Source of the DNA: Victivallis vadensis
Lineage (GTDB): Bacteria; Verrucomicrobiota; Lentisphaeria; Victivallales; Victivallaceae
Direction of reading: 5' to 3'
DNA length: 64,000 nucleotides
Assembly (NCBI RefSeq): GCF_003096415.1
Contig: NZ_QEKH01000008.1
Location: forward strand, 62,001-126,000
Shown piece after piece: positions 1-64,000 of this stretch. The position numbers were made by a program, and so were the translations under genes. Under the pieces are notes generated by a model that saw nothing but the letters and a program-made list of their open reading frames with translations, was not told where the DNA came from and searched no databases. Position 1 is the stretch's first letter. Each line of letters begins with the position of its first letter.

Positions 1-2
1 TC

Positions 3-929
3 GAAGGGCTGCAGGCGGTTCGCGACAACCTGAACGGCTCCTTCGAAGAGCTGGTCGCCCGCTGTATGGAGACGCTCTCCAACGAAGGCAAGCTGATCTT
101 CACCGGCATCGGCAAGAGCGGCTATATCGGCAAGAAGATCGCGGCGACGCTGTCCAGCGTCGGCTCGCCGTCGGTATTCATGCACCCGGTGGAGGCCCGC
201 CACGGCGACCTCGGCATGATCCAGAAGCATGACCTGCTGATCGCCCTCTCCTACAGCGGCGAAACCGAGGAGCTGCTCGTGGTGCTGAATCCGGCCAAGC
301 GGCTCGGCGTGCAGCTTGCCGCCATCACGGCCTCCGCCGGTTCGACTCTCGGACGCATGAGCGATCTGGTCGTGGAAATGCCGGTGCCGCAGGAGGCGTG
401 CCCGTTCAACCTCGCTCCGACCACCACCACCACGGCGCTGCTCGCACTCGGCGACGCGCTGGCGATGGTGCTGCTGGACCGGCAGGGATTCACCAAGTCC
501 GACTACGGCCGGCTCCATCCGGGCGGCGCGATCGGCAGGATGGTGACGCTGCGCGCGATGGACATCATGCGCGACCTTGAACATACCGCGATCGTCCCGC
601 CGGAGGCGAAGGTGCGCGACGCGCTTTACCGCATGAGCCATGCCCGCTGCGGCTCCGCGATCGTGGTCGCCCCGGACAACCGGCTGCTCGGCATTTTCAC
701 CGACGGCGACTTCCGCCGCTGGTGCGAAAAGGATATGTCGGTGCTGGAGCGTCTGATGAGCGAAGTGATGACTCCGAAGCCGGTCACTGTAAAGGCGGAA
801 CAGCTTGCGGTCGAAGTGCTTAAAACTCTGGAAACCCGCCATGTGGATGACATCGTGGTCGTGGACGACGGCGGCGTGGTGCAGGGCTTCATCGACGTGC
901 AGGACCTGCCCGGCCTGAAATTGATGTAA
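3..929 (+). CDS. kdsD: Arabinose-5-phosphate isomerase (KpsF/GutQ family), 5' truncated
   Basis: Converts ribulose-5-phosphate to arabinose-5-phosphate, the first step of Kdo synthesis for lipopolysaccharide, in the cytoplasm. The reading frame is open to the left edge, so the true start lies outside the window. The visible part has a SIS sugar-isomerase domain (FTGIGKSGYIGKKIA, then the phosphosugar-binding SYSGETEE) followed by two CBS domains (from about MRDLEHTAIVPP to the end), the usual KdsD order. The next gene begins about 45 bases downstream on the same strand and is envelope-related, as is the LptE-like lipoprotein after it, which fits an LPS/outer-membrane cluster. Family assignment is firm; the enzymatic role follows from the family. 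Confidence 0.93.
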   Translation, partial: EGLQAVRDNLNGSFEELVARCMETLSNEGKLIFTGIGKSGYIGKKIAATLSSVGSPSVFMHPVEARHGDLGMIQKHDLLIALSYSGETEELLVVLNPAKRLGVQLAAITASAGSTLGRMSDLVVEMPVPQEACPFNLAPTTTTTALLALGDALAMVLLDRQGFTKSDYGRLHPGGAIGRMVTLRAMDIMRDLEHTAIVPPEAKVRDALYRMSHARCGSAIVVAPDNRLLGIFTDGDFRRWCEKDMSVLERLMSEVMTPKPVTVKAEQLAVEVLKTLETRHVDDIVVVDDGGVVQGFIDVQDLPGLKLM

Positions 930-974
930 CAACCAGGCCGGTTGAAAGCGCCGGCGAAACCCGAGGATTGTTTG

Positions 975-2054
975 GTGGATAAATCAAAACTTCTGATGCT
1001 TGCCGCCGCATTTCTGCTGGCGCTGCCGCTTGCCGCCGACGATAAATCGGCCGACGATGCCTATCGTGAAGGTCTGGCACTCTATCAGGCAAAGGATTAC
1101 AAGGCGGCGGGCGACAAGTTCGAAGCCGCTGAAATCGAGGCGGATTCCCCGGCCATCAAGGCGAACTCGATCCGGGCGCAGATCGGCGCATGGCGGATGT
1201 GCAGGCTGCTCTACAAGGAGTTCGAGGCGATCGAGTCGCTGATGGAGCGTTTCCCGGAATACGCCGACTTCGTGGAGCTGGTGAAGCGGGAATACGAGAT
1301 CGCCGACGCCTATTATCAGGGCAAGCGGGACCTCGCGTTCTGGTCGCTGCGCTGGATTCCGTGGCTGGTCGGCGACGACAAGAGCATCGAAGTGTTTGAA
1401 AAGGCGCTGGACCGGGCGCCGTTCGCGGAATCCGCCCCGGAAGCGCGGCTGCGGCTGGCCTATCTCTTCGACCAGAAGGGAAAGGTCAAAGAGTCGCTGG
1501 AACAACTGCGGATCATCATCCGGGATTTCCCGGATGCGAAGGCGTGCCGTTACGCGTATCTGGCGCTGGCCAACGGCCTGTACGAGCTCTCCCGGCGCGG
1601 CGACGGCGACGGGGCGTACAACCGTGAATCCTACGAATTGTTCAAGACCTTTCTGGAGAAGTACCCGGATGCGCCCGAAGCGCCGTGGGTCAAAGTGCGC
1701 ATGGTCCGCTCCCGCGACATCCAGGCGGGACGGCTCTACGAGCTGGCTGAATACTATGAACGCGCCGGGCGCAAGGAGGCCTCCGAACGCTACCTCGCCC
1801 AGGTGCTGAAGGATTATCCCGACACCACGTCGGCGGACGCCTCCGAGCGGCTGCTCGTGAAGCTGGACAGCACTTTCGTGCCGGAGGATTTCCGGGAAAA
1901 GCCGGAGGGGCGGCTGCCCCACTACCGGACCCGCCCGATTCCGGCGGAGGCCTCGCAACTGCTGATCGCCCCCGGCGACAGTGACCGCCGCTTCCTGCTG
2001 CCGGTCTTCAGCGTGCATCTGCCGGACGAACAGGATAAGGAGAAAAGCGAATGA
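975..2054 (+). CDS. Exported TPR-repeat protein (BamD/YbgF-like)
   Basis: A protein of about 359 residues with a signal peptide (hydrophobic LLMLAAAFLLALPLAA, cleavage likely before DDKSADD) and TPR-like helical repeats, such as AYREGLALYQAKDYKAAGDKF near the N-terminus and later YPDA/FPDA helix ends typical of BamD/YbgF-like proteins. GTG at 975 is preferred: GAGGA lies 7 bases upstream and this start gives a clean signal peptide. A TTG at 942 would add 11 polar residues. There is no lipobox cysteine. The stop overlaps the ATG of the LptE-like gene (ATGA), so the two are translationally coupled. Probably a periplasmic scaffold in envelope assembly; the partner is not known. Confidence 0.8.
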   Translation: MDKSKLLMLAAAFLLALPLAADDKSADDAYREGLALYQAKDYKAAGDKFEAAEIEADSPAIKANSIRAQIGAWRMCRLLYKEFEAIESLMERFPEYADFVELVKREYEIADAYYQGKRDLAFWSLRWIPWLVGDDKSIEVFEKALDRAPFAESAPEARLRLAYLFDQKGKVKESLEQLRIIIRDFPDAKACRYAYLALANGLYELSRRGDGDGAYNRESYELFKTFLEKYPDAPEAPWVKVRMVRSRDIQAGRLYELAEYYERAGRKEASERYLAQVLKDYPDTTSADASERLLVKLDSTFVPEDFREKPEGRLPHYRTRPIPAEASQLLIAPGDSDRRFLLPVFSVHLPDEQDKEKSE

Positions 2055-2560
2055 GAGTTGCCGCATTGATGATGTTGACGCTGCTGCTGGCCTGCGTGTC
2101 CGGCTGCGGCTACCGGGTCGGATCGCTGATGCACCCGCAGATCCGGACCGTCGCGGTCGCGCCGGTGGTCAATGAAACCATCGCCTACAACGTTTCCGCC
2201 GAAGTGCGCGGGCTGCTCTGCGAGGCTTTCATGACCGACGGTTCGCTGAAGCTGGTGGATATGAGCAAGGCGGACTGTATCGTGTACGCACGGGTGCTGG
2301 GCGTGAATTTCTCCGAAATCTCGTGGGCGACCAAAAGCAACGACTTCGACGTGCCGAACCAGTGGCGGGTTTCGCTGCTCATCGAATATTCCGTGGTGAT
2401 TCCGGGACAGGCCAAGCCGCTGCTCACCGCGCGCAAAGCCAGCGGTTCCGCCGATTTCCAGACCGGCGCGGACCAGGAGATCGGACGGCGCAACGGTATC
2501 CGGCAGGCCGCCTACGCCGCGGCGAAAAATGTGGTTGCCGGCATCACGGAAGCGTGGTAA
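2051..2560 (+). CDS. lptE: LptE-like LPS-assembly lipoprotein
   Basis: A small outer-membrane lipoprotein of 169 residues. The N-terminus is a lipoprotein signal ending in the lipobox ACVSGC (Cys about 19). The following GYRVGSLMHPQIRTVAVAPVVNET and the alternation of RGLLCEAFMTDGSLKLV resemble the LptE family, which plugs LptD and helps insert LPS into the outer membrane. Its ATG overlaps the stop of the TPR gene by four bases. The placement after kdsD and an exported TPR protein supports an envelope role. LptE sequences diverge strongly, so the name rests on lipobox, size, N-terminal pattern and context. Confidence 0.7.
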   Translation: MRVAALMMLTLLLACVSGCGYRVGSLMHPQIRTVAVAPVVNETIAYNVSAEVRGLLCEAFMTDGSLKLVDMSKADCIVYARVLGVNFSEISWATKSNDFDVPNQWRVSLLIEYSVVIPGQAKPLLTARKASGSADFQTGADQEIGRRNGIRQAAYAAAKNVVAGITEAW

Positions 2561-2582
2561 TTTCAGAACGGAGGTAGACGGT

Positions 2583-3011
2583 ATGGGCAATTGTATTTTC
2601 TGCAAAATCGCGGCCGGTGAAATTCCGGCGGTCAAAATTTACGAAGACGAGCTGGTGCTGGCGTTTCTGGACATCGGCCCGATCAACTTCGGGCATACGC
2701 TGGTGATCCCGAAGGAACACCACGAGTCCAGCTCCACGATCCCCGAGGCGACGGCGGGACGGATGTTCCATATCGGTTCGCGGATCGGCATCGCCCTGCG
2801 GCGGGAGCTGGATTACGACGCTTTCAACCTGCATCTGGCCGATGGGACGGCCGCCGGCCAGGTGGTGCCCCACGCCCATTTGCACGTGGTGCCGCGCGGC
2901 GTCGAAGACGGTTTCCACTGGAACTGGCGCCAGCTCAACTATCAGGAAGGACAGGCCGCCGAAATCGCCGCGAAGGTGGCGAAACGGCTTGGAAGCGCAC
3001 TCGAAAAATAA
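2583..3011 (+). CDS. HIT family nucleotide hydrolase/transferase
   Basis: A 142-residue cytoplasmic histidine-triad protein. The catalytic HAHLHVV triad is visible near residue 100, and the N-terminus GNCIFCKIAAGEIPAVKIYEDE is the classic HIT start with the CxxC pair. HIT proteins hydrolyse nucleoside phosphoramidates or dinucleotides; the substrate here cannot be told. ATG 2583 was chosen because GGAGG lies just upstream and the HIT domain begins immediately; an in-frame ATG at 2529 inside the preceding gene has no support. It sits 22 bases after the LptE-like gene. Confidence 0.92.
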   Translation: MGNCIFCKIAAGEIPAVKIYEDELVLAFLDIGPINFGHTLVIPKEHHESSSTIPEATAGRMFHIGSRIGIALRRELDYDAFNLHLADGTAAGQVVPHAHLHVVPRGVEDGFHWNWRQLNYQEGQAAEIAAKVAKRLGSALEK

Positions 3012-3047
3012 CAGGCGGCCGTGAAGCACGGCGGAAGGAGGCGGCAA

Positions 3048-3683
3048 ATGCCGAAGGTGTTGCGAACTGTATTGTTGACGATTCTGCTGACGGCCGGGGC
3101 GCTGCTCTCCGGCGCCGATCTTCTCGACACGCTCGGGGAGCAGCTGGATAAGCTCGAACCGCGCTTCTGGCCGGCTTTGGCCCGTTCTCCCGACTCCGAT
3201 TACCACAAGCAGACCAAGGAACTGCTGCGCGAAACAATGGGGACCTGCCGGGATATCCAGCGCGAATTGAGCCGGCAGGGCATCCGGTTTGAGCCCAACA
3301 CCGCCGGAGAGATGATGAAATTGCAGCGCATGTTCGACGAGGATGTGAAGCGTTCGATGGCGAGCTGCTACACGGTGCGGATTCCCGCGACCGGCATGAC
3401 CGCCTACGACCGGGAGTTCCAGCGGCTCCAGTCCCGGCAGGGCAAGCGCAAGGCCGACAAGAAAACCGCCTCCCTCTCCACGGTCGATCCGGACGCCTAT
3501 GAAAACTGGCTCAACGATCAGGTGAACCGGAGCCTGAAGCAGATCCGCCGGTCCAGCGGCGACCGGAACGCGCGGCAGGACGAAAACATGAAGAGCAAAA
3601 TCACCGAATTCTGCGAAGCGGTCGCGAAAATCCGGGTCGCGCTCGTCCGGCTCCGGCAGGAAGTCAAACTGCAGTTCCGCTGA
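3048..3683 (+). CDS. Exported protein of unknown function
   Basis: About 211 residues. A signal peptide (VLRTVLLTILLTAGALLSGA) precedes a charged, helix-rich body with many Arg, Lys and Gln, including KRKADKKTASLSTVD and a C-terminal helix KIRVALVRLRQEVKLQFR. No catalytic motif is recognised. ATG 3048 follows a strong AAGGAGG; a GTG at 3021 in the same frame would put nine basic residues in front of the signal peptide and is less likely. The gene ends exactly where the convergent nadE ends (no intergenic bases). It may be the last gene of the envelope-related cluster, but no function can be assigned. Confidence 0.7.
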   Translation: MPKVLRTVLLTILLTAGALLSGADLLDTLGEQLDKLEPRFWPALARSPDSDYHKQTKELLRETMGTCRDIQRELSRQGIRFEPNTAGEMMKLQRMFDEDVKRSMASCYTVRIPATGMTAYDREFQRLQSRQGKRKADKKTASLSTVDPDAYENWLNDQVNRSLKQIRRSSGDRNARQDENMKSKITEFCEAVAKIRVALVRLRQEVKLQFR

Positions 3684-5585
3684 TCAGCGCCAGGCGGCGA
3701 ACGAAGCGTCGGCGGGCATCCGCCAGTCGCCGCGCGGCGACAGCGAAATGGTGCCGACCTTCGGCCCGTCCGGAATGCAGTTGCGCTTGAACTGCTGCTG
3801 GAAGAAGCGGCGCAGGAAAGTCGCCAGCGTCCGGTCGATCAGCTCCGCCGGATAACTCCCCTCGAACGCCGCTTCAGCCAGGAAGCGGATCTTCTCCGGC
3901 TCCGCGCCGTACTTGATGAAGTGGTACAGAAAGAAGTCGTGCAGCTCGTAGGGGCCGATCAGGTCCTCGGTTTTCTGGTTGATCGTGCCGTCCTCGGCGG
4001 CGGGCAGCAGCTCGGGGCTGACCGGGGTGTCGATCACGTCGCGCAACACCGCCGCCAGCTCCGGTTCGGCCCGCTCCGCGGTGGTTTCGATCAGGAAACG
4101 GATCAGGGTTTTCGGAATCGAACAGTTCACCGCGTACATCGACATGTGGTCGCCGTTGTAGGTGCTCCAGCCGAGCGCGATTTCGGAGAGGTCGCCGGTA
4201 CCGACCACCATCCCGCCGGATTTGTTCGCGACATCCATCAGAATCTGGGTCCGCTCGCGCGCCTGCACGTTTTCGTAGGCGGTGTCGAGCACCGCCGGAT
4301 CGTGGCCGATATCCTCGAAGTGGCGCAGACAGGCGGGCCTGATATCGACCTCGCGCAGCGTCACGCCGAGCAGTTTGCAGAGTTTCACCGCGTTGTTGTA
4401 GGTGCGGCCGGTAGTGCCGAAGCCGGGCATGGTGAATGCGGCGATGTCCGAAGCCGGGCGGCCGAGCAGTTTGCAGCACTCCGCCGCGACCAGCAGCGCC
4501 AGCGTCGAATCCAGCCCGCCGGAAATGCCGATCACCATGGTTTTCGCATGGGTATGTTCAATCCGCTTCGCGAGGCCGGCGCACTGGATGTCGAAGATTT
4601 CGAGGCAGCGTTCACGGCGGTCCGCCGCCCCTTCCGGTACGAAGGGCCGGGGCGGATTGTACGCGAATTCGAGGTCCGGCGAACCGGCGGCCTCCTCCAG
4701 CTCAACCCTGCGGTAGACGCGGTCGAGCGGTTCATTGTCGTTGAAGGAACTTTCCGAACAGCGCGCCGCGCCGAGCCGCCCGAAGTCCACGTCGGCGTAA
4801 ATCACCGAATTGCCGCGGTCGAACCGGCGGTTTTCCGCCGCGAGCCGCCCGTTGTCGGCGATCAGTGCATGGCCGCCGAACACCACGTCGGAGGTGGATT
4901 CATGCACCCCCGCCGAAGCCAGCACATAGGCGGCAAGACAGCGGGCGCTCTGCTGTTTCACCAGATCGCGGCGGTAGGCGGCCTTGGAGGCGAGTTCGGT
5001 TCCGGCGGAGAGGTTGAAGATCGCCCGCGCCCCGGCCAGGGCCAGGCCGGACGACGGCGGACGCACCCCCCACAGGTCCTCGCAAAGCTCGACCGCGAAC
5101 CGGAAGCCGCGTCCGCCGTCGAACCACAGATCGGAGCCGAACGGCACCGGCCGCCGGTCGATCCGCACCAGTTCGCCCGCAACCTTCGCGCCGGAACGGA
5201 AATGGCGCTTTTCGTAGAACTCCCGGTAATTCGGCAGCAGCGACTTAGGGACCAGCCCCCGGATCATCCCGTTCTGCGCGACGGCGGCGACGTTGTAGAT
5301 GCCTTCGCCGAACTTCAGCGGGAATCCGAAGATCGCGACGGTCCCCTGCCCTGCCGTGGCCTTCGCGAACCCGGCCGCCGCGGACTCGGCCCGCTCCAGC
5401 AGTCGTTCCTGAAAAAACAGGTCGCCGCAGGAGTAGCCGGTCACGGAAAGTTCCGGGAACACGACCGCCGCCGCCTGTTTCACGCACGCTTCGCGGTAGC
5501 ACTCCAGCATTTGAGAAAGGTTGAACTCGACATCCGCCACCCGGATCACCGGGACAGCCGCCGCCAGACGATAAAATCCGAACAT
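3684..5585 (-). CDS. nadE: Glutamine-dependent NAD+ synthetase
   Basis: Makes NAD+ from nicotinic acid adenine dinucleotide, ATP and glutamine. At 633 residues it has the two-domain form: an N-terminal nitrilase-fold glutaminase (Glu in VVFPELSVTGYSCGD, Lys in LVPKSLLPNYREF, Cys in AVELCEDLW) and a C-terminal synthetase with the PP-loop GISGGLDSTLALLV near residue 352. The glutaminase domain means it can use glutamine, unlike the short ammonia-only enzyme. GGAG lies just upstream of ATG 5585. It is transcribed leftward, head-on into the exported protein at 3048-3683. Confidence 0.95.
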   Translation of the reverse strand: MFGFYRLAAAVPVIRVADVEFNLSQMLECYREACVKQAAAVVFPELSVTGYSCGDLFFQERLLERAESAAAGFAKATAGQGTVAIFGFPLKFGEGIYNVAAVAQNGMIRGLVPKSLLPNYREFYEKRHFRSGAKVAGELVRIDRRPVPFGSDLWFDGGRGFRFAVELCEDLWGVRPPSSGLALAGARAIFNLSAGTELASKAAYRRDLVKQQSARCLAAYVLASAGVHESTSDVVFGGHALIADNGRLAAENRRFDRGNSVIYADVDFGRLGAARCSESSFNDNEPLDRVYRRVELEEAAGSPDLEFAYNPPRPFVPEGAADRRERCLEIFDIQCAGLAKRIEHTHAKTMVIGISGGLDSTLALLVAAECCKLLGRPASDIAAFTMPGFGTTGRTYNNAVKLCKLLGVTLREVDIRPACLRHFEDIGHDPAVLDTAYENVQARERTQILMDVANKSGGMVVGTGDLSEIALGWSTYNGDHMSMYAVNCSIPKTLIRFLIETTAERAEPELAAVLRDVIDTPVSPELLPAAEDGTINQKTEDLIGPYELHDFFLYHFIKYGAEPEKIRFLAEAAFEGSYPAELIDRTLATFLRRFFQQQFKRNCIPDGPKVGTISLSPRGDWRMPADASFAAWR

Positions 5586-5775
5586 CGCAACTCCATGCTT
5601 GAATCAAAAATTTCATTTGCATTAATGTACCCGGTCAACCGGTCTGATGCAAGATGCTGCCGCCGCTTCCTCTTCATTTTTCACGGTTTCCGTGCTCTCC
5701 AGCCGATATCCGGTAATCATTAAGAGAAATAGCGCCATACCACTCCATTCCTTCAAGTTCAGGATAACACGGAAT

Positions 5776-5961
5776 ATGTATAAACGTCGACACCAGATTG
5801 GTCTGCCCTTCTACCTGCCCGGCGCGGTGATCGCGGCGGTTCCCGCATGGCTGCTGACCAACTGGTTCCATGACACGAAAGCCGGAACCGCCCTCGGCCC
5901 CTTCCGGGAGTTCGACCGGGAAATCCTGCGGCAGTTGACCGAAAAGAAAGAAAAAGAGTAA
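5776..5961 (+). CDS. Small putative membrane protein
   Basis: A 61-residue reading frame with one hydrophobic stretch (FYLPGAVIAAVPAWLLTNWF) after a basic start (MYKRRHQ) and a charged tail ending in EKKEKE. This layout fits a single-span inner-membrane protein with the N-terminus inside. AGGATA lies 9 bases upstream of ATG 5776. The frame is open further upstream, but the upstream part is not protein-like. It sits alone between divergent nadE and convergent argC. No family is recognised and the gene could be spurious. Confidence 0.45.
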   Translation: MYKRRHQIGLPFYLPGAVIAAVPAWLLTNWFHDTKAGTALGPFREFDREILRQLTEKKEKE

Positions 5962-6090
5962 TCGCCGGCGCGAAGTGCCGCTGTGCTCGTTTGACCGCAT
6001 TTCACCACAAGTTTACAGACCGGCTCACGTCCGGCCTGAACGCGGAGACGAATCTACGCACACCAGGCTGCGTTGAATGGTTCAAGCGGC

Positions 6091-6132
6091 AAAAAATCAG
6101 GGGAGAAGCACGGGCAACCATGCTCTCCCCTG
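6091..6132 (-). terminator. Rho-independent terminator of argC
   Basis: On the minus strand a stem with arms CAGGGGAGA/TCTCCCCTG and an inner GCA/TGC pairing is followed by a run of six U. It lies 25 bases past the argC stop. Confidence 0.85.
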
Positions 6133-6156
6133 AACTCTTGTCTGCACTCCCCGGGG

Positions 6157-7185
6157 TCAGATCAGGCCGGCGGCTTCATCGAGGCCGAAGCGGATGTTCA
6201 TGCACTGCACCGCCTGTCCCGACGCGCCCTTGGTCAGGTTGTCGATCACCGAAGTCACGATCACCTTGTTGGTGTGCGGATCGAGGTTGTAACCGATTTC
6301 GCAGGTGTTGGTCATCGACACGTATTTGGTGTCGGCGCAACGCTTCGCGGGAAGAATCCGCACGAACTGCTCCTTGCCGTAAGCCTGTTCATAGACTTCG
6401 CCGATTTTTTCCAGCGTGCAGCCGTCGGCGGCATCCATCAGGATCGTCGAATTGATGCAGCGGTTCATCGGAGCAAGGTGCGGGATGAAGTTGATCGCCA
6501 TCTCCGGCACGCCCGCTGCGAACGCCATCTCCTGCTCGATTTCCGGCAGGTGGCGGTGGCCGACGACGCCGTAGGCTTTCAGGCTCTCGTTGCACTCCGG
6601 GAAGATATACGGCAGGTCAACCTTGCGTCCCGCCCCGGTCACGCCGGAGCAACTGACCACCGCGATACCGGTCGGCTTGACCAGCTTCGCCGCCAGCAGC
6701 GGCGCGGTCGGCAGGATCGAACTGGTCGGATAGCACCCCGCGCACGCGACGAGATCGGCGGTGCGGAGCTGATCGCGGTAACGCTCCGGCAGGCCGTAGA
6801 CCGCCTTGGCGAGCAGTTCCGGAGCCGGATGGTCCACCTTGTAATACTCCTTGTACTTCGCGGCGCTCTTGAGCCGGAAGTCGGCGGAAATGTCGAACAC
6901 CTTCACGCCCGCCTTCAACAGCGGAATCGCGTATTCGGTCGCCAGCCCGTGCGGCAGTGCGAGGATCGCGGCATCGCACTTCGCGGCGATCTCATCCACC
7001 TTCGGCTCCACGAAGGTCAGCGGAGCGCCGGTGAAGCGCGGAAACACCGTGGACACCGGCTCGCCGGCGTTTTTGCGGGAGGTGATCGCGACCACTTCCG
7101 CGTTGGGGTGGCGCAACAGGATACGGAGCAGTTCCTCGCCCGCATAACCCGATGCGCCGAAAACTGCGACTCTGACTTTACTCAT
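6157..7185 (-). CDS. argC: N-acetyl-gamma-glutamyl-phosphate reductase
   Basis: The third step of arginine/ornithine synthesis: NADPH-dependent reduction of N-acetylglutamyl phosphate to the semialdehyde. The 342 residues have the N-terminal dinucleotide-binding motif VAVFGASGYAGEELLRIL, the catalytic cysteine in ACAGCYPTSS (about residue 148), and the C-terminal histidine region (VVGHRHLPEIEQE). Length and motif order match the long ArgC type. It is a single-gene unit with its own terminator downstream; no other arg gene is adjacent. Confidence 0.96.
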   Translation of the reverse strand: MSKVRVAVFGASGYAGEELLRILLRHPNAEVVAITSRKNAGEPVSTVFPRFTGAPLTFVEPKVDEIAAKCDAAILALPHGLATEYAIPLLKAGVKVFDISADFRLKSAAKYKEYYKVDHPAPELLAKAVYGLPERYRDQLRTADLVACAGCYPTSSILPTAPLLAAKLVKPTGIAVVSCSGVTGAGRKVDLPYIFPECNESLKAYGVVGHRHLPEIEQEMAFAAGVPEMAINFIPHLAPMNRCINSTILMDAADGCTLEKIGEVYEQAYGKEQFVRILPAKRCADTKYVSMTNTCEIGYNLDPHTNKVIVTSVIDNLTKGASGQAVQCMNIRFGLDEAAGLI

Positions 7186-7214
7186 TTTATAACCTCTTTC
7201 AACAAAGGATGTTG

Positions 7215-9296
7215 TTAACGCAATTTACCATAGGCGTTGTCGAACCGCTCAAACGAACGCTCCAGCGTTTCGGCATCCACCAGCCCCGTATTCAGGTACT
7301 CGCTGAGCAGCTGCTTCGGGTCGACCACCTTCTCCACCGCCCGGGCACTCGATTTCGCGAAGTTCCCGGCGATGGCGGCCTGCAGCTCGGCGGCAAGGTC
7401 GAGCGCCGGAGCGGCTTCCTCCGGCTCCTGCTTCACGCCGACCAGCTTTTCCAGCTCGGAACAGATCCGGTTCTGGTCGGCTTCCGCCGCTGCGGCCTGC
7501 TTTTCGAGCCTCTCCAGCGCCTTCGCATCTCCGGCGATGGCGCTTTTCAGCAACTGCGCCGCGCTGTTCAGCTTCCCGAAGCGGTCGAGATGCTCCACCG
7601 CCAGCGATGCTTCGTCGACCGTTTCGCCGCGCTTCAGCGCCGAAAACGCGGCCGCCAGCGGACGGGCCACCGTCTTGGCAAGCGTCAGCTTGTCGACCAG
7701 CACCCGTTTGCGAGCGCCGGAGAGCGCCTGCTCGAACCTGGCGCACGCCTTCTTCTCCTGATCGAAAGTCCGGCGGCAGGCCAGCTCGCGCAATTCGCGC
7801 TGAATCTCGTGATACCGTTTCTCCGCCGCGCCCGGTTCGGAGATCGCCGTTCCAAGTTGTTCCAGCTCCGCGATCAATTCGCGGCTGCGGTTCTCGCGCC
7901 CCGCGAACGCCTCACGGCAGCCGGAGAAGAATTTGTCCATCGCGGCGTTGAATTTCGCCGCGAGTTCCGGCTCCGCCCGGCCGGCGGCACCGGCGCTCTG
8001 ATATTCGGCCCGGAGCTGCTTGGCGCGCCGGACCGCCTGTTCGCCGGACTGCTCGGCCAGTGTTTCAGCTTCCGCAATCAGCGCGCGTTTCTTTTCGGCG
8101 ATCGCATCGAACTTGCGGTTGCGCTCGTCGAAATAGGCGCTGCGCGCGCCGAAGAATTTGTCCGCCGAAGCCCGGAAGTTGGCGTAAAGCGTTTTTTCCG
8201 CCGCTCCGGCGTGCGGAATCGTCTTCCATGCCGCCTGCAGGGTCTTGAACGCCTCGCTGGTCACATTCCACTCGGTCGAATCGGCCAGTTTGGCCGCCTG
8301 CTCGCAGAGCCCCTGCTTGGTCAGGGCCGCCTGCTTCTGCTCCTGGCGGCGCTGCGCGAAATACTCGTCGACCCGGTGCTGAAGCGCGCGGGTGGCCTCC
8401 AGATAACGGGTGTTGATTTCTTCGTTCTTGACTTTGGGCACACCGCCGAGGTTCTTCCACTTCTCGCGCAGTTCGTGCAATGCCCTGGCCGCTTTGGGCA
8501 GTTCGCTGTCCGGCACCGCGTTGAGCTTGTCCAGCTCGGCGCAGAGGTCCAGTTTGTGCGTGTAGCTCTCCCAGCGGGCGAGGTCGAGCGTCTCATAGTG
8601 CATCGCCAGCCGGGCCGCGGCTTTGTGCAGCGCGTCGACATAACGGTCGGCGGCCTGCTTGGGAACGCGCCCGAGCGCCGCATATTCGATCTCGATTTCG
8701 GTTTTGCGGTCATGCAGCAGATTCATATCCTCGCCGGCGGTCAGGGCGGTGAACTCCTCCGCCAGCTTCAGCGCCTTTTCCGCCTTCTCCCGGTCGGCAG
8801 CGGCTTCCGCATCCAGCTTCTCCTTGAGCGGCCGGAACTTCGCTTCAAATCCGGCGGCATCCACCGCGTCGGCACCGACCGCATTCACGATATCGTTCCA
8901 TTTGCGTTCCAGCGCCTCCGCTTCGCCGAGCGTCGCCAGGTCGCCGGCGGCGATCAGCGCGTCGAGTTCGCCCGTCACAGCGGCGGCGGCCTCCAGCTTC
9001 GCGGCGCGCGCTTTGAGCTTCGCTTCGTTTTCGGCGGCAGCGGTTTCAGCGGCCTGCACGGCTTCCGCGAACCGCTTGTCCAGAATTTCCGCATATTCGG
9101 GAGGAGGGAGCGGCAAAGCGTGAAACGCGGCGGTCAGCCGCCCGATTTCGGCAGGATAATCCTCCACCACCTTCGACGGCAGTTGTTCCAGCTCCGCGCA
9201 AACCGCTTCGCGCTGATGCAGGAGATCCCGGAGCGCGTCGGGAATTCCGACGACGACGGGCCGATTGGATTGGAGATTGTCAACTTGTTCGCTCAT
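7215..9296 (-). CDS. DUF349 repeat coiled-coil protein
   Basis: A cytoplasmic, Ala/Glu/Lys-rich protein of about 693 residues made almost entirely of helical coiled coil. Several stretches match the DUF349 repeat pattern (W near the start, then K, a G-x-P turn and an R-rich helix end), for example REKWKNLGGVPKVKNEEIN and later AWKTIPHAGAAEKTLYANFR. The function of DUF349 proteins is not established. ATG 9296 (MSEQVDNLQ) was chosen because GAGGGA lies just upstream; the frame continues to 9425 through low-complexity sequence. A good sigma-70 promoter sits at 9433-9461. It ends 29 bases before the start of argC on the same strand. Confidence 0.8.
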   Translation of the reverse strand: MSEQVDNLQSNRPVVVGIPDALRDLLHQREAVCAELEQLPSKVVEDYPAEIGRLTAAFHALPLPPPEYAEILDKRFAEAVQAAETAAAENEAKLKARAAKLEAAAAVTGELDALIAAGDLATLGEAEALERKWNDIVNAVGADAVDAAGFEAKFRPLKEKLDAEAAADREKAEKALKLAEEFTALTAGEDMNLLHDRKTEIEIEYAALGRVPKQAADRYVDALHKAAARLAMHYETLDLARWESYTHKLDLCAELDKLNAVPDSELPKAARALHELREKWKNLGGVPKVKNEEINTRYLEATRALQHRVDEYFAQRRQEQKQAALTKQGLCEQAAKLADSTEWNVTSEAFKTLQAAWKTIPHAGAAEKTLYANFRASADKFFGARSAYFDERNRKFDAIAEKKRALIAEAETLAEQSGEQAVRRAKQLRAEYQSAGAAGRAEPELAAKFNAAMDKFFSGCREAFAGRENRSRELIAELEQLGTAISEPGAAEKRYHEIQRELRELACRRTFDQEKKACARFEQALSGARKRVLVDKLTLAKTVARPLAAAFSALKRGETVDEASLAVEHLDRFGKLNSAAQLLKSAIAGDAKALERLEKQAAAAEADQNRICSELEKLVGVKQEPEEAAPALDLAAELQAAIAGNFAKSSARAVEKVVDPKQLLSEYLNTGLVDAETLERSFERFDNAYGKLR

Positions 9297-9432
9297 GAGT
9301 CCCTCATTCCCGAATTTCTCGGCCTCGGCGGGACGGCTTTCGCCGTCCGGCCTGCGCCGGCTCTGTAAAGTACCGCGGAATTCCCACCTCCCCCGGAGCG
9401 CCGGAATTCCGCAAAATAATGCCATTCCGTAA

Positions 9433-9461
9433 ATTATAGCGCAATTTTATTATTTTTCCAA
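9433..9461 (-). promoter_or_regulatory. Predicted sigma-70 promoter for the DUF349 gene
   Basis: Minus strand: TTGGAA (9456-9461), 17-base spacer, TATAAT (9433-9438), in the 334-base gap before htpG. Apart from this and the weaker htpG promoter the gap shows nothing else. Confidence 0.65.
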
Positions 9462-9480
9462 CGCCTGAAGCGGATTTGAC

Positions 9481-9508
9481 TTGAATTTTCGGTAAAAAAA
9501 ATTATATT
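9481..9508 (+). promoter_or_regulatory. Possible htpG promoter
   Basis: TTGAAT (9481-9486), 16-base spacer, TATATT (9503-9508), about 120 bases before the htpG start. No CIRCE-type or other heat-shock operator is seen. Confidence 0.4.
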
Positions 9509-9630
9509 CCTGAAATGTTCCGGGCGGAAACCTGTTTTCTGTGCATGATAGAATATCAGAAATCCGGATCTGGAATCCGGTTCCGGCAGGAACGTCAATA
9601 TCATTTACTACACAAGGAGGTTTTATTGTT

Positions 9631-11514
9631 ATGGGACAGAAAAAAGAGTTCAAGACGGAAGTACGCCAGCTGCTGAATCTGATGATTCATTCGCTGTACT
9701 CCAACCGCGATATTTTCCTGCGCGAACTGGTGGCCAACGCCGCCGACGCGATCGACAAGGTGCGTTTTGAAAGCCTGACCAGGCCCGAACTCGCGAAAAA
9801 GTGGGAGATCCGCCTCGCGATCGACAAGCCGAACAAAACCCTGACCATCACCGACAACGGCATCGGCATGACCGAGGAGGAGGTCGTCGAAAACGTCGGC
9901 ACCATCGCCAAGAGCGGCACCAAAGCCTTTCTGCAGATGCTTGAGGAAAAGGGCGACAAGGAGAACCTGCCGGAGCTGATCGGCCAGTTCGGCGTCGGTT
10001 TCTATTCGGCGTTCATGGTGGCCGAAAAGGTGGAGCTGACTACAAAGAAGGCCGGTTCCGACGCCCCGGCGGTCCGCTGGACCAGCAACGGAGAGGGCGA
10101 ATACGAGCTTGACTCCGCCGCGAAGGAGGAGCCGGGCACCGAAATCAAGCTCTATCTGAAAGGCGACGCCGAACAGTATCTGGAAAGCTGGAAGATCAGC
10201 GGCATCGTGAAGAAGTATTCCGACTTCATCGAATACCCGATCATCCTGCCCGAGGTCAAGGTCAACGACGACAAGACCGAAACCGTCACCGACAAGGTGC
10301 TCAACTCGCAGAAGGCGATCTGGCTGCGGAAACCCTCCGAAATCACCGAGGAGGAGTACAAGAGCTTCTATTCGCATCTGTCGAACTTCGGCGGCACCGA
10401 TTATTTGAAGGCGATCCACATTTCGGCGGAGGGCGTCAGCGAATTCAAGGCGCTGCTGTTCCTGCCGAAGGAGGCGCCGTTCAATCTGCTGATGCCGGAC
10501 ATCCAGAAGAAGGGGCTGCAGCTCTATGTGAAGCGGGTGTTCATCACCGACGAGTGCAAGCAGCTGCTCCCGGATTACCTGCGCTTCGTGTGCGGCGTGG
10601 TGGATTCCAACGACCTGCCGCTGAACGTGTCGCGTGAAATCCTGCAGGAGAACCCGCACCTCGCCAAGATCGAAAAGACCGTGACGACCAAGGTGCTCAG
10701 CGAATTGAAGAAACTGCTCGAAACCGACCGCGAAAGCTATGAAAAGTTCTTCAAGGAGTTCGGCCGCATCCTGAAAGAGGGGCTGCACACCGACTTCGCG
10801 AATGCCGAAAAGCTCAAGGATCTCGTGATGTACGAATCCATGAACACCGAGGCCGGCAAGATGATCACCCTCGACGACTATGTGAAGGCGATGCCGGAAT
10901 CCCAGAAGGAGATCTATTTCATCACCGGCGACAAGCGCGAATCGGTCGCTTCCTCTCCGGCGCTGGAATACTTCCGCAGCAAGGGGTACGACGTGCTGTT
11001 CATGACCGACCCGATCGACGACTGGGTGATGCAGTCGATGTTCCAGTACCAGAAGAAGAACTTCAAGTCGATCGCGAAGGGCGACTTTGAAGTCGAAGGC
11101 GCGGCGGAGACGCTGAAAGCGGCGCAGGAGAAGTTCGCCAAGCTGGTGGAATTCCTGAAGACCGCGCTGGGCGACAAGGTCAGCGAAGTGCGCTTTTCGG
11201 CGCGGCTGACCGACAGCCCGTGCTGCCTGATCACCGAAGGCAACGCGCTGAGCCCGCACTTGGAACGTCTCTTCAAAGCGATGCACCAGGAGGTGCCGGA
11301 GAGCAAGCGCATCCTCGAACTCAATCCGAAGCATCCGCTGATCGAAGGGTTGTTCGACATCTATCTGAAGAACGACAAGGCTCCGGAGCTGACGGCCTAC
11401 GCCAAAGTGCTGTTCGACCAGGCGCTGCTGACCGAAGGCAGTCCCCTGCCCGATCCCGCCGCGTTCGCGAAATCGGTGACCGACCTGCTGCTGAAGAGCA
11501 TCACCGGTAAATAA
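9631..11514 (+). CDS. htpG: Molecular chaperone HtpG (Hsp90)
   Basis: ATP-dependent chaperone of 627 residues. The GHKL ATPase motifs are present in the N-terminal domain: ELVANAADAIDK, DNGIGMT, and GQFGVGFYSAF. The middle domain has the phosphate-contact segment NVSREILQENPHL, and the C-terminal dimerisation domain is complete. The start at ATG 9631 has AAGGAGG 10 bases upstream and matches the usual HtpG N-terminus (KKEFKTEVRQLLNLMIHSLYS); an in-frame ATG at 9541 is not supported. A long inverted repeat follows the stop. Confidence 0.97.
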   Translation: MGQKKEFKTEVRQLLNLMIHSLYSNRDIFLRELVANAADAIDKVRFESLTRPELAKKWEIRLAIDKPNKTLTITDNGIGMTEEEVVENVGTIAKSGTKAFLQMLEEKGDKENLPELIGQFGVGFYSAFMVAEKVELTTKKAGSDAPAVRWTSNGEGEYELDSAAKEEPGTEIKLYLKGDAEQYLESWKISGIVKKYSDFIEYPIILPEVKVNDDKTETVTDKVLNSQKAIWLRKPSEITEEEYKSFYSHLSNFGGTDYLKAIHISAEGVSEFKALLFLPKEAPFNLLMPDIQKKGLQLYVKRVFITDECKQLLPDYLRFVCGVVDSNDLPLNVSREILQENPHLAKIEKTVTTKVLSELKKLLETDRESYEKFFKEFGRILKEGLHTDFANAEKLKDLVMYESMNTEAGKMITLDDYVKAMPESQKEIYFITGDKRESVASSPALEYFRSKGYDVLFMTDPIDDWVMQSMFQYQKKNFKSIAKGDFEVEGAAETLKAAQEKFAKLVEFLKTALGDKVSEVRFSARLTDSPCCLITEGNALSPHLERLFKAMHQEVPESKRILELNPKHPLIEGLFDIYLKNDKAPELTAYAKVLFDQALLTEGSPLPDPAAFAKSVTDLLLKSITGK

Positions 11515-11527
11515 TCCCGGCAAAAAT

Positions 11528-11568
11528 AAATATTGCGCTTGAAAAAAACGGTTTCAGGCGCAATATTT
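11528..11568. terminator. Long hairpin after htpG
   Basis: Arms AAATATTGCGC/GCGCAATATTT extend through TTGAAA/TTTCAG to a 17-pair stem around a 7-base loop. The U-run lies within the stem ends rather than after them. It probably ends htpG transcription and separates it from the tRNA gene. Confidence 0.7.
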
Positions 11569-11582
11569 AGCAATTCACATCC

Positions 11583-11670
11583 GGAGAGATGGTCGAGTGG
11601 TTTAAGGCAGCGGTCTTGAAAACCGCCGTGGCGCAAGTCACCGAGGGTTCGAATCCCTCTCTCTCCGCCA
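11583..11670 (+). tRNA. tRNA-Ser (anticodon TGA)
   Basis: An 88-base tRNA with a 7-pair acceptor stem GGAGAGA/TCTCTCC, discriminator G and encoded CCA. The anticodon stem GCGGT/ACCGC encloses the loop CTTGAAA, so the anticodon is TGA (11617-11619). A long variable arm and GGTTCGAATCC T-arm confirm a class II serine tRNA reading UCA and UCG/UCU codons depending on modification. Confidence 0.97.
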
Positions 11671-11796
11671 ATAACTTACAACAATTTCCGGTCAGTGTTC
11701 CGGTATTTTCATCTCCCCGTTTTTCCCAAAACTGACTTCCTGTTGTTTTTCAATTGAATCCGGCAAACACATTTTTCCAAGCAGGAGCCTCACACG

Positions 11797-12393
11797 ATGA
11801 ATGATAAACCGGTCGTTCCGATCAATTGTCTGTTTCAGGGGTGTTACAATCCCGCCTTTGAAGCGGAAATCAGCAAATGCAAGGACAAATGCTACAAGTA
11901 TAACCAGCTGAATCCCAACGACCGGGAGGCGCAGCGCCGCATCCTCGCCGAACTGCTGGGGCAGATGGGGGAAAACGTGATCTTCACTCCGCCCTTCTGG
12001 TGCGATTACGGATACAACATCTCCGTCGGGGATTACTTTTACTCCAACCACAACCTGATCATCACCGACGGCGCCAGAGTGACGTTCGGGAACCATGTGT
12101 TCATCGCTCCGAACTGCTGCTTCACGACCGCCGAGCATCCCGTCGATCCGGAACAGCGCAAGGCCGGACTGGAGATCGCCAAGCCGATCACCGTCGGCGA
12201 CAACGTCTGGATCGGGGCGGGAACGACCGTCCTGGCCGGCGTGACCATCGGCGACAACTCCATCATCGGAGCCGGAAGCGTAGTTTCCAAGTCCATTCCC
12301 GCCAACGTGGTCGCCGTCGGCGTCCCCTGCCGGGTGATGCGGGAGATCACCGAGGCGGACAAATACCGTTACCCGCTCTATCAGGGGAACTGA
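11797..12393 (+). CDS. Sugar O-acetyltransferase (maltose/galactoside type)
   Basis: A 198-residue left-handed beta-helix (hexapeptide repeat) acetyltransferase of the Maa/LacA type, using acetyl-CoA to acetylate a sugar hydroxyl. The N-terminal helix (NPNDREAQRRILAELLGQMG) precedes repeats such as VTFGNHVFIAPNC, PITVGDNVWIGAGTTVLAGVTIGDNSIIGAGSV. The catalytic His is in FTTAEHPVDPEQR. CAGGAG stands before the ATG. It is followed 144 bases later by a methyltransferase gene on the same strand. The natural substrate cannot be read from the sequence. Confidence 0.9.
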   Translation: MNDKPVVPINCLFQGCYNPAFEAEISKCKDKCYKYNQLNPNDREAQRRILAELLGQMGENVIFTPPFWCDYGYNISVGDYFYSNHNLIITDGARVTFGNHVFIAPNCCFTTAEHPVDPEQRKAGLEIAKPITVGDNVWIGAGTTVLAGVTIGDNSIIGAGSVVSKSIPANVVAVGVPCRVMREITEADKYRYPLYQGN

Positions 12394-12537
12394 TCTTCCC
12401 CGGCGGATTCCGCAGGATTCGTTCCCCCCGTTCCCGCCCTGAGATTTCGTCAAATTCTGCTCAATAATTCCTGTTGCATTTCGTGGAATCGATGGCATAT
12501 TACAGCAATGGCAGCAATGGAGGAGGAACAGCACATC

Positions 12538-13311
12538 ATGGCGGAATGGGATTCCACGCAATATCTGAAATTCGAGAAAGAGCGGAGCCGGGCCGCGATC
12601 GACCTCGCGAACCGGATTGAACTTGAAGCGCCGAAACGGGTTCTCGACCTCGGCTGCGGCCCCGGCAACAGCACCCGGGTGCTGGCGGAACGTTTCCCCG
12701 GAGCGCACATCCTCGGCGTCGACAATTCAGCCAATATGATCGAAGCCGCCCGGCGGGATTATCCGGCGCTGGAGTTCCGGCTGTTCGACGCGACCGGCGA
12801 CTTCGCGGAACTCGGCGGCAGTTACGACGTGGTCTTTTCCAACGCCTGCATCCAGTGGGTGCCGGATCATCCGCGGCTGCTGCGCAATATGATGGGGCAG
12901 CTCGCGCCCGGCGGCGTGATGGCGGTGCAGATTCCGAACAACTTCGACGCGCCGGTCCACCGGATCATCCGCGAACTGGTCGCGGAACCGGAGTGGAAGC
13001 CCTTGTTCCCCGCGCCGCGCATCCTGTACTCATTGCCGCCCGACGACTACTTCGACCTGCTGGCGGAGCTGTCGCCGGAATTCCATCTGTGGGAAACGGT
13101 TTACTTCCAGCGCATGCCCTCCCATCAGGCGCTGCTCGAATGGTATCGCGGCACCGGTCTGCGCCCCTATCTGGCCGCGCTCTCCGGGGCGAAGAAAGAA
13201 GCGTTCGAGGCGGAAATCCTACGCCGGATCACGGAACGGTATCCGCTTCGGAAAAACGGCGAAATCATCTTCCACTTCCCGCGCCTCTTTTTCACCGCGG
13301 TGCAACAGTAA
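12538..13311 (+). CDS. tam: Trans-aconitate methyltransferase-like SAM enzyme
   Basis: A 257-residue class I SAM-dependent methyltransferase with motif I VLDLGCGPGNSTRVL, acidic residue in LGVDNSANMI, and the Tam-like segment FSNACIQWVPDHPRLL. Length and overall pattern (MAEWDSTQYLKFE start, IPNNFDAPVH) closely follow E. coli Tam, which methylates trans-aconitate. ATG 12538 is preferred because GGAGGAGG lies 12 bases upstream; a start 30 bases earlier would include that site. It ends two bases before the convergent DUF1275 gene. Confidence 0.88.
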   Translation: MAEWDSTQYLKFEKERSRAAIDLANRIELEAPKRVLDLGCGPGNSTRVLAERFPGAHILGVDNSANMIEAARRDYPALEFRLFDATGDFAELGGSYDVVFSNACIQWVPDHPRLLRNMMGQLAPGGVMAVQIPNNFDAPVHRIIRELVAEPEWKPLFPAPRILYSLPPDDYFDLLAELSPEFHLWETVYFQRMPSHQALLEWYRGTGLRPYLAALSGAKKEAFEAEILRRITERYPLRKNGEIIFHFPRLFFTAVQQ

Positions 13312-13313
13312 AC

Positions 13314-14021
13314 TTATCGCCGTTTCAGCAGGCCGCGGAATCTGCGCCGCCACGAGGCCAGCTCGCGCGGCGGCGTGATCAGGAAAAAAACCGCGCCCAG
13401 ACCGGCCGGAGCCAGCAGAAAGACGTAGTGTCCGAACCCGTGCAGAAGCAGCGCCCCGGCGGCGGCTCCGAAGATGAAGCAGACGATCACGCCGTAGTAG
13501 TGCAGCGCCTTATGCAGCTCCTCGCGCTTCCGGTCGAAGCAGCAGTGAAACAGCGCCTCCGTGCCGCTGCGGAGGTTTCCGGTACACATCGTCGAAGCGA
13601 ACGGCAATCCCTGCACCCGGCGGAACGTCTGCACCTGCAGTGCGCACACGAACGAAATCAACGCATTCACAATGAAGTCGAACTCTCCGTATGGAATGAA
13701 GCAGACCGGCGCCAGGCAGACCAGTTCCAGCAAAATCACGCACTGGTGCCACGTGACCCGCCGAAACGCCGGCAGCTTGCGATGCACGATTTCCGCAATG
13801 AAAATCCCCAGCGCATAGAACAGGATCGCCAGCACGTATCTCGAACTTGCCAGCCACTCCCGGTGCGCCAGGTGAAACCCGCACAGCACCATGTTGCCGG
13901 TCACCGCATTCGCAAACACCTTCCCCCGGTAAAGGTACGTGTAGATATCCAGAAAACCGCCGACCACGCTCAATACGCACGCCGCCGTCAGCCGCTCCGC
14001 ATTTGCCGATGTAAGATTCAT
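13314..14021 (-). CDS. DUF1275 (YoaK-like) membrane protein
   Basis: About 235 residues with six or so hydrophobic segments. The DUF1275 signatures are visible: GGFLDIYTYLYRGKVFANAVTGNMV near the N-terminus and LPFASTMCTGNLRSGTEAL in the middle. Function in this family is unknown; a transport role has been suggested only by its topology. ATG 14021 starts the family-typical region; sequence further upstream in frame is not conserved. The gap upstream (14022-14231) holds a partial copy of the GGGGATTTCGCTCC sequence also found behind thrC. Confidence 0.85.
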   Translation of the reverse strand: MNLTSANAERLTAACVLSVVGGFLDIYTYLYRGKVFANAVTGNMVLCGFHLAHREWLASSRYVLAILFYALGIFIAEIVHRKLPAFRRVTWHQCVILLELVCLAPVCFIPYGEFDFIVNALISFVCALQVQTFRRVQGLPFASTMCTGNLRSGTEALFHCCFDRKREELHKALHYYGVIVCFIFGAAAGALLLHGFGHYVFLLAPAGLGAVFFLITPPRELASWRRRFRGLLKRR

Positions 14022-14231
14022 AATCCGCCGTATCCTCCGGCAGATAAAATACACGCTCAACCCTCGCGGTTCAAGTCCCCCCCACCTTGCCCATAAAAGT
14101 ATTGGGGATTTCGCTCCCATCGGAACGAGCAGGAACCATCCGCACTAGTCATCTTAAAAATGCGATATATTTCAACCGAGCAGAAGCTGAAACTCTTTTC
14201 CGTGTATGCTCGTTGGGATTTTGCGTGGATA

Positions 14232-15047
14232 TCAGACGAGATCGACGGTCAATCCGTCGTATGACCACTCCATGCATGGATTGTCGTCCAATGCGGCGGG
14301 AAATTTCGTGCAGGGCAACGGAGCGGCGAGATGGGAGACGTGAACCGCCCAGATGTGCGATTCCGGCGTGAGCGTGTTTTGCCGCCGCAGACGCGCGACG
14401 ATTTCACGGATGGCCGGGAGACCCATGTGGCCCTGGTGTTCGCGGTGCTCCACGCCCCAGGTCGCATCGATGAAGATGTGGTCGACCCGGCGGTTTTTCA
14501 GCAATGCGAACGCCGATTCGGGGAAGCGGTCGCTGTCATTGGCGATCAATACGTTTTTTCCCGGAGTTTCAATCAGATACATCAGACACTCCTCGGTGGG
14601 GATGTGGTCGGTCGCAATCGCCGTCACCCGGATCCCGTCGAACGATACGGTTTCGCCGGAACGGAGCAATTGCGTTTGCAGCGTGATACCGAAATTCCGG
14701 TACGGCGCAAGCTGCTTCAACACTTCGGTGTTGCCGTAGAGGGTCACGATTTGTTCCGGCGCGGAAACCCCAAGTGTCTGATTCCACAGCTCCTCCGCGC
14801 CGAAGTGGTCGGAGTGGCTGTGGGTGATGAAGATCCGCCTGAGTTTCGTCAGGTCGAATCCCAGCTCGCGCGCCTGCATCGCTGTATCGGGGCCGAAATC
14901 GAACTTCACCGCATCGCCCAGCAGATATCCGGTGCGGGAACGGCGCTCCTTTCCGCCATTTTCACGCGCCGATACGCAGACCGGGCAACGGCAGAACAGC
15001 CCCGGAATCCCGACAGCATCCCCTGAACCGCAAACCATGAATTTCAT
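14232..15047 (-). CDS. Metallo-beta-lactamase-fold hydrolase (PhnP-like)
   Basis: A 271-residue MBL-fold hydrolase with the zinc motif FITHSHSDHFGAEE, a further Asp in IANDSDRF and His in WAVHVSHL. The N-terminus GSGDAVGIPGLFCRCPVC resembles PhnP-type cyclic phosphodiesterases, including a CxCxxC cluster that in PhnP holds a structural zinc. AAGAGGATGG precedes ATG 15047. It is the last gene of the leftward GntR-pilin-glycosidase set, 26 bases behind the DUF5696-like gene, which suggests action on a phosphorylated or cyclic breakdown product, but that is inference. Confidence 0.8.
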   Translation of the reverse strand: MKFMVCGSGDAVGIPGLFCRCPVCVSARENGGKERRSRTGYLLGDAVKFDFGPDTAMQARELGFDLTKLRRIFITHSHSDHFGAEELWNQTLGVSAPEQIVTLYGNTEVLKQLAPYRNFGITLQTQLLRSGETVSFDGIRVTAIATDHIPTEECLMYLIETPGKNVLIANDSDRFPESAFALLKNRRVDHIFIDATWGVEHREHQGHMGLPAIREIVARLRRQNTLTPESHIWAVHVSHLAAPLPCTKFPAALDDNPCMEWSYDGLTVDLV

Positions 15048-15073
15048 ATTCCATCCTCTTATCCGGTTGTCCG

Positions 15074-17089
15074 TCAATTGTTCCACTCTGTTTCGACGCT
15101 CCAGTTCAGCGCATTGCCGCGCATCGTCTTTCCGGGATATGAGATGCTCCAGTCACCGGAATTCTGGTCGGCGGTGACAACCGTGCCGTCGGCATAGACA
15201 GCCTGCTGACAGCGCCCGTCCGGAGACAGCTGCCTGTGATCGGTCATCTCCAGCAATGCGACCCGCCCGTGCAATTCCGCAACAATCCCTGCCGCCTCGA
15301 CATCCTCGGCGGAAGCGTCCACCGACAGATAGGGCATGCCGGCGGAAATCAGCGCGTGCAGGAACGGGATGTCGTGCTTCGAATAATAGTACGAACCGCG
15401 CCGGCGTCCGGTTTCAAACGGTACGATCATCGCATCATGATAAACCAGAGCATAAAGCGGCAGCGGTATCGCGAAATTCTCATACTCCGGATTGACCGCC
15501 CAGGTGGTATGGTGAACCAGATGCAGGGTGCGGACAGTCCAGTCGGCGGCTTCTTCCGAACTGACGATGCCGAAATTCCGGCGGATATAATCAAAGCAGG
15601 CCCGACGGAGCCTGAAGGAGTCGGAACGTGTCATCCTGTGTTCATGATGGTAGCATTCATCACCGGAAACAGCGGAAAATACATCCAGATAACAGCCGTC
15701 GGGAGCCGCGCCAATTTCCCTGAGGTAAGTGTTGTTTCGCCTGACATAGTCCAGTGAACGGGTCGTACAGACCAGCGCGTTGGCGCCCCCGGCCCAGCTG
15801 TCTTCGATGTGGTGAGTTCCGTCTTCGCGCAACAGCAGCAGCTCCTTGTTGTAACTTGGAGCATCAAGATACATATCGCGGTACTGCTGATGATAAACCA
15901 CGATGTAGTCATTTTCACGGGCGAAAGCGAGGAATTTTTTCAGACCTTCCTTGCCGCCGGCTTTCTCTCCCACCGGAATCTGATCCGGCTCAAGATTGTC
16001 ATAGCCCCGGTAACCGATGCCGTCGACATGAATGTATGCCTTCCTGAGCCCGAACTTCCGCTGAATGCGTTCGAACTTTTCAATCAGCTCGGCATAGGGG
16101 ATGAAGAGCGTATCCGTTCCGCTCCGCACGTTGTACTGGCGTGCCGTCACATGGAAGATCGGTGAACCGATCAGCCGGGCGAGCCTGGGAAGCTCGGCGA
16201 TTTTGTCCGCAGTTGAACGGAACGTTCCGTTTTCCTGAGCGATCCTGCGATATGTCCTGGCCATGGCGACATAGTTCCCGTCGACCAGTTTAAGCCGGGC
16301 GCGCCGGGTATAATTCATTTTTCCGAGGGAATGAATCCATTTGGGAGAAACGGTGGTTCCGTTTTCCGGCGAATGATAAAGCTGGATTCCCGCATCATCC
16401 GGAGTTTCGAAGATCAGCATCGCCGACTTGCCGCCGCGGGTCACGCCCCACCATGGCATATATAGAGAAAGGCCGTAAGCCAGTCCGATTTTCCCGCAGT
16501 CGGCATAAGGCGCGTCGATTACTTTCGGCCAATTCCGGGGGATCATCAGTCCCGATGTATGCGGCACGATCGTCGCATCGACATCGTCGCCCGCGAACGC
16601 ACCGGGCCAGCTGGCCAGTCGCAGCGCGGTATCCTCTTCCACCGGTCGCAGTTCAAACACCGCATCGCCGGTCGCGTAATCCAGACCGGCAAAGAGAATG
16701 ACTTTCAAATCCGCAGACCGGCCGCCGACGGAAAAACCGGACAGGGATAATCTGATCCCGAAAATTCCGGCCCATTGTTCGGTTGAGATCGCAACAGACC
16801 CGGCGTCGGTGAGCTTTATTATATGCTCCGAACCATCCCGCAGTCTTGCCGCCGCATCGTCCGGAGTGCGCAGAACAAATGCATGACCGGCTTTCTGCAA
16901 CGTCACCTGCAGATTTTTCGAGTTCAATTTCAGCGTGGTATCACCGGCAGAGAGCTCCAGCATACCGGGAGAAGTTTCATGGAATGAAACAAAACGGTCG
17001 GCTTTCAGCGCATCCGGAGTGGCGGCATCGCGCATCTGCTGTGCCCACGGCAAAGCATCGCAAACCGTTGCTGCAGTTTTTGTCTTCAT
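15074..17089 (-). CDS. DUF5696-like putative glycoside hydrolase
   Basis: A 671-residue protein with an N-terminal beta-rich region (about 1-270) and a TIM-barrel-like core (about 310-560) that includes AYIHVDGIGYRGYDNLEPDQ, PDGCYLDVFSAVSGDECYHHEH and GIVSSEEAADW. These acidic motifs resemble DUF5696 and GH101/GH129-type alpha-N-acetylgalactosaminidase folds. No signal peptide is visible, so it may act inside the cell after import. AAGGA precedes ATG 17089. A strong hairpin (17108-17137) lies just in front of the ribosome-binding site. It follows the secreted GH71/GH99-like gene. The exact substrate is unknown. Confidence 0.65.
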   Translation of the reverse strand: MKTKTAATVCDALPWAQQMRDAATPDALKADRFVSFHETSPGMLELSAGDTTLKLNSKNLQVTLQKAGHAFVLRTPDDAAARLRDGSEHIIKLTDAGSVAISTEQWAGIFGIRLSLSGFSVGGRSADLKVILFAGLDYATGDAVFELRPVEEDTALRLASWPGAFAGDDVDATIVPHTSGLMIPRNWPKVIDAPYADCGKIGLAYGLSLYMPWWGVTRGGKSAMLIFETPDDAGIQLYHSPENGTTVSPKWIHSLGKMNYTRRARLKLVDGNYVAMARTYRRIAQENGTFRSTADKIAELPRLARLIGSPIFHVTARQYNVRSGTDTLFIPYAELIEKFERIQRKFGLRKAYIHVDGIGYRGYDNLEPDQIPVGEKAGGKEGLKKFLAFARENDYIVVYHQQYRDMYLDAPSYNKELLLLREDGTHHIEDSWAGGANALVCTTRSLDYVRRNNTYLREIGAAPDGCYLDVFSAVSGDECYHHEHRMTRSDSFRLRRACFDYIRRNFGIVSSEEAADWTVRTLHLVHHTTWAVNPEYENFAIPLPLYALVYHDAMIVPFETGRRRGSYYYSKHDIPFLHALISAGMPYLSVDASAEDVEAAGIVAELHGRVALLEMTDHRQLSPDGRCQQAVYADGTVVTADQNSGDWSISYPGKTMRGNALNWSVETEWNN

Positions 17090-17107
17090 CGGCAAATCCT
17101 TTTAAGG

Positions 17108-17137
17108 AGAGCTGAACCGGTTCAGGAATTCAGCTCT
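17108..17137 (-). promoter_or_regulatory. Palindromic hairpin before the DUF5696-like gene
   Basis: Outer arms AGAGCTGAA/TTCAGCTCT enclose part of a perfect 14-base palindrome CTGAACCGGTTCAG, so two alternative structures can form. No U-run follows; the ribosome-binding site comes next. It could be an attenuator, mRNA processing site or protein-binding site. Confidence 0.45.
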
Positions 17138-17221
17138 TCACTGGTTAATAATCCGTATTGTTATCCGTTCTATATGTCGTATTTGCAATAAGGCGCATCA
17201 CATCAGGGCCTTGTTTCCAGG

Positions 17222-20023
17222 TCACTTGCCATCGTTTTTCGTACAGTTCGAGATTTTCAAATTATCAATTTTTCCCTCAAAGCCGTTCTCCTTGTCGCCC
17301 AGCGTGAAAAAGAAGTTCCGAAAATCCCGGTAGGGTGCGAAGCGGCTTTTCCCTTCTTTGACCCCGTCAATGAACAAGGTACCGCTTTTTTCGTCAAAAA
17401 CGAACTTGACGGAATGCCAGACTCCAGTGCTGACAGGTTTCTCGGAAAGCACATAGCTCTGATCGCCGTAACGCCCGATGCGCAGCTTCCCGTCGCTCTG
17501 GATCCGGACGAAGAACCCGCCCTGGCAGACATGCCCGTTGCCGGACATGATCAGTCTGGAATCTTCCGGAATCTTATCCAGATAAAGGCTGAACTCCAGA
17601 ACGCAATTGGCCAACGGCGAAACACGGCGGCGCAGCATCGTCTCACTTCCTTTGGTGAACACCAGACAATTGCTTCCGTCCGGCCCTTCCGGTTTCAGCA
17701 GTTGTTCAAAGGGATAGGTCAACGGACGGTCCCCAAGAGCATCTTCCCCCCCGTTATCGAAATTCCAGGAGCCTTCCCTGAGAACATGCGAATTCACCCT
17801 GAACGTTTTAACTTTATTCGTGCGGGGGACATCCGCGTAATATCCCATATTGTCAAGGGTCGCCTCCTGGCTGAAATAGGTTTCCAGAAGATTCATACGG
17901 ACGAATGTCTCTTTGCCGAACGGAGTCAGGAACTTGGTGCAGGCATTTTTACCTTCGACGGTCAGAAAATTGATGTGGTAGACATCGCTTTCATGCGAAG
18001 GGCGCGAATAAAACCTGACGGTCAGTTCGGTCTGATCAGGCAACCCGTTCCCGGCAAAGACAGCGTGATTGTTCCAATCGTTGAATTCAAAACGGCATTC
18101 CTGATCGGCCCCGATAACGAGCTGCCGGTTCTTCAGCAGTTCCGCCGCCGGAGCGGAACCGATCAGTTGATCGTTGTGATAAACTTCAAAAACTGTTTCG
18201 GGGGTTGCATCCATCTGAGTACCATAGGCTCCCATGGCATAAGGAGCCAGCCGCAGGTGCTGCGGTCCCCAATCGACTTTGTCCATGTCGAGGTTGAACC
18301 CATGTTCCCGCTTCAGGCCGAGGATCTTACCGTTTTTAATCTTCAGCTCGAAACGGGCGGACGTATGCTTGGGATAAACAGTCAGATTCAATAAGCAGCT
18401 TTGCGAATCGGCAGTAAAATCGGCAACCATCCTGTCGTTGCGGAAGAGCATTGCGCGCGCAATTTTTTCAGGCGATCTGAATTTCACTTTGGCAGTTACA
18501 AGATTCGCATCCTGCCTGACTTCAAAATCAGCTTTCACTTCGGTCAGGTTATGAAACGCGCTTCTCTGAATGCTCCAGTTCTGAATCCAGGGAGTACGCA
18601 GCAGAACGGCAGGCAGCTTTCGTGTGGACGTTTTTGTCTGTCCGTCATAATTCCAGGTCAGCGTGATCTCCGGAAATATCGCATGGGAAACCGCAAGAGG
18701 ACCGGAAGGAATAAGCCATTCACAGCGGTCAAAATCATTCATGTTCAGTTTCTTGCTCTGAAGTTTCCGGACTTCTTCACCGTTGTTGTTCAGCAGCCGG
18801 CCGGAAATCATGACTTTGCCCTGCGCTTGAATGGGAGTTGAAAGCGCAGTCAGGCGGATGACGGTTCCCGCCAGATATTCCCTGTTTGCGGCGAAATAAA
18901 CTCTGGGTTCCGATTGCTTCGGAGCGGGATTCTGCCTGAAGTACTGGTCAATGAAAGCCTCCATTACTTCGGCGGAAGCTCCGAAATCAAACGTGCGCGG
19001 GAAAATGGGAGTTTCGCCGATGTCATTCCAGGTTGCAATATTCAGCCAATCGACCTCATCCGGCTTGAAAGCATGAAAGCAATCCCAGATTTTATCATAT
19101 CCGCGGAAAGGAACATATCCGTAATGTCCCAGATCTTCCAGCCAGTTTCCGCGATATCCCGGCGTGATTGTCGCCACCGGTTTCTTGTTGAACCGGGCCA
19201 GTGCGTTGCGAAGCGCGACGAATTCTTTCCGATGAACACCTTCCGGTTCACCGCGGTCATTCCACGCCCGCGAGGAAAACATGAACGGATAAAAACTGTC
19301 GCAGACTTCACCATAAGGATCGATATAAGTCCCCTCGACCATTTTTTCCACATTGGAACGCCATTCCGCCGTTTCCCTGTGCAGGACATAGTAGATCTCG
19401 ATTCCTTTCGCCTTCAGACGTCTCTTGATTTCGGCGATTTTCTCAGGCGAGTGCCGCCAGGCGCCCGAAAAGCTGAAGAAAATATACTTGTTGCCGATTT
19501 TGGGGAAATTGGGATGATTCCCCAGATTCTTCACAATTTTTTCCGTGGAGTCAACACTCAGCTGAATTCCCGCTTCCCCATCAAGCGGCGGGATGTCGAA
19601 ACAGAACCCCACCAGAAAGGACGTGCCTTTTGCCGCCTCAAGGTAGCAGTCGGCAAAAGACATCTGATCCGCCGTCCCGATGTCCATGAAAAAACCGTCG
19701 ATGCCGACAGCCTGCGCCATGGCAATTTCCCGCTTGGCGCTTTCGATCAATGTCGCATCCGGTTTCAAGGCGACTTCATGATACCCGTCGACCCGGAGCT
19801 GGCTGTTATATAAATTGTGCCACGGCACCGTGTGTGCGAAAACCATTTTCCGGCCGGGCTGGACTCCGGGGACTCCCGGTTTCAGGACAATCGGATCGGC
19901 GACCGCGATTCCGGCAATATCGACAGCCTGTTCAGGGACATCATCCCCGGCACAGACACTCAGTACAGTTCCGAGACAAAGCAATATCAGAGATTTTTTC
20001 TTGAAAGCAGTGAATAAGTTCAT
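17222..20023 (-). CDS. Secreted GH71/GH99-like glycosidase with C-terminal LamG-like domain
   Basis: A 933-residue exported protein (signal LILLCLGTVLSVCAG). Residues 55-390 form a TIM barrel with GH71/GH99 hallmarks: KMVFAHTVPWHNLYN, GIDGFFMDIGTADQ, and WLNIATWNDIGETPIFP, the last resembling the WND-GE signature of these families. The middle (about 400-720) is beta-rich. Residues 740-925 look like a LamG/concanavalin carbohydrate-binding domain (WNFDNGGED, VWHSVKFVFDEKSGTLFIDG). GH71 cleaves alpha-1,3-glucan and GH99 alpha-mannosides; which applies is open. It lies 126 bases behind the fused pilin gene under the GntR operator. Confidence 0.72.
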   Translation of the reverse strand: MNLFTAFKKKSLILLCLGTVLSVCAGDDVPEQAVDIAGIAVADPIVLKPGVPGVQPGRKMVFAHTVPWHNLYNSQLRVDGYHEVALKPDATLIESAKREIAMAQAVGIDGFFMDIGTADQMSFADCYLEAAKGTSFLVGFCFDIPPLDGEAGIQLSVDSTEKIVKNLGNHPNFPKIGNKYIFFSFSGAWRHSPEKIAEIKRRLKAKGIEIYYVLHRETAEWRSNVEKMVEGTYIDPYGEVCDSFYPFMFSSRAWNDRGEPEGVHRKEFVALRNALARFNKKPVATITPGYRGNWLEDLGHYGYVPFRGYDKIWDCFHAFKPDEVDWLNIATWNDIGETPIFPRTFDFGASAEVMEAFIDQYFRQNPAPKQSEPRVYFAANREYLAGTVIRLTALSTPIQAQGKVMISGRLLNNNGEEVRKLQSKKLNMNDFDRCEWLIPSGPLAVSHAIFPEITLTWNYDGQTKTSTRKLPAVLLRTPWIQNWSIQRSAFHNLTEVKADFEVRQDANLVTAKVKFRSPEKIARAMLFRNDRMVADFTADSQSCLLNLTVYPKHTSARFELKIKNGKILGLKREHGFNLDMDKVDWGPQHLRLAPYAMGAYGTQMDATPETVFEVYHNDQLIGSAPAAELLKNRQLVIGADQECRFEFNDWNNHAVFAGNGLPDQTELTVRFYSRPSHESDVYHINFLTVEGKNACTKFLTPFGKETFVRMNLLETYFSQEATLDNMGYYADVPRTNKVKTFRVNSHVLREGSWNFDNGGEDALGDRPLTYPFEQLLKPEGPDGSNCLVFTKGSETMLRRRVSPLANCVLEFSLYLDKIPEDSRLIMSGNGHVCQGGFFVRIQSDGKLRIGRYGDQSYVLSEKPVSTGVWHSVKFVFDEKSGTLFIDGVKEGKSRFAPYRDFRNFFFTLGDKENGFEGKIDNLKISNCTKNDGK

Positions 20024-20149
20024 TTTTCATCCGGATGTTCCAAATTTTAACTTCAGGAATGTCGGGGGCCGCTCTCTGTTTTCCCTTGAAAGCGCATTCG
20101 CGGACAGGGCAATCCCCTTGACAATTTTCGTGTCACACAGCAGACTGAA

Positions 20150-21283
20150 TCAATACAGATTTATTTTGACCCCGTTTGCCTCATAACAGACATTCTGCGA
20201 TGTGTAAAAATCCCTCATATTATTCATCATGACCAATTTTGCGGAGCCGTCAAGAAACGTTACCGCGGAACTGTGATTGTGGCGCAATGCAATGGCATTC
20301 ATATTGAATACCAGATGGTCGGCCATCTCCTCGCCGGATACCTGAGCCGGTCCGGAAGTCCAGCTGTCCATGTTCACATTGATGGAATCTGCGAAAACCG
20401 GCTGCCGGGCGGGAGCGGGATGTCTTGTGATGTCCCATTGATACCACCAGCCGTATTCATCGCTTGAGTAGGCCCAGGAAACTCCGATATTCAGGTTATA
20501 AAGAAAATTCATATGAAACATGCCGGTGATGTTGTACATGCTTGAAGTTCTCGGAAGCGCGTTGGGACAATGAAGATTTGCAATCTCACCGAAACTGTTC
20601 ACGATCTGTGCTTCCGTGACATCGTTGCCGGAGTGCCCCTCCACGGTAATATACCCGGCACGCACAAATGGAATCGGCCATGAAACCCTGGGCACGCCGA
20701 CCGTCTTATAATCTGTCGCATACATCGACAGCATTAATCCATGCTGTTTTTTGTTGTTGATGCAAGTGATCGCCCGTGCTTTATCCCGTGCCTGATTCAG
20801 GGCGGGCAGCAGCATCGCCGCCAGTATCGCAATGATTGCAATCACAACGAGCAGCTCTATAAGGGTAAACGGCCTTACATGGCGGTATGCGGGGGGCGTA
20901 TCCGCCGCCCCCCGCGCACCCTGCGTCCGGCAAGGTGCCGGTGCCGGGTAGGGGGCGGTGCAGTGCAAAGACGCGGTCGGTCGGCAGTGGGAAGAAGATC
21001 CGCAATAACGTGAAGTTGTCTTCCCGCTTTTCTGCGGAAAAACAACTTCACGTTTTTGCTCCGACCTGCCGCTTGCAGAGCATTGGCGGAGGCGTGAGAG
21101 CTTGCAGGGAATAAGTGAGATGTTCAGATTGGTTGGTACGGGGAGAGATGCGGCACAAGTCGCCGCTTTCTCTCCCCCGAACCCCTCTCTTTCGCGCAGA
21201 GCGGAATATGGAAAGGAATTGCAGATTTGACAAGTTTCAGTAACCAGAAGCTCAATCAATGTAAAATGGCTGACACGTTTCAT
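20150..21283 (-). CDS. H-x9-DG prepilin-like protein with duplicated prepilin signal
   Basis: A 377-residue frame. Near the start it has a complete type IV prepilin leader (MKRVSH then FTLIELLV at 21242-21265). After 124 in-frame codons of unrelated, Ser/Cys/Arg-rich sequence a second FTLIELLV (20846-20869) continues as a normal pilin core ([25 protein letters not shown]) and ends with the H-x9-DG motif [12 protein letters not shown]. No usable start codon lies close before the second signal, so the pilin must be made as the long fusion, be silent, or be translated from an unusual start. GGAAGGATG precedes ATG 21283. It lies first in the operon controlled by the GntR site at 21382-21399. Confidence 0.75.
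20870..21241. mobile_element. 372-bp in-frame insert between two prepilin signals
   Basis: The insert separates two FTLIELLV copies of the pilin gene. Its length is a multiple of three and it has no stop codon in the pilin frame. It includes a hairpin with perfect 12-base arms (AACGTGAAGTTG/CAACTTCACGTT, 21007-21054) and a stretch GGCAAGGTGCCGGTGCCGGG shared with the intergenic repeat family at 41 kb. The two flanking signal copies differ at several bases, so they are not a simple target-site duplication. No transposase is encoded; a non-autonomous element or a recombination product are both possible. Confidence 0.6.
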
Positions 21284-21381
21284 TTTCTCATCCTTCCCGT
21301 TGAAGAGTGTACTTGAAGATTTCATGGAAAAACAACTTTCACTTGTTTGAAACGCGCACCCGAAGGGCAGTCCGGCACGCT

Positions 21382-21435
21382 TAATCCAATTTTGGATTAC
21401 ATTATAATTATACCATACTCAAAACGAAATGTCAA
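21382..21435 (-). promoter_or_regulatory. Promoter and GntR-type operator of the pilin/glycosidase operon
   Basis: Minus strand: TTGACA (21430-21435), 17-base spacer, TATAAT (21407-21412), then 7 bases further a palindrome with arms TAATCCAA/TTGGATTA (21382-21399). The same arrangement stands before the regulator gene at 22627-22681, so this is very likely its target site. Confidence 0.82.
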
Positions 21436-21459
21436 TAGGGAAACTATAAAAAATTCAAA

Positions 21460-22575
21460 TTAATCGCGATTCGCAGCCGGTTTCAGCTGAACGCTTTCCG
21501 GCGTGAGACGCAACGGCGGAATCCAGCGCAGCGACGGGACGCTTTCCGCGCCGCGCAGACGGTTCAGCAGCTGTTCGACCGCGCCTTCGGCCAGCTCCCG
21601 GCTGTCGATCTCGTAGTCGATCACCTCCCGGCACGGGAAGTCGATCGGCGCCTTGCGGTTGCGCAGACAGACGGCGGGCGGCAGATAGTCGATCCGCCTC
21701 CCCTGCTCCCGGACCAGCTCCGAAAAAAAGCCCTGCGCGATGATGTCGTCGCCGATCACCACGCTGTCCGGCCTCCGCTCCGGCGGCATCCGCAGGAACG
21801 CGTCGGCGAGCCGATGGCCGCTTTCAAGCCCGTAGCCTTCGAGGTACATCGCGTCAAGCGGCACCGGGCACTCCGGCCAGCCCGCCAGATATTCCGCAAG
21901 GCGCGGAAGGCTGAAACAGCGCAGCGGGCCGGGACCGATCAGGATGCGCGGCATCCGGTATCCGGCCTCCCGCAGTTCGTCCAGCCCCCGGATCATGAAA
22001 CCGACCGAATCCAGGAAAATCCCGGATTCCACATGCGACGGAGGCCCGCAAAAACAGACCTTCAGCCCGGCTTCATCCAGACCGGGCAGCAGTTTCTCCG
22101 CATAGAAGTCGGAGATGCTGATCAGCCCGTGCACCAGCTTCTGCGAAACCGCGTATTCAAGGCCGGGGAAGTCCGAAAACTCCGGCGTGTCGCGGTACTC
22201 CTCCCGGAACGGGAACATCGTGCATTCGCAGCCGTTTTTCTGCAGCGCATCCTGCACCGCATAGGCGAGGCTCCAGTTGAACATGTGAGGGGCATCCAGC
22301 AACAGCCCCACGATGCCGATCGAACGCCCCGGCAGCCCCTCCGGCTTCGCGTTGCGCACGAATACCCCTACCCGGCGGCGCGCCTCCAGCACCCCGTCCT
22401 GCACCAGCGCCTTGACCGCGCGGTCCAGCGTGGCGCAGCCGATCTGCAGATGGCGGCAAAGCTCGGTCTGCGAAGGGATTTTATCCCCTTCGCGCAGCTT
22501 CCGGTCCCAGATATAGCGCAGGATGCCCTGCTTGGCCTTCTCGGTCTGTCTGCCCAGATTCTGTCCGAAAATCAT
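21460..22575 (-). CDS. GntR-type regulator with LacI-like ligand domain (AraR-like)
   Basis: A 371-residue repressor-type protein. Residues 1-75 are a GntR winged helix (QTEKAKQGILRYIWDRKLREGDKIPSQTELCRHLQIG, then VKALVQDGVLEARRRVGVFV); residues 85-355 are a LacI/periplasmic-binding-fold sensor (SIGIVGLLLDAPHMFNWSLA onward). This architecture is that of AraR-like sugar-responsive repressors. GAGGAG precedes ATG 22575. Its own promoter and the promoter directly behind it carry nearly the same 18-base palindrome, so autoregulation and control of the pilin-GH operon are likely. The inducing sugar is unknown. Confidence 0.88.
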   Translation of the reverse strand: MIFGQNLGRQTEKAKQGILRYIWDRKLREGDKIPSQTELCRHLQIGCATLDRAVKALVQDGVLEARRRVGVFVRNAKPEGLPGRSIGIVGLLLDAPHMFNWSLAYAVQDALQKNGCECTMFPFREEYRDTPEFSDFPGLEYAVSQKLVHGLISISDFYAEKLLPGLDEAGLKVCFCGPPSHVESGIFLDSVGFMIRGLDELREAGYRMPRILIGPGPLRCFSLPRLAEYLAGWPECPVPLDAMYLEGYGLESGHRLADAFLRMPPERRPDSVVIGDDIIAQGFFSELVREQGRRIDYLPPAVCLRNRKAPIDFPCREVIDYEIDSRELAEGAVEQLLNRLRGAESVPSLRWIPPLRLTPESVQLKPAANRD

Positions 22576-22626
22576 CGGATCTCCTCATGAATGGTCCGCG
22601 CCTTCCCGACTGCCGGAGGAAAGCGA

Positions 22627-22681
22627 TAATCTATTTTTAGATTACAATTTCAATTATACAGCAAAACAACGGGAATGTCAA
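22627..22681 (-). promoter_or_regulatory. Promoter and autoregulatory operator of the GntR-type gene
   Basis: Minus strand: TTGACA (22676-22681), 17-base spacer, TATAAT (22653-22658), then a palindrome with arms TAATCTA/TAGATTA (22627-22644). Position and sequence mirror the site at 21382-21435. Confidence 0.82.
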
Positions 22682-22784
22682 GAGAGGAACCGGAAAAAAC
22701 GGATAATTTTTCCCTTTCCGGGGAGCGGATTTGCTTTTTTCCGGTTCGCATGTAGGGTATGACAGAAACATCAGGAGCAGATTC

Positions 22785-23735
22785 ATGATAACGGTATTGG
22801 TCACGCAGCCGCAGTACGACAAGGTACGCGAAGTCTTTGAACATGCGGAGGGCTTTCAATGCTTTCCCGCCCCCGAATCCGAACCGGAACTGGCGCGCCT
22901 GGTCCGCGAAAAGCACGCGAAATACGTGATCGTCGGCGGCGCCCCGTACCGGAACGAGCTGTACGACGCGGTTCCGAAAGGCGGCGTGATCGCCCGCTTC
23001 GGCATCGGCTGCGACAACATCAACCTCCCGCGCGCCGCCGAAAAGGGCATCTACTGCACCAACACGCCCGGCGCACTCGAACAATCCGTCGCGGAGTGCG
23101 CCATCGGCATGATCCTGCTGGCGGCGCGTCAATTCATCGCCGCGGCCGACGACTGCCGCAACGGGCTCTGGCAGCCCCAAACCGGCTGCGAACTCGCCGG
23201 CAAGACACTGGCCGTAATCGGCTGCGGCGCTATCGGCAGCCGGGTCGCCGCCATCGCCAAAAACGGTTTCGGAATGAGCGTGACCGGCGTGATCCGCTCC
23301 GCTCCCCGCCCCGACTGCCCCGCCGACCGCTTCGTGAAAAATTGGAGTGACGCGGTGGCCGACGCCGATTTCGTCTCCCTCCACATCCCCGGCTCCCCGG
23401 AAAACCTCAATTACGTTTCCGCCGGGCGGCTGAAACAAATGAAACCCGGTTCCTGGCTGATCAACACCGCCCGGGGCAGCGTGGTCGACGAAGCCGCGCT
23501 CTATGACGCACTGCTTTCCGGCCGGATCGGCGGCGCGGTATCGGATGTTTTCCGGCAGGAGCCTTACGCTCCCTCCGGCAAGGACCTGCGCACCCTCCCC
23601 AACATGATCATGACGCCCCATATCGGCAGCAGCACCCGGGAAGCCTGTCGCCGCATCGCGCTGGCGGCGCTGAAAAACATCCGGCTCTGCGAACTCGGCG
23701 ATCCCCTGAGCATGAATCTGCTGAATCCCCGCTGA
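22785..23735 (+). CDS. D-2-hydroxyacid dehydrogenase (phosphoglycerate dehydrogenase-like)
   Basis: A 316-residue NAD-dependent dehydrogenase. The Rossmann motif VIGCGAIGSRVAA, the substrate-binding Arg in LINTARGSVVDE, and the catalytic His in MTPHIGSSTREAC are all present. It is shorter than SerA and lacks an ACT domain, so it is more likely a 2-hydroxyacid or phosphoglycerate-like dehydrogenase of another pathway. AGGAG precedes ATG 22785. It is divergent from the GntR-type gene (about 210 bases between starts), so shared control is possible but not shown. Confidence 0.88.
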   Translation: MITVLVTQPQYDKVREVFEHAEGFQCFPAPESEPELARLVREKHAKYVIVGGAPYRNELYDAVPKGGVIARFGIGCDNINLPRAAEKGIYCTNTPGALEQSVAECAIGMILLAARQFIAAADDCRNGLWQPQTGCELAGKTLAVIGCGAIGSRVAAIAKNGFGMSVTGVIRSAPRPDCPADRFVKNWSDAVADADFVSLHIPGSPENLNYVSAGRLKQMKPGSWLINTARGSVVDEAALYDALLSGRIGGAVSDVFRQEPYAPSGKDLRTLPNMIMTPHIGSSTREACRRIALAALKNIRLCELGDPLSMNLLNPR

Positions 23736-23756
23736 TTCCGCAGGCTGTCGGACAAT

Positions 23757-23790
23757 AAAAAAAAACTCCCGCACGTCTTTCGCGCGGGAG
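23757..23790 (-). terminator. Terminator behind the Flp pilin genes
   Basis: Minus strand: stem CTCCCGC/GCGGGAG with a 9-to-11-base loop followed by a run of nine U. It ends the panD-flp-flp unit and faces the dehydrogenase gene end. Confidence 0.88.
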
Positions 23791-23808
23791 CTTTCGTTAC
23801 GCCGATGC

Positions 23809-24054
23809 TCAATTGCCGTTCGCATCCAACCCTTCGCTGCTGAGGTTCTGGATGATGTCCACGCTGGTCTGGTCGGCGTTGGCGGCCTTCTCGCCGCCCA
23901 GCGTCGTGGTGATGCCGGAAATCATGTCGCGCAGACGATCGCTGAAGCTCGCCAGCACAAAGAGCGCCGCGAGCGCCACCACCGCGATCAGAATCACATA
24001 CTCCATCAACGCCTGTCCGCGACGGCGCTTCAGCCGTTTGCCACGAATCAACAT
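23809..24054 (-). CDS. Flp/class III type pilin-like protein
   Basis: An 81-residue protein with a basic leader (MLIRGKRLKRRRG) followed by QALMEYVILIAVVALAALFVLASF, the pattern of Flp-type (type IVb) prepilins: Gly, a Glu at mature position 5 or 6 and a long hydrophobic helix. The tail is polar (SSEGLDANGN). AGGAGG precedes the ATG. It follows a second, shorter Flp-like gene and panD on the same strand and is closed by a good terminator. Assembly genes (TadA, TadB, TadC, prepilin peptidase) are not in the window, so its use as pilus subunit is inferred. Confidence 0.82.
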   Translation of the reverse strand: MLIRGKRLKRRRGQALMEYVILIAVVALAALFVLASFSDRLRDMISGITTTLGGEKAANADQTSVDIIQNLSSEGLDANGN

Positions 24055-24113
24055 AACCGCTTCCTCCTGTGTTATTCAGACGCCCGCCCTTCACGGCGCC
24101 GATTCCTCAATTA

Positions 24114-24272
24114 TTACGGAAGGTCGAAACTGACCAGATCAATCAAACGGCGCCCGTTCTTCGACGCCCCTCGAAACAACGCGATGAAAGCGAGGGTCAA
24201 TACCGTACAGAGCGCCAGCATGATCACGTATTCCATCAGCGCCTGCCCGGATTTTTTCCCTGCCCGCTTCAA
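24114..24272 (-). CDS. Second, short Flp-type pilin-like protein
   Basis: A 52-residue frame starting with TTG at 24272 (AGGGG 7 bases upstream). It translates as a basic leader KRAGKKSG followed by QALMEYVIMLALCTVLTLAF, very close to the signal and helix of the neighbour at 23809-24054, with a short tail ending LIDLVSFDLP. It lies 20 bases behind panD and 59 bases ahead of the longer pilin. No ATG or GTG is available near the leader. The sequence match to its neighbour makes it a real gene in spite of its size. Confidence 0.75.
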   Translation of the reverse strand: MKRAGKKSGQALMEYVIMLALCTVLTLAFIALFRGASKNGRRLIDLVSFDLP

Positions 24273-24292
24273 AGCCGCATCCCCTGTGCCGT

Positions 24293-24664
24293 TCAGCGCC
24301 GGGCACGGCCCTTGCGCATCACGATCTCATTTTTTTCATTCAGTACGATCACAGTCGGAGCGATCACCGCGGCCTCTTCCAGCGTACAGACCGAAAACGC
24401 CATGATCGTCACCACATCCCCCACCTTGCCGCGATGGGCGGCAGGCCCGTTCAGGCAGAATACCTTGCTGCCCGGTTCTCCCGGAATCGCATAGGTTTCA
24501 AGCCGTTCGCCGTTGTTGCGGTTCACCACCAGAATTTTTTCGTACGGCAGGATGCCCGCCTCGGCCAGCAGCTCGGGATCGATCTCCAGACTGCCCTCGT
24601 AATCCAGCAGGCACGCCGTCAACCTCGCGGTATGGATCTTACCGCTCAACATAATCTTCTGCAT
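24293..24664 (-). CDS. panD: Aspartate 1-decarboxylase
   Basis: Makes beta-alanine for pantothenate/CoA. The 123 residues match PanD over their length. The self-cleavage site that yields the pyruvoyl cofactor is seen as YEGS (cleavage between Gly and Ser) in ACLLDYEGSLEID, and the later KVFCLNGPAAHRGKVGDVVTI is typical. ATG 24664 (MQKIMLSGKIH) aligns with the usual PanD start; another ATG five codons upstream is less likely. It is followed by two pilin-like genes on the same strand, an unexpected pairing. panB is also in this window, at 54 kb. Confidence 0.95.
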   Translation of the reverse strand: MQKIMLSGKIHTARLTACLLDYEGSLEIDPELLAEAGILPYEKILVVNRNNGERLETYAIPGEPGSKVFCLNGPAAHRGKVGDVVTIMAFSVCTLEEAAVIAPTVIVLNEKNEIVMRKGRARR

Positions 24665-24881
24665 AATAAAAACGACCAAACAAAATTATCTTCGTTACTC
24701 CCGCCCTCATTCAATAATATAATCCGCTTTTTCAAATAATCATCCGGTTGTTTCGCTTTTTTTAACCAATTTTCCACAAAAAGTGTGATAAAAACCCGTT
24801 CCGCTCCTTTCAAAAAAGCGGATCGCATGTAAATTATAACGCGCGATTTAACTCTTTTACCTGAAGGAATTGGAATTTATC

Positions 24882-26174
24882 ATGAAAAAGCTCGAAGCTC
24901 ATCTGGAATGCGTCCGCTGTCATAAGACCTACGACCTCTCCAAGGTGCGGTACAACTGTGACTGCGGCGGCATTCTCGACCTCGTCCGCGACCTCTCGGA
25001 GGTCGACGGCGGCGAACTCAAGGCCCTGTGGGACTCCCGCTGGGGCCTGAAGCGCGGCGCGACCAGTTCGGGCGTCTGGCGCTATAAAGAGCTTATTTTC
25101 GACCTGCCTGACGATCAGATCGTAACCCGGCAGGAGGGCAACACCCGCCTCTACGACGCGGGCAAGGCGGGCGTCTACGCCGGGCTCAGGCACTTCCAGC
25201 TCAAGCATGAGGGCGAAAACCCCACCGGCAGCTTCAAGGATCGCGGCATGACCTGCGGCACCACCGCCGCCAGATTCTACGGAGCGAAAACCGTCGCCTG
25301 CGCCAGCACCGGCAACACCAGTGCATCGATGGCCAGCTACGCGGCGGTTTCCGGACTCAGTTCGGTGATCTTCATCCCCGAAGGCAAGATCGCGTACGGC
25401 AAGCTCGCCCAGGCGCTCGCCTTCGGCGGCAAAACGCTGCAGATCCGCGGCAACTTCGACGATGCGATGGCGCTGGTCCAGCAGGTCTGCCACGAATTGA
25501 ACATCTATTTGCTCAACTCGATCAACCCGTTCCGGATCGAAGGGCAGAAGGCGATCGGCTTTGAAGTGCTCCAGCAGCTCGACTGGCAGGTGCCGGACTG
25601 GTTCGTGATTCCGGGAGGCAACCTCGGCAACAACACCGCGCTCTCCAAGGGCATGAAGGAGCTGTACGACCTCGGCATCATCGACAAGATTCCGCGTATC
25701 GCGGTGATTCAGGCCGCCGGTTCCGCCCCGCTCTACAAGATGTGGAAGAACCATACCCCCTACGAAGCGGTCAAAAACCCCGAAACCATCGCGACAGCGA
25801 TCAAGATCGGCAACCCGGTTTCGTGGGAAAAGTCCCTGCGTGGCCTCGAATGGTGCAACGGCGTGGTCGAATCCGTGACCGAGCAGGAGATCATGGACGC
25901 GAAAGCGATGGTCGATGCGGCCGGAATCGGCGCGGAACCGGCGAGCTGCTGCTCGGTAGCCGGAGCGAAAAAGCTGGTCGACGCCGGTGTGATCGATCCC
26001 GAAGCGCACGTGGTCGGCATCTTGACCGGCAATGTGCTGAAGGACCCGGATGCGGTGATCGGCTATCACAAGGATGAGCTTTTCGACCACTACGGCATCC
26101 GCGGCACCTACGCGAACAAGCCGCAGGTGATCGACGCAACCGTCGACGCTGTAAAAGCGGCGCTCGGCCGCTGA
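24882..26174 (+). CDS. thrC: Threonine synthase
   Basis: A PLP enzyme of 430 residues that converts O-phosphohomoserine to threonine. The N-terminus has a zinc-ribbon-like cysteine set (ECVRCHKTYD and YNCDCGG), the PLP-lysine motif is ENPTGSFKDRGM, and the phosphate-binding Gly-rich turn is VIPGGNLGNNTALSKG. CASTGNTSASMASYAA is the family's SxGNTxAS. ATG 24882 is chosen over TTG 24870, which lies one base behind a purine-rich stretch. It is divergent from panD across a 217-base gap rich in A/T with no clear operator. A long hairpin follows the stop. Confidence 0.95.
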   Translation: MKKLEAHLECVRCHKTYDLSKVRYNCDCGGILDLVRDLSEVDGGELKALWDSRWGLKRGATSSGVWRYKELIFDLPDDQIVTRQEGNTRLYDAGKAGVYAGLRHFQLKHEGENPTGSFKDRGMTCGTTAARFYGAKTVACASTGNTSASMASYAAVSGLSSVIFIPEGKIAYGKLAQALAFGGKTLQIRGNFDDAMALVQQVCHELNIYLLNSINPFRIEGQKAIGFEVLQQLDWQVPDWFVIPGGNLGNNTALSKGMKELYDLGIIDKIPRIAVIQAAGSAPLYKMWKNHTPYEAVKNPETIATAIKIGNPVSWEKSLRGLEWCNGVVESVTEQEIMDAKAMVDAAGIGAEPASCCSVAGAKKLVDAGVIDPEAHVVGILTGNVLKDPDAVIGYHKDELFDHYGIRGTYANKPQVIDATVDAVKAALGR

Positions 26175-26181
26175 CCCGCCC

Positions 26182-26241
26182 GGATCGGGGATTTCGCTCC
26201 TTTCGAAGCGCCTTGCTCGCCAAAGGCGAAATCCCGGATCC
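26182..26241. terminator. Long inverted repeat behind thrC
   Basis: Sixteen-base arms (26182-26197 and 26226-26241, 15 of 16 pairing) enclose a loop with a small inner hairpin. No clear U-run follows. Part of the left arm (GGGGATTTCGCTCC) recurs near 14105, so this may be a repeat used as a terminator between convergent genes. Confidence 0.55.
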
Positions 26242-26250
26242 CCTTGAAAC

Positions 26251-27438
26251 TCAGATCGATGAAAAGTCGACTTTCGGCGGCAGTTCCAGCAGGTAAACGC
26301 CCCGCCGCCCGTCGTCGATGCTGTCGACCGTCACGAACCGCCCGCTTTGCGACCAGCGCGGATGCAGATCGCAGCGCACATCTCCGGGGGTGCCGGCCGG
26401 CTGCCGGTGGAGAAAGCTCCCCAGCCGGACCAGCTTCCCGGTCGCGGCCTCCACCAGCGCCAGATACTGGCGGCCGTCCGCATCCGGGTAGGTATCGGCC
26501 AGCATCGTCCGGCCGTCCGGAGAAAAGACCAGGTGCCCCATCGGCCCCTGCCCCGCTGAAATCCGTTCAGCCCGCAACGGCAGCTCGCGTTCGTCGAATA
26601 CAAGGTACTCGGAACCTTTTCCGCGCCAGTTGGCGTCGATCAGGATCTCATTCGGCGTGCGTCCCCAGATCTGGTGGGAAATCATCCCGTGCCAGTAGAA
26701 ATCCGGCAGCGGACAGCGCAATTCTCCGCCGTCGAGATTGCTGGTGTACATAAAGGTTTTCCAACGCGGGCGGCGCTCGTCCTGACACTGGCGGAACAGC
26801 CACAGCAGTCTGGTCGAATCGCAGTTGAAGATTGCGTGGTTCAGCCACAGATAGAGTTCGTCCAGCTCATAGCGGCACGGGTGAAGCTCCATCATTCTCC
26901 GGTAGCTGACGATCAGGCGGCTTTCAAAGGTGTCGAGATCGATCAGGGTGATCCCCTCGGAGTCGGGGTCCGGATGGCGTTCGGCGGGCAGGTACGCTTC
27001 GGCATAGCTGTAGCCGCGGCGCGGAATCCGGGCGAAGTTCAGACTGACCGCCCAACGCCCGTCCGGGCTGATCGCGTAGAAGGCGGGAAAAACGGTCCGA
27101 ATCACCCCTCTGCCGAGCTGATAAATCCGGGTCACGACCCGGCCGGCCTCGTCGATATCGTTGTAACAGAAGCAGCCCGGGCGATCTTTCAGCCACAGCG
27201 TCATGCTCCCCTGCTGGTGGCACCATGCGCGGGTGGTCGCAACCGGCGTGAATGTCCCCGGATTTTCCCGGTCGAGCAGCCCGATTTCGGCGGTTTCACC
27301 GGGAAGCGGCAGCCGTTCGCACTGCCCGACTTTGAGTGCAAGGTGATACCGCTCGGAGCCGTCCCACGGGCAGCGGTCGTAGTAACCGAAGAAATAGTGC
27401 CCGTCGTCCGGCGAAAGTTTCGTCCAGTTGAATTGCAT
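26251..27438 (-). CDS. Beta-propeller protein, oligogalacturonate lyase (PL22)-like
   Basis: A 395-residue protein with repeated WD40/TolB-like blades: YAISPDGRWAVSLNFARI, LVFSPDGRTMLADTYPD and DLHPRWSQSGRFVTVDSI. The blade sequences and conserved His residues (ISHQIWG, DLHPRWS) resemble oligogalacturonide lyases of family PL22, which cleave unsaturated uronate disaccharides inside the cell. There is no signal peptide, which fits that idea. It is the last gene of the LacI-pilin-beta-helix set, so a role in finishing the breakdown of a polyuronate is plausible, but a general propeller protein cannot be excluded. Confidence 0.6.
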   Translation of the reverse strand: MQFNWTKLSPDDGHYFFGYYDRCPWDGSERYHLALKVGQCERLPLPGETAEIGLLDRENPGTFTPVATTRAWCHQQGSMTLWLKDRPGCFCYNDIDEAGRVVTRIYQLGRGVIRTVFPAFYAISPDGRWAVSLNFARIPRRGYSYAEAYLPAERHPDPDSEGITLIDLDTFESRLIVSYRRMMELHPCRYELDELYLWLNHAIFNCDSTRLLWLFRQCQDERRPRWKTFMYTSNLDGGELRCPLPDFYWHGMISHQIWGRTPNEILIDANWRGKGSEYLVFDERELPLRAERISAGQGPMGHLVFSPDGRTMLADTYPDADGRQYLALVEAATGKLVRLGSFLHRQPAGTPGDVRCDLHPRWSQSGRFVTVDSIDDGRRGVYLLELPPKVDFSSI

Positions 27439-27468
27439 GATACTCTGTTTTCCTTCTGAAGATTATGT

Positions 27469-27661
27469 TTATTTTCCTGCCGGGACGGCGGAAAGCCGTT
27501 CCTGATACAACCGCCCGCCAAGCCGGCGCGACGCCTCCACCATCGCCGGGTACGGAGTGTCGGTCACATCGCAGAGTCCGGCCCATACCTGCCCGTCCCC
27601 CGGCGTGCCGACGAATATTTCCGTATATGCACCGCAGCACCCTATCCAATGAAATTTTCAT
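27469..27661 (-). pseudogene. Small gene with an apparent +1 frameshift at an A-run
   Basis: ATG 27661 has AAAAGGAG upstream, but its own frame gives an Arg-rich, unlikely peptide. One base later the frame reads KFHWIGCCGAYTEIFVGTPG and goes on to VWAGLCDVTDTPYPAMVEAS before TAA at 27469-27471. Removing one A from the AAAA after ATG would join the start to this frame as a 63-residue protein. The fault may be a mutation, a sequencing or assembly slip, or frameshifting at the run. It lies between a beta-helix gene and the propeller gene on the same strand. No family is recognised. Confidence 0.55.
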
Positions 27662-27704
27662 GTTTCCTGCAGCTCCTTTTATCCCTGACATGAACTTCCA
27701 AACT

Positions 27705-29186
27705 TTACTCTGCAGCAACGAGAACAAGCCCTGCAGGCGTTGCCGTAAAATTTATCAAACGATCATAAATCTTTTTTACGACCGGTGAAAGTTTTCGGGC
27801 ACCATAACCGTTTCCGGAAAAAATTTCCGCTTTTCGCAAACCATCCGGATAAAAATCTTCACAATGTGAACTTACGTCGATCCGGAGTTTCTGCAATATC
27901 GGGCTGCCGATTTTCTCTGCCTTTCCATCGTATATGTAAATGGGGAAAGAAAAACGATTGTCGGAAAACTGAATACGGGGATAAGGAGCAACAGGAAGTT
28001 TCGCAATAGCATTTTTCATGTTAAAGATAATACTTTTTTCCATTGCCGCACAGAAAGCGCTCCAACGCGGTGAAAAATCGGACAGATAACGCGCCTGAGA
28101 AATCGTGCATTGATAAAAATTCACACTCCCGCCGCGTCCGCGCAAAAGCGGTAATTCCCTGTTTCCCTGAATTACACAGTGGATAAAGGTGAGCTGCGAG
28201 GCGTGTTCCTGCACGATAGGCTCATCCGAACTGCCGCCGGAAAGGAAGCAGTTGACGAATCGCGCGGTCGCTTCGTCGTACAGCGAGACGTTGCTCTCGA
28301 ACGCATTGTCGAGAAAAACGCAGTCGACGTACTCCGCGTGTGAATGGTTGACGTTGCAGACATTGCTCGACGCACAGCGGATGGCTCCGCAGCCGATGTA
28401 ACGCATAGAACTGGTCCTGTGACAGGAGAAGCCTTGTCCGCAGTTGTCGTAGGCCAGACAGTTGATATAGCTGCTGTTCTGTGGAGAACCGTCCGCATCG
28501 AAGCCGTCGTTCACGCTGAAGATGCAGTTGAAGTTGCGCACGATCGTATGGCTCGCGTGAATGTAGAATCCGTAATTGGCCGGGAGTTCGATCCGGAGTT
28601 CCTCAAGCCGCTTCCCCGCCGGGAGGTGAAAATAGACCATTTTCTCCGCCTTGTCCCACTGAAACCCGCCCGGCATCTTCAGCAGAGTCTCCCGGTCGCG
28701 GCAGTTCGGCGCGGCCTTGCCGTCGACGAACCAGATGCGCGGCACCTCCAGCCAGTGATTGATCGTTTTGTCGTTTTTGAGCCGGTTGCTCATCGGGTAG
28801 AACGGAAGCGAGTGAAGCATGGTGCCGGGAACTGCGTTCCATGCCTCCGCCGGAACAACCGCCAGCCCGCTGATCGTAGCGCCGTTGCCCTCGACAATCA
28901 GCGGTTTCTCCTGCGTACCTCCCCGGAGCAGCCGGTATCCGTAACTTTTGGAGACATCGGCGCTTTTGTAAGGCATCTGATACGGTTTTCCGGTGTCAGC
29001 CACTTCGATCCGGCCGGAAACCGGAACCTCCCGGCACGCTTTATAGAGGGTCGCGTAGGGGCGTTCGCGGGAGCCGTCCCCGTCGTCACTGCCAATGAGA
29101 TTGTTGACGTAAATGATCTCCGCTCCGGAGAGGAACAGCGGCAGCAGGAGACCCCCGGACAAAAGGGTATGAAAAATCCGTCTCAT
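27705..29186 (-). CDS. Secreted right-handed parallel beta-helix protein
   Basis: A 493-residue exported protein (signal RRIFHTLLSGGLLLPLFLSGA). The body begins with the polysaccharide-lyase-like YVNNLIGSDDGDGSRERPYATLYKA and continues as beta-helix coils with short repeats of hydrophobic and Asn residues (HTIVRNFNCIFSVNDGFDADG, SYINCLAYDNCGQGFSCH, EYVDCVFLDNAFESN). This fold is shared by pectate lyases and several glycosidases; no catalytic set can be named with certainty. Its ATG overlaps the stop of the preceding beta-helix gene (ATGA), so the two are co-translated and probably act on the same polysaccharide. Confidence 0.78.
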   Translation of the reverse strand: MRRIFHTLLSGGLLLPLFLSGAEIIYVNNLIGSDDGDGSRERPYATLYKACREVPVSGRIEVADTGKPYQMPYKSADVSKSYGYRLLRGGTQEKPLIVEGNGATISGLAVVPAEAWNAVPGTMLHSLPFYPMSNRLKNDKTINHWLEVPRIWFVDGKAAPNCRDRETLLKMPGGFQWDKAEKMVYFHLPAGKRLEELRIELPANYGFYIHASHTIVRNFNCIFSVNDGFDADGSPQNSSYINCLAYDNCGQGFSCHRTSSMRYIGCGAIRCASSNVCNVNHSHAEYVDCVFLDNAFESNVSLYDEATARFVNCFLSGGSSDEPIVQEHASQLTFIHCVIQGNRELPLLRGRGGSVNFYQCTISQARYLSDFSPRWSAFCAAMEKSIIFNMKNAIAKLPVAPYPRIQFSDNRFSFPIYIYDGKAEKIGSPILQKLRIDVSSHCEDFYPDGLRKAEIFSGNGYGARKLSPVVKKIYDRLINFTATPAGLVLVAAE

Positions 29187-30904
29187 TTCTGTTCTCCGAC
29201 GTTCCACTCTTTTCCGTCAACGATGTTTTTCCCGGTGACCCCTTCGCTTTCGATCAGCCAGACTGGCTTGAGGCCGCGGAATCCGAACCGGCTGCCGGGA
29301 ACCGTCGCGCCATATGCCGTATTGTTGATGATATTGCCGGAGATGACCGAATCCCGGGCAGCACAGAGGGCGATTCCGGCTCCGGGAGAGTCGCTGATCC
29401 GATTGTTCAGAATAAAGATCCGGGCGTGCCCCCGGGGAATCTTCCGGTAGTCCTTGAGATGGACGAAACTGCAGATAGCGCCGCAGACGTAGGAATCCCC
29501 GCGCGGGATTGAGGCCTTGCCGACATTGCGGATCACGTTGTTACGGATGAAGACGTTCTCCACCCAGCCGGCCTCGTTCCAGTATTCGAACTCCGCCCCG
29601 AGCGAGATTGCCGCATCGGTGACCCGTTCGATGGTGTTGTTCTCAATGACCCCGTCCGGCACCATGATGCGCATGCCGCGGGCCCGGTGGTCGTGAAAAT
29701 AGTTGTCCGCAATCCGGAAGGAACGGCCGTTGGGGAGCGGCTGCAAATAGAAATCGCCGTCCAGCGGCAGAGTGCCGGTATCGAGTCGGATCTCATACGC
29801 AGTGGGAATCCACTGATGTTTCGATTTATACTTCGCCCGGTCGAAGCCGGCGGCCAGTTCCTCCATTGTCGCCTGGTAATCCGATTCCGCGCAGGCGATG
29901 ATTTTGACCTTGCCGACCGGCGCGAAGCCGAGGTCGCGGCGCAGAAGCAGCGCGGTATCCCCCGGCGGGAAGAGCGCGATCATCCGCTCCGACGACGCGG
30001 CGAAGGGGCGGATGATCCGGAAGGCCCCGTTCCCCTTATCCAGCGGAATCAGCCGCATGACCGCTCCCGCGTGAAAGTTGATGGAGTCATCGTTGCTGTT
30101 CCGGATTTCGCATCCGATGATGTGCGGATAGTTTCTGGCGAAGGAGATGTTGAATCCGTCGCCGTTGGTGGAGCGGATGCGGTCGGTTTCCGCTCCTTCC
30201 GGCCGGGGCCCGGGAATCACGCGGCAGCGGAGGATCCGGTCGTCTCCGGCGCTGTAGCGCATGCCGATGGCAAAACAGCCGCTGCCGTGAATAGTGAGGT
30301 TTTCAAACGTATGCCCCCGGCCGCCGACGGTCTGGATGACATTGGCGAAGCGCCGCCCGATGGGAATGCGGTCGCCGATGCGGGGAGAGGCGTTTCCGGA
30401 AAGCCGGACCCGCATTCTGCCGCGACGCGGCGTGATGATCTCCGGTTTCCCGGAAAGACGCCCCAGGTCAGTGCGAAGCGTACCGTCCGGCAGGTAGACT
30501 TCGAGACTCTCGCTGGCAATCAGATCCGGAACCAGATCCGGAAATCCTTTTTCTACCTCGAACTCGATGTCTCTGCCGTCGGCGGAAACGCGGGTGATTC
30601 TCACCTGGGTGAAAATCATCGGATCGAAATCAAGCGTCAAATTGCGCAGAGTGAAGTTGGTGCAGTCCTCAATCTTGAAAATATGATCTTTCCGGCTCAT
30701 CAGCAGCGTGGCGCCGTTGCCGTCGATGGTGACATCCTTCAGACCGGTGATCGTAGTCCGCCGGTCGGCGCGGTAGATCTTCTTCTCCAGTTTGAGATAT
30801 TTTACCTTGCCGGCGAGAACCGGCCGGATTGTTTCGGCCCAGTCCGCACCGGCGAGCAGAAGCGGCGAAAAGCAGACAAGGAGGCGGCAGACAAATTGTT
30901 TCAT
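29183..30904 (-). CDS. Secreted beta-helix protein, GH110-like
   Basis: A 573-residue exported protein (signal KQFVCRLLVCFSPLLLAGA). It starts with an Asn-rich beta-helix (TTITGLKDVTIDGNGATLLM, FTLRNLTLDFDP) and contains TNGDGFNISFARNYPHIIGCEIRNSNDDSINFHAG, whose NDDSINFH resembles the acidic pair of GH110 alpha-galactosidases. A final beta-helix (RIADNYFHDHRARGMRIM, VISGNIINNTAYG) follows. It starts 8 bases behind the pilin stop and overlaps the next gene. Likely a secreted exo-acting glycosidase; the activity is inferred from motif similarity to GH110 only. Confidence 0.68.
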   Translation of the reverse strand: MKQFVCRLLVCFSPLLLAGADWAETIRPVLAGKVKYLKLEKKIYRADRRTTITGLKDVTIDGNGATLLMSRKDHIFKIEDCTNFTLRNLTLDFDPMIFTQVRITRVSADGRDIEFEVEKGFPDLVPDLIASESLEVYLPDGTLRTDLGRLSGKPEIITPRRGRMRVRLSGNASPRIGDRIPIGRRFANVIQTVGGRGHTFENLTIHGSGCFAIGMRYSAGDDRILRCRVIPGPRPEGAETDRIRSTNGDGFNISFARNYPHIIGCEIRNSNDDSINFHAGAVMRLIPLDKGNGAFRIIRPFAASSERMIALFPPGDTALLLRRDLGFAPVGKVKIIACAESDYQATMEELAAGFDRAKYKSKHQWIPTAYEIRLDTGTLPLDGDFYLQPLPNGRSFRIADNYFHDHRARGMRIMVPDGVIENNTIERVTDAAISLGAEFEYWNEAGWVENVFIRNNVIRNVGKASIPRGDSYVCGAICSFVHLKDYRKIPRGHARIFILNNRISDSPGAGIALCAARDSVISGNIINNTAYGATVPGSRFGFRGLKPVWLIESEGVTGKNIVDGKEWNVGEQK

Positions 30905-30912
30905 GATTTTCC

Positions 30913-31692
30913 TCAGTGGTTTTTCGCCACGACGCGCGTGAGCGAACTGGTGTAGTAGACGTCGACGTTCACCTGGGAATCGACCAGTTCCGGGCCGCCC
31001 AAGCTTTCCGCATGGCCATCCACGAAGCCGACCACGCACCGATTGGAGTGCGCCAGCCAGATGCCGGAATAGGGTCTGTCCTGCGCCTTGAGATAATCCG
31101 GAGCCCACTCGTAATACCCTTTCCCGAAGCGGTATTCACCGCCGCTGTCGATCGTGCTGACGGTGTCGGCCAGATAGAAGAATCCGCTTGGATTTTTCAC
31201 CTTGTGGGAAACGATCGTGATCATCAGATTTCCCGCTCCCTGCGCCCAGCAGTTGCCAAATGCGGCGATACGGGAGCAGTCCGCGTTGGCCGAATTGTTC
31301 ATCCAGGCGCCGTAACTGCCCCAGTAGCGCTGCTGCGGAACCGCCATGTCATACTCCACGGGCACGTTGTTGGCGGGACAGGTCATCACCGCCCACGGCA
31401 CATAGGCTTTTCCGAGCAGATTCCGGGCGTCATAGGACATGTTTGTAAGCAGAACATTGAACGGGATGAAACTTGTGCCGATCTGCGTTTTCATCACGAT
31501 GTGGCCGTTGTAGTCGGAGGCATAAGAACTTTCCGCGAGCAGAACCTGCTTCTTGTTGGAGAGGCAGCTAACCGCCTTGGCACGATCCCTGGCCTTGTTC
31601 AGCGCCGGCAGAAGCATCGCCGCCAGAACTGCGATGATCGCTATCACCACCAATAATTCAATCAATGTAAAGTATGTTCCGGTTTGTTTCAT
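30913..31692 (-). CDS. H-x9-DG prepilin-like protein
   Basis: A 259-residue pseudopilin. A short leader MKQTGTY precedes [31 protein letters not shown], the type IV prepilin signal processed by prepilin peptidase. The globular part ends with the H-x9-DG motif [21 protein letters not shown] stands before the ATG. It lies two bases behind the LacI gene and eight bases ahead of a secreted beta-helix gene, so all three are one transcript under the palindromic operators at 32.8 kb. Family function is unsettled; a secretion pseudopilus or surface display are options. Confidence 0.9.
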
Positions 31693-31694
31693 CG

Positions 31695-32729
31695 CTACTT
31701 CCTTTCGTGGGTAGGTTGTGTGCTTTCGCGGGCGAGCAAAGTCGAATGGAATTTCACGGTGCGGCAGGGCGCGTCCGGTTCCCGCAGCCGGGCCAGGGTC
31801 AGGTCCACCAGCGCGCGGCAGATTTCCGGCACCGGCTGCGCCCACACGGTCAGCGGCACCGAATAAAGACGGCAGAGGGCCAGATCGCTGATCGTCGCGA
31901 CCTTCACCTGCCCCGGAATGGACAGCCCGGCGTCGCCGACCGCCCGGCAGCAGCCGAACACCTTGTTGATGTTGTGGACGATCAGGCCGTCAAACGCATC
32001 CGGCTCCTTCTTCAGCCGTTCCAGCACCGCCCGGTAAGCCGCCTCCTGCGAATCCTCGCAAGCCACCGCATTCCGGGAATCCGCCGCCAATCCGGCTTTT
32101 TGCAGCGCGGCCCGGAAAAAATCCGCCCCGGCTCCCGCCCTGCCTTCCTGCAATGCGTCGGCGCAGCCGCCGACCACGCCGATTTTGCGGCAGCCGCGTT
32201 CGATCAGGTGCTCCGCCAGCGCCCGATAGCCCGCGTCGATGTCCAGCAGCACACAGTCGAACACCCCGTCGACCTCCGGAACGTTGCTGCGGAAAATCAG
32301 CGGCAGGCCGTTGCGCCGGATCACTTCATACTGGGCCGCGCACCGTTCGGCGTTGTGGTACATCGCGATCATCGCGTCAACCTCGTGGTGCAGCAGCGCA
32401 TCCAGCGCCGTATTCTCCTTTTCGGGCCGGTTGTGGCAGATGAAGGGACGCAACGCGTAACCCGCCGCGGAGAGTTCGAGATCAAGCGTTTCGATATATT
32501 CGGCATAGACCCCGTCGAACACATTCGGGATCAGCAGCCCCACCGTCCGCGTCACGCCGGAAGCCAGCGAACTGGCGGTGCGGTTCGCGACATAGCCGAG
32601 GCGGAGCGCCGCCTCCCGGATCCGGCTGCGATTCTCCCCGCTGACCCGGTTCGGACGGCCGTTCAACACCCGCGACACCGTGGAAACATCGCAGCCGACA
32701 GCCTTTGCAACATCTTTCAGCGTGGTCAT
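31695..32729 (-). CDS. LacI family transcriptional regulator
   Basis: A 344-residue repressor. The N-terminal helix-turn-helix reads [29 protein letters not shown] with the hinge helix [10 protein letters not shown]; a periplasmic-binding-type sensor follows ([20 protein letters not shown]). ATG 32729 is favoured because the HTH begins right there. It heads a leftward operon with a pilin and beta-helix genes. Its promoter region has a near-consensus promoter and at least two CG-centred palindromes, the usual form of LacI operators, so autoregulation with operon control is likely. Confidence 0.93.
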
Positions 32730-32754
32730 GACCTCTGTTCCTTGAAAAGTTTCC

Positions 32755-32829
32755 GATGGAACAAACGCTTGTTCCATCTGCTTCAAAAAAATACCGGGTG
32801 GAACCGTCCACCAGAACAAACGTTTGTTC
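32755..32829 (-). promoter_or_regulatory. LacI operators (two strong palindromes and one weaker)
   Basis: GAACAAACGTTTGTTC (32814-32829) is a perfect palindrome 7 bases behind the -10 box. A second, near-perfect site has core GGAACAAACGCTTGTTCC inside 24 bases at 32755-32778. Between them 32797-32812 is a weaker palindrome (GGTGGAACCGTCCACC). The central CG fits LacI-family binding sites. Confidence 0.82.
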
Positions 32830-32836
32830 AATATTA

Positions 32837-32865
32837 ATTATACCAAAACTCAATGCGAATGTCAA
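32837..32865 (-). promoter_or_regulatory. Promoter of the LacI-pilin-beta-helix operon
   Basis: Minus strand: TTGACA (32860-32865), 17-base spacer, TATAAT (32837-32842), with the operators immediately downstream. Confidence 0.85.
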
Positions 32866-32882
32866 GGGTAAAATGAAAAAAG

Positions 32883-32920
32883 AGAGAAAAAGAGGCGGAG
32901 CGCCTGATTCGCTCCGCCTC
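32883..32920 (-). terminator. Terminator of deoR-GH42
   Basis: Eleven-base perfect arms GAGGCGGAGCG/CGCTCCGCCTC around a 7-base loop (32892-32920). On the minus strand a U-rich stretch follows. It ends the GH42 gene ahead of the LacI promoter. Confidence 0.85.
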
Positions 32921-32951
32921 CATCCGCAGCCGCGTGATGCACCTTACGGCA

Positions 32952-34961
32952 TCACGCCCGGTACAGCACCGTGGCGCCGTTGGGCGGCAGCGTCACGGTG
33001 TCCGCCGCTCCGCCGCCGTTCCAGACATCCTCCATCGCTTCCGGCAGCTTCACCGGCTGCTCTTTCCCGCTCAGATTGTACAGGAAAAAGTAGTCGCCGC
33101 CGGAAACCGCGCTGCGCCGCGCCGCCCGGACCGTCTCCGGCAGGCCGGCCAGCACCGGCTCGACGCCGGATTCTTTCAGCAAAGCCCCGTAGAAGTCGTT
33201 CAGGAACTCCATGCCGGTACGCGCTCCCAGATAGATCACGTTCCCCTTCCCTGCCCGCTTGCGGGTCACCGCCGGAGTTCCCGCATAGAAATCGTCGCCG
33301 TAGACCGCTTCAACCTCCGCGCCTTCGGCGTGGAGCAGCTCCGCGTAATCCGTGACCGGATAGGATTTGCCCTTCCACACGATGCTCTGCCGCGTCGTCG
33401 GCTGCAGGCCGTCGAAATCCTCGCTCCAGACGCCGAACAATTCGCGTCCCGCCGCCCCGCCCGGATTGCCTCCGAGGAAACAGCCGTTGTTTTCATCGAC
33501 GTAGCCGGAAAAGTAGGTTGCCACCAGCGTGCCGCCCTGCTCCACAAAGCTCCGGAACCGCTCCAGCACACCCGGCTTGAACATAAACAGCATCGGCGCG
33601 ACCAGCAGCTTATACCGGCTGAAATCCTGTTCGCTGTCGATCACGGCGAGGTCGATGTTGCAATTCCACAGCGCGCGGTAGTGGCTGATCGCCGTTGCGT
33701 CCCACTGCTTGACCTCCTTGCCGCCCGCGCAGTTGCACTGCTCGAAGGCCCAGTTGGATTCCCAGTCGTAGACGACCGCCGCCTCGGGCTTTTTTGCCGC
33801 GTCGGCCAGCCCGGCGATCCGTTCGAGCTTCTCGCCGTAGGCGGCGACCTGCCGGAACACCATGGTCCGGTCCGTGCCGTCGTGGCCGACCACCGCGCCG
33901 TGGAATTTTTCGCAGTTGTTCCGCCCCTTGCGCCACTGGAAGTACAAGGTGCCGTCCGCGCCGTGGCCGAGCGCCAACAGCATCTCGCGCTCGAATTCGC
34001 CGGGGCGGCGCAGCTTCGGATAGGGCTTGTAGTTCGGGATGCCGGGGCAGGACTCCATCATCACGAACGGCTTGTCCAGCATCGTGTAGTGCATGTCGTG
34101 CAGCAGCGACAGCCAGGCCGCCTCCCGCTCCGTGTCGCCGTCGTACCAGGTCGGGTAGCAGTCGTCGCAGATGAAGTCGCACAGCGGCGCGAATTTCCAG
34201 TAATCCAGCGTCGGGAACAGCCCCATCATATTGGTGGTCACCGGCGCATCCGAAAACTCCCGCACCGCGTCGATCTCCATTCGGAAGAACTCCACGACCG
34301 CATCCGAGCAGAAACGCCGCCAGTCCAGCGCCGCCGCGTCCATCGAGTGGTCGAAAGGCTCCACCTGCTTCCAGTCGGTGAAGGTGTGCCCCCAGAACGC
34401 GGACCAGTACACCTGATTGAGCTTCTCCAGTGTGCCGTACCGCTGTTTCAGGTAATCGTAAAACCGGTTCCGGCAGAGTTCGCACGCACATTCGCCGTGG
34501 TATTCATTGCTGATGTGCCAGCCGCCGAGCGCCGGATGATCCGCATACCGTTCGGCCAGCTTGCGGTTGATGAGCCGGACCCGCTCCCGGAAACCGGGCG
34601 AGGCAAAGCAGCTGTTCTGCCGCACGCCCCACCGCTGCCGCGTCCCGTCCCGGTCCATGCGGCAGCTGTCCGGCCACCGCTGCGCCAGCCACGCCGGCTT
34701 CGATGCAGAGGGAGTCGCGAGAAAAAGTTTTTTGCCGCTTTTTCCGCAACGTTCGAAAATATCGTCGAGCCAGCCGAATTCAAACCGGTCCGGCTCCGGC
34801 TCCAGCTGCGCCCACGAGAAGATCGCCACCGAAAACGTGTTGCAGTGCGCCTCGTCCATCAGCTCGAAATCCCGGTCGACCGTCCCCGGCACGTGCAGCC
34901 ACTGGTCGGGATTGTAGTCGCCGCCGTGCAGAATCCGCCTGAAATTCCTGATAACCGTCAT
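32952..34961 (-). CDS. Family GH42 beta-galactosidase
   Basis: A 669-residue intracellular glycosidase that releases terminal beta-galactose. The N-terminus LHGGDYNPDQWLHVPGTVDRD is the GH42 start; the acid/base Glu is in GWHISNEYHGECACELC and the nucleophile Glu in FVMMESCPGIPNY. The zinc-cluster-like cysteines CACELC are present. The trimerisation domain (VEQGGTLVATYFSGYVDENN) and the C-terminal beta domain complete the family layout. CAGGGGG precedes ATG 34961. No signal peptide. It lies 70 bases behind a DeoR regulator on the same strand and is closed by a strong terminator. Confidence 0.93.
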   Translation of the reverse strand: MTVIRNFRRILHGGDYNPDQWLHVPGTVDRDFELMDEAHCNTFSVAIFSWAQLEPEPDRFEFGWLDDIFERCGKSGKKLFLATPSASKPAWLAQRWPDSCRMDRDGTRQRWGVRQNSCFASPGFRERVRLINRKLAERYADHPALGGWHISNEYHGECACELCRNRFYDYLKQRYGTLEKLNQVYWSAFWGHTFTDWKQVEPFDHSMDAAALDWRRFCSDAVVEFFRMEIDAVREFSDAPVTTNMMGLFPTLDYWKFAPLCDFICDDCYPTWYDGDTEREAAWLSLLHDMHYTMLDKPFVMMESCPGIPNYKPYPKLRRPGEFEREMLLALGHGADGTLYFQWRKGRNNCEKFHGAVVGHDGTDRTMVFRQVAAYGEKLERIAGLADAAKKPEAAVVYDWESNWAFEQCNCAGGKEVKQWDATAISHYRALWNCNIDLAVIDSEQDFSRYKLLVAPMLFMFKPGVLERFRSFVEQGGTLVATYFSGYVDENNGCFLGGNPGGAAGRELFGVWSEDFDGLQPTTRQSIVWKGKSYPVTDYAELLHAEGAEVEAVYGDDFYAGTPAVTRKRAGKGNVIYLGARTGMEFLNDFYGALLKESGVEPVLAGLPETVRAARRSAVSGGDYFFLYNLSGKEQPVKLPEAMEDVWNGGGAADTVTLPPNGATVLYRA

Positions 34962-35031
34962 AGTTTCCCCCTGCGGTATTATGTAATTGATGTTGTGTGA
35001 TTGATTCAGTATATCACCGGAAATCCCGTTT

Positions 35032-35808
35032 TCAAGCCCCGATCGGAACAACCCGGACGCCGAGCCGGGCGATCCGCCGCAATTCCTCGCGATTTTCCGG
35101 CGTCGCCGCCGCGATCAGGATATCGATACGGTTCCAAGAGACCACCCGCGCCATCGCCGGACTTCCGAACTTGCTGCGGTCCGCCAGCAGGATCACCAGC
35201 GAGGCGTGGTCGATCATCGCGCGGATGCAGCCCGCCGCGTCGTCGTTGGTATCCAGACACCCCTCCTCATCCAGTCCGCGCGCCGAAAACACGACGGCAT
35301 CCGCATGGTACTGATTCAGAATCCGTTCGGTGCGGCTGCCCATCACCACCCCGGCCTTCAGGTCGAGCGCACCTCCGGCCAGGATCACCTGAGGACCGCC
35401 CTCCCCCGCCGGGAAACGGCGGCCCAGCAGCTCGCAAAAGCCGATCGAATCGGTGATCACGCAGCCGTCCTTCCACAGGTTCGCCATCGAATTGGTGGTG
35501 GAGCCGCCGTGCAGGAAAGTCACGGAACCGGGCGCGATGAACTCCATCGCCTTTTCCGCCAGCCGCGCTTTCTCCCGGGCAAACCACTGCTCCCGCAGCG
35601 AAAACGGGATCGACTGGCCGACCTCCGCCGGAATGCTCCGCACTCCCCCCCTGACCCGGCGCACGATGTGCCCCTCCGCCAGATGGTTGAAATCCCGCCG
35701 TACCGTGGCCGGACTGGCCCGGAACAACGCCATCGCGGTTTCGGTCGCCATAAACTCATGAGTATCCAGATAGCGCAGGATTTCCGCTTCCCGTTCCGCA
35801 GCCTTCAT
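35032..35808 (-). CDS. DeoR family transcriptional regulator
   Basis: A 258-residue regulator with an N-terminal DeoR helix-turn-helix (EAEILRYLDTHEFMATETAMALFRASPATVRRDFNHL, then IVRRVRGGV) and a C-terminal sugar-phosphate sensor of the ISOCOT fold (TFLHGGSTTNSMANL, VILAGGALDLKAGVVMGS). GGAGGATG stands before ATG 35808. It precedes the GH42 gene and is probably its regulator, responding to a phosphorylated sugar. The region upstream has two TGATCG-containing stretches that might be its sites. Confidence 0.9.
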   Translation of the reverse strand: MKAAEREAEILRYLDTHEFMATETAMALFRASPATVRRDFNHLAEGHIVRRVRGGVRSIPAEVGQSIPFSLREQWFAREKARLAEKAMEFIAPGSVTFLHGGSTTNSMANLWKDGCVITDSIGFCELLGRRFPAGEGGPQVILAGGALDLKAGVVMGSRTERILNQYHADAVVFSARGLDEEGCLDTNDDAAGCIRAMIDHASLVILLADRSKFGSPAMARVVSWNRIDILIAAATPENREELRRIARLGVRVVPIGA

Positions 35809-35834
35809 TCGGCATCCTCCTTTTTTCAAAGTAT

Positions 35835-35862
35835 AGTATACGCCGCCGGGAACAAAATGCAA
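35835..35862 (-). promoter_or_regulatory. Promoter of deoR-GH42
   Basis: Minus strand: TTGCAT (35857-35862), 16-base spacer, TATACT (35835-35840). Just upstream, TGATCGAACGGTCA (35873-35886) is an imperfect palindrome and ATGATCG repeats nearby, possible DeoR sites. Confidence 0.55.
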
Positions 35863-35944
35863 GCCGTTTTATGATCGAACGGTCAATAAAAATGATCGGA
35901 GCGATTTTTTCCGGAAAAAAGCAATAAACGCCCGCTTGTTTTCC

Positions 35945-35973
35945 GGTTTTCCGCTTCTATTTTAGGATATAAT
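35945..35973 (+). promoter_or_regulatory. Likely promoter of the DMT transporter gene
   Basis: A perfect TATAAT at 35968-35973 with a weak -35 (GGTTTT, 35945-35950), about 30 bases before the start codon. Confidence 0.5.
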
Positions 35974-36004
35974 ATGATCAAACAATCACGGAGTATCTTT
36001 CACC

Positions 36005-36907
36005 ATGACCGTCACCGCCTTCTTCCTGATCCTGCTGTCGGTGCTGCTGCATGCCGGCTGGCACTTCCTCGCCAAGAGCCGCAATCCGGTGCCGGCGCTT
36101 TTCCTGCTGGTTTCCGGCTCCGCGTTCCTCGCGACGCTGATCCCGGCGCTCTATGCGGGAGTAGACTACGGCGCCTTGCCCGCAAGATTCTATATCTATG
36201 TATTCTGCGGCGGCGCTTCAGGGGCGCTCTGTTCGACCGGGCTTTCGATCGCGTACCGGCACAGCGGCGTCTCCTTCGCCTATCCGCTGGCGCGGGCGGT
36301 GCCGGTGCTGCTGACCGCACTGGTCACGGTCGTCTTCGGAATCGGGCTGCGCCCCTCCGCCGCCGCCCTCGGCGGGATGGGGCTGATCTTCCTCGGCTGC
36401 CTGCTGATGCCGCTGAAAAAATTCTCCGGCTTCCGGCTCTCCAACTACCTGAATCCCGCCCTCGGCGGCGTGCTGCTCGCGGCGCTCGGCACCACCGGCT
36501 ATACCATCTTCGACAGCGAAGGCATCCGGCTGGTCAACGAATACGGCCATACGGGCCGGGTTGCCGGAGCCGTCGCCTACAGCAATCTGCGCGAACTGGT
36601 GCTGTTTTCACTGTTGAGCCTCTCCATTCTGGTACGGAAACGCAACCGGGCCGACTTCAACCGCGAGCTGTTCCGCCATTGGGAGCCTTATGCCGGCGGA
36701 GTCGCGGCGGCAGCCGCCTATATTCTGGTGATGCTGGCGATGGGCGAAGTCACCAACGTCAGTTTCGTGCAGGCGTTCCGCCAGATGAGCCTGCCGGTCG
36801 GCGTACTGCTCGGCGTACTGATTCTCAAAGAACGCATCACCCGTCCCGAACTGACCGGGCTCATTCTCCTGCTGGCAGGATTGGTGACCGTCGCACTGGG
36901 CCGCTGA
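36005..36907 (+). CDS. EamA/DMT family transporter
   Basis: A 300-residue inner-membrane protein with about ten hydrophobic segments in two related halves (two EamA domains), starting TVTAFFLILLSVLLHAGWHFLAKS and ending ITRPELTGLILLLAGLVTVALG, the usual end of drug/metabolite transporters. The second half has the family pattern SFVQAFRQMSLPVGVLLGVLILKERIT. Substrates range widely in this family and cannot be told. It is divergent from the DeoR gene across about 200 bases; co-regulation is possible. Confidence 0.88.
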   Translation: MTVTAFFLILLSVLLHAGWHFLAKSRNPVPALFLLVSGSAFLATLIPALYAGVDYGALPARFYIYVFCGGASGALCSTGLSIAYRHSGVSFAYPLARAVPVLLTALVTVVFGIGLRPSAAALGGMGLIFLGCLLMPLKKFSGFRLSNYLNPALGGVLLAALGTTGYTIFDSEGIRLVNEYGHTGRVAGAVAYSNLRELVLFSLLSLSILVRKRNRADFNRELFRHWEPYAGGVAAAAAYILVMLAMGEVTNVSFVQAFRQMSLPVGVLLGVLILKERITRPELTGLILLLAGLVTVALGR

Positions 36908-36929
36908 CTGAAAAAAACAATCATGCTGC

Positions 36930-36958
36930 TTGTAATTACCGGTTCCGTATGGTACATT
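36930..36958 (+). promoter_or_regulatory. Promoter of the head-GIN lipoprotein gene
   Basis: TTGTAA (36930-36935), 17-base spacer, TACATT (36953-36958). Confidence 0.5.
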
Positions 36959-37004
36959 GGCAGACATCCGGAAATTTCCGAGTCATCAAAAGAAGGAATG
37001 CACT

Positions 37005-37901
37005 GTGAAGAAACAACTTTTCGCCCTTGCCCTCGTGACCGCCGCGGGCTGTTTTCTGGCCGGCTGCAGCGGCATCGCCGTCATCACCGGCAACGGAATC
37101 ATCACAGAAAAAACCTTCGATCCCGGTGATATTTCCCGGTTGACGACGGCAGGTTACTGGAAAATCACGCTCGATCCGAATGCCGACCGGAATCAATGCA
37201 CCATCGTCATCGATGAAAACCTGCTGGAGGAACTCGCCATCAAATCCGGCAGCGGCCGGTTGCAGGTCACCCCCTTACACAATCTGCAGCCAAGCCGGGA
37301 ACCGCAACTGCGCCTGCAATTAAAACAGATGCCCGAGAAACTGAACTTCTCCGGCATCTCCGACCTCGAAGTCACCGGCAAAATCACCCGGGAAACCGAG
37401 TGGAGCTTCTCCGGCAGCACCACCGCTTCAATTCCCGGATTTGCGGCCCCGGAAATTCAGCTTCAGGCAAGCGGCATCTCCCGGCTCACCCTCGGCGGAA
37501 ATGTCGAAAAAGCCACCGTCCGCACCTCCGGCAGCACGGAATTCACTTTCAACGGCAACATCGGGGAACTTCATCTCGAACAGAGCGGCTGTTCCAGCGC
37601 CACCATCCGGGACTGTGAAACCGCCCGGAAAATGACAGTACACTCCTCCGGCAGCTCAAATTTCACTTTCAGCGGCAATCTTCAGGAACTTTTCATGGAA
37701 CAGAGCGGCTGTTCCAATGCCGCCGTCCGCAGTTGCGAATCCGCTGAAATCCAACTCAGCGGCAGTTGCACCGCAAAGCTCGACGCCGCCAGGCAATTGA
37801 CAGTCCGCGCCGGCGGAGCTTCACAGCTCCTCTACTCCGGCTCCCCGGAATTGCAGGTCCACACTTCCGGCTCCGCCAAAATCAAGAAGCAAAAGCAATG
37901 A
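37005..37901 (+). CDS. Head-GIN domain (DUF2807) lipoprotein
   Basis: A 298-residue lipoprotein with signal ending FLAGC (GTG start at 37005, AGAAGGA upstream). The body is a repetitive beta-helix with the GIN-domain pattern of short turns SGSG, SGIS, SGST. An internal repeat of about 36 residues occurs twice (GNIGELHLEQSGCSSATIRD and GNLQELFMEQSGCSNAAVRS), with Cys at equal positions. DUF2807 proteins are surface or periplasmic proteins of unknown function, often near sensors. It stands alone with its own promoter. The starting ATG at 36957 in the same frame lacks a ribosome-binding site. Confidence 0.8.
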   Translation: MKKQLFALALVTAAGCFLAGCSGIAVITGNGIITEKTFDPGDISRLTTAGYWKITLDPNADRNQCTIVIDENLLEELAIKSGSGRLQVTPLHNLQPSREPQLRLQLKQMPEKLNFSGISDLEVTGKITRETEWSFSGSTTASIPGFAAPEIQLQASGISRLTLGGNVEKATVRTSGSTEFTFNGNIGELHLEQSGCSSATIRDCETARKMTVHSSGSSNFTFSGNLQELFMEQSGCSNAAVRSCESAEIQLSGSCTAKLDAARQLTVRAGGASQLLYSGSPELQVHTSGSAKIKKQKQ

Positions 37902-38056
37902 ACCATCCTGAGAGAGGAACAGTCTGATTGCCATCGTCAGCAAACCGGAAGGGCTCAAAGGCTCCGGCGATTTTTTACGGCCGGGGGTTGCATTTATCGG
38001 AAACCGCAATATCTTAAGGATGGACAGGACAAAACTACGATTCCGGAACGGTTTTC

Positions 38057-38983
38057 ATGGAGCTTCTCGACAAACTTTTCATCCGGCTGCCGGACGGCGA
38101 CAGGTGTGACGACCGGCTCGACCCGGAATTCGATCCGGCGCTCGCCGCCTTCATCGGGTTGCTGCAATCCGGCAGGGGGCGGCTGTTGATCCCCCGCCCC
38201 GACGGGCGATGGGAGAAAACTCCGACCGGCTTCTATCACCTGTTCAGTGAACTCTTTCTGCAGGTCCGGGGCCGCTGCCGCTTCCGCTTCCTGAAACAGG
38301 AGATTGAAATCGGTCCCGGCGATCTGCTGCTGGTTCCGGCGGGCATGGTGCATGAGGAGGAGATCACCTCGCCGGATTGCCGGGAGTTCCGCAACCTGGT
38401 GCTGATGGCGACAGACCGCACGCCGAGCCTGCATCTTGCGTGGTGCCCCGCCCGCGACGGCAAGCTGCCCCGCATCCGCCGGCGTCTGATGCTCGACGGC
38501 AACGCATTTTACGCCGACCTCCTGAAGGCGCTGCCGCTGGCCCGCTCCGGGGATTCCGCCGAAACAGACCGGATCAGCCGCACCCTCGCCGCTGCCGCGC
38601 TCGCCAAGGCGCGCCTCGATTTGCGCGACCGGCCGCAGCCGGCGGAACGGGTTTACGAGCCGGACCCGTCGGTCAATCCACTCTCACGGCAGGCCAAGCA
38701 TTATCTGGCGGATAACTTCCCGACCCGTTTCCCGGACGTGCCGGAAATCGCGCGCGCGGTCGGCTGCACGCCGAACTACCTTTCCACCATCTTCCGGCAG
38801 GACTACGGCATGACCCTCAAGGAGTATCTGAACCAGCTCAAATTCGACTATGCGTGCAGTATGCTCGAAAGCAGCAGCTTCACCATCCCTGAAATTGCAT
38901 TCAGCTGCGGCTTCAGCGATATTTCCTATTTCACCCGGAAGTTCCGGGAGCGTTTCGGGCGCCCCCCGTCATCCTACCGTTAA
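38057..38983 (+). CDS. AraC family regulator of the fructan/sucrose operon
   Basis: A 308-residue regulator. The N-terminal cupin-type sensor (FLQVRGRCRFRFLKQEIEIGPGDLLLVPAGMVHEEE) is followed by two AraC helix-turn-helix units (VPEIARAVGCTPNYLSTIFRQDYGMTLKEYLNQ and FTIPEIAFSCGFSDISYFTRKFRERFGRPPSSYR). It ends 13 bases before the GH32 gene, with the ribosome-binding site AAAGGAG overlapping its stop, so it is in one unit with the GH32 and fructokinase genes that it most likely activates. Confidence 0.9.
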   Translation: MELLDKLFIRLPDGDRCDDRLDPEFDPALAAFIGLLQSGRGRLLIPRPDGRWEKTPTGFYHLFSELFLQVRGRCRFRFLKQEIEIGPGDLLLVPAGMVHEEEITSPDCREFRNLVLMATDRTPSLHLAWCPARDGKLPRIRRRLMLDGNAFYADLLKALPLARSGDSAETDRISRTLAAAALAKARLDLRDRPQPAERVYEPDPSVNPLSRQAKHYLADNFPTRFPDVPEIARAVGCTPNYLSTIFRQDYGMTLKEYLNQLKFDYACSMLESSSFTIPEIAFSCGFSDISYFTRKFRERFGRPPSSYR

Positions 38984-38996
38984 AGGAGTTTTCAAT

Positions 38997-40277
38997 ATGG
39001 CCTATCAGGAACCGGAACGGCAGCAGTTCCACTTTTCCAGCCGCAAAGGCTGGCTCAACGACCCCAACGGCCTCTGCTTTTATCAGGGGACTTACCATCT
39101 GTTCTACCAGCACAACCCGGCGGCGGTCCACTGGGGGCCGATGCACTGGGGCCATGCGACCGGCACCGACCTGATCCACTGGCAGGAACAGCCGATCGCG
39201 CTGTACCCGGATGAATCCGGCACCATGTTTTCCGGCTGCGCCGTGGTCGACGAGCAGAATCTGACCGGCCTCGGAGTCGATCCGGCTTCTCCGCCGCTGC
39301 TGTTCTTCTACACCTGCGCCGGAAAGCCCTTCACCCAGAATCTCGCCTACAGCCTCGACGGCGGCAGAACCGTCGTCAAATACGCCCGCAATCCGGTGGT
39401 GCCGAACCTGCACGGCGGCGAGGAGCGTGATCCCTCGGTCGCCTTCGACCCGGCCTCCGGCACGTGGCGGATGGCGCTCTATCTCGGCGACGAGCGCGGC
39501 GACTTCGCGTTGCTCGAATCCGCCGACCTGCTGAACTGGCGCGAAACCGCTCTCTTCCGGATTCCGAACGGCGGCCGGGAGTGCCCGGAGCTGTTCCAGA
39601 TCGCCGACGAAACTGACGGGAAGCTCCGCTGGGCGATCCTCGAAGCCAACGGCAACTACCTCGTCGGCGACATCGCCGACGGCCGTTTTCAGGTGGAACA
39701 CACCGGAATTTTCATGCACCGCAGCGGCCTCAAGGGGGGATATGCCGGGCAGACCTTCAAAAACCTGCCGGACGACCGCCGCCTCTATATCGCGTGGCAG
39801 CAGGACTATATCCGCGGCGACGCGTTCTCGCAGTCGATGACGCTTCCGGTCGAACTCAAGCTGGTTGGCGGAGAACTGCGGGTCCATCCGGCGGCGGAAA
39901 CCCGGCTGCTGCGCGCCGGCGAAGCACAGCAGTTCCGCGACGTTTCCACCGTGAACGCCGACGGCGAACTGTGGGAGCTGGAGTTTGAAACGCCGCTTCA
40001 CGGCGTCATGCTGAATATCGCCGGGACCGATCTGTGGATCGACTCCGCCGCCGGAGTGCTGCGCTGCAATGCGGGCGAGTATCCGCTTCCGCATACAGAA
40101 AAGCCGTTGCGCTGGCGGGCGTGGCTTGACCGCAATACGCTGGAACTTTTTGAATCCGAAGGGCGCTTCTGGCTGCCGCTCCCGATCCAGCGCCGCCCCG
40201 AACCTGTGATCAGCGTGCCGCAGGGAGGGCCGCTTGCGGCCGTCACGCTCCGGCCGCTGCAAACGATCTGGAGGTAA
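38997..40277 (+). CDS. Family GH32 beta-fructosidase (sucrose/fructan hydrolase)
   Basis: A 426-residue glycosidase that releases fructose from sucrose or fructans. The nucleophile Asp is in GWLNDPNGLC (near residue 20), the transition-state Asp in EERDPSVAFD, and the acid/base Glu in GRECPELFQI. A C-terminal beta-sandwich follows (from about 330). There is no signal peptide, so it works in the cytoplasm on imported oligosaccharide. ATG 38997 follows AAAGGAG by 8 bases. It precedes a fructokinase by 6 bases, a typical pairing for fructose release and phosphorylation. Confidence 0.95.
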   Translation: MAYQEPERQQFHFSSRKGWLNDPNGLCFYQGTYHLFYQHNPAAVHWGPMHWGHATGTDLIHWQEQPIALYPDESGTMFSGCAVVDEQNLTGLGVDPASPPLLFFYTCAGKPFTQNLAYSLDGGRTVVKYARNPVVPNLHGGEERDPSVAFDPASGTWRMALYLGDERGDFALLESADLLNWRETALFRIPNGGRECPELFQIADETDGKLRWAILEANGNYLVGDIADGRFQVEHTGIFMHRSGLKGGYAGQTFKNLPDDRRLYIAWQQDYIRGDAFSQSMTLPVELKLVGGELRVHPAAETRLLRAGEAQQFRDVSTVNADGELWELEFETPLHGVMLNIAGTDLWIDSAAGVLRCNAGEYPLPHTEKPLRWRAWLDRNTLELFESEGRFWLPLPIQRRPEPVISVPQGGPLAAVTLRPLQTIWR

Positions 40278-40283
40278 AACCAA

Positions 40284-41147
40284 ATGAAAACCGCCGCCAT
40301 TGGAGAATTGTTGTTCGACCGCTTCCCCGGCCTCGACCGCCTCGGAGGCGCTCCGGGGAACGTCGCCGCGATGCTCGCGCAGTTCGGAGCGGAGTCCAGA
40401 CTGGTCACCGCCGTCGGCGAAGATGAGCTCGGCAAGCGCGCCGTCCGCGAAATCGCCGCGCTCGGCGTGGACACCGGCTGGATTCAATACAACTCCCATC
40501 CGACCGGCGAAGTGCTGGTCACGCTCGATGCCGCCGGAAAAGCCTCCTACCGTTTCGCGCCGGATTCCGCATGGGACCACCTGAATCTCACGCCTGAACT
40601 CGAAGCCTTCGCCGCCACCCTCGACGCGGTCTGCTTCGGCTCGCTCGGACAGCGCGGAGCTTCGGCGGAGACGATCCGCAAATTCGTCGCCTCCACCGTT
40701 CCCGGCTGCCTGCGCGTTTTCGACGTGAATCTGCGCGCGCCGTGGTACACGCCCGAAATCATCAAAGAGAGCATCAAAATGGCCAACATCCTGAAGCTCA
40801 ACGATGAAGAGTTGCCGATCCTCGCGCAGATCTGCGGCATCGCCCCGGAAAAACTGATTCCGGCGCTGCTCGCGGACAACATCGAGCTGGTCGCCCTCAG
40901 CCGGGGCCCGGAGGGCGCGGACCTCTGCAGCCGCACCGAATTCAACCACGAACCGGCCGCGCCGCTCGAACGCCGGGTCGACACCGTCGGCGCGGGCGAC
41001 TCCTTCACCGCCGTGCTGATCACCGGGCTTCTGAAAAAACTGCCGCTCGCCGTGATCAACCGCCACGCGAACCTGGTCGCCACCTACGTCTGCTCGCAGC
41101 ACGGCGCCACGCCGCAACTGCCCGCCGACCTCACCGTCATCCGGTGA
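40284..41147 (+). CDS. PfkB family carbohydrate kinase (fructokinase)
   Basis: A 287-residue ribokinase-fold kinase. The N-terminal GELLFDRFPG and LGGAPGNVAAMLAQFG match fructokinases; the C-terminal active-site motif is DTVGAGDSFTAVLITGL with the catalytic Asp. It begins six bases behind the GH32 stop, so it most likely phosphorylates the fructose released by that enzyme. The gene is the last of the AraC-GH32-kinase unit. Repeats follow directly. Confidence 0.93.
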   Translation: MKTAAIGELLFDRFPGLDRLGGAPGNVAAMLAQFGAESRLVTAVGEDELGKRAVREIAALGVDTGWIQYNSHPTGEVLVTLDAAGKASYRFAPDSAWDHLNLTPELEAFAATLDAVCFGSLGQRGASAETIRKFVASTVPGCLRVFDVNLRAPWYTPEIIKESIKMANILKLNDEELPILAQICGIAPEKLIPALLADNIELVALSRGPEGADLCSRTEFNHEPAAPLERRVDTVGAGDSFTAVLITGLLKKLPLAVINRHANLVATYVCSQHGATPQLPADLTVIR

Positions 41148-41161
41148 AACCGGTTGCCGGA

Positions 41162-41614
41162 ACTTTGCCTCCGGCGGCCGGGGGCGCTTCGCCCCCCGGT
41201 CCCCCCGACCGGCAAGGTGCCGGCGCCGGGTACCGTTTCGAGCTTTTTGCTGCGCAAAAATCTCAAAACCGGGATTATTAATAATGGGTTGAATTGGCTC
41301 TATGCACATTTTACCGCACCGGCACGTTGCCGGTCGGGGTCAAGGGACGAAGTGCCCTTGCCACCGGAGGTTATTGTGCGCTATGCGCCCTGCTACCGGT
41401 GCCTGATTGAAAATCAGGCCGCATAGCGCACAAGGTCTGGAGGCCGCAAGGCCGCAAGACCCGCCTGCCGCGAAAGCGGCAGGGCCTCCCCGGACGACTT
41501 TGCCTCCGGCGGCCGGGGGCGCTTCGTCCCCCGGTCCCCCCGACCGGCAAGGGGCCGGTGCCGGGTACGGTTTCGAGCTTTTTGCTGCGCAAAAATCTCA
41601 AAACCGGGATTATT
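41162..41614. repeat. Composite palindromic repeats (two module-A copies with modules B and C between)
   Basis: Two 118-base copies (41162-41279 and 41497-41614) differ at only four positions. Each has a G/C hairpin (CCGGGGGCG/GCCCCCCGG) and a hairpin TTTTTGC-TGC-GCAAAAA. Between them 41374-41431 has perfect 14-base arms TTGTGCGCTATGCG/CGCATAGCGCACAA enclosing a second hairpin (GCCTGATT/AATCAGGC), then a G/C stretch with GCCTGCCGC/GCGGCAGGG. No gene is seen in the gap 41148-41775. Confidence 0.85.
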
Positions 41615-41775
41615 GGATTGGCTTATCACGCTGCCGGACTGCAAATCAGGCCGCGATTCGCCCAGAATGATCGGAAAAAATTTAAAAAGGCAGACTGCCC
41701 CCTTTGGAGTGCGGAGATTCATCTGCGCTTTCAAATCGGACATAACCCTCAGGAAAGTCGCAATACGAAACAGCA

Positions 41776-42630
41776 ATGAGAACCGATCCGGAAAAACAGT
41801 TGAGATCCATTCTCGAAACCGTGGAAACCCTCGGCGCATGCCGCATCTGTTTTCACGACTTCTACCGGCATATCCTCGAATACATCCCGGATGTGCCGCT
41901 TTTCCACCAGAACCGGTACTGCATGTCCATGAAGAAGATGTTCCCGGAGCAGACGCAGCGCTGCATCCGGTTCGACCGGAACGCCGTGGTCCGCCATCTC
42001 GAACTCCATCCGGGGCAATTCTTCAAACTCTGCCCGTTTCAGGTGCTCGAACTGGTGGTGCCGGTCCGGAAGGAGGGCGCGCTGTGCGGCGTGGTTTTTC
42101 TCGGCCCGTTCCGCGCCGCCGCGCCGCTGCCGCCGGATTCGCTGATCACCACGCCGAAAGGGCTGCCCCGCCCGGTGCCGGAACAGCTTCCCCCGCTCGA
42201 CCGGCAGGGCATGGAACATCTCGCCAACCTCGGTTATATGCTCTCGTGCTGCATTTCGGAGATCATCCGCGACATGGAGCAGCCTCCGGCGGCGGCTCCC
42301 GCCGGGCGCAAAGCGCTGATCGAGCAGTTCATCTCCACGAACTTCAACAAGGGGATCACGCTCGGGATGCTGGCGGAATTCCTGAACCTCAGCGAATCCC
42401 GGACCAGCCGGCTGCTGAAGGAGTATTTCGACGCCGGGCTGACCGAACTGGTCAACCGGCAGCGGCTGAATTATGCGATCAACACCCTGCAGCGGGCCGA
42501 AGTTTCCGCCCGCATCGCCGCCCAGCGCGCCGGTTTCGGCAGCGTCGAATACTTCCACCGGCTCTTCAGGCGCGAGACCGGCATGACGCCGCAGGAGTAC
42601 CGCAAGCGCCATCAGCGTTCGGAGCGGTGA
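41776..42630 (+). CDS. AraC family regulator with PocR-like sensor
   Basis: A 284-residue regulator. Residues 10-130 look like a PocR sensory domain (FHQNRYCMSMKKMFPEQTQRCIRFD, HPGQFFKLCPFQVLELVVPV), which in related proteins binds small hydrocarbon ligands. Residues 180-280 are an AraC helix-turn-helix pair (ITLGMLAEFLNLSESRTSRLLKEYF and VSARIAAQRAGFGSVEYFHRLFRRETGMTPQEYRKR). Its 3' end overlaps the convergent FAD oxidoreductase gene by 19 bases. It may control the opposite-strand pilin/oxidoreductase cluster, but nothing in the sequence proves that. Confidence 0.88.
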   Translation: MRTDPEKQLRSILETVETLGACRICFHDFYRHILEYIPDVPLFHQNRYCMSMKKMFPEQTQRCIRFDRNAVVRHLELHPGQFFKLCPFQVLELVVPVRKEGALCGVVFLGPFRAAAPLPPDSLITTPKGLPRPVPEQLPPLDRQGMEHLANLGYMLSCCISEIIRDMEQPPAAAPAGRKALIEQFISTNFNKGITLGMLAEFLNLSESRTSRLLKEYFDAGLTELVNRQRLNYAINTLQRAEVSARIAAQRAGFGSVEYFHRLFRRETGMTPQEYRKRHQRSER

Positions 42631-43901
42631 ACCGAAGTTCCCTCCCGTACCAGCTTTTCCTGTACGGCGGCGACATCCGCCTTGCGCGTGTCGCGCTGCC
42701 GGAGTGCCGACGGCGCGGCCAGCCCCACCGCCTCCCCGATCATGATGCACGTGCTGTTGATGCGCGAGGATGAAAACGCCCGGTGGGTGGCCGAGATGGG
42801 CCTTCCGGCGATGTAAAGGTTGCTGATGCCGCGCGGCGTGATGCAGCGATAGGGGATGCCGTAGGTCCGCCGGATCGGCCTTTCGATGCCGGTGTGCGTG
42901 CCGGTCGGATTATGCACGTCGATTCCCCAGCAGCAGCGGGCGATTTCGTCCGGGAAATCCCGGCCGGAGAGGACATCCTCCTCGGTCAGCACGTAATCTC
43001 CGAGAATCCGCCGGGTCTCCCGCACGCCGAGCTGTTCGGCGGTCGCGGAAATATAGGCGTGTTCAAAGCCCGGCACATGTTTTTGCAGGAACTCCAGAAT
43101 CCAGAACGCCTGCCGGGTCCCCTCCCGCCGGATGCGCACCTGATCGGCGGGATTCAGGGAATTGCAGTCCGGAATGTGGGTCATGTTGACGATCCCGTCG
43201 AGCAATCCGTTGCGTTCCGGCATGTACTTGATCACCATGTGGTCAATCGGGACCTGCTGCGGGAAGCTCCGCCAGATCGCGCTCATCTCGGGCATGGTCT
43301 GCGGTACCTCCGCCGCCTTCACTCCGCTGACCTGAAACGTCAGCGAGGAGGACTGCACTCTGCCGTCGGACTCCCGGCCCATTTCAAACGGGCATCCGGC
43401 CATCGCCGCCAGATCGCCGTCGCCGGTGGCGTCCACGAAAACCCCGGCTTCCAGCGCCCCCATTCCGGCCTTGGAGGCCACCACCGCATACCGCAGCGCC
43501 TCCCCCTCGCGCACGGCGTCGACAAGCCGGGTGTACAAGTGAAGGTCAATGCCGTACTCTTCGAGCAGTTCCAGCAAAATCCGGTTGAGCTTCTCCGGGT
43601 CGAACATCAGATAGCCGTTCCGCTCGTTGACTCCGCCGACGGCGACGGCGCGTTCCCGCAGCCGGTTCATGAAAGCCGAGGTGATGCGCTCTTCGCCGCA
43701 GCCGTAGCCGGAAACCACCCCCAGCAGCCCGGAGACGGGCACGCCGCCCGGCTTCCCGAAATATTCAATCATCCCGACCTTCAGCCCCTCGCGGGCCGCG
43801 TTCACCGCCGCCGCAATGCCGGCCATTCCCGCCCCGCACACCAGAAGGTCATATTCGGCCCGCACTTCTAGCCGCCGCTCCGGATACACCATCGTTTTCA
43901 T
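42612..43901 (-). CDS. FAD-dependent oxidoreductase (FAD_oxidored family)
   Basis: A 429-residue flavoprotein with the N-terminal dinucleotide-binding motif YDLLVCGAGMAGIAAAVNAAREG, a second FAD contact FVDATGDGDLAAMAGCPFE, and the C-terminal NLYIAGRPISATHRAFSSSRI. It belongs to the PF12831-like group often found in polysaccharide-use clusters; the substrate is unknown. It has no signal peptide. Its ATG overlaps the stop of the secreted 716-residue gene (ATGA), so both are translated together, an unusual pairing of an exported and a cytoplasmic protein. Confidence 0.85.
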   Translation of the reverse strand: MKTMVYPERRLEVRAEYDLLVCGAGMAGIAAAVNAAREGLKVGMIEYFGKPGGVPVSGLLGVVSGYGCGEERITSAFMNRLRERAVAVGGVNERNGYLMFDPEKLNRILLELLEEYGIDLHLYTRLVDAVREGEALRYAVVASKAGMGALEAGVFVDATGDGDLAAMAGCPFEMGRESDGRVQSSSLTFQVSGVKAAEVPQTMPEMSAIWRSFPQQVPIDHMVIKYMPERNGLLDGIVNMTHIPDCNSLNPADQVRIRREGTRQAFWILEFLQKHVPGFEHAYISATAEQLGVRETRRILGDYVLTEEDVLSGRDFPDEIARCCWGIDVHNPTGTHTGIERPIRRTYGIPYRCITPRGISNLYIAGRPISATHRAFSSSRINSTCIMIGEAVGLAAPSALRQRDTRKADVAAVQEKLVREGTSVHRSER

Positions 43902-46048
43902 CGTATCATCTGCCAGTCAATCGTTGAGTTGGAATTTGCCGCTTCATCGAACGCCACGGTGAAACCCTGCGCGGTTTTCGCGGTGACGGCCCAGCGGCAG
44001 AGCCAGTTGGGTTGGACGGTCAGCGAATAGAGGCCGTCCGGCTCCGCCTGCGGGAACTTCACCTCGAAACTCTTCACCCCCGCCGGAATCTTCACGTCGA
44101 TCCCGCGCAGGTTGGCGCCTGCCTTCTCTGTCGCGGCGATGCTTTTCACCTTCGCGAGGCCGCCGCCGTTCAGCGACAGCGCGCCGGGCACGGCGGAAAG
44201 CGCCACATTGCCGGAGGCGGTCTTCCACGCGATTCTGTGCCCCGGCTTTTCCATATACAGCGCCGCCTTTTTCACGGCGTCGCGGAACCGGATACCGTAG
44301 TCGCAGCTCGTTCCGACGTCGATGATATGGAAATATTTGCTGTGGTGCGCCACCTGCATCCGGTCATGCCAACCGTCCACGCGCAGCGCCGCCCGCACCG
44401 GATACGCGCCGTTGTTGACCGAGTAGAAGCTGTAACTGTTGCCGGAACCGGAGGGCATCGCCTCGCGGTGCCGCACCCGGTAGCCGTTCGGATGGCTCGG
44501 ATCGGCTCCCACCGCCTGCTCCACCGGATCGCCGGGCGCGAAGGTCGCCGCGCCGTCCTTTCCCGGCGCCAGCACCAGCAGCCGCGAAACTCCCGGCTTC
44601 ACGGAATCGCCCTTGAACTCGTGTTTGCGGATATCCGGCAAGCCCCGGCTCACATCGGCCACCATCGCTCCGGGAGCGATAATGTACGCCAGCTCCCGGC
44701 GGTAGTTCCGCTCGTTGATCAGAGTGGGCGTCGCGTTGTCGGACACGGTGTAGCAGACGCGTTCCACCCACAGCCGATCCTCGCCGTTGACCTTTTCGTA
44801 CTTGCGGATGTACCACCAGCGGCGCACCTTGCGTCCTTTCAGCGCCCCCTTCCAGAAGCCCTTCGGCGGATTGCCCGCGTACTCCTCCGGTTCGTCCACC
44901 GCAAGGAAGCGCCCGACGATCTCCGGAGTCCAGCCGGTGTTGACACCGCGCACGTAGCCTTTCGGATCGATCGCGCCGCCCTCGGAATAGTTCGCCTCCA
45001 CCGCGATTTTGCCGGAGGTGATCCATTTCTTCGGATTCAGGTTGATCAGCGGCCGCGAGGTCCCCAGCGTGCCGGCGTTGGAAGCCGCCGCATCGTATTG
45101 CAGAATTCCGGTTTTCGCATCGTACTGCTCCACTTTGCCGATAAAGGAGTTCAGCCGATGCCAGATGTTCGCGGTGTAGGCGTTGCCGCACTCGTCGGCA
45201 CGGGTGGACATCACATTGCCCATGTACATATAGGTGATGCCGACTCCGAAATTGTCCCCCTGCCCGTATGCGTGCTTGTCGATCGAAATCGTCCCGAAAT
45301 TCTCCTGGTCGGCGTGGTTCACCTCGCTGATCAGAATGCTGTTGGCGCTGCTCTTGTTGAACAAACTGACCACTTCACCCCACGCCCCGGCGGGATCGGT
45401 CTTGCGCAGGATGATCCAGTGATCCGTCGCACCGTCCAGCCCGATCTCCTCCACCCGGGCGGTCAACTGCGAACTGAACCTTTTTTCGCTGTACGCGACG
45501 CTCTCCTTGCCCATCTGCGCGATCAGCTCCAGCCCGGCGTACAGTCCTTTGACCGTCGGGACGTGAACCTTCACGGTTTCCGGGTCACCGGTCTTTTCGG
45601 TCCGCCCGACGTACTGGAAGTAGGAGGTCGTCCCCTTGACGACCTGATCCGAGATGCGCAGAATCGAATTCAGGCCGTGCACATTCATCGCTCCCTGATC
45701 GATCGTCCGGTCCAGCATGAACGCCGAATAGCCGTTCGGATTCTGCGGGATGCGGAAGCCCAGCGAAGGCGGAACCATCCGCAGTTTTCCCCGCCGCAGA
45801 TCGATGATGAATACGCCCGGTTCCCCCAGCCGTCCCTGCGGAACGCTTTCCGGCATGAACGCCGCCGCCACCGCGTCGTCCACCACCAGAATCCCGCCCG
45901 TTTTCAACGCCGCCGCCGCTTTTCGGATCGCTGCTTTCGCTTCTCCGGCCGTTCCGACCGGCCCGAACTCGCTCAGGCGGTAGATCCGCATCTCCGCATA
46001 AGCCGCCGCCATCAGCACGCAACAGCACACCGTCAACCATAATTTCAT
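43898..46048 (-). CDS. Large secreted protein of unknown function
   Basis: A 716-residue exported protein with signal KLWLTVCCCVLMAAAYA. The N-terminal part starts EMRIYRLSEFGPVGTAGEAKAAI and has GGILVVDDAV, reminiscent of the beginning of beta-helix lyases, but the central region (about 200-500) with Trp-rich RRWWYIRKYEKVNGEDRLWVER does not match a family I can name. The last 150 residues are a beta-sandwich-like segment. It is 32 bases behind the pilin gene and overlaps the FAD oxidoreductase. By context a polysaccharide-acting protein; no catalytic residues identified. Confidence 0.68.
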   Translation of the reverse strand: MKLWLTVCCCVLMAAAYAEMRIYRLSEFGPVGTAGEAKAAIRKAAAALKTGGILVVDDAVAAAFMPESVPQGRLGEPGVFIIDLRRGKLRMVPPSLGFRIPQNPNGYSAFMLDRTIDQGAMNVHGLNSILRISDQVVKGTTSYFQYVGRTEKTGDPETVKVHVPTVKGLYAGLELIAQMGKESVAYSEKRFSSQLTARVEEIGLDGATDHWIILRKTDPAGAWGEVVSLFNKSSANSILISEVNHADQENFGTISIDKHAYGQGDNFGVGITYMYMGNVMSTRADECGNAYTANIWHRLNSFIGKVEQYDAKTGILQYDAAASNAGTLGTSRPLINLNPKKWITSGKIAVEANYSEGGAIDPKGYVRGVNTGWTPEIVGRFLAVDEPEEYAGNPPKGFWKGALKGRKVRRWWYIRKYEKVNGEDRLWVERVCYTVSDNATPTLINERNYRRELAYIIAPGAMVADVSRGLPDIRKHEFKGDSVKPGVSRLLVLAPGKDGAATFAPGDPVEQAVGADPSHPNGYRVRHREAMPSGSGNSYSFYSVNNGAYPVRAALRVDGWHDRMQVAHHSKYFHIIDVGTSCDYGIRFRDAVKKAALYMEKPGHRIAWKTASGNVALSAVPGALSLNGGGLAKVKSIAATEKAGANLRGIDVKIPAGVKSFEVKFPQAEPDGLYSLTVQPNWLCRWAVTAKTAQGFTVAFDEAANSNSTIDWQMIR

Positions 46049-46080
46049 ATTGTTCTCCCGGTTATCGAATCAAGTTTCAA

Positions 46081-46941
46081 TCAATTGCCCCGTGCGATGA
46101 AAAAATAATCATCGGTGCGTATATTCCCCATCGTCGGAATTTCACCGCGGCTGTACGACTCCACATGCCCGTCCGCCATCAGCATATTCGACCGCCGCGA
46201 ATGGCGGAACGCCGGTATCGCGTCCTGAACATCCCGGAACGCCTTGCGGTTCGTCCAATAGGTGCTCGCACTCGGCGTCGCCCTCTCGCTGTCGGTCGCG
46301 TACAGACACCGGCTCGGCCGCCTGATCTGGTTGACTTTATAGAAGTAACAGATCATATTGCCGGCGGAATCGGCATTCCGCCGGTAGAACTGCGAAGTCG
46401 GCCCGGCGGTGATCCCCGTATTGATCGCGTAGCTCGGCTGCTGGTCGATGTGGTCGTTGCAGCGGAAGATTCCCCCCTTTGAATTGTTCGCCCCCAGTTC
46501 GGAGTTGAAATTTTTGTCGAACCGTCCCGGCACATAGCCCCGGTCAAACAGAATCCTGACCCACGAGTAGTAACCGGCGCCGTCATCCGACGGAATGTCC
46601 GCGATCATCATGTAATCTCCGAAATCCCCCGAATATGCCATAAATGAGGTTCCGATCTGCCGCAGATTCGAAGTGCATTTCGCCGCCCTCGCCTTTCCCC
46701 GCGCCTTGTTCAGAGCCGGCAGCAGCATGCCCGCCAGAATCGCGATAATTGCAATCACGATCAACAATTCAATCAAAGTGAATTTTGCACATACCGGCCT
46801 TGAACGGCGGTTCATCCGGACGGCGGCGGCAATCGCCGCTTTTCCGCGCGCGTGCCTCTCTCTTCCGCATAGAGCGGCATGTCGATTTGAATGCACGGCA
46901 TGCAAAAGCATTCCTGCAACCTTCGGAGCAATACAGAACAT
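46081..46941 (-). CDS. H-x9-DG prepilin-like protein with long leader
   Basis: A pseudopilin with signal [33 protein letters not shown] and the C-terminal motif [16 protein letters not shown]. Two starts are possible. ATG 46941 has AAAGGGATG upstream and gives a leader of about 52 residues; ATG 46815 gives a ten-residue leader of normal size ([11 protein letters not shown]) but no ribosome-binding site. The leader of the longer form ([19 protein letters not shown]) resembles the insert in the pilin at 20-21 kb ([19 protein letters not shown]). It heads the leftward unit with the secreted protein and the FAD oxidoreductase. Confidence 0.82.
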
Positions 46942-47169
46942 AAGTCCATCCCTTTCAACAGTTAATAGATTTTGGCGCTCATTCACGGAAAAAAGGTTTC
47001 ACAGAAAACTCCGGCTCCCGGTTCCATTTATATTATACATCGGAAGCAACATGAAGTCATTGACTCTTTACGCATCTTGATTGACCTTTTATGCACTTAT
47101 GTTTTCAGAGGCAAATAAAAAAATTGCCGCCGTTTTTGGATCACCGGAAAATCGTCATCGTTACGCCGG

Positions 47170-47465
47170 AGGCGAATCGCATGGGAAGCCTGCCGTTTTG
47201 AAGGCAGGCGGGTCCGCCCGCCCTCACGGGCGGCAGACCTTGTGCGCTACGCGGCCTGATTTTCAATCGCACCTCCGGTAGCTGGGCGCATAGCGCACAA
47301 TTACCTCCGGTGGCAAGTACCGCCGGTAGAGTAAATAAACTGATAGATGATAACCCCGGTTTTGCAATTCTTACGCAGTAAAAATTCAAAACCGTACCCG
47401 GCACCGGCACCTTGCCGGTCGGGGGGACCGGGGAGCGAAGCGCCACCGGCCGCCGGAGGTAAACT
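47170..47465 (-). repeat. Composite palindromic repeat, inverted copy
   Basis: Same modules as at 41 kb but in reverse order: a GCCTGCC/GGCAGGC hairpin (near 47190), the TTGTGCGCTACGCG/GCATAGCGCACAA palindrome (47238-47301), and a diverged module A (47350-47465) in which the inner hairpin reads, on the minus strand, TTTTTAC-TGC-GTAAGAA. The gap 46942-47471 has no gene. Confidence 0.78.
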
Positions 47466-47471
47466 CCGCCG

Positions 47472-50129
47472 TCAGCAACGGTGGAGGCGGAGGGAACCGG
47501 CGGAGGCGCGCGGCAGGTCGATTTCGACCGTTCCGGGGAACCGGTCGCGAACCGGCAGCGGTTTGCCGCTGAATTCCGCCCGCCAGCTGCCGCCGCCGAT
47601 CACGGCGACCAGAGTGCTGGTTTCATCCGCGGGGCCGTCGATTTCGATATCGGCGGACCAGCAGTCATCGCCGGTTTTCAGGTTGCGGATTCTCGTATCA
47701 AGCCCGCCAGTCAGGCGCCCCGGCACGAAGTACGCGCCGAACCAGCACAGAACCGGGTCCGACAGCGCCGAGAAGTGATGCCAGCCGGTGCCGCGCCCCG
47801 ACACCACGCTGAACTGTTCGTAACAGCCGTAGGAGTCGCGGCACTCTTTCTCATAGACTCCAAGCGCGGTTTCGGCGATCCGCCATGCAAAGTCGGCCTG
47901 CCCGTCGTCGAGCGCGGCTTTCCAGAAAAACCACTGATAGGGCATCCAGATCGAACCGTTCCAGTAGCCGTCGAGCCGGAAGTAGGGCGCGGCCTGATCC
48001 ACCGTCGAAAGGCCGAAAGGCGTCCAGCAGTGTTCTTCGCTTGACAGTTTTTCCCAAAGTCCGGCTTTCTGAGCGGGAGTGCAGATTCCGGCCAGCAGCG
48101 GCGCGGCGCCGTCCAACCCCATATTGAAGTTGGTTCCGGTAGGGGGATGACGCAGGATTCCGGCGGGGCGGTTCTCCGCGTCGTGCCGGACATAGCTGAA
48201 ATAACCGGCCTCACCGTCCCACGAATATTCCTGCAGCAGCATGGAAAGGCTTGCGATATCGGTTTCGTACATCGCCGTATCCGCATCGAAACCGGCCTCG
48301 CGGGCTGCCGCCGCCAGAATCCGGGCGCAGCGGATCACATGGGCGCTGCCGATCACTGGCGCGGGATCGCGCAGGTTGTTTTCGCGCACAAACCACTGCG
48401 GCGGATAGTCGTCCCAGCCGCCGGAATTGTAGAAATAGTCCCAGCTGCGGATCAGTCCGTCGCGGTTCGGGCCGCGCATGGTCGAACTTGCGGAACGGCC
48501 CGCCATAAATTCATAATACTGTTTGAGTTTCGGATAGAAATAGCGGATCAGCTCCGTATCTCCCGTCCGGTTCGCCAGCTCCGAAAACAAATAGAACTGC
48601 ACCGGCACCGGCGAACCGTGATGGATAAACGCGCATTCGTCGTCGCCGGGTTCGGTCAGGTACGCATTCAGGTTTTCGACCGCGAGACGCTTGCCCAGCT
48701 CCAGCAATCCGAGGCCGATGAAGCCGGAGTCCCAGGTGTACAGGCTGTTCCAGCGCCGCCCCGGCGTATGATGCCGCACATTCCGCCCCTTGAAATAGGT
48801 CGGGTAGACCACGTTGGTCAGCGTGACCGACGCCAGCCGCTCCTGGCTGAAACAGAATTTGCGCCCCATCTCGACCGGCTCCGGCGACCAGTAGCGCCGC
48901 TGCGACGCGGCGACCAGCTCCGGCAGTTCATCGCATTCAGCCGCGGCGCGGCGCAGGAAGGCTTCCACCTCCTCGCGGCTGCCGTCGCAGACGACCGCAT
49001 ACACATCGCTCCAGCCATCCGGCGCGGCAGTCAGCGGCTGCATCACCAGATCCACCCAGTCCTGCCCCCTGCCGTTTCCGAGACGGCTGCCGCCGAAGAA
49101 CGGCTGGTGAATGCAATCGTCGTAAAGCAGCAGGTCGTTCATCCGCTCCGAGCGGTAGTGGACCACGAAATCGGAATCGAAACTCCACCAGACACCGTAG
49201 ACCTGTTTGCAGGCTTCATATCCGATCATCCGGGAGTTCGGCACCGGACCGGGCTGAATCTCCGGCGTCACATTCTCGCGGGCGGGGATGAACGACACTT
49301 CCGCCGCCCCCTTCCCGGCCGAGACGCCGTCCACCGCCAGCTCCGCGCCTCCGGCGGAACGGATTTCCACCACTCCGGCGGCAGTCGGAATCTGTTTGAA
49401 CTCCACGATTTCCCACTCGCCCGTACCGGCCGCCATGCGGGAAACTCCGTTCAGCGCAATGCCGAGCCGTTCGCCCGCCGCGACCTTGCAGCGCAGCGCC
49501 ACGTCAACCTTTTCCGGCAATCCCGCCGGAAGCGGCAGCAGCAGAACGTCCCCGTCCTCCTGTCCGAATCCCCCGATACAGCCGCCCCGTACCGTACCGG
49601 ATTCGCGCCGCTCGCCCCGGCGCAGCGCGTCGAACACCAGCCCGTCCTGCGGCCGCATCTTCACCCGGTTCAGCCCGACATGGTCGAGCGCATCAATCCA
49701 GACGCAGTTCTCCGGCAGGACCGGTTCGACCGTCTTTTCAGGCGGAGCCTCCAAACTTGCGATGAAGTGGACCGCGAAAGCGCTGTCCAGCACCCCGTGA
49801 TTCACGCAGCGGCAGCGGACCACCCGCAGGTGTTCCTCCCACCGGGCGAAGGAGATATCCGCATAGATGCGGTCTTTCGCTTCGAGCTGCTGGCGGTAGG
49901 CGTAGTCCTGAAGGTCGGGCGCGACACTCCACGGCAGGTAGCCGGCGGGCCGCAGCACGTCGGGAATCCCGAGCTGCCGCCGGTAGACGCCCGGCATCAC
50001 CGTGAAGTCGAACCGCATGCCCCTGGCGCGGTCGGCGAGGTGGGAGATTCCGAAATACTTTTTGGAGTAAGGCCCCCAGTCCGGGAGCGAGAGATCGTGA
50101 ACGCCGTCGAGATAGTGATAGTCCGCCAT
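47472..50129 (-). CDS. (alpha/alpha)6 glycoside hydrolase, GH63/trehalase-like
   Basis: An 885-residue protein without a signal peptide. Residues 1-400 are beta-rich with lectin-like segments; residues 430-800 form an (alpha/alpha)6 barrel of the trehalase/glucosidase clan, with RWNSLYTWDSGFIGLGLLELGK, IRSWDYFYNSGGWDDYPPQW and YFRLDGYWNGSIWMPYQWFF, which match the Asp/Glu regions of GH63-type (MGH1-like) enzymes. A short beta domain ends the protein. It probably acts inside the cell on alpha-linked glucosides or mannosides. The gene ends seven bases after a composite repeat copy. Confidence 0.75.
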   Translation of the reverse strand: MADYHYLDGVHDLSLPDWGPYSKKYFGISHLADRARGMRFDFTVMPGVYRRQLGIPDVLRPAGYLPWSVAPDLQDYAYRQQLEAKDRIYADISFARWEEHLRVVRCRCVNHGVLDSAFAVHFIASLEAPPEKTVEPVLPENCVWIDALDHVGLNRVKMRPQDGLVFDALRRGERRESGTVRGGCIGGFGQEDGDVLLLPLPAGLPEKVDVALRCKVAAGERLGIALNGVSRMAAGTGEWEIVEFKQIPTAAGVVEIRSAGGAELAVDGVSAGKGAAEVSFIPARENVTPEIQPGPVPNSRMIGYEACKQVYGVWWSFDSDFVVHYRSERMNDLLLYDDCIHQPFFGGSRLGNGRGQDWVDLVMQPLTAAPDGWSDVYAVVCDGSREEVEAFLRRAAAECDELPELVAASQRRYWSPEPVEMGRKFCFSQERLASVTLTNVVYPTYFKGRNVRHHTPGRRWNSLYTWDSGFIGLGLLELGKRLAVENLNAYLTEPGDDECAFIHHGSPVPVQFYLFSELANRTGDTELIRYFYPKLKQYYEFMAGRSASSTMRGPNRDGLIRSWDYFYNSGGWDDYPPQWFVRENNLRDPAPVIGSAHVIRCARILAAAAREAGFDADTAMYETDIASLSMLLQEYSWDGEAGYFSYVRHDAENRPAGILRHPPTGTNFNMGLDGAAPLLAGICTPAQKAGLWEKLSSEEHCWTPFGLSTVDQAAPYFRLDGYWNGSIWMPYQWFFWKAALDDGQADFAWRIAETALGVYEKECRDSYGCYEQFSVVSGRGTGWHHFSALSDPVLCWFGAYFVPGRLTGGLDTRIRNLKTGDDCWSADIEIDGPADETSTLVAVIGGGSWRAEFSGKPLPVRDRFPGTVEIDLPRASAGSLRLHRC

Positions 50130-50302
50130 GCTGAAATTTCTTTTTTGCTTGAAGCCGCCGCCTTACGTTACGGGAAAAAGTATTCAGCAGAATATCCCTC
50201 CGATTGCCGGAAAAGTCAAGCGGCGGAGCCTGGTTTTCCGGGGTTTTCCGGCGAAAATCCCCCGTAACACCACTTTTTTCCGAAAAATTCCCTCCCACCC
50301 CC

Positions 50303-50331
50303 TTGACAAAGCCGGAAAAATCAGCCATAAT
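50303..50331 (+). promoter_or_regulatory. Promoter of the thioredoxin-fold membrane protein gene
   Basis: TTGACA (50303-50308), 17-base spacer, CATAAT (50326-50331). No operator palindrome seen in the rest of the gap 50130-50413. Confidence 0.7.
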
Positions 50332-50413
50332 TAACCGCATGCAGCCTGATTTTCAGGTAACACAATAATAATCAGAATGTTATCTATTATATACATTATA
50401 AAGGAGGAGCTGA

Positions 50414-51031
50414 ATGGGAGTTACAATCGCCGGATTGGATATTCTGGTCAAACGGATCATCTGGGGCGTCTTTCTGATCGTCCTCGCCGTCGGCCTGTAC
50501 TGGTGCTGGCTCAACGGCGACTGGCTGATCTACCACATGCAGCGCCAGTATGACAAGGAGGCCTACGGCCTCTCCTGGAAAGTCGATATCAGCACCGCGG
50601 GGGAAAAGGCGCGCAAGGAGGAAAAACAACTGCTGATCGTGTTTCTGAAAGAGGGCGACATCACCAGCGACAACCTGAAACGCGTCTTGGCGCAGCCGAC
50701 CTTCAAGCCGGTCGAAAACAATTACGTGCTGCTGCTGGTCGACTATCCCGCCGACATCAGCAAGCTCTCCACCCGCGAGAAAACCTACTGCGACGAATTG
50801 GTCAAGCGGTACAATATCGACAAATTCGGCGTGCTGATCGTCGCGGAGCCGCTTGAAGGCGGCCAGAAAGAGGTGCGGCGTATCCGCTACACCCGGGAAA
50901 TGCCCAGTTCGCTGCTGAACCAGCTTGCCGGAGGGCGCTTCATCGCCAAGCCGATGGTCGACAGCACGCCGAAACGGCAACCGCTGAAAATCCCCGGCCT
51001 CTCCGCCAAACCATCCGCCAATAAGCGGTAA
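50414..51031 (+). CDS. Membrane-anchored thioredoxin-fold-like protein
   Basis: A 205-residue protein with one N-terminal membrane span (IIWGVFLIVLAVGLYWCWL) and a periplasmic domain. The segment EEKQLLIVFLKEGDITSDNLKRVLAQPTF ... NNYVLLLVDYP resembles thioredoxin-fold proteins of the DUF255/thioredoxin_7 kind, but the CxxC pair is absent. So it is more likely a non-catalytic thioredoxin-like protein. AAAGGAGG stands in front of the ATG. No neighbouring gene in the same operon; a composite repeat follows. Confidence 0.62.
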   Translation: MGVTIAGLDILVKRIIWGVFLIVLAVGLYWCWLNGDWLIYHMQRQYDKEAYGLSWKVDISTAGEKARKEEKQLLIVFLKEGDITSDNLKRVLAQPTFKPVENNYVLLLVDYPADISKLSTREKTYCDELVKRYNIDKFGVLIVAEPLEGGQKEVRRIRYTREMPSSLLNQLAGGRFIAKPMVDSTPKRQPLKIPGLSAKPSANKR

Positions 51032-51035
51032 CACC

Positions 51036-51290
51036 TGCCTCCGGCGGCCGGGGGCGCTTCGCCCCCCGGGCCCCCAGACCGGCAAGGTGCCGGCGCCTGG
51101 TTCGGTATTTTTACTGCGTAAAAATTACAAAACCGGGGTTTAATAATGGGTATGACAGATTCATAAGCTGTACTTACCCCCGGGAAGTATCCGGTCGGGC
51201 TGCAAGGACGCCTTGCCTACCGCAGCGCACAAGGGTCGGAGACCACAAGACTCGCCTGCCTTCAAAACGGCAGGCTTCCCATATCCGGGC
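51036..51290 (+). repeat. Composite palindromic repeat, diverged copy
   Basis: Module A (51036-51149) keeps the G/C hairpin and a TTTTTAC-TGC-GTAAAAA hairpin, compared with TTTTTGC/GCAAAAA at 41 kb. Remnants of B (GCAGCGCACAAGG) and C (GCCTGCC/GGCAGGC) follow. No gene is seen in the gap 51032-51332. Confidence 0.75.
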
Positions 51291-51332
51291 AGGCGCGAAA
51301 AAACAATTCGGCGGCAGACCAACCGGAACGCG

Positions 51333-51938
51333 CTACTTCTCCGCTTCCGGTAGCTCGCCGGCGGCGGTTTCCGCCTCGAACATCGCCCGAAGCGTCGCCA
51401 TATCCGGTGCGACTTTCCACGCGTCGGCAGCTTTCACGAAGTTCACATTTTCCCGAACCGCTTTCGGCTGCTCCCTGAATTTGCGTTCTGCATGTTTCGC
51501 AGCAGCCTGTACCGGAATCAATTCGCTCTGCGTAACGGAACCACTCTGATATTTCGTCTCCAAATCTTCTGCAACAGCCTGTTTATTCAGAAACTCAATC
51601 CAGGCTTCCGCAGCGCCCGGCTTCTCCGGCAGTCCCCGTTCCGCCCGCCAGAAAGCAAGACGCGCCAAAGCCGCATTCAACCGGCTCTGCTGCAATTCGT
51701 TCAGCGGCATGTTACCCGCTTTATAGCCCCCCTCCCTGACCTGCGCCAGCGACTCCAATAACTCGGCCTCCTGCCGCATCAGCGCCAGCACTTCGGCAGA
51801 AACCTGCCGTTCCTGCTGATTCCGCGCTCCACAGGGACAGCTTTCGGTTTTCAGGTTCACAATCGGTACGCTCAGGCAACCGTTCAACAGCAGAACTGCT
51901 CCGGAGGCGGCAAGGCCGATGATAAGTTTCTTCCACAT
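51333..51938 (-). CDS. Lipoprotein of unknown function
   Basis: A 201-residue lipoprotein with signal ending LLLNGC (Cys about 21). The mature part begins with a CPCG pair then a long charged helix region (ERQVSAEVLALMRQEAELLESLAQVREGG, KHAERKFREQPKAVREN) that looks like a coiled coil. The helical pattern with KAGNMPLNELQQSRLNAALARLAFWRAE recalls periplasmic helical parts of outer-membrane efflux (TolC-like) proteins, but it is too short for one. No family assigned. It lies behind RNase R (147 bases) on the same strand. Confidence 0.65.
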   Translation of the reverse strand: MWKKLIIGLAASGAVLLLNGCLSVPIVNLKTESCPCGARNQQERQVSAEVLALMRQEAELLESLAQVREGGYKAGNMPLNELQQSRLNAALARLAFWRAERGLPEKPGAAEAWIEFLNKQAVAEDLETKYQSGSVTQSELIPVQAAAKHAERKFREQPKAVRENVNFVKAADAWKVAPDMATLRAMFEAETAAGELPEAEK

Positions 51939-52085
51939 TGTAAGTTTCCCCTTTCGGATTCATCGGTTATATGAACGGGAAAAGCCTGCCGTCCGGAAAG
52001 TTGGCGCTGTATGCGTCAATCCCCCCGGCGACCGGCGTTTCCGCCCCGGAACCACGACCGGCAACGTGCCGACGCGGAATACCCG

Positions 52086-54068
52086 TCACCGCCCGGCAGG
52101 CACGAACACCGCGCTTCCCCGCACAAAGTCGATCGACGCCAGCCGCACCCGCATCGTTTTGCCGGGCTTCCACTCCGCGCTCTCCGCCTCCCGGCGGCGC
52201 GCGTGTTCGTTCTTGTAAGAGCTGCCCTTGAGCTGCTCATTCGGGATGAAGCCGTAGATGCCCAGCTCGCTCACATCCAGTTGCAAGCCCGCCGGAGTCA
52301 CCTTCGCAATCACCCCGTCGAAAGTCAGGTCGCCGCCCGCTTCGAGCTTCTCCTGCAAAAAGCGCAGCTTCAGCCGGTCGTTCGCGGCAAAGTAGGCGTT
52401 GTCGTTGTTCTCTTCCTTCGTCGAACAGTCCAGCGCCACCTTGGCAAGCGTCGCGGTGGATCTGGTCCGCGCCCCGGTGTCGTAGTTCCACAGCTGCTGG
52501 TGCACGATCAGGTCCGGATAGCGCCGGATCGGACTTGTGAAGTGACAATATCTCCCCTTCCCCAGCCCGAAGTGCAGCGCGGGCTTTTCCAGATAATACG
52601 CGCGCGGCAATGAACGGAGCAACTGGCTCAGGATGATCGGCCGCTTCGGATCGTCCGGCAGACTCTTCAGGAATGCGTTGCACGCCTTGCGGCTGGAAAG
52701 GTCGCCCGGCGTGATGCCGAACATCTCCTGCATATTCGCGGTGAACTCCTCGATCTTTTCCGCTTCCGGCTCCGGGTGGACCCGGTACAGCCCTGCCACA
52801 CTGATCTCGCCGAGCTGGGTTCCGACCGCCGAATTGGCCGCGAGCATGCACTCCTCGACCACGTTTTCGGATTCGCGCGGCACCTTGCTGACCAGCCCGA
52901 CGATCCTGTTGGTCTTTTCATCGCACAGAATCCGCACCTCCGGCAACGCCAGATCGATGAAATCCTCGGTCTTTTTGCGGTACGCCTGCATCTTGCGGGT
53001 GATTTCGACCAATTGTTTGAGTTTGGACTGCAAATTTTTCGACCAGTCCGCCGGGGCGGTGCCGTGATCGATGAATTCCTGCACCTCCTCGTAGTTCAGC
53101 CGGTGATCGACTTTGATCTTCGTATGGGCGCGGCGGAAACTCAGGATTTTCCCGCTTGACCGCTCCACCGTCAGGAACACCGTGTGCGCGTTGGAAACCT
53201 GCCCGGCCTGCAGGCTGATCCGGGCGGTCAGCGCGGCGGGCAGCATCGGCAGCGTCCGCCCCGGCAGATAGCAGCTGAAACTGCGCTTTTCCGCCTCCTT
53301 GTCGAACTTCGACTTCGGCGCGATGAACGCCGCCACATCGGAGATATGCACTCCGACGATCACTTCGGTACGCTTTTCGCCCGGCATGATCGACAGCGCG
53401 TCGTCGAAATCCTTCGCATCGATCGGGTCGAGCGTGACGGTCAGCTGTTTCGTGCAGTCCTCGCGCTCGATTTCACGCGGCACGATCTTCAGAGCTTCCT
53501 CGTTGTCGGCCTCGGAATAACGCGGGCACAGGTCGAATTCCGCCATCACCGCGTCGAGGTCGGCGGCGATTTCGCCAGCCTTGCCCATCGCGTCGGTGAT
53601 CGCCCCCTGCCAGCTGCCGCCTTCGCTGCCGAGCAGCTTGACCTTGACCCAGTCGCCGGGCTTCGCGCCGCGGCGGGAGCCGGTGATTTCGATATCGTCC
53701 GGCATGCGCCGGTTCAGCGGCTTGATCCTGCCGCCCTCCTGAAGTTCGCCGACGAACTCCTCACGGGCCCGTTTCAGCACCGCGACGATCTTCCCGGCGG
53801 GGCCGCGGCTGTCGCCCGGCACATCCTCGCGCGGCGGCAGGATCGCCACCTTGACCTCGTCGCCGTCCATCGCCTCTCCGACAAACTGCGGCGGGATGAA
53901 AATGTCGTCGGGATGCCGCCCCGCCTCGTCGGCAGGCAGCGCCACAAATCCGAATCCGGTCGGCGTGACCGTGAGTTTTCCTTCGACCGTATCGACGATC
54001 CGCTCCGCCTTGCGGCGCTTCACCCGCTCCGCAATCCGGTGCAGGCGTTTTTTCTTTTCTTTTTTCAT
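52086..54068 (-). CDS. rnr: Ribonuclease R
   Basis: A 660-residue 3'-5' exoribonuclease that degrades structured RNA. An N-terminal cold-shock domain (VTPTGFGFVALPADEAGRHPDDIFIPP) is followed by the RNB catalytic domain with TLDPIDAKDFDDALSI (the acidic metal-binding set) and RYCHFTSPIRRYPDLIVHQ, then a C-terminal S1 domain (FDGVIAKVTPAGLQLDVSELGIYGFIP). Compared with E. coli RNase R it lacks the extra N-terminal helix-turn-helix and the long Lys-rich tail. It is single-gene in orientation; panB diverges from it. Confidence 0.95.
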   Translation of the reverse strand: MKKEKKKRLHRIAERVKRRKAERIVDTVEGKLTVTPTGFGFVALPADEAGRHPDDIFIPPQFVGEAMDGDEVKVAILPPREDVPGDSRGPAGKIVAVLKRAREEFVGELQEGGRIKPLNRRMPDDIEITGSRRGAKPGDWVKVKLLGSEGGSWQGAITDAMGKAGEIAADLDAVMAEFDLCPRYSEADNEEALKIVPREIEREDCTKQLTVTLDPIDAKDFDDALSIMPGEKRTEVIVGVHISDVAAFIAPKSKFDKEAEKRSFSCYLPGRTLPMLPAALTARISLQAGQVSNAHTVFLTVERSSGKILSFRRAHTKIKVDHRLNYEEVQEFIDHGTAPADWSKNLQSKLKQLVEITRKMQAYRKKTEDFIDLALPEVRILCDEKTNRIVGLVSKVPRESENVVEECMLAANSAVGTQLGEISVAGLYRVHPEPEAEKIEEFTANMQEMFGITPGDLSSRKACNAFLKSLPDDPKRPIILSQLLRSLPRAYYLEKPALHFGLGKGRYCHFTSPIRRYPDLIVHQQLWNYDTGARTRSTATLAKVALDCSTKEENNDNAYFAANDRLKLRFLQEKLEAGGDLTFDGVIAKVTPAGLQLDVSELGIYGFIPNEQLKGSSYKNEHARRREAESAEWKPGKTMRVRLASIDFVRGSAVFVPAGR

Positions 54069-54144
54069 GGTATGGTATTCTCCTCATAAAACAGGTTCTT
54101 CACTATAGAAAGATACCATCATCCCCCGCAAATACAAGGCTCAA

Positions 54145-54173
54145 TTGAAAAAAACTCCCGCCGCATGTATATT
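54145..54173 (+). promoter_or_regulatory. panB promoter
   Basis: TTGAAA (54145-54150), 17-base spacer, TATATT (54168-54173). Confidence 0.68.
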
Positions 54174-54215
54174 AAATAACTGAAAATCAACACTTCGACA
54201 AGGAGGGCCGTCCCC

Positions 54216-55025
54216 ATGAGCAATAAAACCAAAGTCAATGTCAGCGCCTACCGCAAACGCAAGGAAGCCGGAGAAAAGATCGTGATGATCACCGCTTACG
54301 ACGCCCCCGGAGCCGCCGCCGCGTTCGCCGCCGGCATCGACATGCTGCTGGTCGGCGATTCGATGGCGATGACCGTGCTCGGCTACCGCAACACTCTGCC
54401 GCTGAGCATGGATGAAGCGATCTTCCATACGCAGGCGGTCCGGCGCGGCGCTCCCGATGCGTTCGTGATCTTCGACATGCCCTTCATGAGCTATCAGGTC
54501 AGCATGGAAGAGGCGCTGCGCAACGCCGGGCGCGCGATCAAGGAGGCCGGGGCCGACGCGGTCAAGCTCGAAGGAGGAGCCGAGCTCAATCCGCTGATCT
54601 CCCGGCTGGTTGACGCCGGAATCCCGGTGATGGCCCACATCGGCCTGCTGCCGCAGCGCATCCAGACCAGCGGCACCTACCGCGTGACCGGGCGCACCCC
54701 CGAAGCCGCCGCCAAGCTGCTCGACGATGCCAGAGCGGTCGAAGCGGCCGGAGCTTTCGCGGTGGTGCTCGAATGCATGCCCGCCGACCTCGGCGGCGAA
54801 CTCTCACGGGCGTTGGCCATCCCGACCATCGGAATCGGTTCCGGCGTGCAGTGCGACGGACAGATTCAGGTGCTGAATGACGTGCTCGGGCTTTTCGAGG
54901 ATTTCACCCCCAAACACTCCCGCCGCTACGCCGAACTCGGCCGGATCACCCGCGAAGCCCTGCAAAGTTATGCGAACGACGTGCGCAACGGCAGCTTCCC
55001 CGGCCCCGAAAATTCCTTTCAATAA
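54216..55025 (+). CDS. panB: 3-methyl-2-oxobutanoate hydroxymethyltransferase
   Basis: The first step of the pantoate branch of CoA synthesis: adds a hydroxymethyl group from methylene-tetrahydrofolate to alpha-ketoisovalerate. The 269 residues match PanB: MITAYDAPGAAAAFAAGIDMLLVGDS (metal-binding Asp in VGDS), MPFMSYQVS, AVKLEGG, VMAHIGLLPQ, and the catalytic Glu in VVLECMPADL. AGGAGG stands before the ATG. It has its own promoter and is not adjacent to panC; panD is 30 kb away in this window. The next gene is convergent, 18 bases on. Confidence 0.96.
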   Translation: MSNKTKVNVSAYRKRKEAGEKIVMITAYDAPGAAAAFAAGIDMLLVGDSMAMTVLGYRNTLPLSMDEAIFHTQAVRRGAPDAFVIFDMPFMSYQVSMEEALRNAGRAIKEAGADAVKLEGGAELNPLISRLVDAGIPVMAHIGLLPQRIQTSGTYRVTGRTPEAAAKLLDDARAVEAAGAFAVVLECMPADLGGELSRALAIPTIGIGSGVQCDGQIQVLNDVLGLFEDFTPKHSRRYAELGRITREALQSYANDVRNGSFPGPENSFQ

Positions 55026-55043
55026 TCCACGGAAATCCGGTAT

Positions 55044-56024
55044 TCAGGAAACGGTATCCGCCTTCTTTCCCGGAGCGGCCGCGGAATTTCCGCTGATCCA
55101 GTGAGGCGGGATGATCACATCCCGCACCTCCCTTACGCCGGCGATCTGGTCAAGCAGAAGTTTCGCCGCATTTGCGGCAATTTCGGAAAAATTCTGCATC
55201 ACGCCGGAGAGAACCGGCCAGGCGAAACAGCGGAACTGCGGCGACATCCAGCTCATGACCGAAACCTCCTCCGGTACGCGCCTGCCCAGCACACGCAAAG
55301 CGTAAAGCAGCTCCAGCCCCGCATCCTCGCCGTTCCCGATAAACGCGGTGACTCCCTGATCCAGCAGCGGTTTGATCAACGCCGCCAGTTCATCCCCCTC
55401 CGAACGGGCGGCGATAAAATCATCGCGCAAACCATGCGCTCTCATCACCTGCTGAAACACATTCAAACGTGTTTCATAATACTGGTTCGCTCCGGAGCAA
55501 CTGCCGGGCCACAGAAACCAGCCGAAAATGCCGATTTTACGATGTCCCAGTCCGATCAGGTACTCCGTCATCCTCCGGATTCCGTCGCCATCATCGTTCA
55601 TCACCGAACAGATGCCGTCAAAATGGGCAGCGCTTGTATTGATGCAAACCAGCGGAATGGTATACTGCTTTCCCCAGTAGCGTTCCAATCCGTCAAAAAC
55701 CATCATGGAGATGACGCCCGCAACGCTGCGATCCTCAATCAGCTCCACTCCATGCCTGTCGGTCAGTTCAAGGGTGTAACCGGCGCTCCGGAGAATCTGC
55801 GCCAGCGGAGCGACCGCGTGATCGTAATAAATGGAAGGGACCAGCGATTCGCAGATCAGGAAAATGCGCGACGAAGAAGTGCGATATCCCAGCTCCCGGG
55901 CAGCGGCCGCAATCTTCCGGCGAACAGTCGGCCTTACGTTTACGGCATTGGAAAGAGCCCGCGACACCGTGGAAACGGAGTATCCCGTCATCCCGGCAAT
56001 ATCTTTCAGAGAGGATGCCATCAT
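55044..56024 (-). CDS. LacI family transcriptional regulator
   Basis: A 326-residue regulator with helix-turn-helix MASSLKDIAGMTGYSVSTVSRALSNAVNVRPTVRRKI and a periplasmic-binding-like sensor (SRIFLICESLVPSIYYDHAVAPL, RKIGIFGWFLWPGS). ATG 56024 or the adjacent ATG 56021 starts the HTH. It is divergent from a pilin gene; the 350-base space between them holds a good promoter for the pilin (56175-56203) and an inverted repeat TGCAAAA/TTTTGCA (56122-56144) closer to this gene that may serve as an operator. Confidence 0.92.
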   Translation of the reverse strand: MMASSLKDIAGMTGYSVSTVSRALSNAVNVRPTVRRKIAAAARELGYRTSSSRIFLICESLVPSIYYDHAVAPLAQILRSAGYTLELTDRHGVELIEDRSVAGVISMMVFDGLERYWGKQYTIPLVCINTSAAHFDGICSVMNDDGDGIRRMTEYLIGLGHRKIGIFGWFLWPGSCSGANQYYETRLNVFQQVMRAHGLRDDFIAARSEGDELAALIKPLLDQGVTAFIGNGEDAGLELLYALRVLGRRVPEEVSVMSWMSPQFRCFAWPVLSGVMQNFSEIAANAAKLLLDQIAGVREVRDVIIPPHWISGNSAAAPGKKADTVS

Positions 56025-56121
56025 CAATTCCCGCAACTATCGATAAATCCAGATCTTCCGGTACAATACACGGTCTTGCCTCTTTTGCAATATCCGGCGG
56101 CGGACCGATGGGAAAATTTTC

Positions 56122-56144
56122 TGCAAAAGTTTTCATTTTTTGCA
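56122..56144. promoter_or_regulatory. Possible operator between LacI and the pilin gene
   Basis: Arms TGCAAAA/TTTTGCA separated by nine bases, between the two divergent starts in an A/T-rich stretch. Only its position and symmetry suggest a role. Confidence 0.4.
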
Positions 56145-56174
56145 TTTTATCGCAAGACTTTCTCCCGATTTTCA

Positions 56175-56203
56175 TTGTTTCCGCACGGGAAATATGGTAT
56201 AAT
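56175..56203 (+). promoter_or_regulatory. Promoter of the pilin/GH110-like unit with internal palindrome
   Basis: TTGTTT (56175-56180), 17-base spacer, TATAAT (56198-56203). TTTCCGCACGGGAAA (56178-56192) overlaps the spacer as an imperfect palindrome, a good place for a repressor. Confidence 0.65.
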
Positions 56204-56374
56204 TAAAAAGCGAAAAGAGCGACAGGGAAACGAAATACAACCTGGGCAGGCAAAACCGGATTTCCGGAAAACGGCTTCCGGAAGAAGGAGGAATCATGAA
56301 GTAAAACACCCCGTATATCAATCGAGTTGAATATTGACCGCATACATTTAACCGAGTAAAAAATGGAGTTTTTC

Positions 56375-57124
56375 ATGAACAGGAATTTTTCTCATTTCAC
56401 CCTTATAGAATTGCTCGTTGTGATAGCAATCATAGCAATTCTCGCGGGAATGCTGCTGCCGGCGCTGAATCAGGCACGGGAGAAAAGCCGCGCAATCTCA
56501 TGCGTCAACAACAAAAAACAGACAATGCTGGCCCAAGTACAGTACGGCGATGACTATGACGGGATTTACCTTGTAAGGTCCGAAGCCTACGGGTGGGGTT
56601 TCCCGGTAAAATGGAATATGATCCTGACCGGATTCAAGCCGAATCCGGACAGATTCGAGGGAGCTTACACGACTCCGGCGACTCTGCTTTGCCCATCCGC
56701 GCTTCAATCCGTATCGGTTGCCAGAGCCGTGAAATTCGAAGACATCCTCGGCTTCTATACGAACAGCACCTACGGCATGGACATCAGCGGCGCCCCCACC
56801 GGAGAGCGCGCCGAAAAACTGGGAAATTATCTGATCAACGACAATTACAGCCCCTGCGTCCTCAACGCCAAGCGAATGAGGGCCCCGACGGAAACCGTCA
56901 TTTTCGCCGATTCGCAATCGGCGTTTGAGGGGCCCGGATTCAGCCATTTCGGATTCCGCTTCAATGAACAGTTTGAAGGGACCGCCATTACCGAAACGCA
57001 TTCCGGCCGTTCCTCCGTTGCGTTCGCGGATGGCCATGCCGGGCTGGCATCCGGCAGAGAACTGCAGCAATCCGCCTATAATCTCCAGTACTGGTACAAT
57101 TCCGGGCTGAACGCCGCCAACTGA
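56375..57124 (+). CDS. H-x9-DG prepilin-like protein
   Basis: A 249-residue pseudopilin with a short leader MNRNFSH, signal [33 protein letters not shown] and C-terminal motif [19 protein letters not shown] stands 8 bases before ATG 56375; an earlier in-frame ATG at 56363 overlaps that site. The codons of the signal (ATA, CTT and GTT rich) match the copy in the pilin at 20.8 kb more than the rest of the gene does. It precedes a secreted beta-helix gene by 18 bases. Confidence 0.9.
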
Positions 57125-57142
57125 CAACCGAGGACTTCTTCG

Positions 57143-58897
57143 ATGAAAACATTACTCTCTTTGCTGGCCGTCGCGGCCGCCGCCGGAGTTTTTGCCCTTG
57201 ATATTCAGAAATTCGTTTCAGACGCAGCCCGAAGCGGCGCCGATAAAGCGGTGATCCCGGAAGGCGTCTACCGCATCAAAGCGCCGGACCAGGCCGCAGA
57301 CCATCTTATCTTCAGAAACCTGAACGACTTCGTAATCGACTGCTCCGGCTCCACCTTTATTTTTGAAAGCGATTTCAAAACCGGTCTTGCTTTTCAGGGC
57401 TGCCGCAACCTTACATTCCGCAACGCAACACTCGTCAATCGGATACCGCCGTTCGCGCAGGGCAGCATCGTCAGGGTTTCCGCCGACTGCCGGCAGATCG
57501 ACGTAAAACCGCACGACGGGTACTCCACCGAAATCGCCCCGGGCTATGTGCCCAATGTCCTCAACGTCTTCGACCCGGTGGAACGCCGCATGAAAAAGAA
57601 CCTTAAAATGGTGATTTACGGAGTGACGGAACCGGTTTCGCCGAATCTGATAAGATTTCATATCAACGAAAATGAAATCAGGCCGAATACCGTCTTCCCC
57701 GGCGACATGATCGTCTGGCGCCGCCACGAAGGACACGAAGTCGCCGTTCAAGGCTGCGAAAAACTGAAGTTCACCGGCGTGACGATCAAAAACGCCAAAG
57801 GAGCGGCCGTACTGGAATTCGGCGGCGAGGGAGGCAACTATTACAATTATACCGTGACTTACGCCCCGGCCCCGGAAGGAGCGATACAGCGCCCGCTGCT
57901 CTCCGGTTCCGCCGACGGTTTCATGAGCCTGGGGGTCAAACACGGGCCGACACTGGAAAACTGCCTGTTCGAAGGGCTGCACGACGATGCGGTCAACATC
58001 GCTTCCAGACTTTATTTCGTGTTGGAACGTTCCGGCAATTCGATCGTGATTGCCGCCCAGCATCTCGTCGCATACAACGGTGACGAAATCGGCTTTTACG
58101 ATTTCGGCCTGATGAAGACCGGAAGCGCCCGAATCACCTCCATCGAACAGCTTACGGACTATCAGGAACCCGCGGAAGCATACAAATACCGCAGCATCGC
58201 CTATCCGGCCCCCGGCGCACACCCGGTTTACCGGCTGACCTTCGACCGGGATACGCCGGCAGTACAGCCGGGAAACTACATTTCGAATCTTTCCCGGCAC
58301 GGCGACGGCTTTGCCGTCCGCAACTGCACGTTCAAGAACAAGCGGGGGCGCGGCTGCCTGATCCGGGCTTCCGGCGTGATTGAAAACAACCTGTTCGAAG
58401 ACATTCTCGGAGCGGCGGTCGATGTGATGCCGGAGTTCTACAGTTTCAGCGAAGGCCCCTACACTGAAAACCTGACTGTACGCAACAATGTTTTCCGGGC
58501 CTGCAACCGGGGCAACTGCCTGAGCTGGACCGGTACGCTGAATGTCTACAACTGGGCGGGCCGTTACGTGCCCCTCGGAAAACACGGCGAAGGACACCGG
58601 AACATCCTGATCGAAAACAACCGCTTCGAATACAACGACGGCCCGAATATCGTCCTCTCCACCGCGGAAGATGTGACGATCCGGAACAACCGGTTCATCG
58701 CTCCGATGACGGACCGGAGCCTCAGCTCTCCTGTCGGCGGCCTGGACTGCGATGCCCTGATCTGGGCGATTCATACCCGGAACCTGAAACTTTCCGGCAA
58801 TACTGTCCAAAGCCCGGGGCCGTTCCTGAAAAAACAGTTCGCAGCCGGCCCCGGCGTCAGCGTAAGCGGCCTCGCTGATTCAATCGGCAAAAAGTAA
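57143..58897 (+). CDS. Secreted GH110-like beta-helix glycosidase
   Basis: A 584-residue exported protein (signal KTLLSLLAVAAAAGVFA). A right-handed beta-helix is seen throughout (DFVIDCSGSTFIFESDF, LTFRNATLVNR, VIENNLFEDILGAAVDVMPEF, ILIENNRFEYNDGPNIVLS). GSADGFMSLGVKHGPTLENCLFEGLHDDAVNI closely follows the core of GH110 alpha-1,3-galactosidases, with the acidic HDDAVN. It therefore probably removes terminal alpha-galactose from a host or plant glycan outside the cytoplasm. It is between the pilin and a DUF4434 gene in one unit. Confidence 0.78.
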   Translation: MKTLLSLLAVAAAAGVFALDIQKFVSDAARSGADKAVIPEGVYRIKAPDQAADHLIFRNLNDFVIDCSGSTFIFESDFKTGLAFQGCRNLTFRNATLVNRIPPFAQGSIVRVSADCRQIDVKPHDGYSTEIAPGYVPNVLNVFDPVERRMKKNLKMVIYGVTEPVSPNLIRFHINENEIRPNTVFPGDMIVWRRHEGHEVAVQGCEKLKFTGVTIKNAKGAAVLEFGGEGGNYYNYTVTYAPAPEGAIQRPLLSGSADGFMSLGVKHGPTLENCLFEGLHDDAVNIASRLYFVLERSGNSIVIAAQHLVAYNGDEIGFYDFGLMKTGSARITSIEQLTDYQEPAEAYKYRSIAYPAPGAHPVYRLTFDRDTPAVQPGNYISNLSRHGDGFAVRNCTFKNKRGRGCLIRASGVIENNLFEDILGAAVDVMPEFYSFSEGPYTENLTVRNNVFRACNRGNCLSWTGTLNVYNWAGRYVPLGKHGEGHRNILIENNRFEYNDGPNIVLSTAEDVTIRNNRFIAPMTDRSLSSPVGGLDCDALIWAIHTRNLKLSGNTVQSPGPFLKKQFAAGPGVSVSGLADSIGKK

Positions 58898-58959
58898 AAC
58901 TGCATCCGGCAGAATTCGATCCATCGCGATCTTCTCCTCTCAATCACAGGATTCAAATA

Positions 58960-59886
58960 ATGAAAATAACCGGAACTTTCTTGGATGAAATCTCGTATGA
59001 CATTCCGCACCAGAACTGGGGGCGGCGGGAGTGGCGGCGGGATTTCCTGAATATGCGCTCCATCGGAATCGACACCGTGATCATGATCCGGTGCGGCCTC
59101 AAACAGTGGCTGACCTATCCCTCGGAAATATTGATGCGGCGCCAGAACTGTTACCGACCTGTGGCGGATCTGGTTGAAATGTTTCTCGAACTTTCGGACG
59201 AGCTGGGCATGAAATTCTTTTTCGGCACTTACGACTCCTGGTGTCACTGGCATTCGGACCATCCGGAAAAGGAGCTGGAGCTCAATCTCCAGGTAGTGGA
59301 GGAAGCCTGGCTCCGTTACGGACATCATAAATCGTTTGCGGGCTGGTATCTGTCGCAGGAGATCAGCCGGGGCAGAAAAAGCGTGGCGACCCTCTACCGG
59401 GAACTCGGCAGATGCTGCAAGGAAGTGTCGGGCGGGCTGCCGGTATTGATCTCTCCGCTGATCGACGGCGTCAAGGAGAACCGGAAGCAATCCATTTCCC
59501 TCGAAGACCATCAGCGAGAATGGGATGAAATGTTTTCACTGATCCGCGACGGCGTCGACACTGTCGCGTTTCAGGACGGGCATTGCGAATTTCACGAGTT
59601 GAGCGACTATCTGGCCGTCAACCGCCAGCTGGCGGAAAAGTACGGCATCGAATGCTGGAGCAACTGCGAAAGTTTCGACCGCGACATGCCGATCCGTTTT
59701 CTGCCGATCAAATGGGAAAAAATGCGTTTCAAGCTGCGAGCGGCGGAAGCCGCCGGAGTCCGGAAAGTGATCACTTTCGAGTTTTCCCATTTCATGAGCC
59801 CGAACTCCGTTTACGGCGCGGCAGGCAATCTGTACCACCGCTATTGCGAAGAGTACGGCATCAGCACCGCAATGCCGGAAAACTGA
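58960..59886 (+). CDS. DUF4434 TIM-barrel protein
   Basis: A 308-residue protein without a signal peptide. The N-terminus KITGTFLDEISYDIPHQNWGRREWRRDFLNMRSIGIDTVIMIR is that of DUF4434, a TIM-barrel family related to glycoside hydrolases. Acidic residues in FAGWYLSQEISRG and VDTVAFQDGHCEFHEL could be catalytic. It ends in a 14-base-pair terminator. It is the third gene of the LacI-associated set after the GH110-like gene. Substrate unknown. Confidence 0.8.
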   Translation: MKITGTFLDEISYDIPHQNWGRREWRRDFLNMRSIGIDTVIMIRCGLKQWLTYPSEILMRRQNCYRPVADLVEMFLELSDELGMKFFFGTYDSWCHWHSDHPEKELELNLQVVEEAWLRYGHHKSFAGWYLSQEISRGRKSVATLYRELGRCCKEVSGGLPVLISPLIDGVKENRKQSISLEDHQREWDEMFSLIRDGVDTVAFQDGHCEFHELSDYLAVNRQLAEKYGIECWSNCESFDRDMPIRFLPIKWEKMRFKLRAAEAAGVRKVITFEFSHFMSPNSVYGAAGNLYHRYCEEYGISTAMPEN

Positions 59887-59893
59887 TCCAGTC

Positions 59894-59937
59894 GGGGCTG
59901 TTGCAAAGCCATGTGAGGTTTTGCAACAGCCCCTTTT
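59894..59937 (+). terminator. Terminator behind DUF4434
   Basis: Perfect 14-base arms GGGGCTGTTGCAAA/TTTGCAACAGCCCC with a 12-base loop, followed by four T. It sits between convergent units and may act for both. Confidence 0.92.
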
Positions 59938-59951
59938 GAACCGCAGAGCGG

Positions 59952-60950
59952 TTACTTCGCCTGGGAGACCGCGACCGCGACGGCGACGGAAGCGCCGACC
60001 ATCGGGTTGTTGCCCATACCGATCAGGCCCATCATTTCGACGTGGGCCGGAACGCTCGAAGAACCCGCGAACTGCGCATCGCCGTGCATACGGCCCATGG
60101 TGTCGGTCATGCCGTAGGAGGCCGGGCCGGCAGCCATGTTGTCCGGGTGCAGGGTACGGCCGGTGCCGCCGCCGGAGGCGACGCTGAAGTACTTGCGGCC
60201 GTGTTCGATCGCCCACTTCTTGTAGGTGCCGGCGACCGGATGCTGGAAACGGGTCGGGTTGGTCGAGTTACCGGTGATGGAAACGTCGACGCCTTCCTTG
60301 ATCATCACCGCGACGCCTTCGGAAACATCGTCCGCGCCGTAGCACTTCACCGCGGCCTTCGGGCCGTTGGAGAACGCCTTTTCGCAGACGATCTTGAGGT
60401 CGCCGGTGTAGTAGTCATACTCGGTTTCGACATAGGTGAAGCCGTTGATGCGGCTGATGATGTACGCGGCGTCCTTGCCGAGGCCGTTCAGGATCACGCG
60501 GAGCGGCTCCTTGCGGACCTTGTTGGCGGTCTTGGCGATGCCGATCGCGCCTTCGGCGGCCGCGAACGATTCGTGGCCGGCGAGGAAGCAGAAGCACTTG
60601 GTCTCTTCGCGCAGCAGCATCGCGGCGAGGTTGCCGTGGCCGAGGCCGACTTCACGCGAATCGGCGACAGAACCCGGAATGCAGAACGCCTGCAGGCCGA
60701 TGCCGATGTTTTCCGCCGCTTCGGCGGCGTCTTTGGAACCCTTCTTGAACGCGATGGCCGCGCCGAGGGTGTAGGCCCAGACGGCGTTTTCAAACGCGAT
60801 GGGCTGGACGCCCTTTACGATTTCCTCGACGTTCACGCCCTTGGAGAGGCAGAGGTCGCGGGCGGCTTCGAGCGATTCGATGCCGTACTCTTTCAGCGCC
60901 TTTTCGATTTTCGCGATCCGGCGTTCATATCCTTCAAATTGCACGCTCAT
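59952..60950 (-). CDS. GGGtGRT protein
   Basis: A 332-residue cytoplasmic protein with the defining sequence SVASGGGTGRTLHPDNMAAG and the conserved YGMTDTMGRMHGDAQFAGSS. The N-terminal part is a helical segment (FEGYERRIAKIEKALKEYGIESLEAARDLC). It belongs to a family named after the GGGtGRT motif; no biochemical function is known. It follows the Fe-S scaffold-like gene by 12 bases on the same strand, a pairing that is characteristic for both families. Codon use is strongly biased, as in highly expressed genes. Confidence 0.93.
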   Translation of the reverse strand: MSVQFEGYERRIAKIEKALKEYGIESLEAARDLCLSKGVNVEEIVKGVQPIAFENAVWAYTLGAAIAFKKGSKDAAEAAENIGIGLQAFCIPGSVADSREVGLGHGNLAAMLLREETKCFCFLAGHESFAAAEGAIGIAKTANKVRKEPLRVILNGLGKDAAYIISRINGFTYVETEYDYYTGDLKIVCEKAFSNGPKAAVKCYGADDVSEGVAVMIKEGVDVSITGNSTNPTRFQHPVAGTYKKWAIEHGRKYFSVASGGGTGRTLHPDNMAAGPASYGMTDTMGRMHGDAQFAGSSSVPAHVEMMGLIGMGNNPMVGASVAVAVAVSQAK

Positions 60951-60962
60951 GATGTGAACTCC

Positions 60963-61667
60963 TTATTCCTTGCGCGGGTCGATCTTTTTGACGGCTTCGT
61001 CGAAACGGCCGTAGCTCTTGACATTGGCCTTGAAGGCTTCCGCGGGTTCGACGCCCTTGCGGATCGCTTCCATCATCTTGCCGAGGTGGACGAACTTGTA
61101 ACCGATGATCTCGCTGTTCTCGTCGAGACCGATTTCGAGCACATAGCCCTCGGCCATTTCGAGGTAACGGGGGCCCTTTTCAAGGGTCGAGAACATGGTG
61201 CCGACCTGCGAACGCAGGCCCTTGCCGAGGTCTTCGAGACCGGCACCGATCGGCAGCCCGCCCTCGGAGAACGCGGTCTGGGTGCGGCCGTAGACGATCT
61301 GCTTGAAGAGTTCGCGCATCGCGACGTTGATCGCATCGCAGACGAGGTCGGAATTCAGCGCCTCAAGGATGGTCTTGCCGGGAAGGATTTCGGCGGCCAT
61401 CGCGGCCGAGTGGGTCATGCCGGAGCAGCCGAGGGTTTCGACGAGGGCTTCCTGGATCACGCCGTCCTTGACGTTCAAGGTCAGCTTGCAGGCGCCCTGC
61501 TGCGGAGCGCACCAGCCCACGCCGTGGGTCAGGCCGGAGACATCGGTGATCTGGGTGGACTTCACCCACTTGCCTTCTTCCGGAATCGGGGCCGGACCAT
61601 GCTTGGCGCCTTTGGCGACGCGGCACATCTGCTCAACTTCATGCGAGCACTGATACGGACAACTCAT
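60963..61667 (-). CDS. Iron-sulfur cluster assembly scaffold-like (NifU/IscU-like) protein
   Basis: A 234-residue protein with an IscU/NifU-N-like core: GWCAPQQGACKLTLNVKDGVIQEALVETLGCSGMTHSAAMAAEIL, where the Cys residues (WCAP, LGCSGM) correspond to scaffold cysteines. An N-terminal Cys pair (SCPYQCS) and Cys in EQMCRV are also present. GGAGAACC stands before ATG 61667. The co-operation with GGGtGRT is inferred from their adjacency; whether a cluster is built or only bound cannot be told. Confidence 0.88.
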   Translation of the reverse strand: MSCPYQCSHEVEQMCRVAKGAKHGPAPIPEEGKWVKSTQITDVSGLTHGVGWCAPQQGACKLTLNVKDGVIQEALVETLGCSGMTHSAAMAAEILPGKTILEALNSDLVCDAINVAMRELFKQIVYGRTQTAFSEGGLPIGAGLEDLGKGLRSQVGTMFSTLEKGPRYLEMAEGYVLEIGLDENSEIIGYKFVHLGKMMEAIRKGVEPAEAFKANVKSYGRFDEAVKKIDPRKE

Positions 61668-61850
61668 GTTGGTTCTCCTTGAGGTTTGGTTGCTATAGGA
61701 CTCGGGTATTAAGTCTGAATTTCCGTATAATATACACCGGAAACGGAATTTTTCACGCCGTCCGCCGCGATTTTTCGATAAAAAAATACCGGATACAGGC
61801 GTATACGGCTTCAAAGGAATCCGTCCTCCATTTCCCCGCCTCCGGCAAGC

Positions 61851-62807
61851 CTATTGTCCCAGGCGACGCACACTGCGGCGCACGACCAGCCGGTACGGCA
61901 CCATGATATCGGTCGCCGCCCTGTGCCCGATCAGGTTGTCGAGCAACGCCACCGCCCGGCGCGCCAGTTCAGGAAAATCCTGCGACAGAGTAGTGTGAGG
62001 CGGAATCAGATTCTCCGAAACCGACGGATGCTCCAGCGACAGCAGCGAAAACTCCTCCGGGATCCGGATTCCTTCCTCGTACAGTTGCCGCGCCGCCACC
62101 GCGCCGTGCAGTTCCCCGACGCAGATGCCGGCGGTGATTCCGGTGTCGCGCCATGCCCGGCCGACCGGCCTGGGACGATCGGAAAAATAGCAGAACGCCT
62201 CCGGTTCGACGACCCCTGCCGCCCGCATCGCCGTACAGAACCCCCGGTAGCACCCCGACGGCAGCACCAGCTCCCGATCGAACCGCTACTCGCTCAGAAA
62301 GGCAATCCGCCGGTGTCCATGACCGATCAGAAAATCGACCGCCAGCTTCATGCCGGACAGACCGTCGGAATTCACGCTGTAAATGTTGTCCCGGTGGCTG
62401 CTCGCGGCATTCAGCCGCACCAGCGGCAGATTCGGCAATTCACTCCACCGTTCGTTGAGCCGGTCATCCAGTGCGATTGCGATCGCGCCGGTCACAGCCC
62501 GGCTCCCCAGAAGTTCGATATCCGCGGCGTTGACCAGTTCGGCCCGGTAACCGCATTCGCGCAATTCACTCAGCATCGCCGCCAGAGCACTGCTGATGTA
62601 ACCGGCAATCCGGTTGCTGCCGAGAATCAGCGCCACCGTACGGCGGCCATTGCCGCATTCGATGAGGTATCCCATTTCACGGGCTGCCGCCAGCACCCGG
62701 TCCCGGGTTACGGGATGAACCCGCGGGTCGCTGTTCAACACCCGGGACACCGTGGAATGCGACACCCCGGCCGCCTTCCCCACCATCCGCACCGTCACTT
62801 TCTTCAT
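61851..62807 (-). pseudogene. LacI family regulator interrupted by an in-frame amber codon
   Basis: The frame from 62807 encodes a LacI helix-turn-helix ([31 protein letters not shown]) and the first part of the sensor up to GHRRIAFLSE, then TAG (62286-62288). Without any frame change it goes on as RFDRELVLPSGCYRGFCTAM and the rest of a normal sensor to TAG at 61851. Total length is 317 codons, typical for LacI, so only one codon is at fault. The two parts are otherwise well kept, which points to a recent nonsense mutation or a sequence error. It is divergent from a pilin gene. Confidence 0.8.
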
Positions 62808-62841
62808 TAACGTCTCCCTCCGCCGGATTTCTCACTGCGCA

Positions 62842-62870
62842 AATATAACCGGCGAACAGCGGCAGATCAA
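62842..62870 (-). promoter_or_regulatory. Promoter of the interrupted LacI gene
   Basis: Minus strand: TTGATC (62865-62870), 17-base spacer, TATATT (62842-62847). Confidence 0.6.
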
Positions 62871-62911
62871 GTTCTGGTGCATTTTGTCTCACAATAAAGC
62901 CGGAAAAAAAG

Positions 62912-62940
62912 TTGCATTTCTCCCATTCTTCCGTCATAAT
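62912..62940 (+). promoter_or_regulatory. Promoter of the last pilin gene
   Basis: TTGCAT (62912-62917), 17-base spacer, CATAAT (62935-62940), about 55 bases before the start. No clear palindrome overlaps it. Confidence 0.65.
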
Positions 62941-62994
62941 AATGTTACAGAAATACAATTCTGTTTCCCAAGTTGGATTAAGGAGGTTCAACCC

Positions 62995-63798
62995 ATGAAT
63001 GAATGCATTGTTTCCCCCCGCCGCTGCGGCGGCACCTGCGACTCAATGGCCGCGAATCCCACCCAGTTCCGGAAGAAACGCGATTTTACCCTTATTGAGC
63101 TGCTCGTAGTAATAGCAATTATCGCGATTCTGGCGGCAATGCTGCTGCCCGCCCTGAATCAGGCCCGCGACCGGGCCAGAGCCGTCAAATGCATCGGCAA
63201 CCTGAAGCAGATCGGCCAGGGCGTCAACTTCTACTGCGGGGATTATGCGGATTATCTGCCGATCAATGCCTGGGTGGATGCCGGCAACGGCTATGCAAAC
63301 TCCTACTCCTGGCTCAACCTGCTCGGCCCCTACTGCGGCTATTCCGGCCGCGGCTGGAAAAACATGCTGCCGAGCAATGCAGAAATCACACAGCAACGGG
63401 GTGTCTTCCACTGCCCCGCCTTCGTCGTCGGAACAGACGGCAAAGATCCCAACAAAACCGGCTACGGCAGCAGCTTGCGGCCATTACAGGACGGCGACGC
63501 CAAAAACGTTTCCGTCCGTTCCGACGTGTCGCCGTTCCGTTTCATCAAGCTTCAGGAGATACGATACGCATCGCAGCGGGGTCACGTCGCCGATTCCGAT
63601 GACAATTATATCGGCGTCGATTCGGCCAATCCCGGCAACGGCAACTTCAGCTTTCAGTTCGAATCGGCCAGGTATCGCCGCGGCGATCCGATACGCCATG
63701 CGGAAAGTATGAATATCCTGTTTTTCGATTGCCATGTCGCGGCGCGCAACTGCCGCGCCGCCTATTTGAATTTCTGGAAACCGCAGGATGCCAACTGA
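62995..63798 (+). CDS. H-x9-DG type prepilin-like protein (DC variant)
   Basis: A 267-residue pseudopilin. AAGGAGG lies 8 bases before ATG 62995. The leader is long (30 residues, [20 protein letters not shown] then PTQFRKKRD) before [31 protein letters not shown]. At the C-terminus the motif is [19 protein letters not shown]: the usual Gly after Asp is Cys. Extra cysteines here and in the leader could form disulfides. It precedes a secreted protein gene by 11 bases. Confidence 0.88.
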
Positions 63799-63809
63799 GG
63801 ATATATGCC

Positions 63810-64000
63810 ATGAACCGACCATTCTTCCTTACCGCTTTTCTTGCGGCCGCCCTGAGCTCCGGCGCGGGCACATCGACCAACCTGATCCGCGAACCGGGCA
63901 CCCGGCTCACTGCCGACAGCTTTTTCACCGTCCATGTGCCATCCAAGGCCGGCGACGGCAATTTCAACGATAAAACAAGCCGCTGGGTCAGTACCGCCGA
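63810..64000 (+). CDS. Secreted discoidin-like protein, 3' truncated
   Basis: Starts at ATG 63810 (GAGGA 9 bases upstream) with a signal peptide (NRPFFLTAFLAAALSSGAG). The visible mature part TNLIREPGTRLTADSF and DGNFNDKTSRWVSTA resembles the beginning of an F5/8 type C (discoidin) carbohydrate-binding domain, where DGN and RW-S are conserved. The rest lies beyond the right edge. By position it is the secreted partner of the last pilin. Confidence 0.72.
   Translation, partial: MNRPFFLTAFLAAALSSGAGTSTNLIREPGTRLTADSFFTVHVPSKAGDGNFNDKTSRWVSTA

Follow-up and report, generated by a model that had tools for sequence, protein, structure and literature searches.

Within the 64,000-nucleotide stretch of Victivallis vadensis DNA analysed here (the window), the gene of a 371-residue regulator lies between two very strong promoters, the second of which leads into a row of genes for a prepilin and putative glycosidases; the question raised by this arrangement is whether the regulator governs both its own gene and the row behind it, and through which DNA sites. 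The sequence comparisons described below make it very probable that it acts as a repressor switch on its own gene and on the prepilin-glycosidase operon, by way of twin palindromes. The features of the locus are collected in Table 1.

Table 1. Features of the regulator locus and the operon behind it, in positions of the window
Feature	Position	Strand	Remarks
Regulator promoter, TTGACA-17-TATAAT	22653..22681	-	12/12 match
Operator 1 (predicted), TAATCTAAAAATAGATTA	22627..22644	-	sequence as read on the minus strand; expected over about +1 to +18 of the regulator mRNA
Regulator of 371 aa; GntR winged HTH at residues 11-73, then a LacI-type sensor domain	21460..22575	-	
Pilin-glycosidase operon promoter, TTGACA-17-TATAAT	21407..21435	-	12/12 match; TG preceding the -10 box
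Operator 2 (predicted), TAATCCAAAATTGGATTA	21382..21399	-	sequence as read on the minus strand; expected over about +1 to +18 of the operon mRNA
Prepilin-like ORF, DUF1559 type, 391 aa as listed	20150..21325	-	
Repeated in-frame insert in the prepilin gene	20870..21241 (element 20870..21265)	-	FTLIELLV on both sides
Secreted protein, 933 aa, GH71-like and LamG-type domains	17222..20023	-	Pfam Glyco_hydro_71 4.6e-9, Laminin_G_3 4.9e-15
GH129-like alpha-N-acetylgalactosaminidase relative, 673 aa	15074..17095	-	phmmer to NagBb 5wzn
MBL-fold hydrolase (PhnP-like)	14232..15086	-	overlaps the GH129-like ORF

Promoters and palindromes flanking the regulator gene

Both promoters named in the initial annotation were found where it had placed them, each matching the consensus at every position with a 17-nt spacer, and positions 14000-24000 of the window hold no other site of this quality. 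They are read on the minus strand, as are the regulator gene and the operon behind it. The annotation had further described an 18-base palindrome behind each promoter at a nearly equal distance, which proved accurate: TAATCCAATTTTGGATTA follows the -10 box of the operon promoter by 7 nt and TAATCTATTTTTAGATTA that of the regulator promoter by 8 nt, the latter lying upstream of the regulator ORF and the former just behind its stop codon. The proposed consensus TAATCyA-n-TrGATTA holds at both sites with a spacer of four, and the homologues, read by eye, suggest an additional outer G and C (GTAATCyA-n4-TrGATTAc). With transcription start positions taken from their usual spacing to the -10 box, the palindromes are predicted to cover about +1 to +18 of the two transcripts. 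No Rfam family scored above threshold in positions 20000-23000 of the window.

Rarity of the palindrome in the genome

The whole genome (G000; 5,199,916 bases in 87 contigs) was scanned for TAATCYA-N(2-6)-TRGATTA, each exact match being counted on both strands as the site is palindromic, and exact matches occur only at the two window sites, with 0 for the reversed-pattern control. The palindrome is thus not spread over many unrelated promoters, having two exact places in 5.2 Mb, and the view of the locus as a complete regulon unit is supported, the only two exact sites standing either side of the regulator gene and in the same place at both promoters. This rarity is one of exact matches; in the window alone, a pattern allowing up to three mismatches gives three matches against 1.6 expected, and this looser pattern is therefore not significant there.

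Further regulon members were sought and set aside, as the fixed N4 pattern with up to two mismatches gives 9 further places in the genome against 5 in the control, none of the 9 having just one mismatch. A looser genus-wide pattern with three mismatches was likewise discarded: 31 of 61 genomes match it, mostly at unrelated palindromes, and control matches reach at least 11 in AT-rich genomes. The half-site GTAATCCA is present behind an 11/12 promoter preceding a prepilin (G000:C10:31127-31181), a doubtful third target because a further ORF of its unit begins with an HTH-like N-terminus (L189:2428-3684).

The regulator and its conservation

The description of the regulator as a GntR/LacI hybrid is borne out by domain models, profile and predicted fold. 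Pfam assigns GntR at 3.6e-11, over its cutoff, and Peripla_BP_3 at 5.4e-5, just below it; in a profile of 16 homologues, the first 73 positions match GntR HTH structures and the remainder LacI-family sensor structures. The AlphaFold model (pLDDT 85.9, pTM 0.82) has PurR, LacI and CcpA as its nearest solved folds in Foldseek, with E 1e-13 for PurR and LacI.

A search of 61 genomes, the own genome included, gave a match to the regulator at E<=1e-20 in 10. In one of these (G005:C7) a 69%-identical regulator has twin palindromes on either side (L093, positions 11721 and 12924), GTAATCCTGTTATGGATTAT before the gene and GTAATCCAAAAACAGATTAA behind it, the second located between a perfect promoter and a prepilin. 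In another (G006) the regulator is 99% identical, its HTH end being cut off by the contig end, and the promoter, operator 2, the prepilin and the GH71-like and GH129-like genes are all kept; as the regulator-side region is off that contig, only the pilin-side operator is comparable there. The pilin-side alignment shows TTGACATT, GTATAATT and TGTAATCCAAAA to be unchanged across the three genomes, in surroundings that mostly differ, and in G005 promoter and operator form conserved islands within drifted intergenic DNA. The upstream, regulator-side alignment is poorer, and the promoter of the G005 regulator's own gene is weak (3/6 at -10).

Across the wider family, a matrix built from the two window operators alone was run over the 200 bp preceding each of 14 homologues, with dinucleotide shuffles as background, giving a combined p of 2e-7, with 6 of the 14 individually at p<0.05. 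Nine of the 14 have their best site 15-41 nt ahead of the coding match, and in 8 of these 9 a -10 box (5-6/6) precedes it by 5-11 nt. For the other five (L021, L029, L031, L024, L026) the best matrix score is not at the expected place, and L024 and L026 show no convincing site at all; a looser consensus allowing A or T at position 4, widened after the homologues had been seen, does place a site where it would be expected in L021 and L031. Cross-training between site groups assigned post hoc gives weaker support (p 8e-4 for 11 regulators and 5e-4 for 4). In the distant sites of L027 and L020 the arms are mismatched, yet their position is the same. Taken with the unique sites and the G005 twins, the matrix scan supports the earlier proposal that the regulator would control itself and the pilin-glycosidase operon.

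Gene order is also shared. Of 16 regulator loci, two are cut by a contig end, and among the 14 testable ones, the window included, a same-strand prepilin follows the regulator in 13 (within 630 bp in 12), the exception being L106, where no prepilin motif was found downstream. The units of G026 begin with the regulator gene and have a single operator for regulator and prepilin together, whereas in the window and in G005 the two genes are separated by an additional promoter with its operator.

A side observation concerns residue 51 of the regulator, where D or H goes with TAATC half-sites and other residues with TAAAC or similar (operator base 4); this correlation, 4 against 9 regulators read by eye, is small, phylogenetically uneven and picked post hoc, and serves as a lead only.

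The probable operon behind operator 2

The prepilin is the first gene of the row, and, judged by eye, its better start is the ATG at 21283, which an AAGGA-type site precedes. A prepilin leader and hydrophobic helix are present (TIGR02532, 21.6 bits against a cutoff of 16.3, residues 153-173), with the Pfam models N_methyl and DUF1559 just below cutoff. For the 933-aa protein that follows, no sequence match was found in the PDB. The 673-aa protein was matched by phmmer to the structure of NagBb over residues 112-653 (E 1.7e-80), and by its sequence it is a relative of this GH129 alpha-N-acetylgalactosaminidase; Pfam assigned it to DUF5696, with the GH129 model at only 7.3e-4, under cutoff. Related members of GH129 reportedly act on other sugars as well, as in work on carrageenan. 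Trp398, described as forming the sugar platform in NagBb (PMC8106489), is aligned to Trp434 of the 673-aa protein, a position counted by hand.

Transcription of the prepilin, GH71-like, GH129-like and MBL-fold genes as one operon is probable, a reading that draws support from a paralogous row of prepilin, GH129 and MBL genes elsewhere in the genome (G000:C10, L190). An alpha-1,3-glucan substrate, as the GH71 match would propose, was not retained, a GalNAc-type substrate being at least as likely given the GH129-like neighbour. The enzymes are less constant than the switch: behind the conserved regulator and operator of G005 stand a DUF4838 protein and a solute-binding protein, not GH71 or GH129, and other homologous units hold DUF6259, DUF4838 or GH123-like enzymes. 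As the enzymes differ behind a conserved switch, the effector is not readable from them with confidence. If one sugar is to be named, GalNAc derived from mucin-type glycans is the first choice, a tentative guess that rather probably misses, made for this genome only and from the GH129-like enzyme in the operon.

A repeated insert in the prepilin gene

Between the promoter and the mature pilin lies an insert, 396 bases here, which ends in a second FTLIELLV motif and belongs to a repeated element of about 396-408 bp found within prepilin leaders. About 40 long copies occur elsewhere in the genome, with related copies in G002 and G003 and one in G035. Over the 285 bases before the second motif, the pilin frame is free of stops in all 30 copies fetched, while the other two sense frames contain a stop in 29 and 30 of the 30. 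Under neutrality, the observed substitutions predict 22 stops in the pilin frame, and 0 were seen; the corresponding p of 1e-10 is too small because the copies share ancestry, and the constraint on the amino acids themselves is weak (ratio 0.74). The repeat would rebuild the prepilin cleavage site at its own end, letting the leader peptidase cut the foreign stretch away, and the element may survive because prepilin peptidase removes the stretch it encodes. The insert also holds a strong inverted repeat at 20998-21053, AACGTGAAGTTGT...ACAACTTCACGTT, kept in many copies as judged from reverse-strand matches.

In G006 the same prepilin lacks this insert and has another stretch in the same place (L094:5992-6400), whose second frame resembles, by eye, the tail of a LacI-type regulator, the pilin then restarting with its own ATG. 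This different stretch at the same place makes the leader region look like a site of frequent recombination.

Proposed mode of action and alternative readings

In the proposed mechanism, a dimer of the regulator would occupy the 18-20 bp palindrome at which transcription from each of the two very strong promoters begins. In the absence of the sugar, the dimer at +1 would halt RNA polymerase at either promoter, by which the regulator would limit its own amount as well as that of the operon; a breakdown product would then bind the sensor domain, the regulator would let go, and both promoters would be transcribed. Binding, repression and release by sugar are steps that we infer from sequence, and repression is preferred to activation on account of the palindrome position at +1.

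Activation of the operon is extremely unlikely in this light. Some regulators of the GntR and LacI domain families can activate, but both promoters here are perfect and need no help, and a dimer bound to sites beyond the -10 box, right at the transcription start, would stand in the way of RNA polymerase. A different objection is that the sites could be bound by another of the genome's dozens of GntR/LacI-type regulators instead of the one whose gene they flank. This is very unlikely, since the site occurs only either side of that gene and follows relatives of the 371-aa regulator into other genomes, and since the nearest paralogs are only about 30% identical to it over the HTH end.

The palindromes might also act as hairpins at the 5' end of the RNA, in stability or attenuation, rather than as DNA operators, and three of the four 5' stretches tested can fold into a hairpin, two of them clearly better than their shuffles (z -4.39 and -3.30) and the third at z -1.36. 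The pilin-side site of G005, however, keeps the DNA half-sites while its RNA shows no folding advantage over shuffles (z 0.15), and it is on this site that the hairpin reading was rejected as highly improbable. The mismatched arms at the same place in L027 and L020 also speak against it, and a hairpin would leave unexplained why the sites track this regulator family.

Relation to known systems

The closest comparison is AraR of Bacillus subtilis, which has the same two-domain build of a GntR HTH and a LacI/GalR-type sensor, and whose HTH structure (4egy) is matched by the regulator HTH profile at E 1e-6. AraR is described as using palindromic operators at its own promoter and at polysaccharide-degradation genes, from which a sugar releases it (PMC4218819), and palindromes probably serving as operators are likewise seen here at the own and target promoters. 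The operator consensus given for AraR in the same source is AT(T/A)TGTACGTACAA(A/T)T (PMC4218819); its central GTACGTAC is absent from the sites here, which read TAATCyA-n4-TrGATTA. Furthermore, the AraR regulon is dispersed over eight boxes or more, whereas here two sites only are present, both local, and the controlled operon starts with a prepilin gene. For GntR-type palindromes in general, GT and AC ends are described, at a distance from the centre that varies by subfamily (PMC4494728), and the 20-bp form GTAATC...GATTAC, judged by eye, fits such a frame with wide spacing.

Local repressors of the LacI/GalR family share the sensor fold (PurR, LacI, CcpA) and would share an operator overlapping the promoter start as well as autoregulation; they differ from this regulator, which has a GntR-type DNA-binding domain and AT-rich half-sites without the LacI-type CG centre. 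A true LacI unit in the same window carries GAACAAACGTTTGTTC, unlike the TAATCyA-n4-TrGATTA sites. In the polysaccharide utilization loci of Bacteroidota, a local regulator is found beside secreted glycosidases, and the same adjoining position is seen here. In contrast to those loci, no SusC or SusD was found among the ORFs read, the constant place is held by a DUF1559-type prepilin, and some of the units here add a solute-binding protein.

A recurring layout in the genome

The unit at 21382-22681 is not special to its locus and is one of many alike in the genome. Perfect TTGACA-17-TATAAT promoters number 60 (33 and 27), with 0 in the reversed control. Within 35 nt after the -10 box, a palindrome with an arm of at least 6 is found at 16 of the 60 against 3.4 expected from shuffles, and one with an arm of at least 7 at 7 of the 60 against 1.0. 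Among the prepilins listed, a leader lies up to 2.5 kb downstream on the same strand for at least 26 of the 60 promoters and on the opposite strand for 2, counts that are lower bounds, the prepilin at 30913-31845 of the window not being among those listed. At least 150 prepilin leaders occur in the genome. After removal of three promoters without a locus and two without a first ORF of 150 codons, 55 first genes were scanned, of which 43 match Peripla_BP_3, 26 the GntR model and 20 the LacI HTH model.

A second such unit is present in the window itself at 31695-32864, with a perfect promoter at about 32836-32864, a LacI-type gene and a prepilin, together with two further ORFs that resemble beta-helix proteins by eye. 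Its operators are GAACAAACGTTTGTTC and, closer to the gene, GGAACAAGCGTTTGTTCC.

A genome-wide system is a reasonable possibility, though one that falls short of probable, in which each of dozens of private units combines a perfect promoter with its own operator and its own repressor, of GntR/LacI or LacI type, and adds a single DUF1559-type prepilin and one to a few secreted enzymes, and in which the prepilin is a dedicated partner in the export, assembly or surface attachment of its unit's enzymes, not a general part of a pilus. No paper on Victivallis prepilins or on such regulator-prepilin-enzyme units was found in the open literature searched.

The finding at this locus is right and of a known kind; the surprise is the recurrence of the layout and the constant prepilin. 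What the locus itself yields is a defined operator that can be checked, with a regulon of two promoters and no more. The relation between operator and regulator predicts a family of pairs differing at one base and one recognition-helix residue, which would be useful for understanding GntR-type recognition. For the genome, the strongest promoters mark its sugar regulators, and the promoter rule offers a rapid way to chart dozens of glycan-use units that have yet to be studied, in a gut lineage for which tools are scarce, and ties each of them to a prepilin. If the genome-wide system is true, a different pilin would be built with every food, and the units would be this phylum's equivalent of the SusCD loci known from Bacteroidota.
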